Shown piece after piece: positions 1 to 64,000 of a stretch of 64,000 nucleotides of DNA (its first letter is position 1; each line of letters starts with the position of its first letter). A program made the translations under genes and the position numbers. Origin of the DNA: Streptomyces sp. ISL-1 (GTDB lineage: Bacteria; Actinomycetota; Actinomycetes; Streptomycetales; Streptomycetaceae); contig NZ_JAGGOI010000017.1 of assembly GCF_018614585.1 (NCBI RefSeq), positions 62,001 through 126,000 on the forward strand, read 5' to 3'. The notes beneath the pieces were generated by a model. It did not search any database and was not told where the DNA came from. It was given only the letters and a program-made list of their open reading frames with translations.

Positions 1-89
1 CCCCGCTGTTCGAGCGGGTCGGCCGCAACAGCGCAGGTGTCATCTACGAACTGAAGCGCACCGACAGCTCGCCGGGGAGGACCTCATGA
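1..89 (+). CDS. C-terminal end of an unidentified protein (partial)
   Basis: The frame starting at position 3 is open from the window edge and ends at TGA 87-89. The visible tail includes LFERVGRNSAGVIYELKR followed by a short polar end. The stop overlaps the next start (ATGA, 86-89), so the two genes are probably translationally coupled and belong to the envelope-glycan group that follows. The tail resembles the cytosolic end of a membrane protein, but too little is visible to assign a family. Confidence 0.6.
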   Translation, partial: PLFERVGRNSAGVIYELKRTDSSPGRTS

Positions 90-529
90 GACCTCAGTCG
101 CTCGCGATCCGGCTGCTGCCGCCCTTCGCCGGCTGGTGCGCCGTCGGCGCCACCACACTGCCCGCCGGATCACCGCTGCGGGTCGCGCCCGTCGCCGTGT
201 TCCTGCTCGCGGGTCCCGGCGCCGCCGTCCTGCGTATCTGCGGCCCCGCCCTGAGGCGTCATCAGGCGGTCGGCCCGGTGGAGAGCTGGGACGGCGGCTT
301 CGAACGGGACTCCGACCGTCTGGAGCAACTTGTCCTCGCCGCCTTCCTGAGTGTGGGCGCGACCCTCATCTGCGCCACGGCGCTGATGGCCGCGCACGCG
401 TTCAGCGGCATACGGGTCCTGGTGCTGCTCACCGTGCTGACAATGCTCGCCGCCTGCTGTCCGCAGCTGCCCGGCCGGACTCGGACGGCGCGCGCGTCCT
501 CGCCGCCACAGAAAGGCTCACCCCTGTGA
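86..529 (+). CDS. Small integral membrane protein, function unknown
   Basis: 147 aa. Hydrophobic stretches lie near residues 5-25, 30-52, 80-106 and 108-126, suggesting three or four membrane segments, with a charged loop around residues 60-80 and a basic, Ser/Arg-rich end. The ATG overlaps the previous stop by 4 nt and has a good Shine-Dalgarno sequence (GGGGAGG at 74-80). Its own TGA overlaps the GTG of the next gene (GTGA, 526-529). The three genes therefore look like one operon. No family recognised; its position suggests a role in envelope polysaccharide work, which is inference. Confidence 0.7.
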   Translation: MRPQSLAIRLLPPFAGWCAVGATTLPAGSPLRVAPVAVFLLAGPGAAVLRICGPALRRHQAVGPVESWDGGFERDSDRLEQLVLAAFLSVGATLICATALMAAHAFSGIRVLVLLTVLTMLAACCPQLPGRTRTARASSPPQKGSPL

Positions 530-1611
530 CGTTACCCCGACGCCCCGTTCGCGGGGCGCCAGGCATCCATCGCAGGCCGCCCGACCGACGACGGTCGTGG
601 GCCGTGTCCACAGCCCTCGTCGGCGTGCTGCTCGTGGGCGTACTCGCCCTCAAGTCCTCCGGTTCCGACGGCTCCGACCGCTTGGCACACGGCGCCGAAT
701 GCCGGCCGACGGAACTGCTGGTGCCACGCTGCGGCGCCTGGTTCGGCGCGTATGTACGGCACGCCAAGCCCGACCTCGAAGCCAACGTCCTCGCCTACGA
801 GAAGCGCATCGGCCGCAAGCTGGACATCGTCTACACGTACCACGACATGTCTCTGGACGGCCTGGAGGGACAGCTGCTTACCGATCAGGAGCGGCGCGTC
901 GGCAAGGACCGGATGCTGCTGCTGTCCTGGGAGAGCAAGTGGTGGAACGGCACCCCGGCGCAGCAGCCCAGCTGGAGGCAGATCACCTCCGGGGCGCTCG
1001 ACACCAGCGTGATCGATGTGCAGGCGAAGCGGATCAAGGCGTACGGCAAACCGCTGTTCCTCTCCTTCGACCTGGAGATGGACACCCGCACTCCCGCCAA
1101 CGGCACACCCGCCGAGTACGTCGCCGCCTACCGGCACATCCATGACCGGTTCCGTGAGCTGGGGGTGACCAATGTGGTGTGGACGTGGATCATCACCGGC
1201 TACACCGGCCACAGTGAGCTGTTCCGCGCGCTCTATCCGGGCGACCGTTATGTCGACTGGATCGGCTACAACCAGTACAACTACTTCAGCTGCCACAAGG
1301 CGAAATGGCAGAGCTTCGAGCAGACGCAGACGGCGTCGCACGACTGGATCCGCAAGAACCTCTCGGCGGACAAGCCGCTGATGCTCTCGGAGTTCGGCAC
1401 GGCGGACGATCCCGCGAAGCCGTCCGCCCAGGCCGAGTGGTACGAGCAAGTGCCCCGGGTGATCAAGGAGTTGGAAGGAGTACGGGCCGCGCTCCAGTGG
1501 AACTACCGGGACCCGGGTCCCGGCTGCGACCTCTCACTGGCCAGGGACGAGTCCTGGAAGAGCCTGCGCAGGGCGGTCTCGGACCCGTACTTCAACCAGC
1601 CGCGGCCATGA
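526..1611 (+). CDS. GH26-like glycoside hydrolase, secreted or membrane-anchored; TTA codon at position 3
   Basis: 361 aa from a GTG that overlaps the preceding stop (GTGA); a GAAAGG ribosome site lies 9 nt upstream. A single hydrophobic segment (about residues 26-42, AVSTALVGVLLVGVLAL) after basic residues indicates a signal anchor. The catalytic region shows LSFDLEMDTRTP, TWIITGYTG, DWIGYNQYNYF and LSEFGTADD. The last is the typical nucleophile Glu strand of GH26 enzymes, and the Glu of FDLEMD is the candidate acid/base. The family mostly cuts beta-mannans; the substrate here is not known. Codon 3 (532-534) is TTA, so translation should require the bldA tRNA at 36.2 kb and production is probably limited to late growth or development. 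Confidence 0.8.
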   Translation: MTLPRRPVRGAPGIHRRPPDRRRSWAVSTALVGVLLVGVLALKSSGSDGSDRLAHGAECRPTELLVPRCGAWFGAYVRHAKPDLEANVLAYEKRIGRKLDIVYTYHDMSLDGLEGQLLTDQERRVGKDRMLLLSWESKWWNGTPAQQPSWRQITSGALDTSVIDVQAKRIKAYGKPLFLSFDLEMDTRTPANGTPAEYVAAYRHIHDRFRELGVTNVVWTWIITGYTGHSELFRALYPGDRYVDWIGYNQYNYFSCHKAKWQSFEQTQTASHDWIRKNLSADKPLMLSEFGTADDPAKPSAQAEWYEQVPRVIKELEGVRAALQWNYRDPGPGCDLSLARDESWKSLRRAVSDPYFNQPRP

Positions 1612-1652
1612 CGATTCCCGGGCGCGACCGGCGCGACCGGGCGCGTCGTCGG

Positions 1653-2027
1653 TCAGCCGCCGGGTCGGCCACTGGCGGACGCTCCGCCGCTGTTCTCGTC
1701 GTCGGCGGGCCGTTCGCCGTGTGACGTGTGGGAGCCGAAGTTCCCGTAGCCCTTCATCTCGTGCGGCAGGATGCGGCGCCCGTCTTCGGCGCCGAAATCC
1801 TCATCGGGTTCCCGGCTCTCCTCGAGGTGGGTGGCGTGTTCCGGCGGCCGGGGCTGCTCCTCGGGGCTCGGTGGCTCGTAGGGGCGTCTGCGGTTCGCCC
1901 ACATCGCCGCGCCGAAACCCACCACGGCGATGACCACGACAGCGACGACCGGCGCGAGGGCGGCTCCCAGCCCCCGGGCGAGAGGATCCGTGAGCTGGTC
2001 GGCCTGTGCGTACATGAATGCATTCAT
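1653..2027 (-). CDS. DUF6479-type small membrane protein
   Basis: 124 aa. Short N-terminal segment, one clear membrane helix (about residues 20-43, LGAALAPVVAVVVIAVVGFG), an NRRR stop-transfer, then a long hydrophilic tail rich in Pro, Glu, Gly and Ser. The pattern and the motif GYGNFGSHTSH match the actinobacterial DUF6479 proteins as I remember them. Function unknown. It lies between the glycosidase and the deacetylase, tail-to-tail with the glycosidase (41 bp apart). Confidence 0.7.
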   Translation of the reverse strand: MNAFMYAQADQLTDPLARGLGAALAPVVAVVVIAVVGFGAAMWANRRRPYEPPSPEEQPRPPEHATHLEESREPDEDFGAEDGRRILPHEMKGYGNFGSHTSHGERPADDENSGGASASGRPGG

Positions 2028-2082
2028 ACTGTGGAGTTACCCGTAATACCGCATCTCTCACATTCCGCATCACGGAAGTGGC

Positions 2083-2874
2083 CTAGCCTGCGAAAACCGG
2101 GCCCTTCGCGGCAGCGCGCGCCCGTCGGTAGAGCCGCCAGCCGATCGTCGGCAGCGAGTCGGGGAACGGCGCGACCGGAGCGCCCCGTCCGTCCATCCAC
2201 GCCTCGATGTCCCGGGCCGTGTGGCTGCGGCGCAGGATGAGGCGGGCGATGCGGTACGCCTCGTCGGTCTCGGAGCTCAGCGCGTGCCGGACGGCGACCG
2301 CGGAGGCGTACCCGGCCCCGAGAGCCGCCTTGCGCACGGCCCGGCTGTTGTAGCCGTGCGGATAGGCGAGATGTGCCACCTCATGGCCGAGCACATCCTC
2401 CAGCACCGCCTTGGGCTCGCGCAGCTCCCGGCGGAGCGCGCCGGACGGGAGGGTGTCCAGCTGAGGGTGTGTGACGGTGTGGGCGCCGACCTCCATGCCG
2501 TACTGCTCGAGGAGCGGCACCTGGGAGAGCGTCATCATCGGCGCGGGCGGCAGCAGGCTGCGCCGGCCGGGGGTGATGGCCCCGGTGGTGAGATAGGCGG
2601 TGGCGGGCAGCGAGCGGGAGGCGAGCGCCTCGGCGGTGGGGCCCGGCAGATCCGCGAAGCCGTCGTCGAAGGTGAGGACGACGGGCCGGTCCGGCAGCGG
2701 CGAGCGGTCCGCGAGACGGCTCACGAGAGCGCTGATCGGGACCGGCGTGCGCCCGCTGGCCACGATCGCGTCCAGCTGCGCGCCGAAGTCCCTTGGCGTG
2801 ACGGTGAATTCGGCGATCCAGTCGGGCGGGTCGTCCATCACGGCGTGGTAGAGCAGTACGGGAATCCGGGGCAT
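2083..2874 (-). CDS. Polysaccharide deacetylase family protein (CE4)
   Basis: 263 aa from ATG 2874, which starts MPRIPVLLYHAV; the open frame extends 20 codons further upstream but that part is Gly/Arg-rich filler. NodB-type motifs are visible: VLTFDDGFADL (metal and base Asp pair), VGAHTVTHPQL (metal-binding His-x3-His) and LAYPHG. The enzyme is expected to remove acetyl groups from N-acetylated sugars of a surface polysaccharide or peptidoglycan. No signal peptide is obvious, so it may act in the cytoplasm or be exported unconventionally. It follows the glycosyltransferase at 2910-4487 in the same direction with a 35-bp gap, so the two are probably co-transcribed. Confidence 0.85.
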   Translation of the reverse strand: MPRIPVLLYHAVMDDPPDWIAEFTVTPRDFGAQLDAIVASGRTPVPISALVSRLADRSPLPDRPVVLTFDDGFADLPGPTAEALASRSLPATAYLTTGAITPGRRSLLPPAPMMTLSQVPLLEQYGMEVGAHTVTHPQLDTLPSGALRRELREPKAVLEDVLGHEVAHLAYPHGYNSRAVRKAALGAGYASAVAVRHALSSETDEAYRIARLILRRSHTARDIEAWMDGRGAPVAPFPDSLPTIGWRLYRRARAAAKGPVFAG

Positions 2875-2909
2875 CGTCGCACCGTCGCCTCTCCGCACTC
2901 CCCCGCCTC

Positions 2910-4487
2910 TCACTTCTCCCCCCGCCGCTCCCACGGGAGCGCTACGCCCCGGACCCGTACGCGCGCCCTGGCATACCCGACCGGCCCGGCCAGCATGCCG
3001 CGGCGCTCCAGCCGGGACAGCCGGCGCGGCCAGGGATGGTCCTGCACCCCGTGGGCCCCTGGCACGGCCGATCCGGCGGCCTCGCGGTGGGCGGTGATGG
3101 TGCGGGCGTGCGCGAGGCCGCGCGGCAGCTTTCGCAGCAGCGCGGGCAGCAGGGCGGGGCGGCGCACCAGGAGGGCGGTGAGATACGCGGTGAGGCCGGC
3201 GCCGTATCCGTACGCCTGGTTCCGCAGGTCCTGCCAGGTCTCCCGGTGGTGGTGCCAGACAAGCGCGTCGGGCGTGTAGCGCAGCCGGTGCCCGGCGGCG
3301 AGGACGCTGACAAACGCGTACAGGTCGTCGCCGCCCCTGGCGGGGGTGCCGGTGCCGGTGGCGGGGTCGAAGCCGCCGATGTCCCGCAGCGCCGTGGCGC
3401 GGAAGGCCATATTGGCGCCGGAGCCGAAGCTGCCCGCGGTGAACGGGAAGAGCGGTTCGTCCGCGGGCGGGCGCGCCGGGTCGTAGAGCCGCGCCTCGAA
3501 GCCCTTGGCGAAGCCGCCGTGGCTCTCCAGGAGGATCTGCGCGGGAGTGCGCAGCCTGGCAGGCAGGATCAGCCCGGTCGCGCAGCCCAGGCCCGGGTCG
3601 GCGGCGAAGGGCGCGGTGAGCGCGGTGAGCCAGTGCGGATCGGCCACGACGTCGTCGTCCGTGAAGGCGACGACCGCGCCGTCCGCGACGGCGATCCCTC
3701 GGTTGTGGGCGACGGCGAGGCCGGGCACGGGCTCGCGGACGTACCGGACGCGCTCGGCGTACTTGTGCTCGACGAGATCCTGGGTGGCACTGGTGGCGGG
3801 CGCGTTGTCGACGACGACGATCTCGAAGTCCGGGTGGTCCTGCTCCAGCAGCGAGTCGAGCGCGCGGGCCAGCTGGTCGGCGCGCTCGCGGGTGGCGACG
3901 ACAACGCTCGCACGACTCGTGCGGGGTTCCGTGGTCGCCGCGGGCCCGGGGCGTCCCGGCGGGCGGTCACCCGGGGTACGGCTCGTGCCGGGTTCCGTGG
4001 TCGCCGCGGACGCGGGGCGTTGACGGTCGCTGCCCGGTGGGCGGTTCCCCGGGGTACGACTCGTGCCGGGTTCCGTGGTCGCCGCGGGCCCAGGGCGCGG
4101 ACGGTCGCTGCCCGGCGGGTGGTCACCCGGGGCGCCGCGGGAGGCGGGCGGCTCACTGCTCGCGAGCGCTGCGCGGGCCGCCGCGGCGACGGCGTCGGCA
4201 GGCGCTTTGCCGGGCGGGACGCGGCACATGACAGTGGCGACGGGACGGCCGCGGAGGCGCACCAGGGCGTAGACGTCGCCGCTCCGGACGGCCGGGCCGC
4301 CGCCCGGCGCGGGGCCGAAGCTGAGCACGGCTCCGTCGGGAGCTTCCAGGTCCAGCTCGGTGACCTGGATCTCGGCGAACAGAGGCGAGCGCGGTGTTTC
4401 CTGTCCGCGCGCCGCGTCGGACCCGGCTGCCGTGACCGGCCCGGGCGACGTGCCTGACGTGTTCCGTCCGTGCGGTGTGCTGTTCAC
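2910..4487 (-). CDS. Family 2 glycosyltransferase with a repeat-rich linker
   Basis: 525 aa from GTG 4487, preceded by GGGGGAG at 5 nt spacing. Residues 1-110 form an N-terminal region with a beta-rich look (VTELDLEAPDGAVLSFG). Residues about 115-195 are a Pro/Thr/Arg linker of three near-identical units. The GT-A domain follows: SVVVATRERADQL, FEIVVVDNAP, AFTDDDVVADPHW (DDD metal site), GSFGSGANMAFR and RGGDDLYAF (acceptor/base region). This domain order matches Streptomyces glycosyltransferases placed next to polysaccharide deacetylases. It likely adds a sugar to a lipid- or polymer-linked surface glycan. Substrate unknown. Confidence 0.85.
   Translation of the reverse strand: MNSTPHGRNTSGTSPGPVTAAGSDAARGQETPRSPLFAEIQVTELDLEAPDGAVLSFGPAPGGGPAVRSGDVYALVRLRGRPVATVMCRVPPGKAPADAVAAAARAALASSEPPASRGAPGDHPPGSDRPRPGPAATTEPGTSRTPGNRPPGSDRQRPASAATTEPGTSRTPGDRPPGRPGPAATTEPRTSRASVVVATRERADQLARALDSLLEQDHPDFEIVVVDNAPATSATQDLVEHKYAERVRYVREPVPGLAVAHNRGIAVADGAVVAFTDDDVVADPHWLTALTAPFAADPGLGCATGLILPARLRTPAQILLESHGGFAKGFEARLYDPARPPADEPLFPFTAGSFGSGANMAFRATALRDIGGFDPATGTGTPARGGDDLYAFVSVLAAGHRLRYTPDALVWHHHRETWQDLRNQAYGYGAGLTAYLTALLVRRPALLPALLRKLPRGLAHARTITAHREAAGSAVPGAHGVQDHPWPRRLSRLERRGMLAGPVGYARARVRVRGVALPWERRGEK
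3905..4135. repeat. Three tandem repeats of about 75-80 bp inside the glycosyltransferase gene
   Basis: Three imperfect copies of a unit containing CGTGCCGGGTTCCGTGGTCG (the first copy differs slightly) encode the Pro/Thr linker of the glycosyltransferase, with the recurring peptide ATTEPGTSRTPG. All copies keep the reading frame. The number of copies may vary between strains. Confidence 0.8.
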
Positions 4488-4521
4488 GAGACTCCCCCAG
4501 CTTGCGCGGTTGCTCCGGCGG

Positions 4522-5607
4522 TCAGTTGCCCCGCAGCCTGCCGATCTGGTTCAGCGTCTTCTGCGCGTATTCGGCCAGCCGCGGCCTGCCGCGCACGAAG
4601 CTGTGCGCCCGGCGCGCGGGCTCGCGGCTCAGCCAGTACAGGGCCGCCCGCGCCCCCGGCCGAACGGACGAGCCCTCGTACACCCGCAGCTCGCCGGTCT
4701 TCAGCGCGTCCTTGTACTCGGCCGCCCCGCGCCCCAGATCGAGCATTCCGATGCCTTGTGCGGCGGCCGACTCGACCATCCGCAGATGCAGGATCAGACC
4801 CGGTGAGTACTTGGCGAACTCGGGTTCGTACGCCGGAAACCAGCAGGACAGCACGGTGGGCGAGCGCAGCCCGAAGTGCGCGGCGACGGGCCGGTCCGCG
4901 GCGTACAGCACGGAGAGCACCCCGGAGCAGCCGGGCGTGCGCGTCTCGTGCAGCAGCCGCACCAGGGCGCTGATCCACTCCTTGGCGAAGCGGTCCCGGC
5001 GCCCGGTCCTGCGGTACTGCGCGGACTTCCACCCCATGAGGGTGCGCAGCGCGGCCGGATCGCGCTCGTCGAAGACGAACCGCACCTCGCCCGCCTGCCG
5101 CCCCAGCTTGCGCTCCTTGGCCAGCGTCGTCTTCAGGAACTTGGGCGACTGGGCGCGCAGCGCCTCTTCGTACGCCGCGTAGCCCGCGCCGACGTCGATG
5201 ACGGGAGAGGCGAGCTCCTCGGCGGCGTCCGGCTGGAACACGCCTTGACCCGCTTCGAGATTGTCGAACTCCCAGGCCGACAGCCCGCAGGCCCGCAGCA
5301 GTTCACGGGGCGCGATCGTCAGCCCCTGGCGCAGGACCGCGCCATGGCAGTCGCAGACCCCCAGGCCGATCGCCCGGCCGTGGCCGAGCGGCCCTCTTTC
5401 GTACGGGAAGAAGCCGGCCGGCTCCCCGTCCTCCCACAGCACCGCCACCCTGGCCGCGGGCCGCACCCGGCCGACGGCGAGGGTGAACTCCGGCTCCATG
5501 AACGGATTGGCGGGCGCCCCGCTCTTGGCGCGCAATTCCCGCCAGGCCTCGGTCTCAGCCTCGCCCAGCTCGTCCGGTTTCAGCACACGAATGCGTACAC
5601 CGCTCAA
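4522..5607 (-). CDS. GNAT / FemAB-like acyltransferase
   Basis: 361 aa from TTG 5607, preceded by a G-rich site; a GTG 15 nt downstream is an alternative and the frame is open further upstream without good initiation signals. The protein has the double-GNAT layout of FemAB/BioF2-like enzymes: a first half ending near VIDVGAGYAAYEEAL, then FLKTTLAKERKLGR, CSGVLSVLYAADRPVAAHFG, LSCWFPAYEPEFAKYSPG and GIGMLDLGRGAAEYKDALK. This family is often found in exopolysaccharide clusters, where it may N-acylate an amino sugar. The genes 4522, 2910 and 2083 form a minus-strand run. Donor and acceptor are not known. Confidence 0.75.
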   Translation of the reverse strand: MSGVRIRVLKPDELGEAETEAWRELRAKSGAPANPFMEPEFTLAVGRVRPAARVAVLWEDGEPAGFFPYERGPLGHGRAIGLGVCDCHGAVLRQGLTIAPRELLRACGLSAWEFDNLEAGQGVFQPDAAEELASPVIDVGAGYAAYEEALRAQSPKFLKTTLAKERKLGRQAGEVRFVFDERDPAALRTLMGWKSAQYRRTGRRDRFAKEWISALVRLLHETRTPGCSGVLSVLYAADRPVAAHFGLRSPTVLSCWFPAYEPEFAKYSPGLILHLRMVESAAAQGIGMLDLGRGAAEYKDALKTGELRVYEGSSVRPGARAALYWLSREPARRAHSFVRGRPRLAEYAQKTLNQIGRLRGN

Positions 5608-5868
5608 CTCGACCCCCCGGTCTTCCCCCTTGAGCTTCCCCGGGACAGGACGGTACCGGTCGATATCCCGACAGGGTAGGGAGCGACGCCCTTCTTGTGA
5701 CGGATCCGTGAAGGAGCGGAAAGGGTGGATTACCCATGAGGCTTGAGTGACGGGAGGGGAGAGAGAGGCCGGCGCGGAGGCAATGTGACAGCGAGCTTCC
5801 AACTGACGTTCGGACGCGCTCTGTTACTCATAGGATTGCTTCTGCTGCCGCGCCGGAGGAGAGCCCAG

Positions 5869-7104
5869 TTGACCACCTCACGTGACACCCCGCACCGGAT
5901 GGATCCGGCCGGCGGCTGCCCGCACGCGGACAACGCCCGGCTGCTCGCCGAGGGCGCCGTCGCCCGGGTCGTGCTCCCCGGTGATGTGGCGGGCATGGCG
6001 GTGCTCGGCCATGACGCGCTCAAGGAGTTCCTCGCCCATCCCGATGTCGCCAAAGGCGCCAAGCACTTCACCGCGCTGCGCGACGGGGAGATACCCGACG
6101 GCTGGCCGCTGAAGACCTTCGCGACCGTGCAGGGCATGACCACCGCCGACGACGCGGACCACCGGCGGCTGCGCTCGCTGGTGAGCAAGGCGTTCACGGC
6201 ACGGCGGGTGGAAGCGCTGCGGCCCCGGATCGAGACGGTGACGGCACAGCTGCTGGACGGCCTGGGCGAGGCGGCCGATGCGGGCGACGGCGTGGCCGAT
6301 ATGCGTACCCACTTCGCGCTGCCGCTGCCGATGGGCGTCATCTGCGAACTCCTCGGCGTGGGCGCCGGGCACCAGGACCGGCTGCACCACCTGTCGAACC
6401 AGGTGGTCAGCACCTCCATCGGCCCCGAGGAGGCGATGGCGGCGAACCGGGAGTTGGTGGCGGTCCTCGCGTCGGTCGCCGCGACCCGTATGGAGAACCC
6501 GGGCGATGACCTGACCAGCGCGCTGATCGCCGCCCGCGAGGAGGACGGCGACCGGCTCAGCGAGCACGAGCTGATCGGCACCCTGCTACTGATGATCATC
6601 GCCGGGCACGAGACGACGCTGAACCTGATCACCAACGCCGTCCGCGCGCTCTGCGCGCACCGGGACCAGCTGGAGCTCGTACAGTCCAGCAAGGCGTCCT
6701 GGTCGGACGTGGTCGAGGAGACGCTGCGCTGGGACAGCCCGGTCAGCTTCTTTCCCTTCCGCTATCCGACCCGCGATCTCACGTTCGAGGGGACGGTGAT
6801 CCCCAAGGGCACGCCGGTGCTTGCCGGTTACTCTGCCGCCGGCCGCGACAAGGCCGCGCACGGCCCGGACGCGGACCGCTTCGACATCACCAGGAGTGGC
6901 GGCGCCCGGCATCTCTCGCTGGGGCACGGCACGCACTACTGCCTGGGCTCACCGCTGGCGCGGAAGGAGGCGACGATCGCGCTGGAGCAGCTGTTCGCGC
7001 GCTTCCCGGAGCTGGACCTGGCGGTCGGGGAAGCGGAACTGCCGCGCCACGCGAGCTTCGTGGGCAACAGCGTGCACAAGCTGCCGGTACGCCCGCGACC
7101 CTGA
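5869..7104 (+). CDS. Cytochrome P450
   Basis: 411 aa from TTG 5869, chosen because GGAGGAGAG lies 6 nt upstream; the longer open frame is arginine-rich. Motifs: I-helix AGHETT at about residue 245, ExxR (ETLRW) at about 284, and the heme loop LGHGTHYCLG with the Cys ligand at about 358. The usual Phe seven before Cys is replaced by Leu. Soluble class I bacterial P450, needing a ferredoxin and reductase encoded elsewhere. No biosynthetic genes are adjacent, so the substrate cannot be inferred. Confidence 0.85.
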   Translation: MTTSRDTPHRMDPAGGCPHADNARLLAEGAVARVVLPGDVAGMAVLGHDALKEFLAHPDVAKGAKHFTALRDGEIPDGWPLKTFATVQGMTTADDADHRRLRSLVSKAFTARRVEALRPRIETVTAQLLDGLGEAADAGDGVADMRTHFALPLPMGVICELLGVGAGHQDRLHHLSNQVVSTSIGPEEAMAANRELVAVLASVAATRMENPGDDLTSALIAAREEDGDRLSEHELIGTLLLMIIAGHETTLNLITNAVRALCAHRDQLELVQSSKASWSDVVEETLRWDSPVSFFPFRYPTRDLTFEGTVIPKGTPVLAGYSAAGRDKAAHGPDADRFDITRSGGARHLSLGHGTHYCLGSPLARKEATIALEQLFARFPELDLAVGEAELPRHASFVGNSVHKLPVRPRP

Positions 7105-7157
7105 GTCCCTTGGCTCGCCCCTGGCCTGTGGCCCGTGGCGGCCCTTGGGGCGAGCCT

Positions 7158-7847
7158 CTAGCGCAGCGCCGCGTCCACAGCGGCCTCGGCGTGCAGCCGG
7201 GTCGTCGGAAAGAGGGGCACAGGACTGTCCTCGTCGCGGATCAGCAACTCGATCTCGGTGCAACCGAGTACGACGCCTTCCGCCCCGGCGGCGACGAGCT
7301 TGCCGATGACGTCCTGGTACGCGGCGCGGGACTCCTCGCGTACGACACCGAGGCACAGCTCCTCGTAAATCACCCGGTGCACCAGCGCACGCCCTTCGCC
7401 GTCGGGGGTGAGCACGTCGAGCCCGTGCCCGGCCAGCCGGTCCCGGTAGAAGGCCTGCTCCATGGTGAAGGCGGTCCCGAGCAGCCCGACGCGGCCGATG
7501 CCCTCGGCCCGTACGGCATCGGCGGTGGCATCGGCGAGATGCAGCAGCGGCACCGAGACGGCGGCCTCCACCTGGCCCGCGACCTTGTGCATGGTGTTGG
7601 TGCAGATCAGCAGCAGGTCCGCGCCCGCGGCCTGGAGCCCCCTGGCCGCATCGGCGAGAATCTCGCCCGCGCGCTGCCACTCTCCCGCGACCTGAAGCTC
7701 CTCGATCTCGGCGAAGTCGAGGGAGTGGAGCAGGCACTTGGCGGAATGGAGCCCGCCCAGACGCCGGCGTACGAGCTCGTTGAGGAGCCGGTAGTACTCC
7801 GCGCTGGATTCCCAGCTCATACCGCCGATCAGCCCGATGGTCTTCAT
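7158..7847 (-). CDS. Aspartate/glutamate racemase family protein
   Basis: 229 aa. Starts MKTIGLIGGMSWESS; this motif and the two catalytic Cys contexts, CTNTMHK and GCTEIELL, are those of cofactor-independent Asp/Glu racemases of the YgeA/RacX type. Two Cys acting as acid and base would interconvert L- and D-amino acids; the preferred amino acid cannot be read from the sequence. Usual family length. The gene is convergent with the P450 and divergent from the membrane protein at 7947. Confidence 0.85.
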   Translation of the reverse strand: MKTIGLIGGMSWESSAEYYRLLNELVRRRLGGLHSAKCLLHSLDFAEIEELQVAGEWQRAGEILADAARGLQAAGADLLLICTNTMHKVAGQVEAAVSVPLLHLADATADAVRAEGIGRVGLLGTAFTMEQAFYRDRLAGHGLDVLTPDGEGRALVHRVIYEELCLGVVREESRAAYQDVIGKLVAAGAEGVVLGCTEIELLIRDEDSPVPLFPTTRLHAEAAVDAALR

Positions 7848-7946
7848 CGGCCCACTGTGCCACGCCCGCCGTACGACCCCGGCGGACAAGTGACAAAATG
7901 GAAAAAACGTCCATGCTCGGGGATGCTCGCGTGGGAGGCCACGATT

Positions 7947-8639
7947 ATGGCGTCGCAGAGCCCGGAACCCGCCCCGCACGTGGAACCCGCCCCGCACAGA
8001 GACCTGTGGCCCGGAATCGCGGGTCTGGCGGCCGCGGCACTGCTGATCACCGGGCATGTGCTGTGGATGCGCACACCCGACCTCGAGGGGAGCGGCGCGA
8101 TCAGGCGGGTCGTGCTCTTCTACGTCAAGGACAGCAGCCAGCACCTGGCGGAGGCGGCGACACTGATCCTGCTGGCGGCGGGCATGCTGTTCCTGTTCTT
8201 CCTGGTCGCGGTCGCGCGGCTGGCCGGCAACCGATCGCATCTCGTGCTGGTGGGCGGCACGGTGTTCGCGGTGTTCCTCATGGTCGCGGCGATCACCGGG
8301 AACATCTTCGCGGTCACGGCGGACCACTCCGACGTCTTCCCGGTCATCCCCGTCACCTCACTCGCCGCGATCCTGCTGCTGTACGTGGCGTACGGCGCGA
8401 TCATCGCGGCGATGGCGGGCGCGGCAGTGATGCTCTTCGCGCTCTGGCGCGCGGCACAGGACACCCCCTCGGTACCGGCCTGGCTCGGCTGGGCGGGCTT
8501 CGTGGTGGCCGTGCTGTCGCTGGCGGGTCCGCTCACCGCGTGGTTCACACCGCTGCTGCTGGCCCTGTGGATGCTGGGGGCGGGAGGGCTGCTGATCCTG
8601 AACGCCCGCGCGCGGGAAGGTGAGGGGCGGCCGACCTGA
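7947..8639 (+). CDS. Integral membrane protein, function unknown
   Basis: 230 aa from ATG 7947, with GGGAGG 8 nt upstream. A Pro/His-rich N-terminus is followed by about six hydrophobic segments: near residues 20-40, 68-90, 100-120, 128-160, 175-195 and 200-222. No catalytic motif was recognised. It is transcribed divergently from the racemase gene across 99 bp that must contain both promoters. Confidence 0.7.
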   Translation: MASQSPEPAPHVEPAPHRDLWPGIAGLAAAALLITGHVLWMRTPDLEGSGAIRRVVLFYVKDSSQHLAEAATLILLAAGMLFLFFLVAVARLAGNRSHLVLVGGTVFAVFLMVAAITGNIFAVTADHSDVFPVIPVTSLAAILLLYVAYGAIIAAMAGAAVMLFALWRAAQDTPSVPAWLGWAGFVVAVLSLAGPLTAWFTPLLLALWMLGAGGLLILNARAREGEGRPT

Positions 8640-8774
8640 TATCTGCTGAGCAGAAGCCAGTGACCAGGCCGGCCGGCAGCCCGGTGCGGGCAGCGATCCT
8701 AAAAAGCGCATGCGTCAGGACCACTCATCTGCGCCAGTCGCGAGCTGTGAACAGTGGCATCGAGGAGCGCGCTC

Positions 8775-8915
8775 ATGGTCAATGTCAGTGTCGAGACCGC
8801 CCAGCAGAACGGCGGAGCTCCTTCGGGACAAGGCTTCGAGGTCCACGACGAACTCTGGGCCAAGGACGAGGCCACCTGCTCACCGTGTGACAACAAGCTG
8901 CCCGACAGCCACTGA
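8775..8915 (+). CDS. 46-aa CxxC peptide, candidate RiPP precursor
   Basis: Short frame from ATG 8775 with GAGGAG 7 nt upstream, ending at TGA 8913-8915. The peptide has an acidic/polar N-terminal part (MVNVSVETAQQNGG), then GFEVHDELWAKDEATCSPC and a short tail ending in PDSH. Size, the leader-like first half, a Cys pair near the end, the stem-loop right after the stop and the methyltransferase directly downstream are what a ribosomal peptide precursor would show. It could also be a small metal-binding or redox peptide. No known precursor family was recognised, and no lanthipeptide synthetase or radical-SAM gene is nearby. Confidence 0.5.
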   Translation: MVNVSVETAQQNGGAPSGQGFEVHDELWAKDEATCSPCDNKLPDSH

Positions 8916-8928
8916 GCGGCAGTAAAGT

Positions 8929-8966
8929 CCTGCCCCTGCCACTCTCTTCAGGAGCGCAGGGGCAGG
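8929..8966 (+). terminator. Stem-loop between peptide gene and methyltransferase gene
   Basis: Perfect 11-bp arms CCTGCCCCTGC and GCAGGGGCAGG around a 16-nt loop, no T-tract. Placed 13 nt after the peptide stop and 32 nt before the methyltransferase start, it could act as a leaky terminator or 3' stabiliser that gives more peptide than enzyme mRNA. Confidence 0.6.
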
Positions 8967-8998
8967 GCGACTCCCACTACTCACGCAGAGGATGCACG

Positions 8999-9661
8999 TT
9001 GCCCGCACGACACGACGTCGAGGCCGAACGCGAACTCTGGGATGCGTACGCCCAGAGCACCAAAGGTGATGTGTTCGACTCCGATCCCGTCTTCTGCTGG
9101 ACCCAGTACGCCGGACACGGGCCAGGCACGGAGCTCCTGGGCAATCCGGAGACCGCGCTGGAGATCGGGTGCGGCACGGGGCATGCTCTGGCCTTTCTCG
9201 CTCAGCAGGGCGTCAAGGTGACCGGCGTCGACCTCTCGCCCGTCATGGTCGAGCACGCCACCGAGCGCTGGGGGCCGATGGGCGCGCAGTTCGTCTGCGC
9301 CGAGGTACTCGACCACCTGCGCGCCGGCACGGAAACCTACGACGCGATCTATTCGATCTTCGGGGCCGCGTGGTTCACCGATCCGGTCAAGCTGTTCCCG
9401 CTGATCGCCGAGCGGTTGAACCCCGGTGGAGTCCTGGTCTTCTCCCAGCCACCGGCCATCCCTGGAGCCTATGGTCCGCAGGGAATGTACAAGGGGGGAT
9501 TCGCCGGCAGGGCAATGTTCACCTACCGCTACAGCTACACGCCCCGAAGGTGGTCGAGCCTGCTGGTCAAGAGTGGTTTCAGAAGTGCCGAAGCGCACGT
9601 CCTGGATGCTCCGAAGACCGGCCACATCGGAACACTGATAGTGCGCGCTGTTGCAAGTTGA
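8999..9661 (+). CDS. Class I SAM-dependent methyltransferase
   Basis: 220 aa from TTG 8999, with AGAGGA about 8 nt upstream. SAM-binding motif I is ALEIGCGTGHALAFLA, then the acidic VTGVDLSP of motif II and VCAEVLDHL. The C-terminal half has NPGGVLVFSQPP (motif III region). The N-terminus (EAERELWDAYAQ) matches a group of actinobacterial methyltransferases that sit next to small peptide genes. With the 46-aa gene just upstream it may modify that peptide; equally it could act on a small molecule. Soluble enzyme. Confidence 0.75.
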   Translation: MPARHDVEAERELWDAYAQSTKGDVFDSDPVFCWTQYAGHGPGTELLGNPETALEIGCGTGHALAFLAQQGVKVTGVDLSPVMVEHATERWGPMGAQFVCAEVLDHLRAGTETYDAIYSIFGAAWFTDPVKLFPLIAERLNPGGVLVFSQPPAIPGAYGPQGMYKGGFAGRAMFTYRYSYTPRRWSSLLVKSGFRSAEAHVLDAPKTGHIGTLIVRAVAS

Positions 9662-9915
9662 GGCTCCTTGCGCCGGGGGTGTGAAATCCGGGCCCCGGTG
9701 GACCACCAACTGGCCTTGCTGGATGCCCCTTTAAAGAACTTGGGAAAGAACTTCCCTCACCCAACCGGACTTCTCACTCGTTCAGGTGACGAAGTGGCAG
9801 ATGTGCAGGGATGGGCGGTACGGTCGCGCCATACCAACCGCATATGACGACGGCCCCCGCCGGGACTGGCATCCCGGACGAGGGCCTGTTCATCCAGGAA
9901 GAAAAAGGCTTCCCG

Positions 9916-10389
9916 ATGACTTCAACGAAGTCTAGCGCGCCCTCATGCGCGCGCAGTGAGACCGACCCGCATGCCGGAGTGATGCACGTACGGCACCGCC
10001 ACGACTCGGAGTTCGCCGTCGTCGGCAACCACCTCGCCCAGCACCGTGAGCTGTCCGCCGTCGCGATCGGCATCGGCGTCCACATCCAGTCCCTCCCGGA
10101 CGGCGCCCGCGTCAGCATCGGCAAGCTCGTCGAGCGTTTCCCGGAGGGCGAGGTCCGCATCGCCCGCGCATTGCGAGAGCTGGAGGCCGCGGGGTACCTG
10201 CAGCGGCGGCTCGGGCGGATCGCGAGCGGACGGGTCGTGACCCGTACGACGTGGTACGAGCGGCCGGGCGCCCTGCCCGTCGCCGCGGATGCCCCGTCCG
10301 TCCCCGCGGATGCCCAGCCCGTCCCCGCGGATGCCCCGGCCAAGCCCGAGCCCGCATCCGAACCCGAGCCCGCACAGCCGCCCTACTAG
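9916..10389 (+). CDS. Helix-turn-helix DNA-binding protein of the Streptomyces winged-HTH type
   Basis: 157 aa from ATG 9916; a GTG at 9979 is an alternative start. The conserved block is EFAVVGNHLAQHRELS, then VHIQSLPDGARVSIGKLVERF and EVRIARALRELEAAGYL, a winged helix in which the last helix reads DNA. The tail is a degenerate Pro/Ala repeat (PVAADAPSVPADAQPVPAD) with no predicted structure. Such proteins are abundant in Streptomyces, often near integrated elements or developmental loci. Target unknown. Confidence 0.65.
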   Translation: MTSTKSSAPSCARSETDPHAGVMHVRHRHDSEFAVVGNHLAQHRELSAVAIGIGVHIQSLPDGARVSIGKLVERFPEGEVRIARALRELEAAGYLQRRLGRIASGRVVTRTTWYERPGALPVAADAPSVPADAQPVPADAPAKPEPASEPEPAQPPY

Positions 10390-10718
10390 GGCTGAACGTC
10401 CTCTTCGGCGCGCTGATTTCTTCGCCTCTGTGATGTGCTCGGCCTCCTGCTCGTCGGGTGTGACGCCCGCCCCTGAGGGCACCGAAGGAATCCACGAGAT
10501 GTGGGCCACATCCCGGAGGGAGGTTGAGACAAGGCCGCACGGGCTGCGTATCGCCTCACAACGAAACAGCGAAGCCCGACCCGTGCCGCCCGCCTCTCCG
10601 TCACAGACCCACCCCTGCGACCGTCATTTGACGTTTTGGTGCGTATCCGCCCATGAAAGACATCGCTGGTTTGTCCGCGACAAGACATTCCACGGACGTT
10701 GGTTGAGGAGGACCGCCG
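10390..10718. other. Intergenic stretch without a supported gene
   Basis: Both strands contain only GC-biased open frames. A minus-strand frame starting near 10509 (MAHISWIPSVPSGAGV) looks protein-like for about 40 codons but then continues as Gly/Arg repeats opposite the HTH gene. The 3' end carries the promoter and GAGGAGG site of the next gene. Possibly decayed sequence. Confidence 0.4.
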
Positions 10719-11834
10719 GTGGGATTCAACGACACCGAACCTCAGCGAGCTCACAGTCCAGGTTCTGATCTCGCGCAAGAGATACGGGACTCCTTCCAGG
10801 TCGTGCTGGACGCCTTGGACGCCGCACGCGCCGACCTCTACGCGATTGACGAGCAGCAGGGCCGGCCCGAAGCCCCGCCGCCGTCCTGGCAACAACCCAG
10901 CGAACAGACCAGGGACGCAGGCGTCACTCATCCGCCCCCGTCTGTGTCCTTGCCCCCGGCTCCGCCCCTACCCCGACGGACACAGCCTGTGGCGCCTGGG
11001 CCAGAGTGCCTGGGTCTGGATCCTCCGCTCGCCGTCGAGCCTTATGCGGTGGAGCCGCTGAAGACCGGTGGCGTACGGCAGGTCGACGCTCCGGAGGATG
11101 TCGTGGTGGAGCCGCTGTGGTTGCGCGCCACGCATCTGGAGCCTGTTCCGCCCCCGTCGTTGGGAACGCCACCCCCGGCGGGAAGACCGCCGATGGCGAG
11201 TGGCGCAGGCCCGACGTACGTCGCACCGCCGCTGACCTGTCCTCCCCCGCAGGAGGGCGCGCGCGGCCGGTCCGGCCCGCGCCCGTACACCAACCGGTCG
11301 GCTGCCCCCGGGCGCTCGGCTCCGCCCTCGGACCAACTCCTCGCCCCGTCCTCGGAGTCGCCACCGCCATCACCCCCCGTCCGGACGCACGCGAGGAACA
11401 GAAGCCGAGGATGGCGGCGCTTCGCCGACCGACGGGACACTCGTGTCGCCGGAGTCTTCGGACTGGGTGCCGTGAGCGGACTGATCCTCGCATCTTCGCT
11501 GCTGGGCATCGACAACCCCGGACCGGCGGTCCCGTCCGCGCCGTCCGAGCAACTGGACCGGCCGCCCGCGCCCGACAACCCCGCTCCCAGGCTCCCCGAG
11601 ATCCCGGGCACGGGCGTACTGCGCCAGGGCGACAGCGGCCATGGGGTATACGAGCTGCAGGTCCGTCTGCTCCAGGTCCCGAACGTGTACGACGGCGGCG
11701 CGATCGATGGTCGCTACGACAAGGAGGTCCGAGCGGCTGTGGCCAGATTCCAGCAGTGGTACGGCGTCCGCGGTGACGAGACGGGCGTCTACGGCGACAA
11801 CACGCGCCTCGCCCTCATGTTGCGTACCAAGTAG
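10719..11834 (+). CDS. Membrane protein with C-terminal peptidoglycan-binding domain
   Basis: 371 aa from GTG 10719; GAGGAGG lies about 8 nt upstream. Residues 1-55 contain a short helical region (EIRDSFQVVLDALDAARADL); 56-240 are Pro-rich and disordered. A membrane helix follows (about 245-263, VFGLGAVSGLILASSLLG), then a Pro-rich spacer. The last 72 residues match peptidoglycan-binding domain 1 (VLRQGDSGHGVYELQVRLL, AIDGRYDKEVRAAVARFQQ, GDNTRLALML). Expected topology is cytosolic N-terminus with the wall-binding domain outside. Similar proteins occur in Streptomyces as companions of HTH regulators; role unknown. Confidence 0.7.
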   Translation: MGFNDTEPQRAHSPGSDLAQEIRDSFQVVLDALDAARADLYAIDEQQGRPEAPPPSWQQPSEQTRDAGVTHPPPSVSLPPAPPLPRRTQPVAPGPECLGLDPPLAVEPYAVEPLKTGGVRQVDAPEDVVVEPLWLRATHLEPVPPPSLGTPPPAGRPPMASGAGPTYVAPPLTCPPPQEGARGRSGPRPYTNRSAAPGRSAPPSDQLLAPSSESPPPSPPVRTHARNRSRGWRRFADRRDTRVAGVFGLGAVSGLILASSLLGIDNPGPAVPSAPSEQLDRPPAPDNPAPRLPEIPGTGVLRQGDSGHGVYELQVRLLQVPNVYDGGAIDGRYDKEVRAAVARFQQWYGVRGDETGVYGDNTRLALMLRTK

Positions 11835-12317
11835 CAGGACTCGGTCAGGTTGGCGTGGGTCTGGGCGGCTGTCTGATTCAACCGGTACCACCGTGCACGT
11901 CGACGGTGGAGGAACCATCGCCTGACACGGGACTCGCCTGGAGTGCGGGCGTGCCGTCGGACAGCGGGGCGGCCTCGAGGAGACCGTATGCGGTACGGCG
12001 GCACGGTCTGCCCCGCTGCCTCCGCCGGTCAGTCCTGCCCGTCTGCTGCCGCCGCGGATTGCGCTGCGGAAGCGGCCGTCCTTCTGGCGCTTCGCGAGAG
12101 TGGGAACGAGGGAGCGGCGGCAGGTGAGCTTGTCGTTGAGGTAGGTCTCGATCTCGGCGTGATGTCCTTGCGTTTTCGACCCGCTTCTCCAGCCGGGCGA
12201 TGGAGCAGGGATCAACCGCCGTCACCACCTGCGACAACCCAACGAAAAGCTCAGTAACTCGATGGTGGGTGTGCTGGTTTCTCAGCGGTGCCGGCGGCGG
12301 CGTGCCACGGCAGTGGC
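11835..12317. other. 483-bp gap, probably decayed sequence
   Basis: No frame has both a credible start and protein-like composition. The minus strand near 12090-12170 reads HHAEIETYLNDKLTCRRSL, which looks like a gene remnant, but stops or composition break it on both sides. Taken with the IS remnant at 12.9 kb, this part of the chromosome appears to be losing genes. Confidence 0.4.
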
Positions 12318-12824
12318 ATGCTCCTCGCCATGTATGAAGATCCGCAGGACAAGACAACGCCGGGGTTGTGGGGGCGCATCGCGTGTGCCTGGGCGATTGC
12401 TTTCGCCGTGCTTCATTTTTACTGGGCGCTGGGCGGCGACTGGGGCCTCAGCGTCTCGGCGGGGCCCCTGGCCGAGGAACGCCCTGGGTGGTTCGTGGCG
12501 GTGGGCTTGTGGGGCGTGGGATTGCTATGCCTTGTCGGCGGTGTGCTGGGATGGCTTCTCGCCAGGCCGCAGCCTCGTGGCCTGGCAGGACGGGTGGTCA
12601 AGGCCCTGGGGTGGGGGGCCTGCGCTGTGCTGCTGGTGCGCGGCATCGCCGTCGAGGTGCTGCTGCTGAGCGACACTGCGGGCCAGGAGATAGACGTAAG
12701 CCCGGAACAGCGGCTGTGGACGCTGCTGTTGTGGAATCCCTGGTTCCTGGTCGGTGGTCTGGCCTTCGGTTTAGCCGCACGGGGGGCCGGAAGAGCGAAG
12801 GGCGCGAGTAGCGGCACTGCCTGA
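12318..12824 (+). CDS. DUF3995-type membrane protein with a TTA codon
   Basis: 168 aa from ATG 12318 (ATG 12330 is the alternative; neither has a strong ribosome site). Four hydrophobic segments with the family signature VLHFYWALGGDWGLS in the first, then FVAVGLWGVGLLCLVGGVLG, ACAVLLVRGIAVEVLLL and a final WFLVGGLAFGLAARG. Function of DUF3995 is unknown. The Leu codon at 12771-12773 is TTA, so expression should depend on the bldA tRNA. Confidence 0.7.
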   Translation: MLLAMYEDPQDKTTPGLWGRIACAWAIAFAVLHFYWALGGDWGLSVSAGPLAEERPGWFVAVGLWGVGLLCLVGGVLGWLLARPQPRGLAGRVVKALGWGACAVLLVRGIAVEVLLLSDTAGQEIDVSPEQRLWTLLLWNPWFLVGGLAFGLAARGAGRAKGASSGTA

Positions 12825-12869
12825 CAGTGCGTCGGGGAATGCGGAGAAGAGGGTGCCCAAGATCGTTCT

Positions 12870-13034
12870 GTGACGAATGAACTGGACACCCTGCTGACGG
12901 CACTGTACGTGAAGGTCGATGACGAGCTGGAGGTGGAGCGATGGATGGGCTGCCCGCCGCAGTTGAGCGACGCGGAGCTGGTCACGCTCGCCGTGGCCCA
13001 GGCACTGCTCGGCTTCCGTTTCGGCTGTGCTGGG
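12870..13034 (+). pseudogene. N-terminal remnant of a transposase (IS982-like)
   Basis: Starts MTNELDTLLTALYVKVDDEL and continues PPQLSDAELVTLAVAQALLGF, which is the conserved beginning of a common Streptomyces transposase group (IS982-like as I recall it). After LLGF the similarity stops: the expected SEARWLRFA helix and the whole catalytic domain are missing and a stop follows at 13092-13094. No inverted repeats found. Dead fragment. Confidence 0.65.
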
Positions 13035-13120
13035 AGGAATCCAGCGGAATCAGTAAGCTCTCTGGCGCTCAGTGACAGGCATGTTGGGCGGTAGCCCAAC
13101 GGCGAGCGGTGGGGGACGCC

Positions 13121-13300
13121 ATGGTTGATGCAGTTGTTCCGATACTTCTGGTGCTTGGGATCGCCGCATGGTTGTTCCTGCGTGAATCAAACAAAACCTC
13201 GGTTCAGTCACTCGATGGCTCAGGGTGCGGCTGCATCCTCGGGTTCGTGCTGCTGATCTTTGTGGCGTTGATGTTCGTCGGCGCAAAGTACGGCGGTTGA
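13121..13300 (+). CDS. Small two-helix membrane protein
   Basis: 59 aa from ATG 13121, preceded by a GGTGGGGGA site. Two hydrophobic helices (about residues 3-17, AVVPILLVLGIAAWLF, and 36-53, CILGFVLLIFVALMFVG) are separated by a polar loop with a GSGCGC motif. No family recognised. The good ribosome site and clean hydrophobic pattern support a real gene, possibly left in place when the neighbouring insertion sequence decayed. Confidence 0.5.
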   Translation: MVDAVVPILLVLGIAAWLFLRESNKTSVQSLDGSGCGCILGFVLLIFVALMFVGAKYGG

Positions 13301-13479
13301 CCGACGGTATTGCCCCGCCGCCCCGTCCTCCGATGGACGCGTCCCAGGGTGAGCAAGGTGCTCTCAGACATTGCGCCCGTGTACGACCTGGTGAAAGCCG
13401 GCGGTCGAGGCGCTGCTCAGCAAAATCGGCGAAGCCCGGCCGTAGCCTCGGAGCAAGCAGCACGAGGAGAGGACAGTCC

Positions 13480-14346
13480 ATGCCCCCAGTCATCGCCGTC
13501 ACCGGAGCAAGTGGCCGCGTCGGGGGGCGGGTTGCCCGTCGGCTTGTCGGGGCCGGGGCCGCCGTTCGGCTGCTCGGGCGGGATCCGGGGCGGCTGCCCG
13601 CGCCGGCGGGGGCCGACATCGCGCCCGCCGCCGATTACCGGGACGGGGAGGCGATGCGGCGGGCCCTCGACGGGGCGCAGACGCTGTTTCTCGTCTCCGC
13701 GCACGAGGCGCGCGAACGGGTGCGGGTGCACACCAGCGCTGTCGACGCCGCCGTCGCGGCGGGGATCGAGCGCATCGTGTACGTGTCCTTCCTCGGCGCC
13801 GCGCCCGACGCGACGTTCACGTACGCCCGCGACCACTGGCACACCGAGGAGTACATCCGGGGCACGGGGCCGGCGTACACCTTCCTGCGGGACAGCTTCT
13901 ATCTGGCCGAGCTGCCGGCGATGGCCGGGGCGGACGGGGTGATCCGCGGGCCCGCGGGCGAGGGGCGGGTGGCCGCCGTCGCGCACGAGGACATCGCGGA
14001 CGTGGCCGCTGCCGTGCTGCTGGGCGATGGGCACGACGGGGCGACGTACGACGTCACCGGGCCCGTCGCGCTCTCCCTCGCCGAGGTGGCCGGGGAACTG
14101 AGCCGGGTCACCGGGCGCACGGTCACCTATGTGCCCGAGACGCGCGAGGAGGCGTACGCCTCACGGGCCCACTACGGCGTCGAGGACTGGGAGGTCACCG
14201 GCTGGGTGTCCTCGTACGAGGCGATCGCCGCCGGGGAGATGGCCACCGTCTCCGATGCCGTACCGCGGTTGACCGGGCACCCGGCGAAGACCTTCGCCGG
14301 GTATTTGATGGACAACCCGGACAGCTACGGGCACCTCTTGCCCTGA
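13480..14346 (+). CDS. NAD(P)-binding NmrA-like / atypical SDR reductase
   Basis: 288 aa from ATG 13480 with GAGGAGAGGA upstream. The nucleotide-binding motif [16 protein letters not shown] is at the N-terminus, followed by [12 protein letters not shown], which favours [34 protein letters not shown] and [13 protein letters not shown] are typical of the NmrA/QOR2-like atypical short-chain group. These enzymes reduce quinones or sense NADP; the substrate is unknown. The gene is convergent with hutI and their 3' ends overlap by 22 bp. Confidence 0.85.
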
Positions 14347-15497
14347 CGCCATACGTCCGAGACGAGCGGGACGCCCGGCCGGTAGGCGAGGTGGACATGG
14401 CTCGGGGCGTCGAGCAGCACGAGGTCGGCGCGGGCGCCGGGGGTGATGCGGCCGATGTCCGTACGGCGCAGCGCCCGCGCCCCGCCGGCCGTCGCGGACC
14501 AGATGGCTTCGTCCGGGGTCATCTTCATGTCCCGTACGGCGAGGGCGATGCAGAACGGGACGGAGGACGTGAACGACGAGCCCGGGTTGCAGTCCGTGGA
14601 CAGCGCGACGGTCACGCCGGCGTCGAGCAGGCGGCGGGCGTCCGGCCATTCGGCGCGGGTGGAGAACTCCGCGCCGGGCAGCAGCGTGGCGACGGTCTCG
14701 CTGCTCGCGAGGGCGTCGACGTCCGCGTCGGTGAGGTGCGTGCAGTGGTCGGCGGAGGCGGCGTCGAGCTCGACGGCGAGCTGCACGCCGGGGCCGTAGC
14801 TCAGCTGGTTGGCGTGCACACGGGGGTGCAGGCCCTTCGCCTTGCCGGCGGTGAGGATCGCGCGGGCCTGGTCGCCGTCGAAGGCCCCCTTCTCGCAGAA
14901 GACGTCGACCCAACGGGCGTACGGAGCACAGGCGTCGAGCATCTCGCCGGTGACGAGGGCGACGTAGGCGGCGGGGTCGTCGGCGTAGTCGGGCGGGACG
15001 ATGTGCGCGCCGAGGTAGGTGATCTCGTCGGTGTGCCTCGCAGCGATCCGCAGGGCGCGGGCCTCGTCCTCGACGGTGAGCCCGTAGCCGGACTTGGTCT
15101 CGAAAGTGGTGGTGCCCTGGCGCAGCGCCTCGCGGAGGTAGTGCGTGAGGTTCGCTTCGAGCGCTTCGTCAGAGGCCGCGCGAGTGGCGGCGACGGTGGT
15201 GCGGATGCCGCCGGCGGTATAGGCGCGGCCGGACATCCGGGCGTTGAACTCCTGGGTGCGGTCGCCGGCGAAGAGGAGGTGGGAGTGGGAATCGACGAAG
15301 CCGGGGATGACGGCGCGGCCGGCGGCGTCGACGGCCTCATCGGCTGCCGGGGCGTCGGCGTTGGGTCCGACCCATGCGATGCGGTCGCCGTCGATGACTA
15401 CGGCGGCGTCCTGGAGGAGGCCGATGGGGGTTCCGTCGCCGAGGGCGGGGTCGTTGGTGACGAGGCTGCCGATGTTGGTGATGACGGTGGTGGTCAT
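14325..15497 (-). CDS. hutI: Imidazolonepropionase HutI
   Basis: 390 aa from ATG 15497 with a GAGAGGAA site. Amidohydrolase-superfamily enzyme of histidine catabolism that opens 4-imidazolone-5-propionate to N-formimino-L-glutamate. Visible: metal site [13 protein letters not shown], substrate region [75 protein letters not shown] and the C-terminal [13 protein letters not shown]. Full family length. It follows hutF in the same direction with an 10-bp gap and is the last gene of the hutU - amidohydrolase - hutF - hutI operon. Confidence 0.93.
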
Positions 15498-15507
15498 GGG
15501 TTCCTCT

Positions 15508-16857
15508 CTAGCCGCGCAGCGCTGCGATGGACGAGGCGAGGGCCGCCGGGACGTCCGGGACCAGGACGTGCGAACCGTCCCGCACCACCTGGCGGCCCGC
15601 CACGACCGTGTGGCGCACATCCGCCGCCGTCGCCGCGAAGATCGCCGTCTCGACCGCCAGGCGCTGCACCGGACCCGCCGTGCGGACCGAGTCCAGGGCC
15701 ACCGTCGTGAAGTCCGCCAGCATGCCCGGCTCGAGGCGGCCCGCTTCGTGCCATCCCAGTGCGGCGTGGCCGTCTTCGGTCGCGGCCCGCAGCAGGGCCG
15801 CGGCCGTCCAGTGGCCGCGCGTCCGGGTGCGCAGGCGTTCGTTCAGTTCCATCGCGCGCGCCTCCTCCAGCAGGTCGATCACAGCATGGCTGTCGCTGCC
15901 GAGCGACAGCGGTGAGCCGGCCCCCTGCAGCGCCGCCGCCGGGCCGATGCCGTCCGCCAGGTCGCGTTCCGTCGTCGGGCACATGCACGTGCCCGACGAC
16001 GTCCCGCCCAGCAGCGCGACGTCCTCGTTCGTCAGATGCGTGTTGTGGACGCCCGTCGTCCGCGGGCCCAGTACGCCGTGGTCGGCGAGCAGTCGCGTCG
16101 GGGTGCACCCGTGCGCGGCGAGGCACGCCTCGTTCTCCGCCGTCTGCTCGGAGAGGTGGACATGGAGCGGGGCCCGGCGCTCCTGTGCCCACTGAGCCAC
16201 CGTGCTCAGCTGCCCGGCCGGGACCGCGCGTACCGAATGGATCGCCGCGCCGATCAGCGCATGGTCGCCGCCCTTCAGCGCGGAGGCCCGTTCGGCCCAC
16301 GCCTCTGCCGTGCCGTCGGAGAAGCGCAACTGGAGCTTGGTCGGCGCCTCGCCACTGTGCTTATTCCTGATGGCGGACGACAGATACGCCGTGTCCAGCA
16401 GCGTGATCCGGATCCCCGCATCCGCCGCCGCCGCGATCAGTGCCTCGCCCATCGCGTTCGGGTCGCGGTACGCGGCCCCGCCCGGCGCGTGGTGCAGATA
16501 GTGGAACTCGCCGACCGCCGTGATCCCGGCCAGCGCCATCTCCGCGTACACCGCCCGGGCGAGCGAGAAGTACGTTTCCGGTGTCAGCCGCGACGCGACC
16601 TGGTACATCACCTCGCGCCAGGTCCAGAAGGTCCCGGCGCCCACCTGCACCGTGCCCCGCAGGGCGCGGTGGAAGGCGTGCGAGTGTGCGTTCGCGAGGC
16701 CCGGGATCGTCAGGCCGCGCAGCACTACGGCGCCCGGCGGCGGGGCTTCGGCCCCCTTGCGTACGGCGGTGATCCGGCCGTCCGCCACCTCGAGCGCCAC
16801 GCCCGGCTCGACGTTCGTTTCCAGCCAGGCGTGTTCCGCCCAGTACGTCAACTGCAC
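15508..16857 (-). CDS. hutF: Formimidoylglutamate deiminase HutF
   Basis: 449 aa from GTG 16857, which lies inside the end of the upstream gene (10-bp overlap), indicating translational coupling. Hydrolyses N-formimino-L-glutamate to N-formyl-L-glutamate and ammonia. Visible: [19 protein letters not shown] at the start, metal site [75 protein letters not shown] and [17 protein letters not shown]. These fit HutF rather than a generic deaminase. Its product needs a deformylase; see the neighbouring M20 enzyme. Confidence 0.92.
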
Positions 16858-18269
16858 GCCAGGCCCTCCAGTACGTCGGCGAGTGCGAGCACCCCGGCCA
16901 CACAGTCGTCCTCGGCGGCGAACTCCGCCGGGGAGTGCGAGACGCCCGTGGGGTTCCGTACGAACAGCATGGCCGTCGGGATGGAACCGGACAAAATACC
17001 CGCGTCGTGGCCCGCGCCCGTGCCGAGCACCGGAACCGTGCCGCCCAGGATCTTGTTCAGCTCGTCGCGCAGGGCGTGCTCGAATTCGATCACGGGGGTG
17101 AAGGACTCCCGTACGACCGTCAGGTCCACCCCGTGCCGGTCGGCGTACTCGCGCGCGGATCTTTCGATGCCGGCCGTCACCGTGTCGAGCGTGGCCTGGT
17201 CGGGAGCGCGGGAGTCCAGCCAGCCGCGCACCAGCGAGGGAATCGCGTTGACGGCGTTCGGCTCGACGGCGATCTTGCCGAACGTGGCGACCGCGCCCGC
17301 GAGTTCCGCCTCGCGGCGCGCGGCGAGGACCGTCTGCGCGTACGTCAGCATCGGGTCGCGGCGGTCGACGAGCCGCGTGGTGCCGGCGTGGTTGGCCTCG
17401 CCGTGGAAGTCGAACCGCCAGCGGCCGTGCGGCCAGATCGCGGACGCGATGCCGACCCGGTCGCCGGACAGGTCGAGGGCACGGCCCTGCTCGACGTGGA
17501 GCTCGACGAACGCGCCGATACGGGCGAGCCGTTCGGGGTCGGGACCGATGGTGGACGGGTCGTATCCGGCCGCCTCCATGGCCTGCGGGAGCGACACCCC
17601 GTCGCCGTCGCGGAGCCCGTACGCCGCTTCGCGCGTCAGCTGTCCGGCCGCGAGTCGCGAGCCGACGCAGGCGAGGCCGAAGCGGGCGCCCTCCTCGTCA
17701 CCGAAGTTGGTGATGGCGAGGGGCCGGGTGAACTCCGCTCCCCTGCGGCGGAGTTCATCGAGCGCGGCGAAGGAGGAGACGACGCCGAGGGGGCCGTCGA
17801 ACGCGCCGCCGTCGGGGACGGAGTCGAGGTGCGAGCCGGTGACGACGGCGCCGGGGGCGGTGGGGTCGCCGAGCCAGGCCCACTGGTTGCCGTTGCGGTC
17901 GGTCTCGTAGGTGAGGCCGCGGGTTTCTGCCTGGGCCCGGAACCAGGCGCGGCAGTCGGTGTCGGCGGCGGTCCAGGCGTAGCGGCGGTAGCCGCGGGTT
18001 TCCGGGTTGCGGCCGATGGGGGCGAGGTCCGCCCACATCTGGTGGAAGGACTCCCCGGCCCTGTCCCTTCCCACTGTTTCACCGTGCGGCTCCGCCGCGT
18101 GGGGGCTCCGCGCCGGACCCTCCCCCTCCGCCCCGCGGGCGTGCGGGGACCCCCGCTCCTCAAACGCCGGAGGGGTTGATTCCGCCCGCCCGCCGCCCGT
18201 GGGGGCAGCCTCGCCCGGGGCCCGGTGCTCCGGCGCCGGGCCGGCCGGGTTGGCGTCGGCCGACGTCAC
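16848..18269 (-). CDS. M20-family amidohydrolase (allantoate/N-carbamoyl-amino-acid hydrolase type) in the hut operon
   Basis: 473 aa from GTG 18269, overlapping the hutU stop by 4 nt. The enzymatic part begins near residue 70 ([14 protein letters not shown]). Motifs: [20 protein letters not shown] (metal His and bridging Asp), [11 protein letters not shown] (Glu pair), [35 protein letters not shown] and [12 protein letters not shown]. These are the AllC/HyuC-type dimetal hydrolases. In this operon the expected next reaction is N-formylglutamate to glutamate plus formate (HutG), and no HutG is present, so this enzyme probably does it; that is inference. Residues about 24-65 derive from an inserted repeat. 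Confidence 0.85.
18065..18183. repeat. Streptomyces-type extragenic palindromic repeat inserted in frame in a coding region
   Basis: Contains GCTCCTCAAACGCCGGAGGG next to GC-rich palindromic arms, a signature I recognise from repeats normally found between Streptomyces genes. Here it lies inside the first 70 codons of the M20 gene and is translated as [15 protein letters not shown] and following residues without breaking the frame. Confidence 0.7.
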
Positions 18270-19930
18270 GCCTGGTCCCCTTCCCGCATCGGGACCCGCA
18301 CGCCACGCTCGTCCGCGACCGACTCCGCGATGTCGTAGCCCGCGTCCACATGCCGGATGACGCCCATTCCCGGGTCGTTCGTCAGCACCCGGCGGATCTT
18401 CTCGCCGGCCAGCTTCGTGCCGTCCGCCACGGAGACCTGGCCCGCATGGATGGAGCGGCCCATGCCGACGCCGCCGCCGTGGTGGATGGAGACCCAGCTC
18501 GCGCCGGACGCGACATTGACCATCGCGTTCAGCAGCGGCCAGTCGGCGATCGCGTCGGAGCCGTCGAGCATGGCCTCCGTCTCGCGGTACGGGGACGCCA
18601 CCGAGCCGCAGTCCAGGTGGTCGCGGCCGATCACCAGCGGGGCGGCCAGCTCGCCGGACGCCACCATGTCGTTGAAGCGCTCGCCCGCGCGGTCCCGCTC
18701 GCCGTAGCCCAGCCAGCAGATACGGGCCGGCAGGCCCTGGAAGTGGACGCGCTCGCCGGCCAGCTTGATCCAGCGGTGCAGGGACTCGTTCTCGGGGAAG
18801 AGCTCGAGCATCGCCTTGTCGGTCTTGTGGATGTCCGAAGCCTCACCCGACAGGGCGGCCCAGCGGAACGGGCCCTTGCCCTCGCAGAACAGCGGCCGGA
18901 TGTACGCCGGGACGAAGCCGGGGAAGTCGAACGCCCGGCCGTAACCGGCCAGTTGCGCCTCGCCACGGATCGAGTTGCCGTAGTCGAAGACCTCGGCGCC
19001 CGCGTCCATGAAGCCGACCATGGCTTCCACATGCCTGGCCATCGACTCACGCGCGCGCTGTGTGAAGTCGGCCGGCTTCTCCGCCGCGTACGACTGCATG
19101 TCGTCGAGGTCGACACCGACCGGCAGGTAGGCCAGCGGATCGTGGGCGCTCGTCTGGTCGGTCACGATGTCGATCGGCGCGCCCTCGGCGAGCATCCTCG
19201 GCAGCAGCTCCGCCGCGTTGCCGAGCAGGCCGATGGAGAGCGGGCGGCGCGCGTCGCGTGCCTCGACGGCCAGCTGGAGCGCGTGCTCCAGCGAGTTCGC
19301 GCGCACGTCCAGGTAGCGGTGCTCGATACGGCGCTCGATCGCCCGCGGGTCGACGTCGATACAGATCGCGACGCCGTCGTTCATGGTGACGGCCAGCGGC
19401 TGCGCGCCGCCCATTCCGCCCAGACCGGCGGTCAGAGTGATCGTCCCGGCCAGCGTGCCGCCGAACTTCTTCGCGGCGACGGCGGCGAACGTCTCGTACG
19501 TGCCCTGCAGAATGCCCTGTGTGCCGATGTAGATCCACGAACCGGCCGTCATCTGGCCGTACATGGTGAGGCCGAGTGCCTCGAGACGCCGGAACTCCTC
19601 CCAGTTCGCCCAGTCACCGACCAGGTTGGAGTTGGCGATGAGCACGCGCGGCGCCCACTCGTGCGTCTGCATCACACCGACCGGGCGGCCGGACTGGACG
19701 AGCATCGTTTCGTCCTGCTTCAGCGTCCGCAGCGTGCGCACCATCGCGTCGAAGGAGCGCCAGTCGCGGGCGGCCTTGCCGGTGCCGCCGTAGACGACGA
19801 GCTTGTCCGGGTGCTCGGCGACCTCGGGGTCGAGGTTGTTCTGGAGCATGCGGAGGGCGGCCTCCTGCTGCCATCCCAGGGCGCTCAGTTCCGTACCGCG
19901 CGGTGCCCGTACGGGTCGGGGTCCTGACAT
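18266..19930 (-). CDS. hutU: Urocanate hydratase HutU
   Basis: 554 aa, the normal family length, from ATG 19930. Converts urocanate to 4-imidazolone-5-propionate using tightly bound NAD as electrophile. Visible: [66 protein letters not shown] (dinucleotide site), [31 protein letters not shown] and [19 protein letters not shown]. It is the first gene of the hut operon. Expression probably responds to the paired inverted repeats just upstream (19957-19999). Confidence 0.95.
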
Positions 19931-19956
19931 GGCAATGCCTCCTCGCGACTGCGATC

Positions 19957-19999
19957 ATGAGTGTTGGCTCATCTATTCACATCCTGTCGGCCTGAATAG
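19957..19999. promoter_or_regulatory. Two adjacent inverted repeats in the hutU/decarboxylase divergent promoter
   Basis: ATGAG-N6-CTCAT (19957-19972) is directly followed by CTATTCA-N13-TGAATAG (19973-19999), both perfect in their arms. They sit in the 118-bp region between divergent starts, where a regulator could control both directions. The binding protein is unknown; the RpiR protein at 25.4 kb is one candidate. Confidence 0.5.
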
Positions 20000-20048
20000 T
20001 CTTAGTCAACAGCTGCGCCGTGGCCTACCGGGTGATTGGCTGAAGCAC

Positions 20049-21371
20049 ATGGCTTCAGACCGTCGGGATCAGGCCGTACGTGCGGCAGTGGAGCAGGGTC
20101 TTCTCAGCGAGGCGCAGCCGGTCGCCGCCCTCCTCGACGTGGCCGGCATCCGCGCCTCCGCCGCCTCGCTGCGAGCGGCATTCGCCGCCGTCACCGACGC
20201 GCCCGTGCTGCACGCCTTCGCCGTGAAGGCCTCACCCCTCGCTGCCGTACTCGCGCTGCTGCGCGCCGAGGGCATCGGCGCGGAGGTCGCGAGCCCGGGC
20301 GAGCTGGCGCTGGCCCGGGCCGCCGGCGTGGGCCCGGAGCGCACGGTCCTCGACTCCCCCGCCAAAACACCCTCCGAGCTGCGCGAAGCCCTCTCCCTGG
20401 GGATCGCCGTCAACGCCGACAATCCGCAGGAGCTCGCGCGCGTCGACGCCCTCGTCTCCTCCGCCGGCAGCCGGTCCCCGCTCGGCCTGCGGGTCAATCC
20501 GCAAATCGGCCGGGGCGCCATCGGGGCGCTCTCCACGGCGACGCCCACCTCGAAATTCGGGGTCGCGCTGCGCGACGAGGGGGCTCGCGAGTGGGTCGTA
20601 CGCGCCTATCTCGACCGCCCCTGGCTGACCCGGCTGCACACCCACTCCGGCTCGCAGGGCATGCCGCTCACCCTCATGGCGCAGGGCATCCGGGCGGTGT
20701 ACAAGCTCGCTGAGGAGATCAACGCCGCGGTCGGGCGGCAGCAGATCGACACCATCGACATCGGCGGCGGCCTCCCGGTCAACTTCGCCTCCGACGAGGA
20801 GACCCCGACCTTCGCCGAGTACGCCGGGCTGCTGGCGGAGCAGGTCCCCGGGCTGCTCGACGGGCGCTACGGCCTGGTCACCGAGTTCGGCCGGTCCCTG
20901 CTCGCCAAGCACGGCACGGTGCTCGCCCGCGTCGAGTACGCGAAGACGGCGGGCTCCCGCCCCATCGCGGTCACCCACGCGGGCGTCCAGGTCGCCACCC
21001 GTACGGTCTACGACCCGATCTCCTGGCCGCTGCGCATCGCCGCGTACGACTCCAAGGGCATCCCGAAGGCCGGTGCGGACGTCCCGCAGGACATCGCGGG
21101 ACCGGCCTGCTTCGCGGGCGACCTGCTCGCCGAGGCGCGGCCGCTGCCCCTGCTGGAGCAGGGCGATGTGATCGCCGCGCTGGACACCGGCGCGTACTAC
21201 TTCTCGAACCACTACGGCTACAACAGCCTTCCGCGGCCCGGGGTGTACGGCTTCGGCACCGGTGCGGACGGATCTGTGCGGTTCGCGACCGTACGGGCCC
21301 CGCAGAGCCTGGAGGGGATCGTCAGCGAGTCCGGCGGCGATCACCCGGATGCGCTGACCGGCGGCATCTGA
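20049..21371 (+). CDS. PLP-dependent fold-type III decarboxylase (LysA/ODC-like)
   Basis: 440 aa from ATG 20049. Alanine-racemase-like barrel followed by a beta domain. The PLP Lys is in LHAFAVKASPLAAVL; EVASPGELALARAAG, LRVNPQIGRG, TSKFGVALRDEG, LHTHSGSQGM, IDIGGGLPVNF and LVTEFGRSLLAKHG (PLP phosphate and active-site region) follow. The C-terminal part has GPACFAGDLLAEA and ALDTGAYYFSNHYGYNSL. Close to diaminopimelate decarboxylase, but the position opposite hutU and in front of a permease suggests a catabolic or specialised amino-acid substrate rather than lysine synthesis. Confidence 0.8.
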   Translation: MASDRRDQAVRAAVEQGLLSEAQPVAALLDVAGIRASAASLRAAFAAVTDAPVLHAFAVKASPLAAVLALLRAEGIGAEVASPGELALARAAGVGPERTVLDSPAKTPSELREALSLGIAVNADNPQELARVDALVSSAGSRSPLGLRVNPQIGRGAIGALSTATPTSKFGVALRDEGAREWVVRAYLDRPWLTRLHTHSGSQGMPLTLMAQGIRAVYKLAEEINAAVGRQQIDTIDIGGGLPVNFASDEETPTFAEYAGLLAEQVPGLLDGRYGLVTEFGRSLLAKHGTVLARVEYAKTAGSRPIAVTHAGVQVATRTVYDPISWPLRIAAYDSKGIPKAGADVPQDIAGPACFAGDLLAEARPLPLLEQGDVIAALDTGAYYFSNHYGYNSLPRPGVYGFGTGADGSVRFATVRAPQSLEGIVSESGGDHPDALTGGI

Positions 21372-21431
21372 GGTAGTCCGCACCGCGCATGGGGCAGATC
21401 CTTTCTGTCATCCCACCGACCGGAGGGGCCC

Positions 21432-22793
21432 ATGTCCACGACCGGCACACCGGAAGCGACGCCGCTCAACGAGCCGCCGCTCAAACGGGCCATCAGCTCG
21501 AAGCTGATGATCCTGTTCGTGATCGGCGACATCCTGGGCACCGGCATCTACGCCACGACCGGCAAGGTCGCGGGGAAGGTCGGCGGGGCGTTGTGGCTGC
21601 CGTTCGCCATCAGCTTCATCGTCGCCCTCCTCACCGCCGCGTCGTACGTCGAACTGGTCGGCAAGTACCCGAAGGCCGCGGGCGCCGCGCTCTACACGCA
21701 GAAGGCGTTCAAGGTCCCCTTCCTGACCTTCATCATCGCCTTCATGGTGATGTGCTCCGGGCTGTCGTCCGCGAGCGCCGCCGCGCGTGCCTTCAGCGGC
21801 GACTACTTGGAGGAGTTCACCGGCGCCATCCCGTCGACACTGATCGCGATCGTCTTCATCCTGGCGCTCGCGAGCCTGGCGTTGCGCGGCGTGTCCGAGT
21901 CGGTGAAGACCAACGTGGTACTGACGCTGGTCGAGCTGAGCGGTCTGCTGGTGATCCTCGCCATCGGACTGTGGGCGGTACTGACGGGAGGGGGCGAGCC
22001 GTCGCGGCTGAGCGACTTCGAAGCCGAGGGCACGGGGTTCGCACTGCTCACCAGCGTGCTGGGAGCGACCGCGCTCGCCTTCTTCGCCTTCGTGGGCTTC
22101 GAGGACTCCGTCAACATGGCCGAGGAGACCAAGGACCCGGCCCGCACCTTCCGCAAGGCGATCTTCATCGGCGTCGCCGTCACCGGCACGATCTATGTGC
22201 TGGTCGCGCTGGTGTCCTCGCTGCTGGTCGAGTACACCGTGCTGGAGAAGTCCAGCGGCCCGCTGCTGGAAGTCGTCAAGGCCGGCGGAGTCGTCTTCCC
22301 GCCCAAACTCTTCGCCGGGATCGCGCTCTTCGCCGTCACCAACTCCGCGCTGATCAACATCATGATGGCTTCGCGGCTCTGCTACGGCCTCGCCAACGAG
22401 AGGGTGCTGCCGCGCGCCATGGGGAAGGTGCTGCCCAACCGCCGCACCCCCGTCAACGGGATCATCTTCGTCACGCTGCTCGCCATCGGGCTGGTGTCCA
22501 CGGGCGAGATCGAGGGGCTCGGCGACACCACCGCGTTCCTGCTGCTGTGTGTCTTCGCGGTGGTCAACATCGCCGTACTGGTCCTGCGCAAGGACCGCGT
22601 GGACCACCCGCACTTCCGCACCTGGACGCCACTGCCGGTGCTCGGCGCGATCACCGCGATCATCCTGGCAAGCCCGCTCGCGGACCGGGCGGCGGACGTC
22701 TACATCCGGGCGGGGGTGCTTCTCGCGCTCGGGGTTGTGCTGTGGGCGATCAACAAGGTGGCGCTGAAGGTACGCGGCGAGGACCGGACCTAA
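21432..22793 (+). CDS. APC-family amino acid permease
   Basis: 453 aa from ATG 21432 with GGAGGGG 5-10 nt upstream. About twelve membrane helices. The first carries IGDILGTGIYATTGKVAGKVGG, the substrate/ion-binding unwound helix typical of the family, and VGFEDSVNMAEETKDPARTF is the conserved loop after helix 6. Imports an amino acid by proton or sodium symport. Only 60 bp separate it from the PLP decarboxylase, so the two are likely co-transcribed, with the permease supplying the decarboxylase substrate. Confidence 0.85.
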   Translation: MSTTGTPEATPLNEPPLKRAISSKLMILFVIGDILGTGIYATTGKVAGKVGGALWLPFAISFIVALLTAASYVELVGKYPKAAGAALYTQKAFKVPFLTFIIAFMVMCSGLSSASAAARAFSGDYLEEFTGAIPSTLIAIVFILALASLALRGVSESVKTNVVLTLVELSGLLVILAIGLWAVLTGGGEPSRLSDFEAEGTGFALLTSVLGATALAFFAFVGFEDSVNMAEETKDPARTFRKAIFIGVAVTGTIYVLVALVSSLLVEYTVLEKSSGPLLEVVKAGGVVFPPKLFAGIALFAVTNSALINIMMASRLCYGLANERVLPRAMGKVLPNRRTPVNGIIFVTLLAIGLVSTGEIEGLGDTTAFLLLCVFAVVNIAVLVLRKDRVDHPHFRTWTPLPVLGAITAIILASPLADRAADVYIRAGVLLALGVVLWAINKVALKVRGEDRT

Positions 22794-22806
22794 GGAGTTG
22801 CCCCAG

Positions 22807-22839
22807 TGCCCGCCGCGCCGTCCCGGCGGCGTGCGGGCA
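22807..22839 (+). terminator. Terminator after the permease gene
   Basis: GC-rich hairpin with arms TGCCCGCCGCGCC and GGCGGCGTGCGGGCA (one bulge), 13 bp past the permease stop, no T-tract, as is common in Streptomyces. Confidence 0.65.
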
Positions 22840-23017
22840 TGCCGGACATCCGGTCTCGAGCCGTCAGGAACCGCCGGTTAGGTGCGGATCTTAACGGGCG
22901 CTGGCATGTTCCGATGGAAAATGCCCCAACTCCCCCCTCCCGTGCCGACGGTGCGTAACTTCTCCGTCACTGCCGCACAACAGTGCGCCGCATTCCCAGG
23001 CGGAGAGGAGCGTCCGC

Positions 23018-23428
23018 GTGCCCGGAATCGACGAGTGTCTGCTGGAAGCCATGCTGGTGCCTGGCGCGCGCGGAGCGGCAGTCGTGGACTGGATCAGCGG
23101 GCTGGCGCTCGGCTCGGTCGGTGAGCCATCGGGAAGCGATCACGAGGCGACCGCCGCGGAGACCGCCGAACTGGCGAGGATGGCCACGGAGTACGGGGCG
23201 TTCGCACCCGAGGAGCCCGCCGTGGACGACGACAGTGGCAAAGCCAAGGGGCCGCCGGTCGAGGACCTCATCGTCACGACCCGCACCGGCTATCACGTGG
23301 TGCGGTTCGTGGAGACCACCTTCGACAGCAGCGTCTTCCTGCATCTGTGGCTCGACCGGGAGCTGGGCAATCTGGCACTGGCCCGCCTGCGCCTCTCGGA
23401 CCTCGCCGAACGGCTGGTGCTCGGATGA
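23018..23428 (+). CDS. Roadblock/LC7-related protein
   Basis: 136 aa from GTG 23018 with GGAGAGGAG upstream. The order ECLLEAMLVPGARGAAVVDW, SGLALGSVG, DLIVTTRTGYHVVRFVE and SVFLHLWLDRELGNLALARL is the beta-alpha fold of roadblock/LC7 proteins and parallels the 124-aa protein at 24713. It has an extra acidic insert around residues 55-80. In bacteria this fold dimerises and regulates small GTPases. First gene of a four-gene set; its stop overlaps the next start. Confidence 0.7.
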   Translation: MPGIDECLLEAMLVPGARGAAVVDWISGLALGSVGEPSGSDHEATAAETAELARMATEYGAFAPEEPAVDDDSGKAKGPPVEDLIVTTRTGYHVVRFVETTFDSSVFLHLWLDRELGNLALARLRLSDLAERLVLG

Positions 23429-24189
23429 GAACGGCTGTCTCCCCGATGCTCGTCCGGCTGGCGGACGAGCGAGCCACCGGCGTGCTGGTACGCGACCACG
23501 GCGCCCTCTATCTGGCCGACGGCCAGATCGTGCATGCCGAGAGCCCGGCCGCGCCCGGCCTCGACGTACTGCTGACTGCGAGCGGCCGGCTGCGGCCCGA
23601 GCACTGGGCGGACGCGGTGGCGCAGGCGGGCGCGCGCAACGAGGTCGCACGCTTTCTCGTCGACAGCGGCCAGGTCGCCGGCGGCGAGCTGGAGATCTGC
23701 CATCTGGGCGCGCTGTTCGACGCGGCCTTCTTCGCGCTGGCGCCGGGCAGCGGTCCGACCCGCTTCCGCTACGGGGTCGCCCACTGGATCGGAGCAGTGC
23801 GACCGGTCCCCGCCCAGGTGGTCGAGCGCGAGGCACGGCGGCGGGGCCGGCTGCTGGACTCCCTGTGGCCCTATCCCGAGATGGACACCGCTCCGGTGGA
23901 GCGCAGCCCGCACACCACGGAGCTGACGGTCAGCCCCCGACAGCAGGCACTCCTGAACCTTGCCGACGGCGTACGCACCCCGGCCGCGATCGCCCGGAAG
24001 CTCGGCCGTCCCGCCTTCAACACGTTGATCGAGGTGCGAAGGCTGGCCGCGGCGGGGCTCATCCAGATCCGCGCCGAGCCGGCCGAGCCCACCGAGCCCA
24101 CTGCCATATCCGAGATCGCGGAGCCACCCGCCATGTTGGACTCCGCGCTGCTACGCCGGCTCCGCGACGCACTGGAGGCAAGCCTGTGA
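23425..24189 (+). CDS. DUF4388-like regulatory protein of the roadblock cluster
   Basis: 254 aa from ATG 23425, overlapping the previous stop (ATGA). The N-terminal half (LADERATGVLVRDHGALYLADGQIVHAESPAAPGLDVLL) has the layout of DUF4388 (PATAN-like) domains. The second half contains a winged-helix-like segment (QQALLNLADGVRTPAAIARKLGRPAFNTLIEVRRLAAAGL), each motif being split here only for description, and an Ala/Glu-rich linker before a C-terminal helix. DUF4388 proteins often link roadblock modules with signalling. No GTPase or kinase is adjacent. Assignment is from motif shape only. Confidence 0.6.
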   Translation: MRTAVSPMLVRLADERATGVLVRDHGALYLADGQIVHAESPAAPGLDVLLTASGRLRPEHWADAVAQAGARNEVARFLVDSGQVAGGELEICHLGALFDAAFFALAPGSGPTRFRYGVAHWIGAVRPVPAQVVEREARRRGRLLDSLWPYPEMDTAPVERSPHTTELTVSPRQQALLNLADGVRTPAAIARKLGRPAFNTLIEVRRLAAAGLIQIRAEPAEPTEPTAISEIAEPPAMLDSALLRRLRDALEASL

Positions 24190-24268
24190 CGCACCGCTCC
24201 ATCCACCGGGCATTCCGCTCGCCGTCATGAGACGCGCACTGAGGCTGCGCGCCGAGAGGAGACAGCTC

Positions 24269-24655
24269 ATGACGGTCGAGGCCGATGTGCTCGGTGAACT
24301 GAAACGGCTCCGCGTCCGGGTGCCACAGCTGACCGGGGCCCTCGCCGCCAGCGCGGACGGCCTGGTGCTGGCGGCGGACACGGCAGAGGCGGAGAGCGTC
24401 GCCGCACTGACCGCCGCCGCCCTCGGCGTCGCTCTGCGCCTGACCGAGACCACCGGCCAGGGCGGCTTCCGTGAGCTGCTGGTCCGGGGCGACCTGGGAT
24501 ACGTCGCGACCTACGCGGCGGGCGCCTCGGCCGTCCTCACCCTCCTGGCCGAGCCACGCATCAACGTGGGCCGGCTCCATCTCGAGGCCCGCCGCTCCAG
24601 CGCCCGCATCGGCGAACTGGTCGACAGCGCCCTCGAACGACCGGAGAACACCTGA
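24269..24655 (+). CDS. Roadblock/LC7 domain protein
   Basis: 128 aa from ATG 24269 with GAGAGGAGA about 10 nt upstream; the frame is open upstream but without a good start. The core LGELKRLRVRVPQLTGALAA, SADGLVLAADTAEAESVAAL, ELLVRGDLGYVATYAAG and SAVLTLLAEPRINVGRLHLE is a complete roadblock fold with the usual long second helix. Expected to form homo- or heterodimers with the neighbouring roadblock proteins. Third gene of the cluster, 79 bp after the second. Confidence 0.75.
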   Translation: MTVEADVLGELKRLRVRVPQLTGALAASADGLVLAADTAEAESVAALTAAALGVALRLTETTGQGGFRELLVRGDLGYVATYAAGASAVLTLLAEPRINVGRLHLEARRSSARIGELVDSALERPENT

Positions 24656-24712
24656 CCCATGACCCCCACACCATCACGCACCCCAAACAGACGGAAAGGA
24701 AGTGCGCCTCTC

Positions 24713-25087
24713 ATGGCCAACACCGAAACCGCCCTCAAGGAAGCCACCACTGTCATCGAGGGCGCCCTTGGCGCCGCACTCGTCGACTACACGAGCGGAA
24801 TGGCCCTCGGCACCATCGGCGGCGGAAAGGACCTGGACCTGACGGTGGCCGCCGCGGGCAACACCGACGTGGTGCGCGCCAAGCTGCGCACCATGGAGCA
24901 GCTCGGGCTCAAAGAGGGCATCGAGGACATCCTGATCACGCTCGGCTCGCAGTACCACATGATCCGGCTGCTCAAGGGCCGGGGCACCAACGGCCTGTTC
25001 CTCTACATCGCGCTGGACAAGCAACGGGCGAACCTCGCCATGGCCCGGCACCAACTGAAGAAGATCGAGGCCGAGCTGGAGGTCTGA
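24713..25087 (+). CDS. Roadblock/LC7 domain protein
   Basis: 124 aa from ATG 24713, preceded by AAAGGAAG. Visible: LKEATTVIEGALGAALVDY, SGMALGTIGGGKDLDL, AAAGNTDVVRAKLRTMEQL, EDILITLGSQYHMIRLL and GLFLYIALDKQRANLAMARH. This is close to single-domain MglB-like roadblock proteins. Last gene of the four-gene group. Unlike Streptomyces conservons it lacks the sensor kinase, DUF742 protein and GTPase in the immediate vicinity. Confidence 0.75.
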   Translation: MANTETALKEATTVIEGALGAALVDYTSGMALGTIGGGKDLDLTVAAAGNTDVVRAKLRTMEQLGLKEGIEDILITLGSQYHMIRLLKGRGTNGLFLYIALDKQRANLAMARHQLKKIEAELEV

Positions 25088-25119
25088 CCCCGCGGCCGGA
25101 CTGTCCGGCATTTCGCCGG

Positions 25120-25383
25120 TCAGCGGCGCCGCGCCCCGCGGGGTGCGGCGTCGCCGCCCGCGACGCCGATGGCCCGAAAGCCCTTGAAGGGCGCGACGAC
25201 AGGGCCCTTCGCGATCCGGTCGGTACGGATCCACAGCAGCGTCCCGCTCGCCCGCTCCCGGCGGCCGAGCCAGGGCGCCTCGACGCAGAGACCGGGCAGC
25301 CCGACGCCGGCGAGCAGCAGCGGTGCGCCCGCCGCCAGACCCGCAGGTCACACGGCCCGCGCCCCGCCGCAGCCCGTGGCCAC
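25120..25383 (-). pseudogene. 88-codon frame with an internal TGA, coupled to the RpiR gene
   Basis: A GTG at 25383 overlaps the end of the RpiR stop region and opens a frame that is protein-like except for a TGA at 25348-25350 (codon 12). After the stop it reads APLLLAGVGLPGLCVEAPWL and LLWIRTDRIAKGPVVAPFKG before the final TGA. Composition of the second part is that of a real protein end. Either a broken small gene or one that starts internally with an unusual codon. I do not recognise the family. Confidence 0.35.
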
Positions 25384-26219
25384 TACTCCACGAACAGGCC
25401 CCGCTCCGCCGCCCTCGCGTCGAATTCTTCCAACCGCGCCTGCGCGTCGGGCAGGTCGTCGCACATCGCCTCCAGCAGCACCCGGCCCAGCAGCATCGGC
25501 GCGCACGCCGTGTCGAAGGCCAGGCCCGTGCCGACCGCCGCCGGGATCAGCAGGTCGCTGTGGCCGGCCACCGGGGCGAAGGCCGAGTCCGCGACCGTCA
25601 CCACCTTCAAGCCCGCGGAGCGTGCGTACGCCAGTGCCTCCACGACCTCCTTGGGGTGCCGCGGCAGCGCGAAGCACAGCAGCGTGGTCGCACCCGCGCG
25701 ACGGGCCGCGTCGATGCGGTCGGCGAGCATCGTGCCGCCCTCGTCCAGCAGGCGTACATCCGGGTGGACCTTGGCCGCGAAGTACGCGAAGCCCCGGGCC
25801 TGCGAGGACGCGGCGCGCAGGCCGAGCACCAGCAGCGGGCGGGACGCGGCAAGGAGCCGGCCCGCGCGTTCGACCGGGGAGGGGTCGGCGAGCAGCTCGG
25901 CCAGATGACTCAGGTTCTCGATCTCGGCGTGCACCGCCTGCTGGTACTCGTTGTACGCGTCCGGGCCCGCCTCACTCGAAGCGGGCGCGACCTCCCGCAG
26001 ATGCCGGCGCAGCGCCGGATAGCCGTCGAAGCCGAGCGCGACGGCGAAGCGGGTGACGGACGGCTGGCTGACACCGGCCAGTTCGGCGAGCTCCACGCTG
26101 GACAGGAACGGCACATCGCCCGCCCGCCGCACCATGCTGTGCGCGATCCGCCGCTGCGTCGGGGTGAGCCGGTGGCCCTCGAAAAGCTGCTGCAGTCTCG
26201 CGGCAGGGCTTTCGCTCAT
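25383..26219 (-). CDS. MurR/RpiR-family transcriptional regulator
   Basis: 278 aa from ATG 26219, overlapping the stop of the upstream lyase gene (4 nt). N-terminal RpiR helix-turn-helix: LTPTQRRIAHSMVRRAGDV, LSSVELAELAGVSQPSVTRF and GFDGYPALRRHL. The C-terminal SIS domain (LLVLGLRAASSQARGFAYF, LLCFALPRHPKEVVEALAYA) normally senses a phosphosugar. In Streptomyces, RpiR proteins paired with lyase-family genes are common. It probably regulates its own operon, and perhaps the hut genes, which is inference. Confidence 0.87.
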   Translation of the reverse strand: MSESPAARLQQLFEGHRLTPTQRRIAHSMVRRAGDVPFLSSVELAELAGVSQPSVTRFAVALGFDGYPALRRHLREVAPASSEAGPDAYNEYQQAVHAEIENLSHLAELLADPSPVERAGRLLAASRPLLVLGLRAASSQARGFAYFAAKVHPDVRLLDEGGTMLADRIDAARRAGATTLLCFALPRHPKEVVEALAYARSAGLKVVTVADSAFAPVAGHSDLLIPAAVGTGLAFDTACAPMLLGRVLLEAMCDDLPDAQARLEEFDARAAERGLFVE

Positions 26220-27730
26220 GCCATCCCCCTCGTCGTGTCCCTCATCAGGTCCGTGAACCGGTCGAGCAGCCCGGCCGCCCGCGTCACATCGTCGGTGAGC
26301 GGCCGGTCGGCGACGTCCTCGTCGAGGACCGACTCGGCCAGCTCGAAGGCGCGACCCACCGGGAGTTCCGGGTCGGGGCGCAGCCCGCGCTGGCGCAACG
26401 CCCGTACCGCCGCGACGAGTTCACAGCCGATGACGAGCCGGTACGCGCCCCCCGCCCGCAGCGTCTGACGCGCCGCCAGCGAGGCGAAGCTGGCCTGTTC
26501 CTCGACGCCCCGGGACAGTACCGCGTGGCCGAGCGACGCGGGCGCGGAAAAGGCACGCAGATCGCCGAGGGCCGCGCCCGCCGCGTATTCGAGGATCATC
26601 ACGCCGGAGCTCGCGGCCTCCGCGTCCGCGAGGAAGGGCCGCAGCCGGGTGAAGGCGGGCTCGTTCAGGGCGGAGAGCCGGGAGGTGGACAGCCGCGCCG
26701 TCTGGGTGATGGCGAGCCTGAAGTGGTCGAGATCCAGGGCGAGTTGCGCCATGTAGAAGCCGCCGTGATGGTAAGCGGCCATGTCGGCGGCCCGGATCAG
26801 CGGGTTCTCGGCGGCCGCGTTGATCTCGACCGCGAGGGTCCGCTCCAGCGCGTCCGCGGCGTCCTGCGCGGGTCCGTGGATCTGCGGCAGGCAGCGGAAT
26901 CCGTACGGGTCCTGGATCCGGCCCAGCGGCGGGGTCGGCCGCTCGGGCGCACCGAGCAGTTGGCGCATCCTGGTCGCGACGGCGTACGTGCCGGGGTGCG
27001 GGCGGGCCGCGTGCACGGGTTCGGCGTAGGCCTCGTAGGAGCCGTCGACCGCGAGCAGCGAGAGGGCGGCGACCAGCTCGGTGGCCTCGACGAGCGCGCG
27101 CAGCTCGTCGAGGGCGAGCGCGGCCTGGCCGAGGGTGAGGGCGTTGGAGCTGATCAGGGCGAGGGCGTCATTGTTGTCGAGCGCCTGTGCCTCTGGGGGC
27201 GGGCCGCCCGCATCGACATTCCAGGGCTGTTCGCCAGCGAGCGCCAGCCCCATCTGGGCGAGGGCCGCGATGTCGCCGGTGCCGACCGAGCCGAACTCGT
27301 TCACGACCGGGTACGCGCCGCTCTCCAGCGCCTCGCAGAGCGCGGTGACGACGCCGGGCCGCAGTCCGGCGCCACCCGCGAGCAGCTGATTCGCCCGTAC
27401 CGCCAGCATGGCTCGGACCTCGCGGGCGGGCAGCGGCTCGCCGATCGCGCCGGCGTGCGAGCGCAGCAGCCGCAGGCCGTGGTCGGCGGCGGCCCCGGTG
27501 GGCACGTTCTCGTTCCGGTTGGCGCCCACGCCGGTGGAGCGCCCGTAGACGCGGCCGGAGGCGGCGAGCTCCCGCGCGGCGTCCCAGGCGGCCTCGACAC
27601 GCTTGATCGCTTCTGAGCCGGGTACGGGTCGAGCCGCGCCATCGGCCAGCCGGACGATGTCCGCGACCGGGAGGCTCTGTCCGTCGAGGACCACGACGCC
27701 GATGGGCGAGTCCAACATGTGGGACGACAT
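26216..27730 (-). CDS. Histidine/aromatic ammonia-lyase homologue lacking the MIO tripeptide
   Basis: 504 aa from ATG 27730 (GTG 27733 adjacent; AAAGGAGG just upstream). Family features: VYGRSTGVGANRNENVP with the catalytic Tyr near residue 62, LLRSHAGAIGEPLPAREVRA, and QDPYGFRCLPQIHGPAQDA with Tyr and Arg of the active site. However, the segment that should read GSVGASGDL is GSVGTGDI. One residue is missing and Gly150-Thr151-Gly152 replaces Ala-Ser-Gly, so the usual methylidene-imidazolone cofactor cannot form in the normal way. The NG(T/A)Q segment is also changed (LALISSNALTL). Coupled to RpiR. Likely not the housekeeping HutH; the reaction is unknown. Confidence 0.85.
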   Translation of the reverse strand: MSSHMLDSPIGVVVLDGQSLPVADIVRLADGAARPVPGSEAIKRVEAAWDAARELAASGRVYGRSTGVGANRNENVPTGAAADHGLRLLRSHAGAIGEPLPAREVRAMLAVRANQLLAGGAGLRPGVVTALCEALESGAYPVVNEFGSVGTGDIAALAQMGLALAGEQPWNVDAGGPPPEAQALDNNDALALISSNALTLGQAALALDELRALVEATELVAALSLLAVDGSYEAYAEPVHAARPHPGTYAVATRMRQLLGAPERPTPPLGRIQDPYGFRCLPQIHGPAQDAADALERTLAVEINAAAENPLIRAADMAAYHHGGFYMAQLALDLDHFRLAITQTARLSTSRLSALNEPAFTRLRPFLADAEAASSGVMILEYAAGAALGDLRAFSAPASLGHAVLSRGVEEQASFASLAARQTLRAGGAYRLVIGCELVAAVRALRQRGLRPDPELPVGRAFELAESVLDEDVADRPLTDDVTRAAGLLDRFTDLMRDTTRGMA

Positions 27731-27872
27731 CACGCGTAGACCCCTCCTTTTCGGACGGCTTGTCCTGCCTGCCGAGCATCGAGCATCTCTAACCAGTGAT
27801 TTACCCCGGGGCATTGACAACTTATTCAGACGCCGAGAACTCTGCATGACGATATGCAGGCGGGGCAAGGGG

Positions 27873-28076
27873 ATCCCCGGTCAGCATGTCGTCCCGCTGA
27901 TCGCGGACCGCAAGGCCGACTCGACGGTGCGCAAGGCGCTGGCCCGGCTCGGCGCCGCGCTGACCACGGAGCAGCTGACCGAGCTCAACCGGCAGGTCGA
28001 CAAGGACAAGAAGGACCCGGAGGACGTCGCGAACTCCTGGGCGAAGCAGCACGGCCTCGCCAAGAAGGGAAGCTGA
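27873..28076 (+). pseudogene. C-terminal remnant of an osmoprotectant ABC-transporter binding protein
   Basis: Residues VVPLIADRKADSTVRKALAR, LTTEQLTELNRQVDKDKKDP and DVANSWAKQHGLAKKGS match the end of glycine-betaine/choline-binding proteins (OpuAC family): the final helices after the second lobe. The frame upstream (from about 27603) is the antisense of the lyase gene and has no signal peptide or first lobe. Only about 70 of some 300 residues remain and no permease or ATPase is adjacent, so this is a deletion remnant. Confidence 0.6.
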
Positions 28077-28185
28077 CCGACGGCACGGCCCGGGCCGTAC
28101 GAACCTCACCCCCGGCTCCCCCAGGGGGAAACAGTGGGGCTAGCCCCACTGACGCGGCGGGCACCCGGCCGTAGCGTGAACCGTT

Positions 28186-28602
28186 ATGGAAGCCCGCGAC
28201 CCTGAGCTCAAGAAGGAACTCGACGCCACCCTGCACGCCCGCCGTGAGCTGGGGGAAGACTACGAGTCCGCGCTCATCGAATCATTCCTGGAGAAGGTCG
28301 AACAGCGCCTCGACGGCACGGTGGACCGCCGTGTCCGGCGCCAGCTCGCCGAACAGCAGATGACGGTCGCCCGGGATGCCCGCCCGTCGCATTCCGCGGA
28401 GGCCAACTTCGGGGAGCGCTTCGGCTTCGGGATCATCTCGATGATCCTCGCCGTTCCGCTGTCGGCGATCGCCGTGGTCAACGCCGACCTGCCGGGCCTG
28501 GTCGTCGCCTGGTTCGGCATCGTCGGCGTCAACGCGGTGCACGCGGCGCGGGGCTGGCCGTGGCAGCGCCACAGGAGCGAGAAGTCCGACTGGGAGGAGT
28601 AG
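28186..28602 (+). CDS. Conserved actinobacterial membrane protein, function unknown
   Basis: 138 aa from ATG 28186. Acidic helical N-terminus (LKKELDATLHARRELGEDYE and SFLEKVEQRLDGTVDRRVRR), then two hydrophobic segments: FGFGIISMILAVPLSAIAVV and LPGLVVAWFGIVGVNAVHAA. A basic/acidic tail follows. This layout is common in Streptomyces as an uncharacterised integral membrane protein. Followed by a 470-bp non-coding region with short repeats. Confidence 0.7.
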   Translation: MEARDPELKKELDATLHARRELGEDYESALIESFLEKVEQRLDGTVDRRVRRQLAEQQMTVARDARPSHSAEANFGERFGFGIISMILAVPLSAIAVVNADLPGLVVAWFGIVGVNAVHAARGWPWQRHRSEKSDWEE

Positions 28603-29075
28603 GCACCTTCGCGAGTGAGTCGAAGGGGCGCGTCTCGAGTCAGCCGAAGGGGCGCGTCCAAGGCGCCCCGAAGGGGAACCTGGCGCCGGAAAAAGCTGTG
28701 CGCGGGGACCGCCGGCACCCCCGGCGAACCGGGGGGCGGGACGACGGCGGTCCCCGCGTGGGACACGGTCCCGGGTCAGGCCGGTCTCCGCGTCCAGGGC
28801 GTCTTGGGAGGTCCGGGAGCCGCTCCGGAGTTTCCTAGACGCCGCATTGGGTGCCGGCCGGGATCCCTGCCCGGGCCCCCTGCCGACATCCACCAATGTG
28901 CCGCACTCGTGTTAAGCGGGTGCTGCGCGAACGTGTCGCGCCCGTACCGTTTTCGCGACCGGGGCACTACGGGGGCCGGAGCGGCCCGGAAGCCACAGTG
29001 CGGATTGGCCCCGCCGCCGAGGGCGACCGGGAGTGGCCCGGTCGCCCTCGGCGCGAATTCCCGTCCCCCGGACGG
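28603..29075. other. 473-bp non-coding stretch with short repeats and a terminator
   Basis: The first part carries two copies of a unit with CGAAGGGGCGCGTC (28620-28650) and a third partial copy. The middle is GC-rich without protein-like frames. A promoter-like area and the strong hairpin at 29016-29052 lie at the end. No gene supported on either strand. Confidence 0.5.
29016..29052 (-). terminator. Strong terminator downstream of cystathionine beta-synthase
   Basis: Perfect 16-bp arms GCCGAGGGCGACCGGG and CCCGGTCGCCCTCGGC around a 5-nt loop, 24 bp past the cbs stop on the minus strand. Confidence 0.85.
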
Positions 29076-30464
29076 CTACTTGCCGCCGCCGGCGAGGAAC
29101 GCCAGCAGGTCCTGACGGCTCACCACACCCATCGGCTTGCCCTCCACCAGCACGATCGCCGCGTCCGCCACGCCGAGCACCGACATCAGGTCGGCCACCG
29201 GCTCGCCCGAGCCGACCTGCGGCAGCGGCGCGGACATGTGCTTCTCGAGCGGGTCGTTCAGCGCGGCACGCTGGTTGAACAGGGCGTCCAGCAGCTCGCG
29301 TTCGACGACCGAGCCGATCACCTCGGCGGCCATCACGTCCGGGTGACCGGCGCCCGGCTTGACGATCGGCATCTGGGAGACGCCGTACTCCCGCAGCACC
29401 TCGATGGCCTCGCCGACGGTCTCCTCCGGGTGCATGTGCACCAGGCTCGGGATCCGGCCGCCCTCCTTGTGGCGCAGCACGTCGCCGACGCTCGCGGACG
29501 GGCCTTCGCCCTCCAGGAAGCCGTAGTCGGCCATCCACTCGTCGTTGAAGATCTTGGAGAGGTAGCCACGGCCGCTGTCCGGGAGCAGCACGACCACCAC
29601 GTCGTCGGGGCCCAGGCCCTCGGCGACGCGCAGCGCCGCGACGACCGCCATGCCGCAGGAGCCGCCGACGAGCAGGCCCTCCTCCTTGGCGAGACGGCGC
29701 GTCATCTGGAAGGAGTCCTTGTCGGACACGGCGACGATCTCGTCGGTCACCGTCGCGTCGTACGCGGACGGCCAGAAGTCTTCACCGACGCCCTCGACCA
29801 GGTACGGCCGGCCGGAGCCGCCGGAGTACACCGAGCCCTCCGGGTCGGCGCCGATGACCTTGACCTCGCCGTCGCTGGCCTCCTTGAGGTAGCGCCCGGT
29901 GCCGGAGATCGTGCCGCCGGTGCCGACGCCCGCGACGAAGTGGGTGATCCGCCCGTCCGTCTGCTCCCACAGCTCGGGACCGGTGCTCTCGTAGTGCGAG
30001 CGCGGGTTGTTCGGGTTGGAGTACTGGTCGGGCTTCCAGGCGCCGGGCGTCTCCCGCACCAGCCGGTCGGAGACGTTGTAGTACGAGTCGGGGTGCTCGG
30101 GGTCGACGGCCGTGGGGCAGACGACGACCTCGGCGCCGTACGCACGCAGCACATTGATCTTGTCCGTGGACACCTTGTCCGGGCAGACGAAGATGCACTT
30201 GTAGCCCTTCTGCTGGGCCACGATGGCAAGACCGACGCCGGTGTTCCCGCTGGTCGGCTCGACGATCGTGCCGCCGGGCTGCAGCGCTCCGCTCTCCTCC
30301 GCCGCTTCGATCATCCGCAGGGCGATGCGGTCCTTCACCGACCCGCCGGGATTGAAGTATTCGACCTTGGCCAGGACCGTCGCCTGGATGCCTGCGGTGA
30401 CGCTATTCAGCTTCAGCAGCGGGGTGTTGCCGACGAGACTGATCATCGAGTGGTGGATACGCAC
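29076..30464 (-). CDS. cbs: Cystathionine beta-synthase (PLP plus tandem CBS domains)
   Basis: 462 aa from GTG 30464 with GGAGA about 8 nt upstream. Residues 1-330 are the fold-type II PLP domain: SLVGNTPLLKLNSVT, NPGGSVKDRIALRMIEAAEE (Lys for PLP), EPTSGNTGVGLAIVA and GVGTGGTISGTGRYLKEA (phosphate loop). The C-terminal 120 residues form two CBS motifs ending GVVSRQDLLAFLAGGG. It condenses serine and homocysteine to cystathionine in reverse transsulfuration. Similar sequences include cysteine synthases, but the length and the CBS pair fit this assignment. No heme-binding N-terminus. Confidence 0.9.
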   Translation of the reverse strand: MRIHHSMISLVGNTPLLKLNSVTAGIQATVLAKVEYFNPGGSVKDRIALRMIEAAEESGALQPGGTIVEPTSGNTGVGLAIVAQQKGYKCIFVCPDKVSTDKINVLRAYGAEVVVCPTAVDPEHPDSYYNVSDRLVRETPGAWKPDQYSNPNNPRSHYESTGPELWEQTDGRITHFVAGVGTGGTISGTGRYLKEASDGEVKVIGADPEGSVYSGGSGRPYLVEGVGEDFWPSAYDATVTDEIVAVSDKDSFQMTRRLAKEEGLLVGGSCGMAVVAALRVAEGLGPDDVVVVLLPDSGRGYLSKIFNDEWMADYGFLEGEGPSASVGDVLRHKEGGRIPSLVHMHPEETVGEAIEVLREYGVSQMPIVKPGAGHPDVMAAEVIGSVVERELLDALFNQRAALNDPLEKHMSAPLPQVGSGEPVADLMSVLGVADAAIVLVEGKPMGVVSRQDLLAFLAGGGK

Positions 30465-30601
30465 AATGTTCTCCGGGGTCTCCGTAGTGATGCCGCCAGC
30501 GTAAGCGGAGCAGCGTGTGATTGGGCGACGGTCGCCACGGGGCAGTTAGCTGATGACGACGTAGCGCTGCTACGCAGAGCTACGAGGAGGTGACTCGGAC
30601 T

Positions 30602-31609
30602 GTGTCGAGGGCGAGGGTGGCACGACGCATCGCCGCGGGCGCGGCCTATGGCGGCGGCGGCATCGGGCTGCTCGGGGCGGCGGCCGTGGGACTGGTGCTG
30701 GCGGAGGTCCAGCTGGCGAAACGCTCGGTGGGCGGCGGCACGGCCCCGCTCCCGCCGCGCGGTGACGGCCTGTACGGGCTGGCCTTCGGGCACAGCGATC
30801 CACTGCTCCTCGCCGTGCTCGGGGACTCCACGGCGGCCGGACAGGGCGTCCGCAGGGCGGGCCAGACGCCGGGGGCGCTGCTCGCGTCCGGTCTGGCGGC
30901 GGTCGCCGAGCGGCCTGTGGAGGTGTGCAATGTCGCGCTGCCCGGCGCGCAGTCGACCGATCTGGAGCGCCAGGTCACCGGGCTGCTCGCGACCCGGACC
31001 CCGGACGTCTGCGTGATCATGATCGGGGCGAACGACGTCACGAACCGGATGCCGCCCACGCACTCGGTGCGGCTGCTCTCCGCAGCGGTGCGCAGGCTGC
31101 GTACGGCGGGCGCGGAGGTGGTGGTGGGCACCTGCCCCGATCTGGGCACCATCGAGCCGGTGTACCAGCCGCTGCGCTGGCTGGCCCGCCGGGTCTCGCG
31201 GCAGCTGGCGGCGGCGCAGACGATCGTGGTGGTGGAGCAGGGCGGCCGTACGGTTTCGCTGGGCGATCTGCTGGGCCCGGAGTTCGAGGCGAACCCGCGG
31301 GAGATGTTCGGCGCGGACAACTACCACCCGTCGGCGGAGGGCTACGCGACGGCGGCGATGGCGATGCTGCCGACCCTGTGCGCGGTGCTGGGCCTGTGGC
31401 CGGAGACCGACCACCTGGACGCGAGCCGCGACGAGGACATGCTCCCGGTGGCGCGCGCAGCGGCCACGGCGGCGGCGGAGGCGGGCACGGAGGTCACGGG
31501 CGCCAGGGCCCCGTGGGCGCTCCTGAAGCACCGCCGTCGCCGCCGGCTCCCGGAACCGCCCCCTACGACGGAACCGGCACCGCCGCCGTCGGAAGTACGG
31601 CGGGCCTAG
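30602..31609 (+). CDS. SGNH/GDSL hydrolase with N-terminal membrane anchor
   Basis: 335 aa from GTG 30602; AGGAGG at 30585-30590 rules out the GTG at 30590, which overlaps it. Membrane helix at about residues 9-35 (AAYGGGGIGLLGAAAVGLVL). Catalytic blocks: block I LAVLGDSTAAGQGV (Ser), block III MIGANDVTNR (Asn) and block V DNYHPSAEG (Asp and His). Pro-rich tail. An extracytoplasmic esterase or lipase-like enzyme anchored to the membrane. Divergent from cbs across 137 bp. Confidence 0.85.
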   Translation: MSRARVARRIAAGAAYGGGGIGLLGAAAVGLVLAEVQLAKRSVGGGTAPLPPRGDGLYGLAFGHSDPLLLAVLGDSTAAGQGVRRAGQTPGALLASGLAAVAERPVEVCNVALPGAQSTDLERQVTGLLATRTPDVCVIMIGANDVTNRMPPTHSVRLLSAAVRRLRTAGAEVVVGTCPDLGTIEPVYQPLRWLARRVSRQLAAAQTIVVVEQGGRTVSLGDLLGPEFEANPREMFGADNYHPSAEGYATAAMAMLPTLCAVLGLWPETDHLDASRDEDMLPVARAAATAAAEAGTEVTGARAPWALLKHRRRRRLPEPPPTTEPAPPPSEVRRA

Positions 31610-31732
31610 CAAGGGCGGCGAGGGCGGCGCGGGCAGCGCTCGCAGTGCGGCCGGCGCCGCCGGTGCGGCCGGTGCGGACTGCGCGGCGAAGCAGCCGCTC
31701 GGTCCGCGCGGCGCGGGCGCATACTGGAAGGG

Positions 31733-31748
31733 CTGAGCGGTCGCTTAG
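31733..31748. promoter_or_regulatory. Inverted repeat of the TetR-operator type upstream of the thiolase gene
   Basis: CTGAGCGGTCGCTTAG is a 16-bp imperfect palindrome (AGCG-N2-CGCT core) like operators of TetR-type fatty-acid regulators in actinobacteria. It lies about 104 bp before the thiolase start. A possible -10 element CATACT lies a few bases upstream, so a bound repressor would block initiation. Confidence 0.5.
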
Positions 31749-31851
31749 AAAAGAGGTCCGCATCACACGACCCGGCCCGTGACCGCAGCCATACGGACGG
31801 GTAACTTCCCAAACAGTCCTGCCCCACCGCCTCGCCCCTCATGGAGCTGTG

Positions 31852-33072
31852 ATGCCCGAAGCCGTGATCGTCTCTGCCGCCCGCTCCCCCATCGGCCGGG
31901 CCTTCAAGGGCTCCCTCAAGGAGCTGCGCGCCGACGACCTGACCGCCACGATCATCCAGGCCGCGCTCGCCAAGGTCCCCGAGCTCGACCCCAGGGACAT
32001 AGACGACCTGATGCTCGGCTGCGGGCTGCCCGGCGGCGAGCAGGGGCACAACCTCGGCCGCATCGTCGCCGTGCAGATGGGGATGGACCACCTCCCGGGC
32101 TGCACCATCACCCGTTACTGCTCCTCGTCCCTCCAGACCTCCCGCATGGCGCTGCACGCCATCAAGGCCGGCGAGGGCGACGTCTTCATCTCCGCCGGAG
32201 TCGAGACCGTCTCGCGCAGCATCAAGGGCAACTCCGACACCCTGCCCGACACCCACAACCCGCTCTTCGCCGAGGCCGAGGCGCGTACCGCCGCCCGCGC
32301 CGAGCAGGAGGGTGCGGACTGGCACGACCCGCGCGAGGACGGCCTGATCCCCGACGCGTACATCACGATGGGCCAGACCGCCGAGAACCTCGCCCGCCTC
32401 AAGGGCGTGACCCGCCAGGACATGGACGAGTTCGGCGTACGGTCGCAGAACCTCGCCGAGGAAGCCATCAAGAACGGCTTCTGGGAGCGCGAGATCACCC
32501 CGGTCACGACCCCCGACGGCACTGTCGTCTCCAAGGACGACGGTCCGCGGGCCGGCGTCACCCTCGAAGGGGTCCAGGGCCTCAAGCCCGTCTTCCGCCC
32601 CGACGGCCTGGTCACCGCCGGCAACTGCTGCCCGCTCAACGACGGCGCCGCCGCCCTCGTGATCATGTCCGACACCAAGGCCCGCGAGCTCGGCCTGACC
32701 CCGCTGGCCCGCATCGTCTCCACCGGTGTCTCCGGACTCTCCCCCGAGATCATGGGCTACGGCCCCGTCGAGGCCTCCAAGCAGGCGCTTCAGCGTGCCG
32801 GCCTGTCCATCGGCGACATCGACCTGGTCGAGATCAACGAGGCCTTCGCCGCACAGGTCATCCCGTCCTACCGCGACCTGGGCGTCGACCTGGACAAGCT
32901 GAACGTCAACGGCGGCGCCATCGCCGTCGGCCACCCCTTCGGCATGACGGGCGCCAGGATCACCGGAACGCTGATCAACAGCCTCCAGTTCCACGACAAG
33001 CAGTTCGCCCTGGAGACGATGTGCGTGGGCGGTGGCCAGGGCATGGCCATGGTCATCGAGCGGCTGAGCTGA
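31852..33072 (+). CDS. Acetyl-CoA C-acyltransferase (thiolase)
   Basis: 406 aa from ATG 31852 with GGAG 5 nt upstream. Thiolase superfamily: nucleophile Cys in [65 protein letters not shown] and the C-terminal [11 protein letters not shown] and [14 protein letters not shown] with the base Cys. Full length for a degradative or biosynthetic thiolase. Cleaves 3-ketoacyl-CoA or condenses acetyl-CoA; probably fatty-acid beta-oxidation. The stop codon is the first of three copies in the downstream tandem repeat. Confidence 0.92.
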
Positions 33073-33361
33073 GCGGCAGCGGAGGGTATGGGTCGCCTGA
33101 GGTACGAAGGCGGCACTTGCCCGAAGCAGAGGCGAAGCGGAACGCGACCAAGAGAGCGAGCGGCTGAGCTGAGCGGCAGCGGAGGGTATGGGTCGCCTGA
33201 GGTACGAAGGCGGCACTTGCCCGAAGCGGAGGCCGAAGCGGAACGCGACCAAGAGAGCGAGCGGCTGAGCTGAGCGGCAGCGGAGGGTATGGGTCGCCTG
33301 AGGTACGAAGGCGGCACTTGCCCGAAGCGGAGGCAAAGCGGAACGCGACCAAGGGATCGAA
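33058..33361. repeat. Three tandem copies of a 100-101 bp unit spanning the thiolase stop codon
   Basis: Copies begin at 33061, 33161 and 33262, each with CGGCTGAGCTGAGCGGCAGC, then GGTATGGGTCGCCTGAGGTA, GGCGGCACTTGCCCGAAGC and GAACGCGACCAAG. They differ at a few positions and by 1-bp indels. The first unit contains the last codons and stop of the thiolase gene, so the array arose by duplication of the 3' end plus flanking DNA. Confidence 0.95.
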
Positions 33362-33413
33362 CGCCTCAGCTAGACCCTTTCGGGCCCGCGCGGAACTCGA
33401 GTCGTGACCGAAT

Positions 33414-33446
33414 CTCCCCCAGGATGTGACCTATCTCCTGGGGGAG
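33414..33446 (+). terminator. Terminator after the thiolase repeat array
   Basis: Perfect 11-bp arms CTCCCCCAGGA and TCCTGGGGGAG around an 11-nt loop, followed by TGCTCTTTTCC, giving a U-rich tail rare in this window. Confidence 0.8.
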
Positions 33447-33597
33447 TGCTCTTTTCCCAGGTCAGCGCTACATTCACGCCAAACGCAGGACACAAAGTCC
33501 TGTCCATTTCGTGACGTAATGCACTGACAGGGGGCGCGGACTCACCGCAAGCTGATGTAGGAAGTCGGGGGGATCGAGTGAAACCGGGAGTAAGTCA

Positions 33598-34425
33598 GTG
33601 AGCGCCATGTCTCTTGCCCTGCTGCTGACCACGGCCGCAGCCACGGCCGTGGGAGCCGCTGCCCTGCACGCCGCCCACGGGCTCCGTAAGCAGGTCACGG
33701 CCCTGCGCACCGAGCTCTTCACCGCGCACGGCACCAGCCGCATCGCCTCCGTACCGCAGGCCCGCCCGGCGCCGGATGGCGAGATACGCGCCGCTGTCGC
33801 CGAGGCGCTGGCCGAGGAGCGGGAGCGGGAACTGGCCGAGGCGCGCGCCTTCTGGGCCGCGCAGGAGACCCGCGACGCGGCGGACGCTCCCTCCCTGCTG
33901 GGCGGCCTGGGCGCCCCTGGCGACGAGCTGCCGCCCTTCTACGTCCCGCGCCAGTCCGACTTCGCGGGCCTGGAGGCGATGGACTTCGAGGCGGCCGACG
34001 CACTCGACGAGATGGCGGACCTGCCCGAGGTGACGGAGTTCGCCGAGGACTCCCCCGAGCTGGCCGCGGCCCGCCGCCGCCACCCCTCGCACCCGGACTT
34101 CGTCCCGGTACAGACCCCGGTGGTCACCGACCACGAGCGCACCGTGGCCCGCCTCGACGAGCTCGCCGAGTCGCGTACGGCCCTCTGCGACGTGCGTCCG
34201 GGACCGCTCGGCACCCTTGATGTGTACGTCTTCGCCGACGGCACGACGCTCTGTATGACCCCCGGCCACCGCGAGACCGCCGAGCAGCTGGCCGAGGCGC
34301 TGCACGCCGGCGACGCTCCGGTGCTGCTCGGCGGCTCCGGCATCGCGGGCGCGTACACCCTGACCTTCGGGTACGGCGAGGAGAGCATCTACATCCTCGC
34401 GGACCGCGTCATCGCGTCGCTGTAG
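33598..34425 (+). CDS. Conserved Streptomyces protein with N-terminal membrane helix, function unknown
   Basis: 275 aa from GTG 33598 (ATG 33607 is an alternative). One membrane helix at residues 4-25 (MSLALLLTTAAATAVGAAAL), then a charged helical region (EALAEERERELAEARAFWAA), an acidic linker, and a C-terminal globular domain with RTALCDVRPGPLGTLDVYVF, ADGTTLCMTPGHRETAEQL and YTLTFGYGEESIYILADRV. The tail is likely cytosolic. No family with known function recognised. Single-gene unit behind a terminator. Confidence 0.65.
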   Translation: MSAMSLALLLTTAAATAVGAAALHAAHGLRKQVTALRTELFTAHGTSRIASVPQARPAPDGEIRAAVAEALAEERERELAEARAFWAAQETRDAADAPSLLGGLGAPGDELPPFYVPRQSDFAGLEAMDFEAADALDEMADLPEVTEFAEDSPELAAARRRHPSHPDFVPVQTPVVTDHERTVARLDELAESRTALCDVRPGPLGTLDVYVFADGTTLCMTPGHRETAEQLAEALHAGDAPVLLGGSGIAGAYTLTFGYGEESIYILADRVIASL

Positions 34426-34449
34426 CCCCCGCGAGCCGCCCGGCCCGGG

Positions 34450-34776
34450 TTACAGCCCCGCCCGCCGCTCGGCCGCCTCAACGAGACCCACGGCCTCGTC
34501 CACCTCCCTCAGGGACCCGGACGGGGCCGTCCGCAACGCTTCAGCCAAATCGTGCCCGGCGACGTTAAGTTGATCCGCGACTGCGAACAGTCCCGCCTCC
34601 GGCATGATCCGCGGGGCCTGTCCGGGCGCCTCGAACCGCTGGGCCCGCACCGCCAATTCCCTGGCCAGTGCCAGCCCTTCGGCCGCCGCACCGCGGTTCA
34701 GCCGGCTCTGCGGGGCGGCCCGCAGACGGTCGGCGAAGCGGTCGACAGCCCTCGTCAGCTCAGTCGTATCAAGCAC
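34450..34776 (-). CDS. Small conserved hypothetical protein
   Basis: 108 aa from GTG 34776. Predicted all-helical: TELTRAVDRFADRLRAAPQS, GLALARELAVRAQRFEA, LFAVADQLNVAGHDLAEAL and REVDEAVGLVEAAERRAGL. Looks like a cytosolic helical bundle. No family recognised. Convergent with the gene at 33598 (24 bp apart) and divergent from the DUF4287 gene. Confidence 0.6.
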   Translation of the reverse strand: MLDTTELTRAVDRFADRLRAAPQSRLNRGAAAEGLALARELAVRAQRFEAPGQAPRIMPEAGLFAVADQLNVAGHDLAEALRTAPSGSLREVDEAVGLVEAAERRAGL

Positions 34777-34875
34777 TCCGCGACCCTATGCGCCACCCCG
34801 GCACTGTTGCCAATACGCGAACGCTCAGGCACGGTGGCGTGAAGGACCACACGCGCAAAGCGTCCGGAGGCGCCG

Positions 34876-35106
34876 ATGTCCCAAGTCTTCTCCGAAGAGA
34901 CCCATCGCAACCTGATCTCCCGAATCCCGCACTGCACTGGTCGTGATATCTCCGACTGGCTCCGCACCGTCGATGAAGGACCCTCCCTCTTCCGCTTCGA
35001 AGAGAAGGTCAGCTGGCTCCGGAGCGAGCACAACCTCGCGTACGGACATGCCAAAGCGATCATCCACGAGTACGACCTGAGGCGCGCTGCGCGCAAGCTG
35101 CTCTAG
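34876..35106 (+). CDS. DUF4287-type small protein
   Basis: 76 aa from ATG 34876. Contains SRIPHCTGRDISDWLRTV, FEEKVSWLRSEHNLAYGHAK and AIIHEYDLRRAARKLL, the compact helical arrangement of DUF4287 (helices around a G(R)-W and a GHA(K/N)AIVHEY motif). Function of this domain is unknown; it is often found alone or beside DUF5655. Ends 27 bp before a strong bidirectional terminator. Confidence 0.7.
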   Translation: MSQVFSEETHRNLISRIPHCTGRDISDWLRTVDEGPSLFRFEEKVSWLRSEHNLAYGHAKAIIHEYDLRRAARKLL

Positions 35107-35133
35107 GTCCGCACCGCCAGACGCCGACCAGAC

Positions 35134-35172
35134 GCCGAAGGGCCCGCGGGCAATCCCCGCGGGCCCTTCGGC
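35134..35172. terminator. Bidirectional terminator between DUF4287 gene and Bax-inhibitor-like gene
   Basis: Perfect 17-bp arms GCCGAAGGGCCCGCGGG and CCCGCGGGCCCTTCGGC with a CAATC loop between two converging genes. Confidence 0.88.
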
Positions 35173-35199
35173 ACGGTCTGGGCGACCGGTCCTGGACGG

Positions 35200-36090
35200 T
35201 CAGTCGTTGCCATTGAGGATCGACAGCAGCCGCAGCATCTCCAGGTAGATCCACACCAGGGTCAGGGTGAGGCCGAAGGCCGCCAGCCAGGACTCCTCGC
35301 GCGGAGCGCCGTACGCGATCCCGTCCTCGACCTGCTTGAAGTCCAGGGCCAGGAAGCAGGCGCCGAGGAGGACGCCGATGACACCGAAGAGGATGCCGAG
35401 GCCGCCGCTGCGGAAGCCGAGGCCGTCACCGCCGCCGATGACGGCGAACAGCAGGTTGACCACCATGAGCAGGATGAAGCCCATGGCCGCGGCCATCACA
35501 AAGCCGTAGAAGCGGCGGTTGACCCGGATGAGCCGGGTCTTGTACGCGATGAGCACACCGGCGAAGACGCACATGGTGCCGAGCACCGCCTGCATCACTG
35601 TGCCGGGGCTGATGTAGGTGCTGACCGCGCTGGAGATCACCCCGAGGAAGACGCCCTCGAAGGCGGCGTACGCCAGGATCAGCGCCGGCACCGGCTTGCG
35701 CTTGAACGCCTGAATGAGCGAAAGGACAATGGCCACCAGGGCCGCGCCGATCGCGATGCCGTACGACTTGCCGATGTTGGCCTCGTCGACGGGCAGCAGG
35801 ACCCAGGAGAGCACGGCGGTGACGACGACCGTGCCGAGCGTCATGGCGGTGCGCGCCACGACGTCGTCGATGGTCATCACATTGGGACGGGCGGGGGCCT
35901 GCGGGCCCGCGCCGAGCTGTGTGTCCGCGGGTGCGTACGGGTTGGTGGCGTACGGGTTGCCTGCACCCTGGGTGTAGGGGTCGTTACCTACGACGGGGCC
36001 CCCGGCCTGCGGCTGCTGCGCGTTGAACCCCGCGTAGCCGTTGTCGCGGCTGAACCCCCGTCGCGAGAAGACCGGGTTACTGCTCCTCAT
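35200..36090 (-). CDS. Bax inhibitor-1 / YccA family membrane protein
   Basis: 296 aa from ATG 36090. About 75 hydrophilic Gly/Pro/Gln residues at the start, then seven hydrophobic segments beginning MTIDDVVARTAMTLGTVVV. Conserved parts include YAAFEGVFLGVISSAV, FAGVLIAYKTRLIRV and FLALDFKQVEDGIAYGAPRE followed by LTLTLVWIYLEMLRLLSIL. The Asp of ALDFKQVEDG matches the family's pH-sensing di-aspartyl region. Bacterial members are calcium-leak or proteostasis-related inner-membrane proteins. Confidence 0.85.
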   Translation of the reverse strand: MRSSNPVFSRRGFSRDNGYAGFNAQQPQAGGPVVGNDPYTQGAGNPYATNPYAPADTQLGAGPQAPARPNVMTIDDVVARTAMTLGTVVVTAVLSWVLLPVDEANIGKSYGIAIGAALVAIVLSLIQAFKRKPVPALILAYAAFEGVFLGVISSAVSTYISPGTVMQAVLGTMCVFAGVLIAYKTRLIRVNRRFYGFVMAAAMGFILLMVVNLLFAVIGGGDGLGFRSGGLGILFGVIGVLLGACFLALDFKQVEDGIAYGAPREESWLAAFGLTLTLVWIYLEMLRLLSILNGND

Positions 36091-36240
36091 CTCACTCCTC
36101 CTTGGCCACCCTGCGCGGCCTTGAGGTCAAGAGTAATGCGGGAGCAAAAGAAGGACCCTAGTGCTCGGGGAGGATCTTTCCAGGATCGTGACCACAGCGC
36201 CGCCCGCCAGGGCGGCCACCGCCAGGCGTGGAGCGCGTTG

Positions 36241-36326
36241 TGGTGCCCGGAACCGGACTCGAACCGGTACGCCCCCGAGGGGCAGCGAGGTTTAAGCTCG
36301 CCGTGTCTGCATTCCACCATCCGGGC
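36241..36326 (-). tRNA. bldA: tRNA-Leu (UAA anticodon), bldA
   Basis: 86 nt including encoded CCA. Acceptor arms GCCCGGA and TCCGGGC pair fully with discriminator A. Anticodon stem GCGAG/CTCGC holds the loop CTTAAAC with anticodon TAA. A class II variable arm (TGCCCCTCGGGGGCGTA) and the T-arm ACCGGTTCGAGTCCGGT follow. In Streptomyces this is the only tRNA reading UUA, which controls aerial growth and antibiotic production because TTA codons are confined to few genes. In this window TTA occurs in the genes at 526, 12318 and 61919. Confidence 0.95.
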
Positions 36327-36702
36327 GTGGCGCGAGTCCGCGTTGCCACTGGAGCCTATCCGGGTAGATCGACCGGTCCGCGGGGCCGGTGGCCCGATCT
36401 TGTCTTATTTTATTGACGCCTGAGGGTGCGTCAGCGCAGGTAAGGGGTCATTCGTACATGCCCCGCCCGGCTCCTGACCGCCGCTGTCCGCACGCGGGAT
36501 TGACGGAAAGTCGCCGCCCCCCTCCACCGCCCCGCCCCCTCACCGGATCTCAGGGACGCCGTCATACCAAAGGAGGACGATCGGGCTCTGCGGTCCGACT
36601 GAAGGGGGCCCTTGGAACGGGCACCGGGAGTGACGATTCGCCGCCGGACGGCGGACAGGATGGTCTCGTCCCCGCAAGTCACCGTGACAGGAGAGCCCAC
36701 TC
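36327..36702. other. Intergenic region between bldA and the ABC exporter
   Basis: 376 bp holding the bldA promoter on the left and, on the right, the leader and ribosome site (ACAGGAGAG) of the ABC ATPase gene. Open frames here are short and Pro/Arg-rich; no gene supported. Confidence 0.5.
36353..36358 (-). promoter_or_regulatory. Putative -10 element of bldA
   Basis: TAGGCT on the minus strand, 27 nt before the mature tRNA 5' end. A GC-rich GCGGAC 17 nt further upstream could be a weak -35. Fits a sigma-HrdB type promoter with a short leader. Confidence 0.45.
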
Positions 36703-37473
36703 GTGACCACCACCCCCATCGCTCACCGCGCCACCGCAGTGGCCGCCCGCGCCACGGACCTGTCCAAGGTGTACGGACAGGGCGAGACCCAGGTGGTCGC
36801 GCTCGACCATGTCACCGTGGACTTCCGGCAGGCGGAGTTCACCGCGATCATGGGCCCCTCGGGCTCCGGCAAGTCCACGCTGATGCACTGCGTGGCCGGC
36901 CTGGACAGCTTCAGCTCCGGGTCCGTACGGATCGGTGAGACCGAGCTCGGCTCCCTCAAGGACAAGCAGTTGACCCAGCTGCGCCGGGACAAGATCGGCT
37001 TCATCTTCCAGGCGTTCAATCTGCTGCCGACACTGACTGGCCTGGAGAACATCACTCTCCCGATGGACATCGCGGGCCGTAAGCCCGACAAGCAGTGGCT
37101 GAAGCAGGTCATCGAGATGGTGGGCCTGCAGGACCGGCTCAGCCACCGCCCCACCCAGCTCTCCGGCGGCCAGCAGCAGCGCGTCGCCGTCGCCCGCGCC
37201 CTCGCCTCCCAGCCGGAGATCATCTTCGGTGACGAGCCGACCGGAAACCTGGACTCGCGCTCGGGCGCGGAAGTCCTGGGCTTCCTGCGCAACTCCGTAC
37301 GTGAGCTCGGTCAGACCGTCGTCATGGTCACGCACGACCCGGTGGCCGCCTCCTACGCCGACCGGGTGATTTTCCTGGCGGACGGCCGGATCGTCGACGA
37401 GATGCTGCACCCCACCGCCGACGGGGTCCTCGACCGGATGAAGGAGTTCGACGCCAAGGGCCGGACCAGCTGA
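36703..37473 (+). CDS. ABC transporter ATP-binding protein (MacB/LolD type)
   Basis: 256 aa from GTG 36703 with AGGAGAG upstream. Walker A GPSGSGKSTLMHCVAG, Q-loop region GFIFQAFNLLPTLTGLENI, signature LSGGQQQRVAVARAL, Walker B IIFGDEPTGNLDSRSG and H-loop VMVTHDPVAASYAD. This is the ATPase of the MacB-like export class, which pairs with FtsX-type permeases, and such a permease starts 52 bp downstream. Substrate unknown: lipid, peptide or drug export. Confidence 0.93.
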   Translation: MTTTPIAHRATAVAARATDLSKVYGQGETQVVALDHVTVDFRQAEFTAIMGPSGSGKSTLMHCVAGLDSFSSGSVRIGETELGSLKDKQLTQLRRDKIGFIFQAFNLLPTLTGLENITLPMDIAGRKPDKQWLKQVIEMVGLQDRLSHRPTQLSGGQQQRVAVARALASQPEIIFGDEPTGNLDSRSGAEVLGFLRNSVRELGQTVVMVTHDPVAASYADRVIFLADGRIVDEMLHPTADGVLDRMKEFDAKGRTS

Positions 37474-37525
37474 ACGACCGCTGTTCCTCAACCCCTCCGG
37501 CTCTCACCCCAGGACTGACACAGAC

Positions 37526-40078
37526 ATGTTCCGTACCGCCCTGCGCAATGTGCTCGCGCACAAGGCCAGACTGTTGATGACCGTGCTCGCCGTGATGCTC
37601 GGCGTGGCCTTCGTCTCCGGCACCCTGGTCTTCACCGACACCCTCGGCAACGCCTACCGCAATCAGTCGGCCAAGAGCTACGACAATGTCGCGGTCGCCG
37701 TCACCACCTACCCCAACCCCCAGAGCGACGGCACGAAGGACGCCGGCATAGACACCCGGACCCTGGACAAGATCCGGGGGCTGGACGGGGTCGCCGGCGC
37801 CACCGGGCGGGTCTCCGGCTTCGCCGGGGTCGCCGACCAGGACGGCAAGCTGATCGGCAACGGCTGGTCCAACACCGGCGCGAACTTCGCCCCCGGCAAG
37901 GACGGCAAGGACGCCGCCTACACCTTCACCGACGGCTCGGGCCCGGTGAAGGACGTCCAGATCGCCCTCGACGAGGACTCCGCGGCCAAGGGCAAGTACC
38001 GGGTCGGGGACACCGTGCGGGTCGCGACCAACGGCCCGGTGAAGGAGTACACCCTCTCCGGTGTCTTCACCACCGAGGACGGCGCGGTCAACGCGGGCGG
38101 CAGTCTGGTCCTCTTCGACACCCCGGTCGCCCAGAAGCTGTATCTGCAGCCCGGCTACTTCAAGGACGTCACCATCGCCGCCGCGGCCGACGCCTCCGAC
38201 CAGAAGATCCTGGACGAGGTCAAGCCGCTGCTGCCCAAGGACGCCGAGGCACAGACCGGCAAGCAACTCGCCGACGACCAGGCCCGGGAGATCGAGCAGG
38301 GCCTGTCCAACCTCAACACGATGCTGCTCGCCTTCGCGGCCATCGCCCTGTTCGTGGGCGTCTTCCTGATCGCCAACACCTTCACCATGCTGGTCGCCCA
38401 GCGCACCAGGGAACTGGCGCTGATGCGCGCCGTCGGCGCCTCCCGCCGCCAGGTCAAGCGCTCGGTGATGCTCGAGGCGCTGGTGGTCGGCGCGCTCGCC
38501 TCCGTGATCGGCTTCGTCCTCGGTATCGGTCTTGCGACCGGGCTGCGCTCGGCGATGGGCTCCTTCGGTGCGAAGGTGCCCGCCGGTCCGCTGATCGTCT
38601 CGCCCACCGCGATCGCCTCCGCGCTCGCCGTCGGTGTACTGGTCACCGTGCTCGCCGCGTGGCTGCCCGCCCGCCGGGCCGCGAAGATCCCGCCGGTGGC
38701 GGCGATGGGCAGCGCCCATCTGCCCGCGACCACCAAGTCCCTGGTCGTACGCAACACCCTCGGCAGTGTCATCACGCTGGCCGGTGCGGCGGCGATCCTC
38801 GCCGGTGCGGCGATGGGCAAGGACACGGGCCGGATGGTGATCGGCGGCGGCGCGTTCCTGACGCTGATCGGCATCATCGTGCTGATCCCGCTGCTGTCCC
38901 GTCCGGTCATCGCGCTGGCGCGACCCCTGCTGAACCGGTTGTTCGGGGTCTCCGGCAAGCTGGCCGGGCAGAACGCGGTCCGCAATCCGCGCCGTACCGG
39001 AGCCACCGCTTCGGCGCTGGCGATCGGCCTCACGCTGGTCACCGGCCTCACGGTCATCGGTGTCACGCTGGGCCAGGCCATCGACAAGATGACCACGGAC
39101 AACATCCGCGCCGACTACATGGTCACCATGGCCGGCGGCGGCGCCCTCGACAAGTCGGCGCTCACCGCGCTGGAGAAGGCGAAGGGGGTCAGCGCGGTCT
39201 CCCCGCAGCAGGCCACCTCGCTCGAGATCAAGAACGAGTTCCACTCCGCCTCCGCGGTCACCCCCGGGGACGTGGAGGAGGTCTTCGACCTGAAGACGGT
39301 CTCCGGCTCCATGGCCACGCTCGGCAAGGGCCAGATCGCCGTCGCCGAGAAGACCGCCAAGTCGAACGGCTGGAAGGCCGGCGACACGGTGGGGGTGAAG
39401 TTCGGCGACGACAGCGAGGGCGGCAAGGCGGAGACGAAGACCCTGACGATCGGCGCGGTCTACAAGGAGAACGAGTTCCTCTCGCCGGTCCTGGTGCCGA
39501 CGTCGCTGGTCGCTCCCTTCGAGCCGAAGCCGTACATCCCCGAGGTCTGGGTGAAGATGGAAGGCGGCGCGAGCACGGCGAACGAGCAGGCGCTGGTGAA
39601 CGCGCTGGGTGACAACCCGGCGATGAGCATCATGGACCGGCAGGACATCCGGAACATGTTCGGCGGCATGATCAACACCATGCTGAACATCATGTACGGA
39701 CTGCTGGCGATGGCCCTGCTCATCGCGGTGCTCGGTGTCATCAACACCCTCGCGATGTCCGTCTTCGAACGTCAGCAGGAGATCGGCATGCTGCGGGCGA
39801 TCGGCCTGGACCGCCGGAAGGTCAAGCGCATGATCCGCCTGGAGGCGGTGGTGATCTCGCTCTTCGGCGCGGTGATCGGCATCGGACTCGGCTCCTTCCT
39901 GGCCTGGGCGGTCGGCGAGACGATCAAGTCCGACATCCCCGGGTACGCGCTGGTCGTGCCGTGGGACCGGATCGGGATCTTCCTGCTGCTCGCCGGGGTG
40001 GTCGGGGTGCTGGCCTCGCTGTGGCCGGCGCGCAGTGCCGCCAGGCTGAACATGCTGACGGCGATCAAGACCGAGTAA
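37526..40078 (+). CDS. ABC transporter permease with two FtsX domains
   Basis: 850 aa from ATG 37526. N-terminal helix (LLMTVLAVMLGVAFVSGTLVF), a large extracytoplasmic domain (about 40-255), three helices forming the first FtsX domain (NTMLLAFAAIALFVGVFLIA onward), and a helix pair in the middle. A second extracytoplasmic domain and the C-terminal FtsX domain (NIMYGLLAMALLIAVLGVIN, FERQQEIGMLRAIGLDRRKV) follow. Duplicated-FtsX permeases of this length work with the upstream ATPase in actinobacteria as mechanotransmitting exporters. Pair likely co-transcribed. Confidence 0.92.
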   Translation: MFRTALRNVLAHKARLLMTVLAVMLGVAFVSGTLVFTDTLGNAYRNQSAKSYDNVAVAVTTYPNPQSDGTKDAGIDTRTLDKIRGLDGVAGATGRVSGFAGVADQDGKLIGNGWSNTGANFAPGKDGKDAAYTFTDGSGPVKDVQIALDEDSAAKGKYRVGDTVRVATNGPVKEYTLSGVFTTEDGAVNAGGSLVLFDTPVAQKLYLQPGYFKDVTIAAAADASDQKILDEVKPLLPKDAEAQTGKQLADDQAREIEQGLSNLNTMLLAFAAIALFVGVFLIANTFTMLVAQRTRELALMRAVGASRRQVKRSVMLEALVVGALASVIGFVLGIGLATGLRSAMGSFGAKVPAGPLIVSPTAIASALAVGVLVTVLAAWLPARRAAKIPPVAAMGSAHLPATTKSLVVRNTLGSVITLAGAAAILAGAAMGKDTGRMVIGGGAFLTLIGIIVLIPLLSRPVIALARPLLNRLFGVSGKLAGQNAVRNPRRTGATASALAIGLTLVTGLTVIGVTLGQAIDKMTTDNIRADYMVTMAGGGALDKSALTALEKAKGVSAVSPQQATSLEIKNEFHSASAVTPGDVEEVFDLKTVSGSMATLGKGQIAVAEKTAKSNGWKAGDTVGVKFGDDSEGGKAETKTLTIGAVYKENEFLSPVLVPTSLVAPFEPKPYIPEVWVKMEGGASTANEQALVNALGDNPAMSIMDRQDIRNMFGGMINTMLNIMYGLLAMALLIAVLGVINTLAMSVFERQQEIGMLRAIGLDRRKVKRMIRLEAVVISLFGAVIGIGLGSFLAWAVGETIKSDIPGYALVVPWDRIGIFLLLAGVVGVLASLWPARSAARLNMLTAIKTE

Positions 40079-40094
40079 CTCCGGTACGCCACAA

Positions 40095-40126
40095 GGGCCC
40101 CGCGACCTGGGCAGGTCGCGGGGCCC
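40095..40126. terminator. Bidirectional terminator
   Basis: Arms GGGCCCCGCGACCTG and CAGGTCGCGGGGCCC with an almost absent loop, between the converging permease and phospholipase-like genes. Confidence 0.88.
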
Positions 40127-40174
40127 CTGTGCTTGCGCCCGGGTCCCGTGCGCCCGGATCGCCGCCCGACGCCG

Positions 40175-41422
40175 TCAGGTGCCGGCGCAGTAGCTCATCA
40201 GCTGGTCGTGGTCGGCCTTGAACTGGTTGTAGAGCGCCACGTTGTCGATCTTGAGCAGCGTCTCGTCGTTGGAGCGGAGCGCCTGATACGAGTAGTTGTG
40301 GCTGCCCGTCCAGACCAGCTTCTTGCCGGCCACCCCGTCGTATGTGCCGCTGACCATCAGGTACTTGGAGTGCAGACCGATCTTGGCGCCCGACGGCGAA
40401 TTCTCCCAGCACTCCACGCGCTTGGTGAGCTTGCCGGAGATGATGCCCTCCACGGTCTTGCCCAGCGAGCCCGGCGTATCCGCCGTTCCCGGGTTCCCGT
40501 CGTGGGCAAGGGTCACGGAGCAGCCGGCGTTCACGAGAGAGACGAGCTCGGTGGCGACCTCCTTGCGGTAGAAGAGGTTGGCCGCCATCCGTACTTCGGT
40601 GCCGCCGGCGCAGCTGACCTTGTCGAGGATCAGCTTGACGGTGTCGGTGGCGGCGTCGCCGTCGAACTGGGTGCCAGCGGTTTCCTTGCGCGGGAAGAAG
40701 TACGTCTTGTACGGGCCGCTCGACGGGGTCTGGTAGTAGTGGCTCAGACCGCTCGATGTGCCGTACTTGAGCAGGTCGGCGAAGTAGGCCTGGTAAATGC
40801 CGTAGAGCCCGGAGTCGACGATCGTCACCGCGTTGTTGAAGAGCTCGGTGCGCTGGAGGCCGGTCATATTGGCCGAGGCCTGTACGACCACATTGTCCGC
40901 GCCTCCCACCCGGGAGAACAGGAAGATCTTGTTGTGGTTGATCGCGCCGTCGTCGCCGGGCAGCGTCCGGCTGCCGATGCAGCCGCGTCCGGCGGGACAG
41001 GCGTAGACCCACGAGGTGTTGGCACGGTCGGTGCCCAGTCCGCCGGTGAGCGTGGCGTACTCGTTCCCGACCGTTGTCAGGGTGGTGTGGTCGAGGATCA
41101 CCCGGACCGAGACGCCGCGCTGGTTGGCGGTGACCAGCGCTTCACTGACGACATCGTCGGTGAAGTTGTACATCGACACCGTGATCGAGGTGCCCGACTG
41201 GGCGTCATTGATCAGGTTCACGATGTGGTCGCGGACCTTGTCCTGTTCGGCGGTGGTACCTGCCGGGTTGTTGAAGGTGGCGGTCGTGGTGACGGCGAGC
41301 GCGTCGGTTCCCGCGGAGGCGGTGGCCGTGGAGAGCGTGGCTGCGGACAGGAGCGCGGCGGTGAGGCTCAGCAGCCATCTCGTGTGGCGGCGCAAGTGGC
41401 TCTTCCTTTCATTGTTACGCAT
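40175..41422 (-). CDS. Secreted phospholipase-D-like protein
   Basis: 415 aa from ATG 41422; the frame runs 44 codons further upstream through an untranslated terminator. Signal peptide at residues 1-38 (RRHTRWLLSLTAALLSAATLSTATASA). Two PLD-superfamily half-sites: INHNKIFLFS with later QASANM, and LHSKYLMVSG with later WTGSHNYS. The conserved Asp of HxKx4D is Ser in both halves, as in some secreted bacterial PLD-like proteins. May hydrolyse phosphodiesters or be exported for other purposes; the activity is uncertain. Confidence 0.82.
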   Translation of the reverse strand: MRNNERKSHLRRHTRWLLSLTAALLSAATLSTATASAGTDALAVTTTATFNNPAGTTAEQDKVRDHIVNLINDAQSGTSITVSMYNFTDDVVSEALVTANQRGVSVRVILDHTTLTTVGNEYATLTGGLGTDRANTSWVYACPAGRGCIGSRTLPGDDGAINHNKIFLFSRVGGADNVVVQASANMTGLQRTELFNNAVTIVDSGLYGIYQAYFADLLKYGTSSGLSHYYQTPSSGPYKTYFFPRKETAGTQFDGDAATDTVKLILDKVSCAGGTEVRMAANLFYRKEVATELVSLVNAGCSVTLAHDGNPGTADTPGSLGKTVEGIISGKLTKRVECWENSPSGAKIGLHSKYLMVSGTYDGVAGKKLVWTGSHNYSYQALRSNDETLLKIDNVALYNQFKADHDQLMSYCAGT

Positions 41423-41470
41423 ACATGACAAACCAGACACCGGAGGATGCGCCCGTGCGCACACAAAAGG

Positions 41471-41511
41471 AGGCGGGGGCGCGGGGCCTTTCGGCCTCAG
41501 CGCCCCCGCCT
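41471..41511 (-). terminator. Terminator after the cyclopropane synthase gene
   Basis: Perfect 12-bp arms AGGCGGGGGCGC and GCGCCCCCGCCT around a 17-nt loop, 71 bp past the stop of the minus-strand gene at 41582. Confidence 0.75.
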
Positions 41512-41581
41512 CGATCTCCGAGCCTGAAGGGTGGAACGTATCAATCTCGCCCAAGTGAAGGACGGTTGCCCCCCAGTCGGC

Positions 41582-42880
41582 TCACCCGGTCCTGTTCCAT
41601 TCGCGCGTACGCAGCGGCAGCCGGGAGTTCCCGCTCTCCGGCGTCTTCACCGCCAGGATCTGGTTGACGCCGATCCTGTTGCGCTCGAAGGAGACCGCTG
41701 ACGCGGCCATGTAGAGCCGCCAGACGCGGGCCCTGCCCGGCGAGCTGTGCCGCACGGCCTGGGGCCAGTTCGCCTCCAGGTTGGCGACCCAGCGGCGCAG
41801 GGTGAGGGCGTAGTGCTCGCGGATCGACTCGACGTCGCGGATCTCGAAACCGGCTTCCTCGAGAGTGCTGACGGTACGGCCGAGGGGAGCGAGCTCCCCG
41901 TCGGGGAAGACATAGCGGTCGATGAACTCATCGACGCGGTAGGCGGATTCGTCTCTCTCGGGGCGGCGGGCGATCTGGTGGTTGAGCAGCCGGCCGCCGG
42001 GCTTGAGAAGGGAGAAGAGCTGGTCGGCGTACTGGCGGTAGCGGACCTCGCCGACATGTTCGGCCATGCCGATGGAGGAGATGGCGTCGTACGGGCCGTC
42101 CCTGACGTCCCGGTAGTCCTGAACGCGGATCTCGATCCGGTCGGTGAGGCCCTCTTCGGCGATGCGCTTACGGGCGTAGGCGGCCTGCTCGCGGGAGAGG
42201 GTGACGCCGACGACCTCCACGCCGTACTCACGGGCGGCGTGGACCGCCATGGAGCCCCAGCCGCAGCCGACGTCGAGGAGCCGGTCGCCCTCCTTGAGGG
42301 CGAGCTTGCGGCAGACGAGGTCGAGCTTGTCGTGCTGCGCGTCCTCAAGGGTGCCGCCGTCCTGCCAGTAGGCGCAGGAGTAGACCATGGAAGGCCCGAG
42401 GACGAGTCCGTAGAAGCCGTTGCCGACGTCGTAGTGGTGGCTGATGGCGTTCTTGTCCCGCCGCCTGGTGTGCAAGGGCCCGGCGCGCCGCCGGACTTCC
42501 TCCGGGGGCGGTGGCGGCGGGGGCAGCGCCCCGCCGATCTTCAGCAGTCCGCGGGCGGCGGCGCGAAGCCGGGGGTCGAGCAGCTTGTTGCCGCTGTCCT
42601 CGTCCGGGTCGTCGCGCTGCCAGAGCAGCCCGGCGAGCAGATCGAGGGCGTGGTACAGATCCCCGTCGACATCGATCTCGCCGGCCACCCAGGCCCGGGC
42701 GAGCCCGAGCTCCCCGGGTCGCCACAGCAGCCGGCGCAGGGCGCGACGGTGCCGGATGACGAGGACGGGAGCTCCCGGAGGCCCGGATTCACTGCCGTCC
42801 CAGGCCCGGATACGGACCGGGAGCGGGGTCCCGAGCAACTCCTCGGCAAGAGTGGTAAGCCGCAGCGCGGCGTCGCCCAT
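41582..42880 (-). CDS. Cyclopropane-fatty-acyl-phospholipid synthase family protein
   Basis: 432 aa from ATG 42880 with GGAGGTGTG upstream. The N-terminal 150 residues are the lipid-binding domain of the family (RALRRLLWRPGELGLARAWV, VAGEIDVDGDLYHALD). The SAM domain shows ISHHYDVGNGFYGLVLG, LDVGCGWGSMAVHAAREYGV, VTLSREQAAYARKR, SIGMAEHVGEVRYRQYADQL and the C-terminal LRRWVANLEANWPQAV. Methylenates or methylates unsaturated fatty acyl chains in membrane phospholipids from SAM. The substrate (cyclopropane or 10-methyl) cannot be told from sequence. Confidence 0.9.
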   Translation of the reverse strand: MGDAALRLTTLAEELLGTPLPVRIRAWDGSESGPPGAPVLVIRHRRALRRLLWRPGELGLARAWVAGEIDVDGDLYHALDLLAGLLWQRDDPDEDSGNKLLDPRLRAAARGLLKIGGALPPPPPPPEEVRRRAGPLHTRRRDKNAISHHYDVGNGFYGLVLGPSMVYSCAYWQDGGTLEDAQHDKLDLVCRKLALKEGDRLLDVGCGWGSMAVHAAREYGVEVVGVTLSREQAAYARKRIAEEGLTDRIEIRVQDYRDVRDGPYDAISSIGMAEHVGEVRYRQYADQLFSLLKPGGRLLNHQIARRPERDESAYRVDEFIDRYVFPDGELAPLGRTVSTLEEAGFEIRDVESIREHYALTLRRWVANLEANWPQAVRHSSPGRARVWRLYMAASAVSFERNRIGVNQILAVKTPESGNSRLPLRTREWNRTG

Positions 42881-43100
42881 GGCGCACACCTCCGTGACGA
42901 TGGATCCCAGAAATGCTCCTGCACCACGCCGCGGTGGGACGGCGGGATGCACTCCTGAGAACAATCCGACCACTGTGCGTGCTTCCCGGCCACGCGCAAT
43001 GCCCAGGCAAAATACATTCTCCCCACATGTACCTGACCCGGCGGCCCATATGACTGACCCGGGGACCGCGCCTCCGGGCCCTCGTTCGGGCCCGGACACA

Positions 43101-43144
43101 GCGAAGGGGCCGCCCGCACCACGGATGGCGGGCGGCCCCTTTCG
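43101..43144 (-). terminator. Terminator after the NADH dehydrogenase gene
   Basis: Hairpin with GGGGCCGCCCGC and GCGGGCGGCCCC arms (extended by GCGAA/TTTCGC with one bulge), 16 bp past the ndh stop. Confidence 0.85.
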
Positions 43145-43159
43145 CGGGGTTGCCTGAAG

Positions 43160-44542
43160 CTATGAGGCCTTCGCCTTCTCCGGGGCAGGCGCCGCCGCCA
43201 CCGTCGGAGCCGGCTTGGCCGCCTCGTAGAACTCCTCGCGCGGCGTCTGCATCGCGCCCAGGGAGACCACCTCGCGCTTGAGGAACATCGCCAGCGTCCA
43301 GTCCGCGAAGACCCGGATCTTACGGTTCCACGTCGGCATGGCCAGGCCGTGGTAGCCACGGTGCATGTACCACGCCAGACGGCCCTTGAGCTTGATCTTC
43401 ACCTTGCCCATGACGATCATCGCGACGCCCTTGTGCAGGCCGAGACCGGCCACCGCACCCTTGTTGGCGTGGCTGTACTCCTTCTGCGGGAAGCCCCGCA
43501 TACCGGAGATGACGTTGTCGCCGAGGACCCGCGCCTGACGCAGCGCGTGCTGGGCGTTCGGCGGGCACCAGGCGTTCTCGACGCCGGCCTTGCGGGCCGC
43601 GATGTCCGGGACCTGTGCGTTGTCGCCCGCCGCCCAGACGTAGTCGGTGCCCTGGACCTGGAGCTTCTCGGTGCAGTCCACATGGCCGCGCGGGCCGAGC
43701 GGCAGGCCGTAGCGCGCCAGTGCCGGGTTCGGCTTCACGCCGGCCGTCCACACGATGGTGTTGGAGTCGACCTCGAGGCCGTTCTTCAGCACCACGTGGC
43801 CGTCCACGCAGGAGTCCATGGAGGTCGACAGGTAGATCTCGATGCCGCGGCCCTCGAGGTGCTCCTTGCCGTACTTGCCCAGCTTCGGGCCGACCTCGGG
43901 AAGGATCTTGTCGGCCGCGTCGACCAGGATGAAGCGCATGTCCTCGCGCTTGACGCTGCTGTAGTACTTGGCCGCGTCGCGCGCCAGGTCCTCCACCTCG
44001 CCGATGGTCTCCGCGCCGGCGAAGCCGCCGCCCACGAAGACGAAGGTCAGCGCCTTGCGGCGGACCTCTTCATTGGTGGTCGAGTCGGCCTTGTCGAGTT
44101 GCTCGAGTACGTGGTTGCGCAGCCCGATGGCCTCCTCGATGCCCTTCATACCGATGCCCTGCTCGGCGAGGCCGGGGATCGGGAAGGTACGGGAGATCGC
44201 GCCGAGGGCGACGACCAGGTAGTCGAAGGGCAGCTCGTACGCCTCGCCGACCAGCGGCGAGATCGTGGCGACCTTGCGGTCCTGATCGATGGTGGTGACC
44301 CGGCCGGTGAGCACCTCAGCCTTGGGCAGCACGCGTCGCAGTGGGACGACGACATGCCGCGGCGAGATGCTGCCGGCGGCAGCTTCGGGGAGGAAGGGCT
44401 GGTACGTCATGTACGAGCGCGGGTCGACGACCGTGACGGTCGCCTCGCCGTAGCGCATCTTCTTCAGAATGCGACGAGCTGCGTACAGGCCTACGTACCC
44501 ACCGCCTACAACGAGGATCCTGGGACGCTCCGTGGTGCTCAT
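43160..44542 (-). CDS. ndh: Type II NADH dehydrogenase (NAD(P)/FAD-dependent oxidoreductase)
   Basis: 460 aa from ATG 44542. N-terminal FAD motif ILVVGGGYVGLYAARRILKK, then SYMTYQPFLPEAAAGSISP (ubiquinone/menaquinone-side loop), YDYLVVALGAIS region, NAD motif FVFVGGGFAGAETIGEVED and the late FAD motif TDYVWAAGDNAQVP. A C-terminal amphipathic region follows (KIRVFADWTLAMFLKREVVS). Non-proton-pumping NDH-2 passing electrons from NADH to menaquinone at the cytoplasmic membrane. Single gene with its own terminator. Confidence 0.9.
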   Translation of the reverse strand: MSTTERPRILVVGGGYVGLYAARRILKKMRYGEATVTVVDPRSYMTYQPFLPEAAAGSISPRHVVVPLRRVLPKAEVLTGRVTTIDQDRKVATISPLVGEAYELPFDYLVVALGAISRTFPIPGLAEQGIGMKGIEEAIGLRNHVLEQLDKADSTTNEEVRRKALTFVFVGGGFAGAETIGEVEDLARDAAKYYSSVKREDMRFILVDAADKILPEVGPKLGKYGKEHLEGRGIEIYLSTSMDSCVDGHVVLKNGLEVDSNTIVWTAGVKPNPALARYGLPLGPRGHVDCTEKLQVQGTDYVWAAGDNAQVPDIAARKAGVENAWCPPNAQHALRQARVLGDNVISGMRGFPQKEYSHANKGAVAGLGLHKGVAMIVMGKVKIKLKGRLAWYMHRGYHGLAMPTWNRKIRVFADWTLAMFLKREVVSLGAMQTPREEFYEAAKPAPTVAAAPAPEKAKAS

Positions 44543-44888
44543 GCCATCGAGTATCCACCCCCCTCAGGGGGGGTGCTCGTGAGCCCCTTCACAAGCTCTC
44601 GGCCCACCTCTGCTACACTGCGCGGCCCACTTGAGAGATGTCATGGCGCCGCAGGGGAACCAGGGCATCGGGGGAACCGTCGCTCACCCCTCGTGAGCTG
44701 GCCCCTAAGGGACCTTCCACGGATGAACCAGCAGCCCGGTTCGCACCCTCGCAACGCACCCCGCATCACCCGGAATCCACCCCGCCGTCCGGCGCGGACG
44801 GGCCGGAAGGGCCTTTCGGCCCCCCACAACACCCATCAGGTGCCTTTTCCTTGTGAAGAACTTCACGAAGTTCGTTGCGAGGCCGCTT
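44543..44888. other. 346-bp gap between ndh and ppx
   Basis: Contains the ndh promoter and, near 44600-44640, AT-richer sequence with TACACT that could be a plus-strand -10. A plus-strand frame starting MNQQPGSHPRNAP (44722) is open but is low-complexity and runs into sequence opposite ppx. A short hairpin GTGAAG-AA-CTTCAC is present at 44852-44865. No gene supported. Confidence 0.4.
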
Positions 44889-45803
44889 CTAAGCGATCGA
44901 CCAGGCGATCCCGTCAAGAATGTCGTGCTCGCTCACGACCACCTCCGGCACCCCGATCCGCTCCATGATCGCGCGCAGTACGAGGGCCCCGGCCCCGATG
45001 ACATCCACCCGCCCCGGGTGCATCGCCGGGTGCGCGGAGCGCTGCTCGTGGTCGGCGTTCAGCAGCTCGTCGCTGATCGATTCGACCTTGGCGTACGGGA
45101 TCCGTGAGTGGTGGATCCTGGTCGAGTCGTACTCGTCGAGGCCGAGCGCGATCGCCGCCACAGTCGTCACCGACCCGGCCAGGCCGACCAGCGTCTGCGC
45201 CTCGCGGATCGGGACGGTCTCCTCGGCGAGGTCGAGCGCGGCCTCGATGTCGGCGCGCATCGCGGCGACCTCGTCGGGCGTCGGCGGATCGTGCCGGATG
45301 TGCCGCTCGGTCAGCCGTACGCAGCCGATGTCCACGGACCGCGCGGCCTCGACCTCCCGATGTCCGACGACGAACTCGGTCGAGCCGCCGCCGATGTCCA
45401 CCACCAGGCGCTCCTCATGGCCCGGCAGCTCCTTCGTGGCGCCGGTGAAGGAGAACTCCGCCTCCTCGTCCCCGGTGATCACCTCGGGTTCGACGCCCAG
45501 GATGTCCAGCACTCCGCGGACGAAGTCGTCCCGGTTGGACGCGTCGCGCGAGGCGGAGGTGGCCACGAAGCGGATCTTCTCCGCGCCGTGCTTCTTGATC
45601 ACGGCGGCGTACTCGCGGCAGGCCGCGAAGGTCCGCTCCAGCGCCTCGGGCGCGAGCCGCCCGGTACGGTCCACACCCTGACCGAGCCGGACGATCGTCA
45701 TCCGCCGGTCGAGGTCGACCAGCTCACCGGTGGCCGGGTCCGCGTCGGCGACGAGCAGCCGGATGGAGTTCGTACCGCAGTCGATGGCGGCGACGCGTGT
45801 CAC
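44889..45803 (-). CDS. ppx: Exopolyphosphatase / guanosine pentaphosphatase (Ppx/GppA family)
   Basis: 304 aa from GTG 45803, overlapping the DUF501 stop (GTGA). ASKHA fold: VAAIDCGTNSIRLLVADAD (phosphate 1), MTIVRLGQGVDRTGRL, FVATSASRDASNRDDFV, EAEFSFTGATKEL, VDIGGGSTEFVVG (phosphate 2) and LAGSVTTVAAIALGL (adenosine region). The short form, lacking the C-terminal HD part, is typical of actinobacterial Ppx proteins. Hydrolyses polyphosphate ends or pppGpp. Downstream gene of the eno - divIC - DUF501 - ppx run. Confidence 0.88.
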   Translation of the reverse strand: MTRVAAIDCGTNSIRLLVADADPATGELVDLDRRMTIVRLGQGVDRTGRLAPEALERTFAACREYAAVIKKHGAEKIRFVATSASRDASNRDDFVRGVLDILGVEPEVITGDEEAEFSFTGATKELPGHEERLVVDIGGGSTEFVVGHREVEAARSVDIGCVRLTERHIRHDPPTPDEVAAMRADIEAALDLAEETVPIREAQTLVGLAGSVTTVAAIALGLDEYDSTRIHHSRIPYAKVESISDELLNADHEQRSAHPAMHPGRVDVIGAGALVLRAIMERIGVPEVVVSEHDILDGIAWSIA

Positions 45804-46354
45804 TTCTCGTCCCCTTCTCCGGATTCTCCGGACGATTCCTCGCACGGCGTGACGCACGGACCCTTGCGCCACCACTCGGGCAGCATCGCGATCGCCTCGT
45901 CGCCCAGCGGATTGACGCCGGGTCCCGCCGCGAGCGAGTGGGCGACCAGGACATGCAGGCACTTCACCCGGTCCGGCATGCCGCCCGCGCTCGGGAAGCC
46001 CTCCAGCACCTCGATGGCGTCACGGCGCGCGATGTAGTCCCCGTGGGCGGCGCGGTACTTGGCGGCCAGCTCCGGGTCGGTCGCGAGCCGCTCCTGCATC
46101 TCCTTCATCACGCCGTTGGCCTCCAGCGTGCCGATCGCCGAGGCCGCCCGCGGGCAGGTCAGGTAGTACAGCGTCGGGAAGGGGGTGCCGTCGGGGAGCC
46201 GCGGCGCGGTCTCGACGACGTCGGGCTGACCGCACGGGCAGCGGTGCGCGATGGCGCGCAGTCCGCGCGGCGGACGGCCGAGCTGCTTCTTGAACGCGGC
46301 GATGTCCGCGTCGGTGGGCTCGGTCGGGGCGGTGGTGGGAGGGGGCGTTTCCAT
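45800..46354 (-). CDS. DUF501 domain protein
   Basis: 184 aa from ATG 46354. Conserved core: LGRPPRGLRAIAHRCPCGQP (Cys pair), PTLYYLTCPRAASAIGTLEA, EMQERLATDPELAAKYRAAH, DYIARRDAI and GMPDRVKCLHVLVAHSLAAG. The spaced Cys and His suggest metal binding. Function unknown, but DUF501 is almost always encoded between divIC and ppx in actinobacteria, as here. Acidic Glu/Ser-rich tail. Confidence 0.88.
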   Translation of the reverse strand: METPPPTTAPTEPTDADIAAFKKQLGRPPRGLRAIAHRCPCGQPDVVETAPRLPDGTPFPTLYYLTCPRAASAIGTLEANGVMKEMQERLATDPELAAKYRAAHGDYIARRDAIEVLEGFPSAGGMPDRVKCLHVLVAHSLAAGPGVNPLGDEAIAMLPEWWRKGPCVTPCEESSGESGEGDEK

Positions 46355-46365
46355 GCCTGCCTTGG

Positions 46366-46450
46366 TTCTAGCGGTTCTAGCGGTTCTAGCGGTGCATCTG
46401 TGTGGCTGTTACTTGCCGCGCATCTACTTGCTGCGGGTCTACTTGCTGCG
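46366..46450. repeat. Short tandem repeats at the divIC 3' end, including stop-codon copies
   Basis: Three 15-bp units (46409, 46424, 46439) contain CTACTTGCTGCG or a variant; on the minus strand each reads CGC (A/G)GC AAG followed by a stop, so the divIC end is repeated. Next to them a 9-bp unit TTCTAGCGG occurs three times (46367-46393). Confidence 0.85.
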
Positions 46451-46915
46451 GTCGGCGTTGTCGACGCCGTCCCAGACGTTCGAGTACCAGGGGCGGTCGG
46501 CCGCGCCCTCTTCGGTGCGGCGCTTCTCGGCGGCCTCGGGGTCGATCATGATGTAACCGGTCTCCCCCGGCACCACGAGATGCAGGTGCTCGCGGGCCAG
46601 GCGGCGGATGTACATGTCGTCCTGGAGCCGCGCCTTCTCGTCCCTCAGCCGCTCGACCTGTTGCCTGGCGTCCGCCATCCGGCGCTCCTGCTCGGCGATG
46701 TCGGAGCGCTGGGAGACGTACTGCCGCATCGGATACGCGAGCGCGACGGCCAGCGAGCAGACCACGAGGGCCAGGAAGGCCGCGCGGCCGGTGAGCCGGG
46801 AGCGGCGGGCCTGCCTGCGGTTCTGCGACCGGTAGACGCGAGCGGCGGTCTGCTCGCCGAGCAGCCGAAGCCGGGTCGCGGTGGAGAACCGGTCCTGGTC
46901 CCCGTTGCGTGCCAT
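46439..46915 (-). CDS. divIC: Septum formation initiator DivIC/FtsB family
   Basis: 158 aa from ATG 46915. Cytosolic basic N-terminus (NRRQARRSRLTGRA), one membrane helix (about residues 46-65, AFLALVVCSLAVALAYPM), then an extracytoplasmic coiled coil (SDIAEQERRMADARQQVERL). The conserved REHLHLVVPGETGYIMID, the FtsB-like hinge after the coil, follows. Bitopic divisome protein that partners FtsL and DivIB during sporulation septation. Downstream of eno and upstream of DUF501, the usual actinobacterial order. Confidence 0.87.
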   Translation of the reverse strand: MARNGDQDRFSTATRLRLLGEQTAARVYRSQNRRQARRSRLTGRAAFLALVVCSLAVALAYPMRQYVSQRSDIAEQERRMADARQQVERLRDEKARLQDDMYIRRLAREHLHLVVPGETGYIMIDPEAAEKRRTEEGAADRPWYSNVWDGVDNADRSK

Positions 46916-47013
46916 GATCTCGCCTCCCCGTTACGCGCATACGTCCCCGGACACGGTACGGGACCGTGGCCGGGGACGTATGTAGGTGAGAGCCTCAGCC
47001 CTCGCTCTCGCTA

Positions 47014-48448
<1,435 letters not shown>

Positions 48449-48596
48449 CTAACCGGCCCGGGGGCATCGGCCGGCCGATGCCCGCCCGCTGGGACGGAAA
48501 AGGGCGTGAACAGGCAGTGACAAGGCAGAACCCCGGCCCGGCGCGTACGGGGGACAGCGCGCCGGACCGGGGTGCTCTGGGGCCCGGGGGTCAGCC

Positions 48597-49354
<758 letters not shown>

Positions 49355-49374
49355 CTACGAGGTGAGCTGTCGGG

Positions 49375-49590
49375 TTCGGGCCGATGGGGTATCCCCCAGT
49401 TCCGCCAGGAACCGGGAAACGATTTGCCCGGCCGCGCGTCTTTGCGCGCGGCTTCACCCCAAGCCGGTTGGTAGCCGTCGATCTCAACGGCCGGGGCCGG
49501 CGCTTACCTTGGGTCCCCCGCTCCTGCCTTCGGCGCTCTGCGCGACGACTATTCCCCCCGACCGTCGGCAGGATTCGGCGTGACGGTCAG
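49375..49590 (-). ncRNA. c-di-AMP riboswitch (ydaO/yuaA type) in the rpfA leader
   Basis: On the minus strand the leader contains GCCGAATCC near the 5' end, GGAGCGGGGGACCCAA (about 49508-49527) and CTTGGGGTGAAGCC (49450-49463), followed by a GC-rich hairpin CCGCGCGCAAAGACGCGCGG. This set of conserved blocks and their order are those of the ydaO aptamer. Binding of c-di-AMP is expected to lower transcription through into rpfA. Edges are approximate. Confidence 0.8.
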
Positions 49591-49632
49591 TGGTGCCCGC
49601 GATGGCGAGCGGTTCAGACCGTAAACACAGCT

Positions 49633-49664
49633 CTCCCCGATGTTCAAAGCTGAACATCGGGGAG
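49633..49664. terminator. Hairpin between rpfC and the rpfA leader
   Basis: Perfect 13-bp arms CTCCCCGATGTTC and GAACATCGGGGAG around a 6-nt loop. It lies downstream of the minus-strand gene rpfC (168 bp past its stop) and before the rpfA leader, so it most likely ends rpfC transcripts. Confidence 0.65.
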
Positions 49665-49832
49665 AAAACGCCCATCTCGCCACTCCAGCCACTCCCGTTT
49701 TCGCAGGTGAGGGGTGGTTTGAGTGGTTACGCCGGGCAAGTCACGGAAGTTGGGGCAAAGAGACCCTTGTCTCACATTCACAGACTCGGACATAAGCCCG
49801 CGAACTACCCGACAACTATGCGCGAATTACCG

Positions 49833-50693
49833 CTACTTCGGGCCCAGATCGAGGCTCTGGCCAGGACGGATGAGGTCGGGGTCGGCGCCGACTGTCTCCT
49901 GGTTCGTCTCGTAGAGGTCGGTCCAACCGCCGGAGATCTCCTGCTTGTCGGCGATGGACCACAGGCTGTCGCCCGGCCGGACGGTGTACTCGCCGGGCGC
50001 GGCGTCCGCTTTGCCGCTCTCGCCCGCCGTGTCCCGTGCCGAGTCGTCACCTCGCGAGGCATGACGGCCAATCTCACGGTCAATATCCGCATTGTCCGGT
50101 TCGGACTTCTCCGGCGCGGGCTCGCCACGGTGCTTGCCACCGCTGCTGTCGGCGTCAGGCGCCGCGTCCGTGGCCGGCGACTCGGCCGACCCGGCCGGGT
50201 CCGCGGACGGCTCGGCAGGCGCCGCGGCGGTGGAGGGCTTCGTGGGTATGAGCGACTTGGCAGGGGCGCTCTGCTCGGACGACGGCACGAGGCCCGGGTC
50301 GACGCCGGTCGCGGCGCCGTCGTTCTTCAGTCCGGCGAGTGGCGCGCAGACGGGCCACGCCGCGGGGCCCTGCGCGTCCAGGACCTTCTCGGCGACCGCT
50401 ATCTGCTGCGAGCGGCTGGCGAGGTCGGCGCGGGGCGCGTACTCCGTACCGCCGAAGTCCTGCCAGGTCTCCTGCGAGAACTGCAGACCGCCGTAGTGCC
50501 CGTTGTCGAGGTCGGCGCTCCACATGCCGGCGCTCTCACACTCCGCGACGCGGTCCCACGTGGTGGCGTCGGCGGCGGAGGCCGAACCGGCGCCGAGAAG
50601 CGGAATGGCGATGGCCGATCCCGTCACTCCTGCCGCGACAACGATGGCCGGCACCTGACGAGGTCGGCGGTGTCGCCCGTTCCCGGAACGCAT
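49833..50693 (-). CDS. rpfC: Second resuscitation-promoting factor with LysM domain
   Basis: 286 aa from ATG 50693 (AAAGG upstream; a GTG at 50708 would overlap it). Signal peptide ending GAGSASA. Rpf domain: TTWDRVAECESAGMWSADLD with catalytic Glu, [33 protein letters not shown] long acidic Ser/Glu/Asp linker (about residues 125-235) then LysM: YTVRPGDSLWSIADKQEI, LYETNQETVGADPDLIRPGQ. Tandem paralogue of rpfA with a longer linker and no riboswitch of its own. The symbol follows my recollection of S. coelicolor naming. Confidence 0.88.
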   Translation of the reverse strand: MRSGNGRHRRPRQVPAIVVAAGVTGSAIAIPLLGAGSASAADATTWDRVAECESAGMWSADLDNGHYGGLQFSQETWQDFGGTEYAPRADLASRSQQIAVAEKVLDAQGPAAWPVCAPLAGLKNDGAATGVDPGLVPSSEQSAPAKSLIPTKPSTAAAPAEPSADPAGSAESPATDAAPDADSSGGKHRGEPAPEKSEPDNADIDREIGRHASRGDDSARDTAGESGKADAAPGEYTVRPGDSLWSIADKQEISGGWTDLYETNQETVGADPDLIRPGQSLDLGPK

Positions 50694-50805
50694 GCGGTGG
50701 CCTTTCACGTGACTGCTGGGACGACGGTGAACGTAGCCGCATTCGAACGGAAGTCACAAGTCGATGCAGCGGAGATCACGTGAAAGTCACAGTCTTGACG
50801 ATACG

Positions 50806-52041
50806 TCAGGTCTGGCGAGCGGTGAACTCAACCGGCAGAGTGCGCAATCCGCGCATAATGAGACCCCCACGCCACCGCAAATCGGCTGGATCGCCCGCAA
50901 GCCGCAAGTCCGGCATTCTCCTGAGCAGCGTGGCGAGCGCTGTCTGCCCCTCGAGACGCGCGAGGGGCGCGCCGAGGCAGTAGTGAATGCCGTGCCCGTA
51001 CCCGAGATGCTGGTTGTCGCGCCGGGACAGGTCGAGGGTGTCCGGGGCGGCGAACCGCTCCGGGTCCCGGTCTGCGGCGGCGAGTACGACGAGTACGGGA
51101 TCGCCCGCCGCGATCCGCTGCCCGCCGATGACGAGCGACTCGGTGGCGTATCGCCAGGTGGCGAGCTCCACGGGCCCGTCGTAGCGCAGGAGTTCCTCGA
51201 CACCCGTGGCCAGCAACTCCGTCTCACCGGCGGCGAGGGACACCTGGAGCCGTTCCCGCTGTTCCGGATTACGAAGTAGGGCGTACACCCCGTTACCGAT
51301 CAGGTTCACGGTGGTTTCGAAGCCCGCGAAGAGAAGGATGAAGGCCATGGCGGCGGCCTCGTTCTCGGTGAGGTGCTCGCCGTGGTCGCTGGTCCGGATC
51401 AGCTCCGAGATCAGGTCGTCCCCGGGCTCCTCCCGCTTTCGGTGGATCAGCTCCGCGAGATAGCCCCGCATCTTCTTCACAGAACGGGCGACACCGCCGC
51501 GCGGCCCGCCGCCGTGCCGGATCATCATCCCGGCCCAGTCGCGGAAGTCGTCCTGGTCCTGGCGCGGGACGCCGAGCATGTCGCAGATGGCATAGATGGG
51601 GAGCGGGAACGCGAACTCATGAATCAGGTCCGCCTCCCCCTTCGCCTCGAACCCATCGATGAGCCGGTCGGTCAACTCCTGTACGCGCGGGGCGAATTCG
51701 GCGACCCGGCGCGGGGTGAACGCCTTCGACACCAGCCGCCGCAGCCTGGTGTGGTCCGGCGGGTCGATGTTCAGCAGATGGGTCATGAGCTCTGCCTTGC
51801 GCTCGCCGGGGATCCCCGTCTTCCCCCTGGCGTGCGCGGGCTCGTCGTGATGCGCGGGATTCTTGCTGAGCCGCTGGTCGGCGAGGGCCTGCTTGGCATC
51901 GGCGTACCGCGTCACCAGCCATGCCTCGACCCCGCTCGGGAGGGTGGTCCGGTGGACCGGCGAGTTCTCCCTGAGCCAGGCGTAGGCGGGGTAGGGGTCG
52001 GTGGCGAACTCCCAGGTGAACAGCTCGGGCTGAGCGCTCAC
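50806..52041 (-). CDS. Cytochrome P450
   Basis: 411 aa from a start that overlaps the mazG stop by 4 nt. I-helix AGFETT at residues 239-244, ExxR (EELLR) at 282-286, heme loop LGYGHGIHYCLGAPLARLEG with ligand Cys 355. The usual heme-loop Phe is Leu. Residues 95-110 (PDHTRLRRLVSKAFTP) and 290-300 are typical of the CYP105/107 group. Translational coupling to a housekeeping gene suggests conserved expression. Substrate unknown. Confidence 0.9.
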   Translation of the reverse strand: MSAQPELFTWEFATDPYPAYAWLRENSPVHRTTLPSGVEAWLVTRYADAKQALADQRLSKNPAHHDEPAHARGKTGIPGERKAELMTHLLNIDPPDHTRLRRLVSKAFTPRRVAEFAPRVQELTDRLIDGFEAKGEADLIHEFAFPLPIYAICDMLGVPRQDQDDFRDWAGMMIRHGGGPRGGVARSVKKMRGYLAELIHRKREEPGDDLISELIRTSDHGEHLTENEAAAMAFILLFAGFETTVNLIGNGVYALLRNPEQRERLQVSLAAGETELLATGVEELLRYDGPVELATWRYATESLVIGGQRIAAGDPVLVVLAAADRDPERFAAPDTLDLSRRDNQHLGYGHGIHYCLGAPLARLEGQTALATLLRRMPDLRLAGDPADLRWRGGLIMRGLRTLPVEFTARQT

Positions 52042-53051
52042 TCCTGCCCCTCGGCGGCGCGGATCGCGTCCCGGTAGGCGCGGGCCGCGGCACGCAGGGC
52101 GGCCTCCGGGTCGGTGCCGGACGCCTCCGCCCGGACGGCGAGGGCGAGCAGTTCGTAGCCGGTGCCCTGGCCGGCGGGGAGCGGGACGTCGAGGCCGGCG
52201 GTACGGACCCGGCCCGCGAGCTTCGCGGCGAGGGCGAGGCCGGGCTGGCCAAGCGGCACGCCGTCCGTCACGGAGTCGCGCTGCTTCTCGATCGCCTTCG
52301 TGCGGAGCCAGTGCTCCTTCACGTCCTCCGGCGTCTCGGCGCGCTCGTCGCCGAAGACATGCGGGTGGCGGTGGATCAGCTTCTCGACGATCGTCCCGGC
52401 GACGTCGTCGATGGAGAACGGCTCTGCGCCGTCCTCATCGCGGCCTTCCTGCGCGATGCGAGCGTGGAAGACGACCTGCAGGAGTACGTCCCCGAGCTCC
52501 TCGCGCAGCTCGTCGCGGTCGCCGTCCTCGATCGCCTCGACGAGTTCGTACGCCTCCTCGATGCCGTACTTGGCAAGGCCCGCGTGGGTCTGGGTCGACG
52601 ACCAGGGGCACTCGGTGCGGATCCGGTCCATGACCTGGACGAGGTCGAGGAGACGGGCGCCGGGCAGGTCGTACGAGCCGGGGAGCAGCTCCAGGTCCGG
52701 CATCTGCACGCGTCCGGACCCGGCGAGCCGGGCGAGCCCGTCGGTCAGGGCGGTGTCGCCCTCGCCGGAGGAGACGACCACGACGGTACGACCTCCCCCA
52801 GAGCCTCCGGCCTGGGAGGTACCCCCGGCGCAGGCGTCGACCAGCTCCTGCGCGGTGACGGACGCTATCTCCACGCCGACGCCGGCCTCACGGAAATACG
52901 GCAGCTGAGGGTGGGCTTCGTCGGCGCAGAGCACCCGGTCGGCGGCCTGCAGCGTCTGCCACGCGGGCCAGGACAGCAGCCCGGGCGCGACGCGGTGGCT
53001 GGCGGTGAGCAAAACGATTCGGCCGGGGGCGACAGGTGCTTCTGTGGTCAC
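52038..53051 (-). CDS. mazG: Nucleoside triphosphate pyrophosphohydrolase MazG
   Basis: 337 aa. The N-terminal about 110 residues are a divergent methylase-like segment found in actinobacterial MazG proteins (IVLLTASHRVAPGLLSWPAW, VVVVSSGEGDTALTDGLARL). The MazG helical core follows: CPWSSTQTHAGLAKYGIEEA, YELVEAIEDGDRDELREELG, DVLLQVVFHARIAQE, with the ExxE and ExxD magnesium ligands, and IVEKLIHRHPHVFGDE. Hydrolyses non-canonical or excess NTPs to NMP and pyrophosphate. Coupled to the P450 downstream. Confidence 0.9.
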   Translation of the reverse strand: MTTEAPVAPGRIVLLTASHRVAPGLLSWPAWQTLQAADRVLCADEAHPQLPYFREAGVGVEIASVTAQELVDACAGGTSQAGGSGGGRTVVVVSSGEGDTALTDGLARLAGSGRVQMPDLELLPGSYDLPGARLLDLVQVMDRIRTECPWSSTQTHAGLAKYGIEEAYELVEAIEDGDRDELREELGDVLLQVVFHARIAQEGRDEDGAEPFSIDDVAGTIVEKLIHRHPHVFGDERAETPEDVKEHWLRTKAIEKQRDSVTDGVPLGQPGLALAAKLAGRVRTAGLDVPLPAGQGTGYELLALAVRAEASGTDPEAALRAAARAYRDAIRAAEGQE

Positions 53052-53073
53052 CCCTCGAACCTACCTCGCGTCG

Positions 53074-53724
53074 CTACGCACCCGCCTCGACGGGCTCCGG
53101 CTCCTTGCTGACCTGGGCGATCCACGGGGCCTTGTAGTTGGCGAGCTCGAGCTTGCGGTCGTCCCAGGCGCCGAAGCGGGGGTTGACGTCGATGTGCAGC
53201 GCCTTGGCGGCGGCGGTGAACGCCTGGTTCAGCTTCTGCTGGCCCTCGGGGGTGTTGGTCGCGCCGAGGTCCTCGGCGAGCTTGCTGACCAGGATGTCGC
53301 GGCGTACGACGTCGTTCAGCTGGTCGGGGGCGATGCCGCGCTGCTGCAGATACATGGACGCGAGCTGCTCCTCGCCACCGGACTGCTGCACGAGGGCGGC
53401 CCGCCCCTCCTGGATCTCCTTGCGGCTGACCTTGACCCCGGCGTCGTCGGCGGCGCGCTGGACGACGCGCTCGACGATCAGGTCGTAGAGCTTGGCGCGG
53501 CTGAGCTGCCCGCTGTCCTTGATGAGCTGTGCGGACTGGGGGGAGCGCTGCTGGGCGGCGCGCACGTCCTTCACCTTCGCCTGGACAGTGGACACCTCGA
53601 TCCGCTCCCCACCGACGATGGCGGCGGCCCCGGGGTGAGCCTCACTGCCGCAGGCGGCGAGGAGGGGCGCGACGGCGAGGAGCGCGGCACTGACGGTGAG
53701 CGCGGTGCGACGGCGGCGGTGCAA
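53074..53724 (-). CDS. SurA-N-like lipoprotein (peptidyl-prolyl isomerase family chaperone)
   Basis: 216 aa from TTG 53724 with GGGAGG 4 nt upstream; the open frame further upstream lacks a signal peptide pattern. Lipoprotein signal: basic HRRRR, hydrophobic VSAALLAVAPLL, lipobox LAAC with lipidated Cys. The remainder resembles SurA N-terminal domains: VGGERIEVSTVQAKVKDVRA, LSRAKLYDLIVERVVQRAAD and GVKVSRKEIQEGRAAL. No C-terminal parvulin domain is present. A likely extracytoplasmic folding helper on the membrane. Confidence 0.8.
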   Translation of the reverse strand: MHRRRRTALTVSAALLAVAPLLAACGSEAHPGAAAIVGGERIEVSTVQAKVKDVRAAQQRSPQSAQLIKDSGQLSRAKLYDLIVERVVQRAADDAGVKVSRKEIQEGRAALVQQSGGEEQLASMYLQQRGIAPDQLNDVVRRDILVSKLAEDLGATNTPEGQQKLNQAFTAAAKALHIDVNPRFGAWDDRKLELANYKAPWIAQVSKEPEPVEAGA

Positions 53725-53878
53725 AGGAGCCTCCCGGCGTGCGGCATGTTTGTGCGGCGATGCACAAGACCCTGCGGTGATCGATGTTAGGCAGTCTCCG
53801 TGGTCTGGGCCACTGATTCGACTGACGATTCGCCTGAAGTTGTGATGAGCCCTGAAGTGGCAATGCACCAGGCAGCCG

Positions 53879-54304
53879 TCAGCCGACCCGGCTGACGTTC
53901 ACATCGCGTTCGACTTGCGCCGCCCGCCGGGCCGGCTCCGGGCGCAGCATGATCGTGCGGGAGACGACGAAGGTGATCGGTATCGCCGCCGCCGCCGCGA
54001 TCAGCGGGGCGTACCGGCTGCCGAAGTGCAGCACGTCCACCAGCAGATAGACGCCGCTCGTGGTGACGATGAAGTTCGCCGCGTTGGTGAGCGGGAAGAG
54101 CAGGAACTTCCGCCAGGTGGGGCGGGTCTTGTATGTGAAGTACGAGGTCAGGAAGAACGACCCGACCATGCTGAGCGCAAAGGCGACGACATGCGCCGCC
54201 ACGTAGGGCAGCCAGGTGAGCAGGACCAGGTACAGGCCGTAGTACGTCCCGGTGTTCACCACCCCCACCAGGGCGAACCTGACCAGCTGGACCTGGACCG
54301 TCAT
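53879..54304 (-). CDS. GtrA family membrane protein
   Basis: 141 aa from ATG 54304, overlapping the glycosyltransferase stop (ATGA). Four membrane helices: VRFALVGVVNTGTYYGLYLV (family motif), LPYVAAHVVAFALSMVGSFF, FLLFPLTNAANFIVTTSGVY and YAPLIAAAAAIPITFVVSRT. GtrA proteins are thought to flip or aid translocation of polyprenyl-phosphate sugars across the membrane, here the product of the adjacent glycosyltransferase. Confidence 0.85.
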   Translation of the reverse strand: MTVQVQLVRFALVGVVNTGTYYGLYLVLLTWLPYVAAHVVAFALSMVGSFFLTSYFTYKTRPTWRKFLLFPLTNAANFIVTTSGVYLLVDVLHFGSRYAPLIAAAAAIPITFVVSRTIMLRPEPARRAAQVERDVNVSRVG

Positions 54305-55278
54305 CGTCTTACGAGCTCCCCGTCGCGTTTTTGCCGCTCCCCCTCCTGCTGATGCGGAAGGCCGGCGTTGGTGGCCTTCACCAGGAAGTGCGGTCGCCGC
54401 TTCACCTCGTAGTAGATACGGCCCACGTACTCGCCGACCACCCCCAGCATCAGCATCTGCACACCCGCCAGTGCCGTGACCGCCACCAGAAGGGTGACAT
54501 ACCCGGGAGTGTCCACGCCGTTCACCAGCGCGACACCGACAATCCAGGCGGTATACGCCATGGCGAGCGTGACTAGCAGAAGCCCGAGATAGACGGCGGC
54601 CCGCAGCGGCTTGTTGTTGAAGGAGAGCAGGCCGTCGAGGCCATAGTTGAGCAGTTTGCCGAAGCTCCACTTGGAACGGCCCTGCTCACGCACCGCATTC
54701 TCGTACTCGAAGGTCGTGGTGCGAAAACCGACCCAGGCGAACAGGCCCTTGGAGAAGCGGTTGTACTCGGTGAGTTCGAGGATCGCGTCCACGGTACGGC
54801 GCGACAGCAACCGGAAATCGCCCACGCCGTCGACGAGTTCGACGTCGACGAGCCGATTGATCAGCCAGTAGTAGGCGCGGGCGGAGACGGTGCGGGTGAC
54901 CCGGTCGCCCTTGCGCGTGCGGCGGGCGATGACCTGGTCGAAGCCCTCCTCGTGCAGCTGCAGCATGCGCCTGACCAGCTCCGGTGGGTGCTGGAGATCG
55001 GCGTCCATGATGACCACGGCGTCGCCCTCGGCATGCTGGAGCCCGGCGAGCATCGCCGCCTCCTTGCCGAAGTTACGGCTGAAGGAGACATAGCGGGTAC
55101 GAGGGTCGGCCTCGGCGATCTCCTCGAGGAGAGGGAGCGTCCGGTCCTGGCTTCCGTCGTCCACATAGACCAGTTCGAATTCCCGCCCGAGCAGGGAGAG
55201 TTCCGCGGTCACGTGTTCATGGAAGCGGCCGATGATCTCCTCTTCGTTGAAGCACGGAACAACTATCGAGATCAGCAC
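54301..55278 (-). CDS. Polyprenyl-phosphate glycosyltransferase (GtrB/DPM1-like, family 2)
   Basis: 325 aa from GTG 55278; other in-frame starts lie up to 28 codons upstream. GT-A catalytic part: VLISIVVPCFNEEEIIGRF, ELVYVDDGSQDRT, SFSRNFGKEAAMLAGLQHA, AVVIMDADLQHPPELV (DxD) and QVIARRTRKGDRVTR. The last third has two membrane helices (AAVYLGLLLVTLAMAYTAWI, VTLLVAVTALAGVQMLMLGV) ending GEYVGRIYYEVKRRPHFLV. Transfers a hexose from NDP-sugar to a polyprenyl phosphate on the inner leaflet. Works with the GtrA gene that follows. Confidence 0.88.
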   Translation of the reverse strand: MLISIVVPCFNEEEIIGRFHEHVTAELSLLGREFELVYVDDGSQDRTLPLLEEIAEADPRTRYVSFSRNFGKEAAMLAGLQHAEGDAVVIMDADLQHPPELVRRMLQLHEEGFDQVIARRTRKGDRVTRTVSARAYYWLINRLVDVELVDGVGDFRLLSRRTVDAILELTEYNRFSKGLFAWVGFRTTTFEYENAVREQGRSKWSFGKLLNYGLDGLLSFNNKPLRAAVYLGLLLVTLAMAYTAWIVGVALVNGVDTPGYVTLLVAVTALAGVQMLMLGVVGEYVGRIYYEVKRRPHFLVKATNAGLPHQQEGERQKRDGELVRR

Positions 55279-55402
55279 GGAAGAACAACAACCCACCCGA
55301 ATGTCCCGTGCGGATTCCCCGCATGACGCGCAGGCGACCATTTCGTGAACTGGTCTTCCCACGAGCTGATTTCACCGTCAACGCTGGCATATTCGAGGAA
55401 TC

Positions 55403-57772
55403 ATGTCGACTCTGCCAACCGCGCGCGGCCGCGCCGCAGCCCTCGCCGCGCTGATCACCGTGAGCGCCTTGTGCGCCGGTGACGCCGTCGCCCGCAGCTT
55501 CCCCTTCGGACCGCACACCCGCAGCGTGAACGACCTCGGCAATCAGTTCGTGCCGTTTCATGCGCATCTGTGGGATCTGCTGCACGGACGGGCCGACGGC
55601 GGACTGCTGCTGAACTGGCAGTCCGGGTACGGCACCAGCTTTCTGCCCGACCTCGGGACCTATCTGACCAGCCCGTACTCGATGCTGGTCGGGCTCTTCC
55701 CACGGGACCGCATCGACCTCGCCGTCTATGTCATCACGCTGCTGAAGATGGCGGCCGCGGCCGCGGCCATGACCTGGCTGCTGCTGTCGCTGCGAGGGGA
55801 CAAGGGCGGGCGCTGGTGGATGGCGGCGGTGCTCGGCGGCTCGTACGCGCTGTGCGGCTGGTCGGTCGTCGAGGCCTCGTACAACCCGATGTGGATGGAC
55901 GGCCTCGTCGCCTTCCCGCTGCTGTGCCTGGTCGGCGAGTGGGCGCGCACGGCACGGCGGCCGGTTCTCGGCCCGGTGGTCGTCGCGGTGGCGTGGATCG
56001 CCAACTTCTACACCGCATACATGGCGACCATCGGGGCCGCACTGGTGCTTGTGGTCCAGCTGCTGCTGCAGGAGCGCGGGGCACGGGACCGGATGCGGGC
56101 GCTCCTGCGGGCCGCCAGGGCCGTACTGCTCGGCATCGCGCTCGCCACGCCCGTCCTGATCCCCGTCTTCCTCGGCTCCAAGCACGCCTATCCGGGGTGG
56201 ACGAAGGAGTTCGCGCCGGCCGGCTGGGCCGATGTGTTCGCCCGCACGCTGCCGGCGACGTACAGCTTCTTCACGCCCGCGGTCTTCCTCGGCAGCGGCG
56301 CACTGTTGCTGGCCTGCACGCTCGCCTTCAACAGCGCGGTACCGCGGCGCGAGCGGTGGGTGTGGACGGGACTCGCGGCGGCGACCCTGGTGTCACTGCA
56401 GTGGGCGCCGACGCATCTGGTGTGGCATGTCTTCGCGACGCCCAACGGCAGCCCGTACCGGCAGACTTTCGTCTTCGCCGGGATACTCGTGATCGCGGCC
56501 TGGATCTGCCTCTCGTACGACTGGCCCGGTCGGCGCGCCCTGCTCGGCGGCGGTGCGGTGGTGGCCGTGATCGCACTCGCCGCCTCCACCAGTGACCTCG
56601 TCACCGCCTGGACCTTCCCGCTGTTCGCGGCCGGGATCGCGGCGGTGGTGGGCGGCCTGCTGCTCGCCCGGCGCGGCAAGTACGCCGTGGTCGCCGCGCT
56701 GCTCCTCAGTGGCGCGCTGGTCGGGCAGGCGGCGGCGACCACCGCGTACGCCGACCGGCAGCGGCTCGGCAGGCTGGACGACTACCCGGCCTGGGGCGAG
56801 GCGCACAGCGAGCGGGCGGCGGCCGTGGCGAAGGCCGACGGCTGGCCGCGCTACCGCACCGATGTGGGCCGCGACCAGATCACCGGCAACGATCCGATCC
56901 TGTTGGGCGGCCAGGGCGGCGGCTATTACAGCAGCCACACACCGGATGTCTTCACGCGCACGATGGCCGCGCTCGGCGCGGGCTGGACATCCAACGGACG
57001 CAGTGTGCAGTCCCTGGACAACCCGGTCACGGACGCGATCTTCGCCGTCGGCGCGCGGGTGCGGACCGCGCCCAGCAACGACCCGGAGGTGACGCGGGCG
57101 GCCGCGACACCCGGGCTGGTGACCGTACGCCCGGCGGGGGCGGAGGCCGCGTACGACTGGAACCCCTTCCGCAACCAGGAACTGCTGCTCGGCTCGGACG
57201 TCTACGGCGATCCGGTGGACGGCTCCTGCCCGGTCGGCACCGAGGTCTTCCTCTGGGCGCCGAACTACACCGGCAAGGCCCGCCTCGGCGACAACGAGCA
57301 GGTGACGCTGCGAGGCGGACAGCCCAAGCGGCGTGCCGCGCTCACCTCGCTCGGCAAGGTGAACTCGCCCGGCGAGAGGGTCGCGTACAGCAAGGACCCC
57401 CGGCGCACGACCCTGGGCTGCCTGGACCACGCCAAGCTGACCGCCGCCGTGGACGGGCTGAAGCGGACCGGCGCGGTGTCGGTCGACGTCACCGACAGCG
57501 GTGTACGAGCCGAGCTACCGCCGGGAGCAACCGGCCGGGCGGTCATCGCCGCGCCCCGGATCGCCGGCTGGAGCTGCAACGGCAAGCCGGCCGACTCCTA
57601 CCAGGGGCTTGTCGCCGTGCCACTGGACGGAAGGACGACGACGGTCGACTGCTCGTTCCGCCCGCCGGGTCTGAAGGCGGGCGCGGCGATCGGGGCCGCG
57701 GGGCTGCTGACGCTCGGGGGCCTCCCCTTGCTGCCCTTGCTGCGGTCGCGCCTTCGCCGCCGCCCCGCGTAG
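55403..57772 (+). CDS. YfhO-type multi-pass membrane protein
   Basis: 789 aa from ATG 55403. N-terminal half with about 12-13 helices and the loop NDLGNQFVPFHAHLWDLLHG, LLNWQSGYGTSFLPDLGTYL, which fits YfhO/GT-C-like proteins where an acidic pair after helix 1 binds polyprenyl-phosphate sugar. Extracytoplasmic C-terminal half (about 440-760) is beta-rich with YRTDVGRDQITGNDPILLGG, then a final helix and an Arg-rich end. Divergent from the GtrB gene, so these may form one surface glycosylation system: sugar loaded, flipped and transferred outside. Confidence 0.82.
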   Translation: MSTLPTARGRAAALAALITVSALCAGDAVARSFPFGPHTRSVNDLGNQFVPFHAHLWDLLHGRADGGLLLNWQSGYGTSFLPDLGTYLTSPYSMLVGLFPRDRIDLAVYVITLLKMAAAAAAMTWLLLSLRGDKGGRWWMAAVLGGSYALCGWSVVEASYNPMWMDGLVAFPLLCLVGEWARTARRPVLGPVVVAVAWIANFYTAYMATIGAALVLVVQLLLQERGARDRMRALLRAARAVLLGIALATPVLIPVFLGSKHAYPGWTKEFAPAGWADVFARTLPATYSFFTPAVFLGSGALLLACTLAFNSAVPRRERWVWTGLAAATLVSLQWAPTHLVWHVFATPNGSPYRQTFVFAGILVIAAWICLSYDWPGRRALLGGGAVVAVIALAASTSDLVTAWTFPLFAAGIAAVVGGLLLARRGKYAVVAALLLSGALVGQAAATTAYADRQRLGRLDDYPAWGEAHSERAAAVAKADGWPRYRTDVGRDQITGNDPILLGGQGGGYYSSHTPDVFTRTMAALGAGWTSNGRSVQSLDNPVTDAIFAVGARVRTAPSNDPEVTRAAATPGLVTVRPAGAEAAYDWNPFRNQELLLGSDVYGDPVDGSCPVGTEVFLWAPNYTGKARLGDNEQVTLRGGQPKRRAALTSLGKVNSPGERVAYSKDPRRTTLGCLDHAKLTAAVDGLKRTGAVSVDVTDSGVRAELPPGATGRAVIAAPRIAGWSCNGKPADSYQGLVAVPLDGRTTTVDCSFRPPGLKAGAAIGAAGLLTLGGLPLLPLLRSRLRRRPA

Positions 57773-57793
57773 CGATCCGGGGCGGGCGGGGCA

Positions 57794-57842
57794 GACGGGC
57801 GGGCCGGGCGGGCGCGCGCCGGACGGGCGGGCCGGGCGGGCG
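57794..57842. repeat. Direct 21-bp GC repeat
   Basis: GACGGGCGGGCCGGGCGGGC plus one more base occurs at 57794 and again at 57822, 28 bp apart, in a GC-only stretch just after the YfhO gene. Confidence 0.8.
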
Positions 57843-58049
57843 GGCCGGACGAGGGGCCGAGCGGACAAACGGGCGCATCCAGCCCCTCCGGCGCCTCGGA
57901 ACCGGGGAACGTGGCGGAGCCACGCAAGCGGGACGCGGGATTCCGTCGTAACTACTTCACACTTCCGTCGCCGCAGGGCCGTCAGGACTTCATCTGCGCA
58001 GCATCCCGCCTTGGCCCGCGCGGCGGCGCTCCCGCGTAATTTCCCCGGC

Positions 58050-58979
58050 ATGCCCTCTCTCCTTCGGAACCGGCTGGCGAAGTGGATCCTGAGCCCGGCC
58101 GACACCATGATCGAACGGCGCATCGAGCAGCATGTGAAGCGTGCCACGCAGGCCTTGCAGGCCGATCTCGACGCCGTCCACCAAAAAGTGGCCGCACTGC
58201 AGAATCCGCAGTACGGACTCGGCCTGCTCGTCAACGGGACAGGTCGAAGCGGCCACCGAACGCCCACCCCCGCCCAGATCGACACCCTCGCGCGCCAGAT
58301 CCAGGGCGTGGCGGACGGCAGTGAACACGCTCTGCGCAATGTGACCGTCGCCTATCGCACGGTGATAGCCCTGGAGTCACTCGGCGTGGGCCGACTGGCC
58401 GGGTCCACCTCCAACGTGTGCGGAAAGCTCGCCACAGTGCCACTGCTCTCCCCGCCGAACGGCAATGTCCTCGAAATCGGCACCCTGTACGGGATGTTCG
58501 CCGCGGGACTGCTGCGGATGCTGCACAGGGCCGGGGCAGAACCCCATCTGACGATCGTCGATCCGCTGGCCGGCGCGCAGCTGCAGCCCGGTGCCTCCCA
58601 GCAGGGCGCGGACCCCACCGGCACGCCGGTGCGCGAGGACGTCGTACGCGCCAACCTGGCACTCGGCGGCGTCGGTTCGGTGATCGACGCGCGAATCCAG
58701 CAGGGCTTCTCCGGTGATCCGGAGGTGCGCGCCGCCGTCTCCGACCGGGAGTACGGGGTGATCGTGGTGGACGGCGATCACTCCATGGAGGGGGTGCGGG
58801 CCGATCTGGAATGGGTCGAGGAGATCGTGGCCCCGGGCGGGATCGTGGTGCTCGACGACTACGGCGACAAGGCCTGGCCCGGGGTGCAGGACGCCCTGGA
58901 CAAGCATCTGGCCGGCGGGACTTCGCGGCTGACCATGCTGGGGCGGGTGTCCACCTCGGCGTATCTGCGCGCGAGCTGA
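58050..58979 (+). CDS. Class I SAM-dependent methyltransferase (Methyltransf_24-like)
   Basis: 309 aa from ATG 58050; no strong ribosome site. An N-terminal helical coiled coil (ERRIEQHVKRATQALQADLD) precedes the methyltransferase domain: LLSPPNGNVLEIGTLYGMFA (motif I), HLTIVDPLAGAQL, GVIVVDGDHSMEGVRADLEW and GIVVLDDYGDKAWPGVQDAL. Such enzymes are found in glycan or polyketide clusters; the setting beside the glycosylation genes suggests methylation of a surface sugar, which is inference. Confidence 0.75.
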   Translation: MPSLLRNRLAKWILSPADTMIERRIEQHVKRATQALQADLDAVHQKVAALQNPQYGLGLLVNGTGRSGHRTPTPAQIDTLARQIQGVADGSEHALRNVTVAYRTVIALESLGVGRLAGSTSNVCGKLATVPLLSPPNGNVLEIGTLYGMFAAGLLRMLHRAGAEPHLTIVDPLAGAQLQPGASQQGADPTGTPVREDVVRANLALGGVGSVIDARIQQGFSGDPEVRAAVSDREYGVIVVDGDHSMEGVRADLEWVEEIVAPGGIVVLDDYGDKAWPGVQDALDKHLAGGTSRLTMLGRVSTSAYLRAS

Positions 58980-59087
58980 CCGTTCGGGGACCGTTTCGGG
59001 GTCACCCGCTGTGGAACTGCCGCTGCCGGTCGAGCGCACGTCGCCGCCCGGGCGACTGCCGGAAGACCCATGTCGTCCATACACGGA

Positions 59088-59118
59088 GAAGCCCCAGCCG
59101 CATGTCGGCTGGGGCTTC
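59088..59118. terminator. Terminator between methyltransferase and the toxin/immunity block
   Basis: Perfect 12-bp arms GAAGCCCCAGCC and GGCTGGGGCTTC around a 7-nt loop between converging genes. Marks the left edge of the lower-GC block. Confidence 0.85.
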
Positions 59119-59146
59119 CCCTCGGTTATCGACAGAGTCGACGCAT

Positions 59147-59533
59147 TCAGGCGCTCTCTCGCCCGGACCCGGTCTCGGAAGAGATCCAGAGATCGTCGTC
59201 CGCGTCCAGGGTCCCGTCGTCGGCGATGAAGAAGACTCCGGTCCTGAAGAAGTTCCGGAACGCGTTCACCATCTGCTCGACGCTGTCATACGCCATTCTC
59301 GACTCACCGCCGATCACGACGCTGGCCACGCGCGACGATGGCGATCGTGCCTCGTACACAGCCGCGTAGAAATCGCCACCGCCGGTTCCGAGCAGCGGAA
59401 TCCATCGATCTCCGAGAACGGGGTCTCCGTCGCCGTACAACGCCTTCACACCGGCAGCATCGCGCACTGACAGCGGTTCGTACCCCGGAATCAGAGCAGC
59501 GTCGTCCTGGACCTGGCCCGGCCGATAGCTCAC
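59147..59533 (-). CDS. SMI1/KNR4 (SUKH)-like immunity protein, short form
   Basis: 128 aa from GTG 59533, which overlaps the stop of the upstream frame (GTGA). Contains LIPGYEPLSVRDAAGVKAL, DRWIPLLGTGGGDFYAAVYE, SVVIGGESRMAYDSVEQMVN and AFRNFFRTGVFF, which match the C-terminal two thirds of SUKH proteins. The usual N-terminal LxxPLPxDLxxSLRRHDG part is missing. Either a short family member or one that lost its front by recombination; the coupled upstream frame would then be foreign sequence. Presumed cytosolic binder of a toxin domain. Confidence 0.65.
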   Translation of the reverse strand: MSYRPGQVQDDAALIPGYEPLSVRDAAGVKALYGDGDPVLGDRWIPLLGTGGGDFYAAVYEARSPSSRVASVVIGGESRMAYDSVEQMVNAFRNFFRTGVFFIADDGTLDADDDLWISSETGSGRESA

Positions 59534-59742
59534 ACCGCCCCTCCACGTGCCTTTGCCCCGCCGAGCCACAGCTCGACGGGGCAAAGTGACAGGACCCGCT
59601 TGTACTGCGTGAGCAGGCCGCGCAGGCGCTCGGCCGGGATTTCCCAGCCGAGCGTCTTTCGTGGTCGGAAGCTGGTCGGGGTGCGGGTACTGGGCGAAGG
59701 CCGAGTGACCCGTCCCCAGCACGCGGAAAAGTCCCGCCGCAA
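59530..59742 (-). CDS. Hypothetical frame coupled to the SUKH gene
   Basis: 70 codons from ATG 59742, ending in the GTGTGA that also gives the next start. The second half reads LGWEIPAERLRGLLTQYKRV and LSLCPVELWLGGAKARGG, which looks like real protein. The first half is Arg/Ser/Thr-rich and overlaps a sequence duplicated at 60.4 kb. It may be the end of a lost larger protein. No family recognised; could be a remnant. Confidence 0.35.
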   Translation of the reverse strand: MRRDFSACWGRVTRPSPSTRTPTSFRPRKTLGWEIPAERLRGLLTQYKRVLSLCPVELWLGGAKARGGAV

Positions 59743-59793
59743 CTCGCTACGACGGGACGTTTCTGTTGAAGGTGGAATTCCGGTTGGTCAGAT

Positions 59794-60255
59794 TCACAGC
59801 TCGTCAAAAGCCGCGCGCCACGGGCCCAAACCGTGCAACCCCCGGAGGGCAGTTTCGATGACCGCCGGAGAGAACGACTTCTGAAGCTTCAGGGTCGCCG
59901 CCTCTTCCGGGGAAATCACTTCCCCCACTTTGCCGTGAATGTCCTGGCGACGGTATTCGCCCGGCGGCTCCACCCAGACCTTGTAGGCGGGCACGGGAAT
60001 GGCGGAGGAAATCTCACGATTCCCCAGAACGCGCCACACGCCCTCCTTGAGCCGCAGATCCATCGTCTCCGCGAGGAAGATCGGGTCGTCGAGCTTCAGC
60101 TTTTCGACCTCGACGGCGTCGCCGGCGCCCAGCAGCGCGGAAAATACAGCAAGCAGAACGTTCCCGCGCGACTTCTCCACGATCTGGGCGACGGCAATAT
60201 TCTCATCGCCCACAGGAACGACGAGAACGTCACCCTTATCGCATTTCTTTGGCAT
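59794..60255 (-). CDS. Imm26-family immunity protein
   Basis: 153 aa from ATG 60255 with GGAGG about 8 nt upstream. The beginning CDKGDVLVVPVGDENIAVAQ and IVEKSRGNVLLAVFSALLGA, then LKLDDPIFLAETMDLRLKEG and WRVLGNREISSAIPVPAYKV, match Imm26 proteins as I recall them: a beta-rich domain beginning with a GD-x-(F/V)-x(I/V)PL strand. Predicted to neutralise a polymorphic toxin tip in the cytoplasm. The start overlaps the end of a toxin-like tail (60236). A broken copy of its 3' end lies upstream. Confidence 0.7.
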   Translation of the reverse strand: MPKKCDKGDVLVVPVGDENIAVAQIVEKSRGNVLLAVFSALLGAGDAVEVEKLKLDDPIFLAETMDLRLKEGVWRVLGNREISSAIPVPAYKVWVEPPGEYRRQDIHGKVGEVISPEEAATLKLQKSFSPAVIETALRGLHGLGPWRAAFDEL

Positions 60256-60340
60256 AGATTGCCTCCGGCTGCCCCGAGTCGGGCATAATGGTCGGCACGG
60301 TGTGCCCGGTCTTGCTGTGTTTAGCGGTCTCGATGGGCGT
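60236..60340 (-). pseudogene. Toxin-tail-like remnant upstream of Imm26
   Basis: The last about 35 codons before a TAA at 60236-60238 read LKTPIETAKHSKTGHTVPTI and MPDSGQPEAIYAKEMR and overlap the Imm26 start by 20 bp, the spacing expected for a toxin end followed by its immunity gene. Upstream of about 60345 the frame runs into the duplicated Imm26 3' sequence, so whatever toxin was here has been cut off. Function cannot be inferred. Confidence 0.4.
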
Positions 60341-60352
60341 CTTAAGCCCTGG

Positions 60353-60505
60353 TCTGGGTGCGGGGACTGGGCGAAAGCCGACTGGCCCGCCCCAAGCCCG
60401 TTGAAGGGGAATTCCGGTTGGCCCAGATCGCCAGCTCGTCAAAAGCCGCGCACCACGGGCCGAAACCGTGCAACCCCCAGGGCAGTTTCGATGACGTCTG
60501 AGAGA
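60353..60505 (-). repeat. Decayed duplicate of the Imm26 gene end and downstream DNA
   Basis: Shares GGAATTCCGGTTGG, CAGCTCGTCAAAAGCCGCGC (one base different), CACGGGCC, AAACCGTGCAACCCCC and GGCAGTTTCGATGAC with 59682-59868, in the same order. The copy lacks about 35 bp between its two parts and has substitutions that close the frame. A partial direct repeat flanking the intact Imm26 gene. Confidence 0.85.
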
Positions 60506-60557
60506 ACTTAGACGGCAGCAGCGGATTGCTGCTGACCTGCCATCCAGGGAAGATGAG

Positions 60558-61031
60558 CTACCCCCCTTGGGAGCCCTCCAAGAATCTCAGCACGCCCCTC
60601 AGTGGAACTCCGATGTCGCGACGATCGATCCCAGCCCCCTCAAGGTGCACGAGAATACACGCCTCTTCGGCGCGATTCGGGAAGTCCCGTACGAAAGCCG
60701 AAACACACGAGTCGAGGGTGTCTAGTGCGTAGCCCTCAATTTCTTCATCGCTGGGGTCAGCAACCGCACTGTTAGCGCTGATCGGCGCCGCTGCCAGGAT
60801 GACTCCAGGAGCCCCGTCTTCTCGATGATTTACGAGGACCTGCACTTTTCCGATCTGCGGAGAACCTCCATATCGCTCGTGAGCGAGGGGAGAATTCAGG
60901 ACTGCGGCATCACAATCCCAACCAGTTCCCGACACCGAGCCCATACGAAACTCAATTCCGGGGATATGGCCCAGCATTTGCTGGCACTCTTGGATGAGCC
61001 TATCCGATGACGCTGCCATCACGTACTTCAT
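60558..61031 (-). CDS. Hypothetical protein in the toxin/immunity block
   Basis: 157 aa from ATG 61031 (in-frame ATGs lie up to 9 nt upstream). Starts MKYVMAASSDRLIQECQQML, continues DCDAAVLNSPLAHERYGG and VNHREDGAPGVILAAAPISA, and has an acidic C-terminal half with DTLDSCVSAFVRDFPNRAEE. An alpha/beta protein without secretion signal. The AVLNS and GVILAAAP segments vaguely recall macro-domain loops, too weak to claim. By position and size it may be an immunity protein. Confidence 0.5.
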   Translation of the reverse strand: MKYVMAASSDRLIQECQQMLGHIPGIEFRMGSVSGTGWDCDAAVLNSPLAHERYGGSPQIGKVQVLVNHREDGAPGVILAAAPISANSAVADPSDEEIEGYALDTLDSCVSAFVRDFPNRAEEACILVHLEGAGIDRRDIGVPLRGVLRFLEGSQGG

Positions 61032-61036
61032 CGTCA

Positions 61037-61279
61037 TCACCCACAGCTCATGGTCAACATTATTTGAGGCCTACTCAACTTCGAGAGCCGATCGCCCTGG
61101 AGTGCGACTCCACCATCAACGACATCTGCCGTGTAGGCCATTCTTGCAGATTCGGGGAGAGCTGACGGATTCCCTTTTGTGCGGATCATAGTGCAGGAGC
61201 CCTCTGCAGGGCAGGCGCACTCAGCACGGACAACGACGACCCGCCCATCACAGCCACCGTCCGCTGACGTTGCCGTCAC
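61037..61279 (-). CDS. Doubtful small frame, possible toxin remnant
   Basis: 80 codons from GTG 61279, placed 20 bp past a terminator. Reads VRAECACPAEGSCTMIRTKG, then ESARMAYTADVVDGGVAL. It has mixed composition unlike the GC-driven false frames elsewhere, but no good ribosome site. Nothing else is seen in the 350-bp stretch 61041-61393 apart from the terminator. Confidence 0.25.
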   Translation of the reverse strand: MTATSADGGCDGRVVVVRAECACPAEGSCTMIRTKGNPSALPESARMAYTADVVDGGVALQGDRLSKLSRPQIMLTMSCG

Positions 61280-61298
61280 CGTTGCCGCCAGAACACCA

Positions 61299-61335
61299 AA
61301 GGCCCCCTTCGCAGCAGCAATGCGGAGGGGGCCTT
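61299..61335 (-). terminator. Terminator after the SUKH gene
   Basis: Arms AAGGCCCCCTTCGCA and TGCGGAGGGGGCCTT with one mismatch around a 7-nt loop, 59 bp past the stop of the gene at 61394. Confidence 0.8.
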
Positions 61336-61393
61336 CAATTATGCAGCCGAGAGAATCAGTCTGCCCATCAATACGGGCAGAATCTATCGACGC

Positions 61394-61876
61394 CTATGCG
61401 AGTGAACCGCAAGCAACTAGCTGCGCGAGAAACTCAGCAAAAGAATGAGCCGCGCGGCGAGGAATGCGGTCTTCATCGATGTAGGCGACGGCTGGTTCGC
61501 CCTCAGGGCCACACTCGGAATAGTCGAGCATCACGGTGTCATGACCAGCAGAAGGCGTATCGCAAATCACTACCCCGATATCTGGATACTCCCACTCCGA
61601 AATCAGGTACGAGCTGCCCCCACCGGATGAGGAGTCGATTCCCCAGGCTCCGCCGATTCCCCGAATCCCGCTGATCTCGAAGTGATCGTCGGCCCACGAC
61701 GTCGGAAACGTCGTGGGGCAGCAGCGGCGCCGCGGGGTCCCTCCGTTCCGCTGGAGCAACACTTCAACGTAGCTGCGGGGCAGGCGCACGCCAAGATCTT
61801 CCTCGGCTCGACGGATCATGTCGTCGTCGAGGGGAGGTCCGGTGTAGTAGTCGCTATCCTCGAATAGCTCCGCCAT
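61394..61876 (-). CDS. SMI1/KNR4 (SUKH) family immunity protein
   Basis: 160 aa from ATG 61876. Family signature MIRRAEEDLGVRLPRSYVEV followed by LLQRNGGTP, the start of the SUKH fold. Then EISGIRGIGGAWGID, GGGSSYLISEWEYPDIGVVI, DTVMLDYSECGPEGEPAVAY and SFAEFLAQLVACG, the C-terminal helix. Full length for SUKH-1 proteins, which bind and block diverse nuclease-type toxin domains. In a minus-strand run with the genes at 61919, 62238 and 62646. Confidence 0.85.
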   Translation of the reverse strand: MAELFEDSDYYTGPPLDDDMIRRAEEDLGVRLPRSYVEVLLQRNGGTPRRRCCPTTFPTSWADDHFEISGIRGIGGAWGIDSSSGGGSSYLISEWEYPDIGVVICDTPSAGHDTVMLDYSECGPEGEPAVAYIDEDRIPRRAAHSFAEFLAQLVACGSLA

Positions 61877-61918
61877 CAGAAACCTCCCGTATGCCCAGTG
61901 TCGGCATGGACCTGTCTA

Positions 61919-62221
61919 TCAATAAGCTGCATGAGCCCACGATCTTGATGATGGTGTCATGTATAGCCAGTCGGAGTCTCGCTCAGTCCAGCCGCCTGAT
62001 TGGCCAGCCTGAAGTATTTGGGCCGACTTTGACGGCGAGTCAACACCAAAAATGATTACCTTTAACTCATTCGACTTATCAGCCTTCCCGACAATCTGCA
62101 TATCATCGTCGATATCCCGGAAGTAGGCGCGACCACCATTGCGACCTCGCAGGACGAAGGGCGCCACGCCGAAAGGAAACTCAGCGTGACGCCCTCGCAA
62201 CCTACCGGACTGACCTGCCAT
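61919..62221 (-). CDS. Hypothetical protein with a TTA codon
   Basis: 100 aa from ATG 62221. Reads RLRGRHAEFPFGVAPFVLRG, RAYFRDIDDDMQIVGKADKS and NELKVIIFGVDSPSKSAQIL. Beta-rich and charged, no signal peptide. Leu53 is encoded by TTA (62063-62065), making it bldA-dependent. Position between a candidate immunity gene and a SUKH gene suggests it is another toxin-tip or immunity fragment. No family recognised. Confidence 0.45.
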   Translation of the reverse strand: MAGQSGRLRGRHAEFPFGVAPFVLRGRNGGRAYFRDIDDDMQIVGKADKSNELKVIIFGVDSPSKSAQILQAGQSGGWTERDSDWLYMTPSSRSWAHAAY

Positions 62222-62237
62222 CGTCAGGAACTGTGGA

Positions 62238-62639
62238 TTACCACGATTCGTCGCCAGTCAGAACGATCATTACCTCATCGGGCTCATCGGTACCGTCTCC
62301 GTAGACGTCGACTCGATTTTCTACATTCGGAACGGGAATCAGCAACCTCACCGATTCATTCGGATCCGAAATCTCAAGAGACGCCTGAGAAAGTACCAAT
62401 TTTCCCGAGTACACAAGGATTTTGTCGCCCGGCTGGTAAGGCCCTTGCACGCATTGGACTGACGCTGGACCACTGGCAGTTTGCTGAATCGAGATGAACA
62501 GGGAGTCCGCACCACCGTGAACAACATCGGTCGAAGGGTCCCAACTTTCATGCGTGTCAACGCTCCCGGGTGCGGCAGCAACAACGAGGCCATGCGCAAA
62601 TCTCGTCGTACACGAGGCGAAGAGCATCATTGAATCCAC
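62238..62639 (-). CDS. Candidate immunity protein for the adjacent toxin tip (weakly ComJ-like)
   Basis: 133 aa from GTG 62639, 6 nt after the toxin stop. Contains TRFAHGLVVAAAPGSVDTHE, WDPSTDVVHGGADSLFISIQ, GKLVLSQASLEISDPNESVR and a short acidic end. The order aromatic-H-x-hydrophobic stretch, Trp, then GGADSLxI resembles ComJ nuclease inhibitors; similarity is weak and only from memory. Tight coupling to the toxin-like gene is the main argument for immunity function. Confidence 0.55.
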   Translation of the reverse strand: MDSMMLFASCTTRFAHGLVVAAAPGSVDTHESWDPSTDVVHGGADSLFISIQQTASGPASVQCVQGPYQPGDKILVYSGKLVLSQASLEISDPNESVRLLIPVPNVENRVDVYGDGTDEPDEVMIVLTGDESW

Positions 62640-62645
62640 CTGCCG

Positions 62646-63059
62646 TCATGGTTTCCACACCGGGAAGTCATAGTACTCCTTGAGTAGCGTGCGCACGATC
62701 CCGCCCTGCTGCTTGGAACATGCCTTGCAGTGCGGATATAGAGTCCACGGACCGTTGGGAGCGAGCTTATTCGGTGGATTATGGTCACCAGTCCAGTGGC
62801 CGTCCTTGTACCCCAATTTGGTCGCCCCGCATGAAGCGCAGCCATTTCGGTCACCGAACTCGTTCATCATCCGCTGCTCGTGAGCCAGGACAATATCACC
62901 GCGTTCAGCGGTCACTCCATCTGCTTTCTGTCCCTTAATGGCAGGCATCTCTTTGCCGGCGCCCGCAGGTCTAAGGCTTCCGTAAGTTCCACTTACGTCA
63001 CTGCCACCACAATTATGAACGAGGACTGGAGTGGCCCCAGCCAGCACATAGTACGTGTG
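62646..63059 (-). CDS. Orphan polymorphic-toxin tip: HINT tail plus HNH-like nuclease domain
   Basis: The frame is open from a TAG at 63060-63062 and has no conventional start before GTG 63047. It begins HTYYVLAGATPVLVHNCGG, the C-terminal end of pretoxin HINT domains, where autoproteolysis releases the toxin after HN. The following about 115 residues have CASCG, GHWTGDHNPPNKL and LYPHCKACSKQQGG: two CxxC pairs around a DHxPP motif, consistent with a zinc-supported HNH/treble-clef nuclease. The carrier (secretion, repeats, rest of HINT) is absent. Either silent cassette or remnant. Confidence 0.75.
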   Translation of the reverse strand, partial: HTYYVLAGATPVLVHNCGGSDVSGTYGSLRPAGAGKEMPAIKGQKADGVTAERGDIVLAHEQRMMNEFGDRNGCASCGATKLGYKDGHWTGDHNPPNKLAPNGPWTLYPHCKACSKQQGGIVRTLLKEYYDFPVWKP

Positions 63060-63227
63060 CTACGCGACCCCTCCCTACCTGCTTCTTCGCAGGTCAGCGC
63101 GTGATTCGCGTTCCGCTGGCCTCCGTGGTTATGCGGGGAAATCCGTGGGTGTTGCCGTCGCTACTGCCATTAACGGCTCGGGGCACACGGTTGTGCCGCC
63201 GCTGCCTGGTGTCGGTGCAGCGGGACT

Positions 63228-63515
63228 CTACTGCCACTCGCCAGGCTCGGCACGGACGAGAGCGCGGACGGTCTGCTCGTACAGTTCGTGGCCGGTCTGG
63301 GCGCAGTGTCCGGCGATCCAACGGGTCTGCTCGTCCGGGGTGCGCAGCGTGCCTGATGTGGCACCGCAGTTGCGTTCTTCGCCGGTGACGCAGACCGCCA
63401 TGAAGGCGGGCAGTGCCATGGGGTCGGGAACGGTGGTCACGTGGTACTCGCGGAAGCGGTAGCGCCCCCGAGAGGCGTTGCGTACTGGTGCGCCGGCGCT
63501 CGGAGAGTCAGGCAT
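63228..63515 (-). CDS. DUF7848-type Streptomyces protein
   Basis: 95 aa from ATG 63515, overlapping the upstream gene end by 8 nt. Core: YRFREYHVTTVPDPMALPAF, AVCVTGEERNCGATSGTLRT and TRWIAGHCAQTGHELYEQTV. The Cys/His spacing (C-x9-C, H-C, GH) suggests a small zinc-binding fold. These proteins are widespread in Streptomyces next to the kind of gene found immediately upstream and near HTH regulators. Function unknown. Confidence 0.75.
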   Translation of the reverse strand: MPDSPSAGAPVRNASRGRYRFREYHVTTVPDPMALPAFMAVCVTGEERNCGATSGTLRTPDEQTRWIAGHCAQTGHELYEQTVRALVRAEPGEWQ

Positions 63516-63876
63516 CCTCGGCCGCTTCTTCCTGATCCGGGATGCGCTGTCCGCGCGAGTCCGCAACCCTGAGCGCGTCCGCCAGGGCTTCTGTCAACCG
63601 GCAGGCCAGCCAGCGATACTCCGTCGCCGACAGGGTTTTCGCGCCGGGCGCCGTGGCCTCGCGGGCGTAGTCCAACAGTTCCTGGCCCATGCTGAGCTGT
63701 ACCGTCTCGATGCTGTCGGCGAGCGTGGAGATGTAGCCCCGGCCATCGGTGCTCAGGTAGCAGGGCTTCCCCTCCGGGCTGGTCCACGGCAGTAAGCGGG
63801 GACCTCCCCCACCCGACGCGGCGTCGTACAACTCTCTGCGACGCATGCGGTCGGCATCGCTCCTGGGCTGGCTCAC
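63508..63876 (-). CDS. Conserved Streptomyces hypothetical protein paired with DUF7848
   Basis: 122 aa from GTG 63876 with GGGGGTG upstream. Contains RRRELYDAASGGGGPRLLPW, LSTDGRGYISTLADSIETVQ and LLDYAREATAPGAKTLSATE, followed by a helix with EYRWLACRLTEALADALRVA. Predicted soluble alpha/beta protein. The pair with the DUF7848 gene recurs in Streptomyces, usually next to a divergent HTH regulator gene, and a divergent start is visible at 63957. Confidence 0.7.
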   Translation of the reverse strand: MSQPRSDADRMRRRELYDAASGGGGPRLLPWTSPEGKPCYLSTDGRGYISTLADSIETVQLSMGQELLDYAREATAPGAKTLSATEYRWLACRLTEALADALRVADSRGQRIPDQEEAAEDA

Positions 63877-63956
63877 TGGGCACCCCCGGCCTGGGTCACT
63901 GACGGTGGACACAGTGACCGTAGGCTCTGACAGACCGTCACCCCCAGGTGGGAGCC

Positions 63957-64000
63957 ATGGCAGTTCGCGACTCTTGGTTCACGATCTGCCACGCTGCGTG
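63957..64000 (+). CDS. Start of a divergent gene (partial)
   Basis: ATG 63957 is preceded by GTGGGAG at 6 nt and reads MAVRDSWFTICHAA to the window end. CTGACG and TAGGCT, 16 bp apart at 63899-63926, could be its promoter, and GACGGT/ACCGTC arms flank it. Too short to assign. Confidence 0.4.
   Translation, partial: MAVRDSWFTICHAA

Follow-up and report, generated by a model that had tools for sequence, protein, structure and literature searches.

A histidine ammonia-lyase homologue without the MIO tripeptide in Streptomyces sp. ISL-1 is a candidate betaine lyase, possibly acting on hercynine

The window, a 64,000-nucleotide stretch of a Streptomyces sp. ISL-1 contig (NZ_JAGGOI010000017.1, positions 62,001 to 126,000), was found to encode a homologue of histidine ammonia-lyase (HAL, or HutH) that lacks the MIO tripeptide. 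The predicted reaction is an elimination of trimethylamine that does without MIO; its substrate would most likely be hercynine, and the urocanate formed would go to HutU. From the sequence and the gene context, I give this reading a probability of about 0.5. Homology and context make it probable that this lyase cleaves some betaine without MIO, and hercynine is the best-supported choice of that betaine, at roughly even odds. The MIO electrophile activates a plain amino group, but a quaternary ammonium leaves readily by itself, so MIO would not be needed to expel trimethylamine. In the proposed route, a HAL-fold lyase without MIO would expel trimethylamine from an aromatic amino acid betaine. 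With hercynine (Nalpha-trimethylhistidine, histidine betaine), the products would be urocanate and trimethylamine, and the urocanate would enter the HutU-HutI-HutF pathway, which is encoded nearby. Most relatives may import the betaine by a neighbouring OpuC-type ABC importer. Because this importer has been deleted from the window except for a relic, the strain would obtain hercynine from its own hercynine/ergothioneine pathway or by another transporter. An RpiR-type regulator probably controls the expression of the lyase.

The lyase ORF (26216-27730, minus strand) is intact and encodes 504 amino acids counted from the ATG at 27730; the stop codon lies at 26216-26218. A GTG at 27733 is also a possible start, and a Shine-Dalgarno-like AAAGGAGG was read by eye 5′ of the start (27743-27750, minus strand). 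The protein belongs to the aromatic amino acid lyase fold (PF00221, 370 bits versus the Pfam gathering score of 27.3), but it scores below the cut-off of the hutH equivalog TIGR01225 (283 bits versus 539). The conserved Tyr, SHAGAIGEPL, and QDPYGFRCLPQIHG segments are present as quoted in an earlier note on this DNA. The same note had described a loop one residue shorter than usual and without Ala-Ser-Gly. Alignment confirmed this: the GSVGTGD codons (27272-27292, minus strand) are one residue short of GSVGASGD in the P. putida HAL, and neither Ala-Ser-Gly nor Cys-Ser-Gly is present. The reported change of NGTQ needs a correction. The Asn is indeed lost, and SSNA is found in its place (27140-27151, minus strand), but the aligned actinobacterial HALs have Cys-Ser-Gly and NGTD, not Ala-Ser-Gly and NGTQ. 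They include the strain's own ordinary HutH, which is encoded on another contig, reads GCSGD and NGTD, and is 32% identical to the lyase. Asn195 is important in MIO enzymes, and the motifs support the earlier view that normal MIO chemistry would be impossible here. The top 80 of 262 loci from one genome-contig scan, Streptomyces orthologues with 76-86% identity, were compared, and all 80 have the loop GSVGTGD. Thus, a sequencing error or frameshift at the loop, the missing codon that the earlier note had named as a refuting case, is ruled out.

In trees of 49 and 48 rows, the 24 rows of actinobacterial MIO-less proteins form a separate clade with 100/100 support. The window lyase falls in this clade and not in that of the ergothionases. 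Removal of the loop columns and of an exceptionally long row (L115_10472) left 48 rows; in that tree, a branch with 100/96 support set the clade and the ergothionase/rhizobial group of seven rows apart from the MIO enzymes. With both included (49 rows), support for joining the clade to the ergothionases was only 71/34. The trees are unrooted, and one or two losses of MIO both fit. Clade members were found in at least 23 of 296 genomes of a class-wide sample. In a phylum sample of 396 genomes, with only matches of E below 1e-90 kept, there were four more carriers outside the class (G333, G404, G414, and G568). These genome counts are lower bounds; class-wide matches below about 210 bits were only sampled (seven loci, L106-L112), and all seven sampled proteins have the MIO triad. 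One genome (G261) has two clade members, and substrates may therefore differ within the clade.

Active-site positions were tabulated from an alignment of 28 clade members, 15 MIO enzymes, and five ergothionase-type proteins. The numbering is that of the P. putida HAL, checked by counting. No clade member deviates at Tyr53, His83, Gln277, or Arg283; Glu414 is conserved in 27 of the 28, the remaining row being cut short, and Met382 in 24. In HAL, His83, Met382, and Glu414 surround the imidazole. The residue aligned to Ala142 is absent from all 28 members, which also have Ser-Ser at positions 195-196. The two positions after the missing Ala142 are Thr (26) or Ile (2), then Gly (25) or Ala (3), which gives GTAD or GIGD in place of GTGD in a few members. 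GIGD is the form found in L180 and L183. All 28 have Glu312, where the MIO and ergothionase-type groups have Asp. Glu385 is found in 27 of 28, and also in 2/15 MIO and 2/5 ergothionase-type rows. At position 386, four of the five ergothionase-type rows have Lys, which is presumably catalytic, and the clade has Tyr (27) or Trp (1). In the window lyase, the codons of Glu381-Tyr382 (26585-26590, minus strand) encode the clade-specific Glu at HAL position 385 and the Tyr that stands where ergothionases have Lys. An AlphaFold2 model from a 29-sequence alignment had a mean pLDDT of 52, too poor for residue placement.

The coupling to an RpiR regulator that had been pointed out earlier was borne out in the window's Streptomyces group. 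The RpiR-type gene (25383-26219, minus strand; Pfam HTH_6) overlaps the lyase stop codon by four bases, and 74 of the 80 loci have it 3′ of the lyase gene in the same orientation. An OpuC-type ABC importer is complete in 59 of these loci, partial in three, and absent from 18. In all 62 importer loci, the ATPase and lyase genes are transcribed divergently, 138-410 bases apart in 61 and 1194 bases apart in one. In the window, 64 C-terminal codons of an OpuC-type binding protein remain (27873-28064, plus strand), while the rest of the importer is missing. This relic is 89% identical to residues 258-321 (of 324) of the L008 protein and matches positions 199-257 of the PF04069 (OpuAC) profile with 34.4 bits. 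Binding-protein relics were also found in L038, L039, and L069, and three further OpuAC proteins are encoded elsewhere in the strain's genome. The importer owes its betaine label to Pfam OpuAC and the best matches only, the curated betaine cut-offs being missed by the ATPase (305 of 326.6) and by the binding protein (69 of 400). The nearest solved relatives of the binding proteins include engineered nicotine/acetylcholine sensors as well as EgtUC. The lyase-linked binding protein at L114:18553-19692 looks like a circular permutation of the ProX/EgtUC arrangement: its C-terminal half aligns with the N-terminal half of those proteins.

A hut gene cluster lies on the minus strand of the window. 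It consists of a canonical hutU (18266-19930; TIGR01228, 909 bits, cut-off 375; thiourocanate hydratase model, 650 bits, cut-off 930), a gene for an allantoate amidohydrolase-like protein (16848-18269; NF006770, 662 bits, cut-off 372), the formimidoylglutamate deiminase gene hutF (15508-16857; NF006681, 685 bits, cut-off 362; TIGR02022, 526 bits, cut-off 413), and the imidazolonepropionase gene hutI (14325-15620; TIGR01224, 379 bits, cut-off 298). The hutU gene is about 6 kb from the lyase gene, and the two are not in one operon because plus-strand genes separate them. In 47 of the 80 Streptomyces loci, hutU lies inside the fetched flank of at most 6 kb. Full-length HutU-type genes are present in 26 of 27 lyase genomes and in 43 of 47 other genomes, which were chosen by their missing clade-level match without a check of every motif. 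Since such genes are nearly universal in these families, their mere presence proves nothing, and it was rejected as evidence by itself.

Are these neighbours common to more distant clade members? The distant set comprised 22 loci, L180-L183 included; L183 is a 4.2-kb fragment and was counted as a miss. Genes of unannotated loci were called with my own GC3-based script and are approximate. At least one OpuC importer component was found in 15 of the 22 loci. A hutU gene was found in six, and none was seen in the other 16. No OpuC component was found in seven, of which six, one being the L183 fragment, have neither OpuC nor hutU. An MIO enzyme is the only lyase in seven loci (L129, L131, L132, L141, L146, L148, and L186), and none of them has an OpuC ATPase of at least 250 bits, although this control is small. 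In L136, an Arthrobacter plasmid, genes for an IclR regulator, an ATPase, two permeases, a binding protein, HutU, and the lyase follow one another on the plus strand, never more than 184 bases apart, and no hutH was found in the 19.4 kb fetched. In L181, one strand carries genes for RpiR (54% to the window's RpiR), a symporter (named by eye), HutH, OpuC, the MIO-less lyase, the allantoate amidohydrolase-like protein, HutU, HutF, and HutI. In L117 and L123, none of the neighbour genes sought was seen. Of the 22 distant loci, only two, L115 and L181, have the RpiR gene, and RpiR was rejected as a hallmark of the clade at large. Thus, of the clade with RpiR neighbours that the earlier note had proposed to look for, the clade itself stands, while the RpiR linkage is regular only in the window's Streptomyces group. 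Across the clade, a betaine-type importer is the more frequent companion, and hut genes are a rarer one. Two genomes of different classes also have a third, very diverged PF00221 homologue in the vicinity of their MIO-less lyase and hut genes (L115:10472-11941 and L182:12357-14510, both minus strand). It has the loop A-GE or AAGE and the segment QAPVSFRV.

The 16 distant loci in which no hutU was seen are consistent with a trimethylamine lyase for another aromatic betaine, such as tryptophan, tyrosine, or phenylalanine betaine or a modified hercynine. A subgroup of loci has genes for a LacI regulator and an HQH-motif protein instead. This pair was found in three of the six distant loci without OpuC and hutU, in six of 18 distant loci when L180-L183 are outside the count, and in five of the 80 Streptomyces loci. 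The LacI regulator and the VHQH-motif protein accompany the lyase at L113:14229-15188 and in the neighbourhoods of L115, L119, L121, L122, and L135; the one HQH-motif protein that was scanned had no Pfam match. In addition, the gene for an Agrobacterium lyase that lacks three loop residues adjoins a betaine-type importer and beta-oxidation genes, and other aryl betaines may therefore serve MIO-less lyases. On the other hand, His83, Met382 (24/28), and Glu414 are kept, and the window's group and several distant members lie near hut genes. For the window lyase, an aromatic betaine of this other kind is unlikely.

It was also considered whether the protein is a true actinobacterial ergothionase. 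In PMC13405746, ergothionase is described as an enzyme without MIO that splits ergothioneine into trimethylamine and thiourocanic acid. Further facts on ergothionases were drawn from PMC7653990 and PMC9103826. The window lyase resembles ergothionases in losing the MIO triad by a one-residue deletion and in its SxNA motif. The strain also has ergothioneine biosynthesis genes: EgtD is encoded twice, each time with EgtA and EgtB (egtA, egtB, egtC, and egtD at L184, G000:C44; a second egtA, egtB, and egtD at L185, G000:C22), and EgtC was seen in the first set. With two EgtD genes, hercynine is presumably made in the cell as well. Two lyase-linked binding proteins that were searched match EgtUC (E of about 3e-16 and 3e-23), whose specificity is taken from PMC9732360, but EgtUC is not their nearest solved relative. 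The deep, separate clade and the Tyr or Trp in place of Lys at position 386 in 28/28 members also argue against an ergothionase. The same holds for the linked HutUs that were scored. Those of L136, L113, L114, L115, L182, and the window are canonical, with 875-928 bits for hutU (cut-off 375) and 626-663 for thiourocanate hydratase (cut-off 930), and the L181 HutU (genome G333) reaches 680 against the latter cut-off. Among the 74 genomes scored, no thiourocanate hydratase passed the cut-off, either in the 27 lyase genomes or in the 47 others, while that of the Burkholderia ergothionase-type locus L137 did (1050 versus 930). This partner is not a strict feature of ergothionases, since a Paracoccus saliphilus plasmid has an ergothionase-type gene immediately after a complete hut cluster with a canonical hutU (L144:1060-9599). 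A plasmid search with HutU gave no lead. An OpuC ATPase of 250 bits is missing from all five ergothionase-type loci (L137, L140, and L143-L145), and the importer is therefore no mark of ergothionases. An ergothionase role for the window lyase is unlikely.

Has the lyase function been lost altogether? The loss of the MIO triad, the coupling to a regulator gene, and the retention of the gene in 18/80 loci without a detectable importer would fit a homologue with a binding, regulatory, or structural role, or an enzyme that expels some other group. However, the catalytic and carboxylate-binding positions Tyr53, Arg283, and Glu414 are kept throughout a deep clade, and this disfavours the sensor or structural role that the earlier note had allowed. 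Moreover, enzymes of one pathway adjoin the lyase in several genomes. A protein without lyase function is quite unlikely. Histidine deamination by a self-made cofactor of another kind, for which overall HAL similarity (TIGR01225, 283 bits, below the cut-off) speaks, is very improbable, since neither Ala-Ser-Gly nor Cys-Ser-Gly is present, Asn195 is Ser in 28/28 clade members, a normal HutH is encoded elsewhere in the genome, and no evidence of a differently formed cofactor was found.

The trimethylamine lyase for hercynine is thus the preferred reading. The earlier note had offered a new reaction type as one option; it is the option that fits best, but the reaction would not be wholly new, because ergothionase is a known MIO-less member of the fold that expels trimethylamine. 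If the reading is true, an enzyme and a gene cluster for hercynine breakdown would be at hand; neither was found in the open literature searched, with most subscription papers outside it. It would also explain proteins that score as sub-threshold histidine ammonia-lyases and would connect the ergothioneine and histidine pathways of Streptomyces. Whether or not a sequence provides for MIO might then predict if an amine or a quaternary ammonium is the leaving group. As a tentative generalization, which I hold a little less likely than its opposite, the MIO-free clade of Actinomycetota may constitute a "hercynine shunt" (OpuC importer and histidine-betaine trimethylamine-lyase, then urocanate and Hut), and MIO loss in this fold may generally mark quaternary-ammonium lyases. 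In addition to the ergothionase case, three clades that differ in their loop have members beside betaine-type importers: GTGD (this study), GA-GD (rhizobia), and GY---L (Agrobacterium).

Among known systems, HutH (P. putida 1b8f; the strain's own on contig C51) shares with the window lyase the fold, most substrate-side residues, hut neighbours in some genomes, and urocanate as the product, which is a prediction for the lyase. Unlike HutH, the lyase has no MIO tripeptide and no Asn195. The MIO triad has also been lost from two rhizobial proteins annotated as histidine ammonia-lyase (L138:5986-7488 and L147:5992-7467; loop GSIGA-GDL) and from two lyases with a three-residue deletion (L139:5968-7515 and L142:6001-7488; loop GSVGY---L). 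These belong to other clades with other neighbours. The rhizobial "hutH" genes lie beside betaine-type ABC transporters, LLM flavin oxidoreductase genes, and ornithine cyclodeaminase-like genes. The L139 gene of Agrobacterium adjoins a betaine-type importer and CoA-transferase/beta-oxidation genes, which suggests another aryl-betaine pathway; no such importer adjoins L142. Another close known system is ergothionase (T. denticola 6s7j/6s7q; Burkholderia sp. HME13), and the T. denticola structure is the third-best match of the lyase among solved structures (E 8e-43). The T. denticola loop SSIGEGDI aligns without gaps with GSVGTGDI of the window lyase, and SCNA with SSNA. The two have the same fold and the Tyr53, His83, Arg283, and Glu414 positions in common, and the trimethylamine that ergothionase releases is the predicted leaving group of the window lyase. 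In contrast to ergothionases, the actinobacterial proteins form their own clade, lack the Lys at position 386, have Glu at 312 and 385, Met or Leu at 382, and mostly Tyr or Phe at 280 (Leu in 5/5 ergothionase-type rows), often lie beside an OpuC-type importer, and have a canonical HutU where hut genes are linked. MIO loss in this fold is already known from ergothionase, and the window lyase is not a new kind of system.
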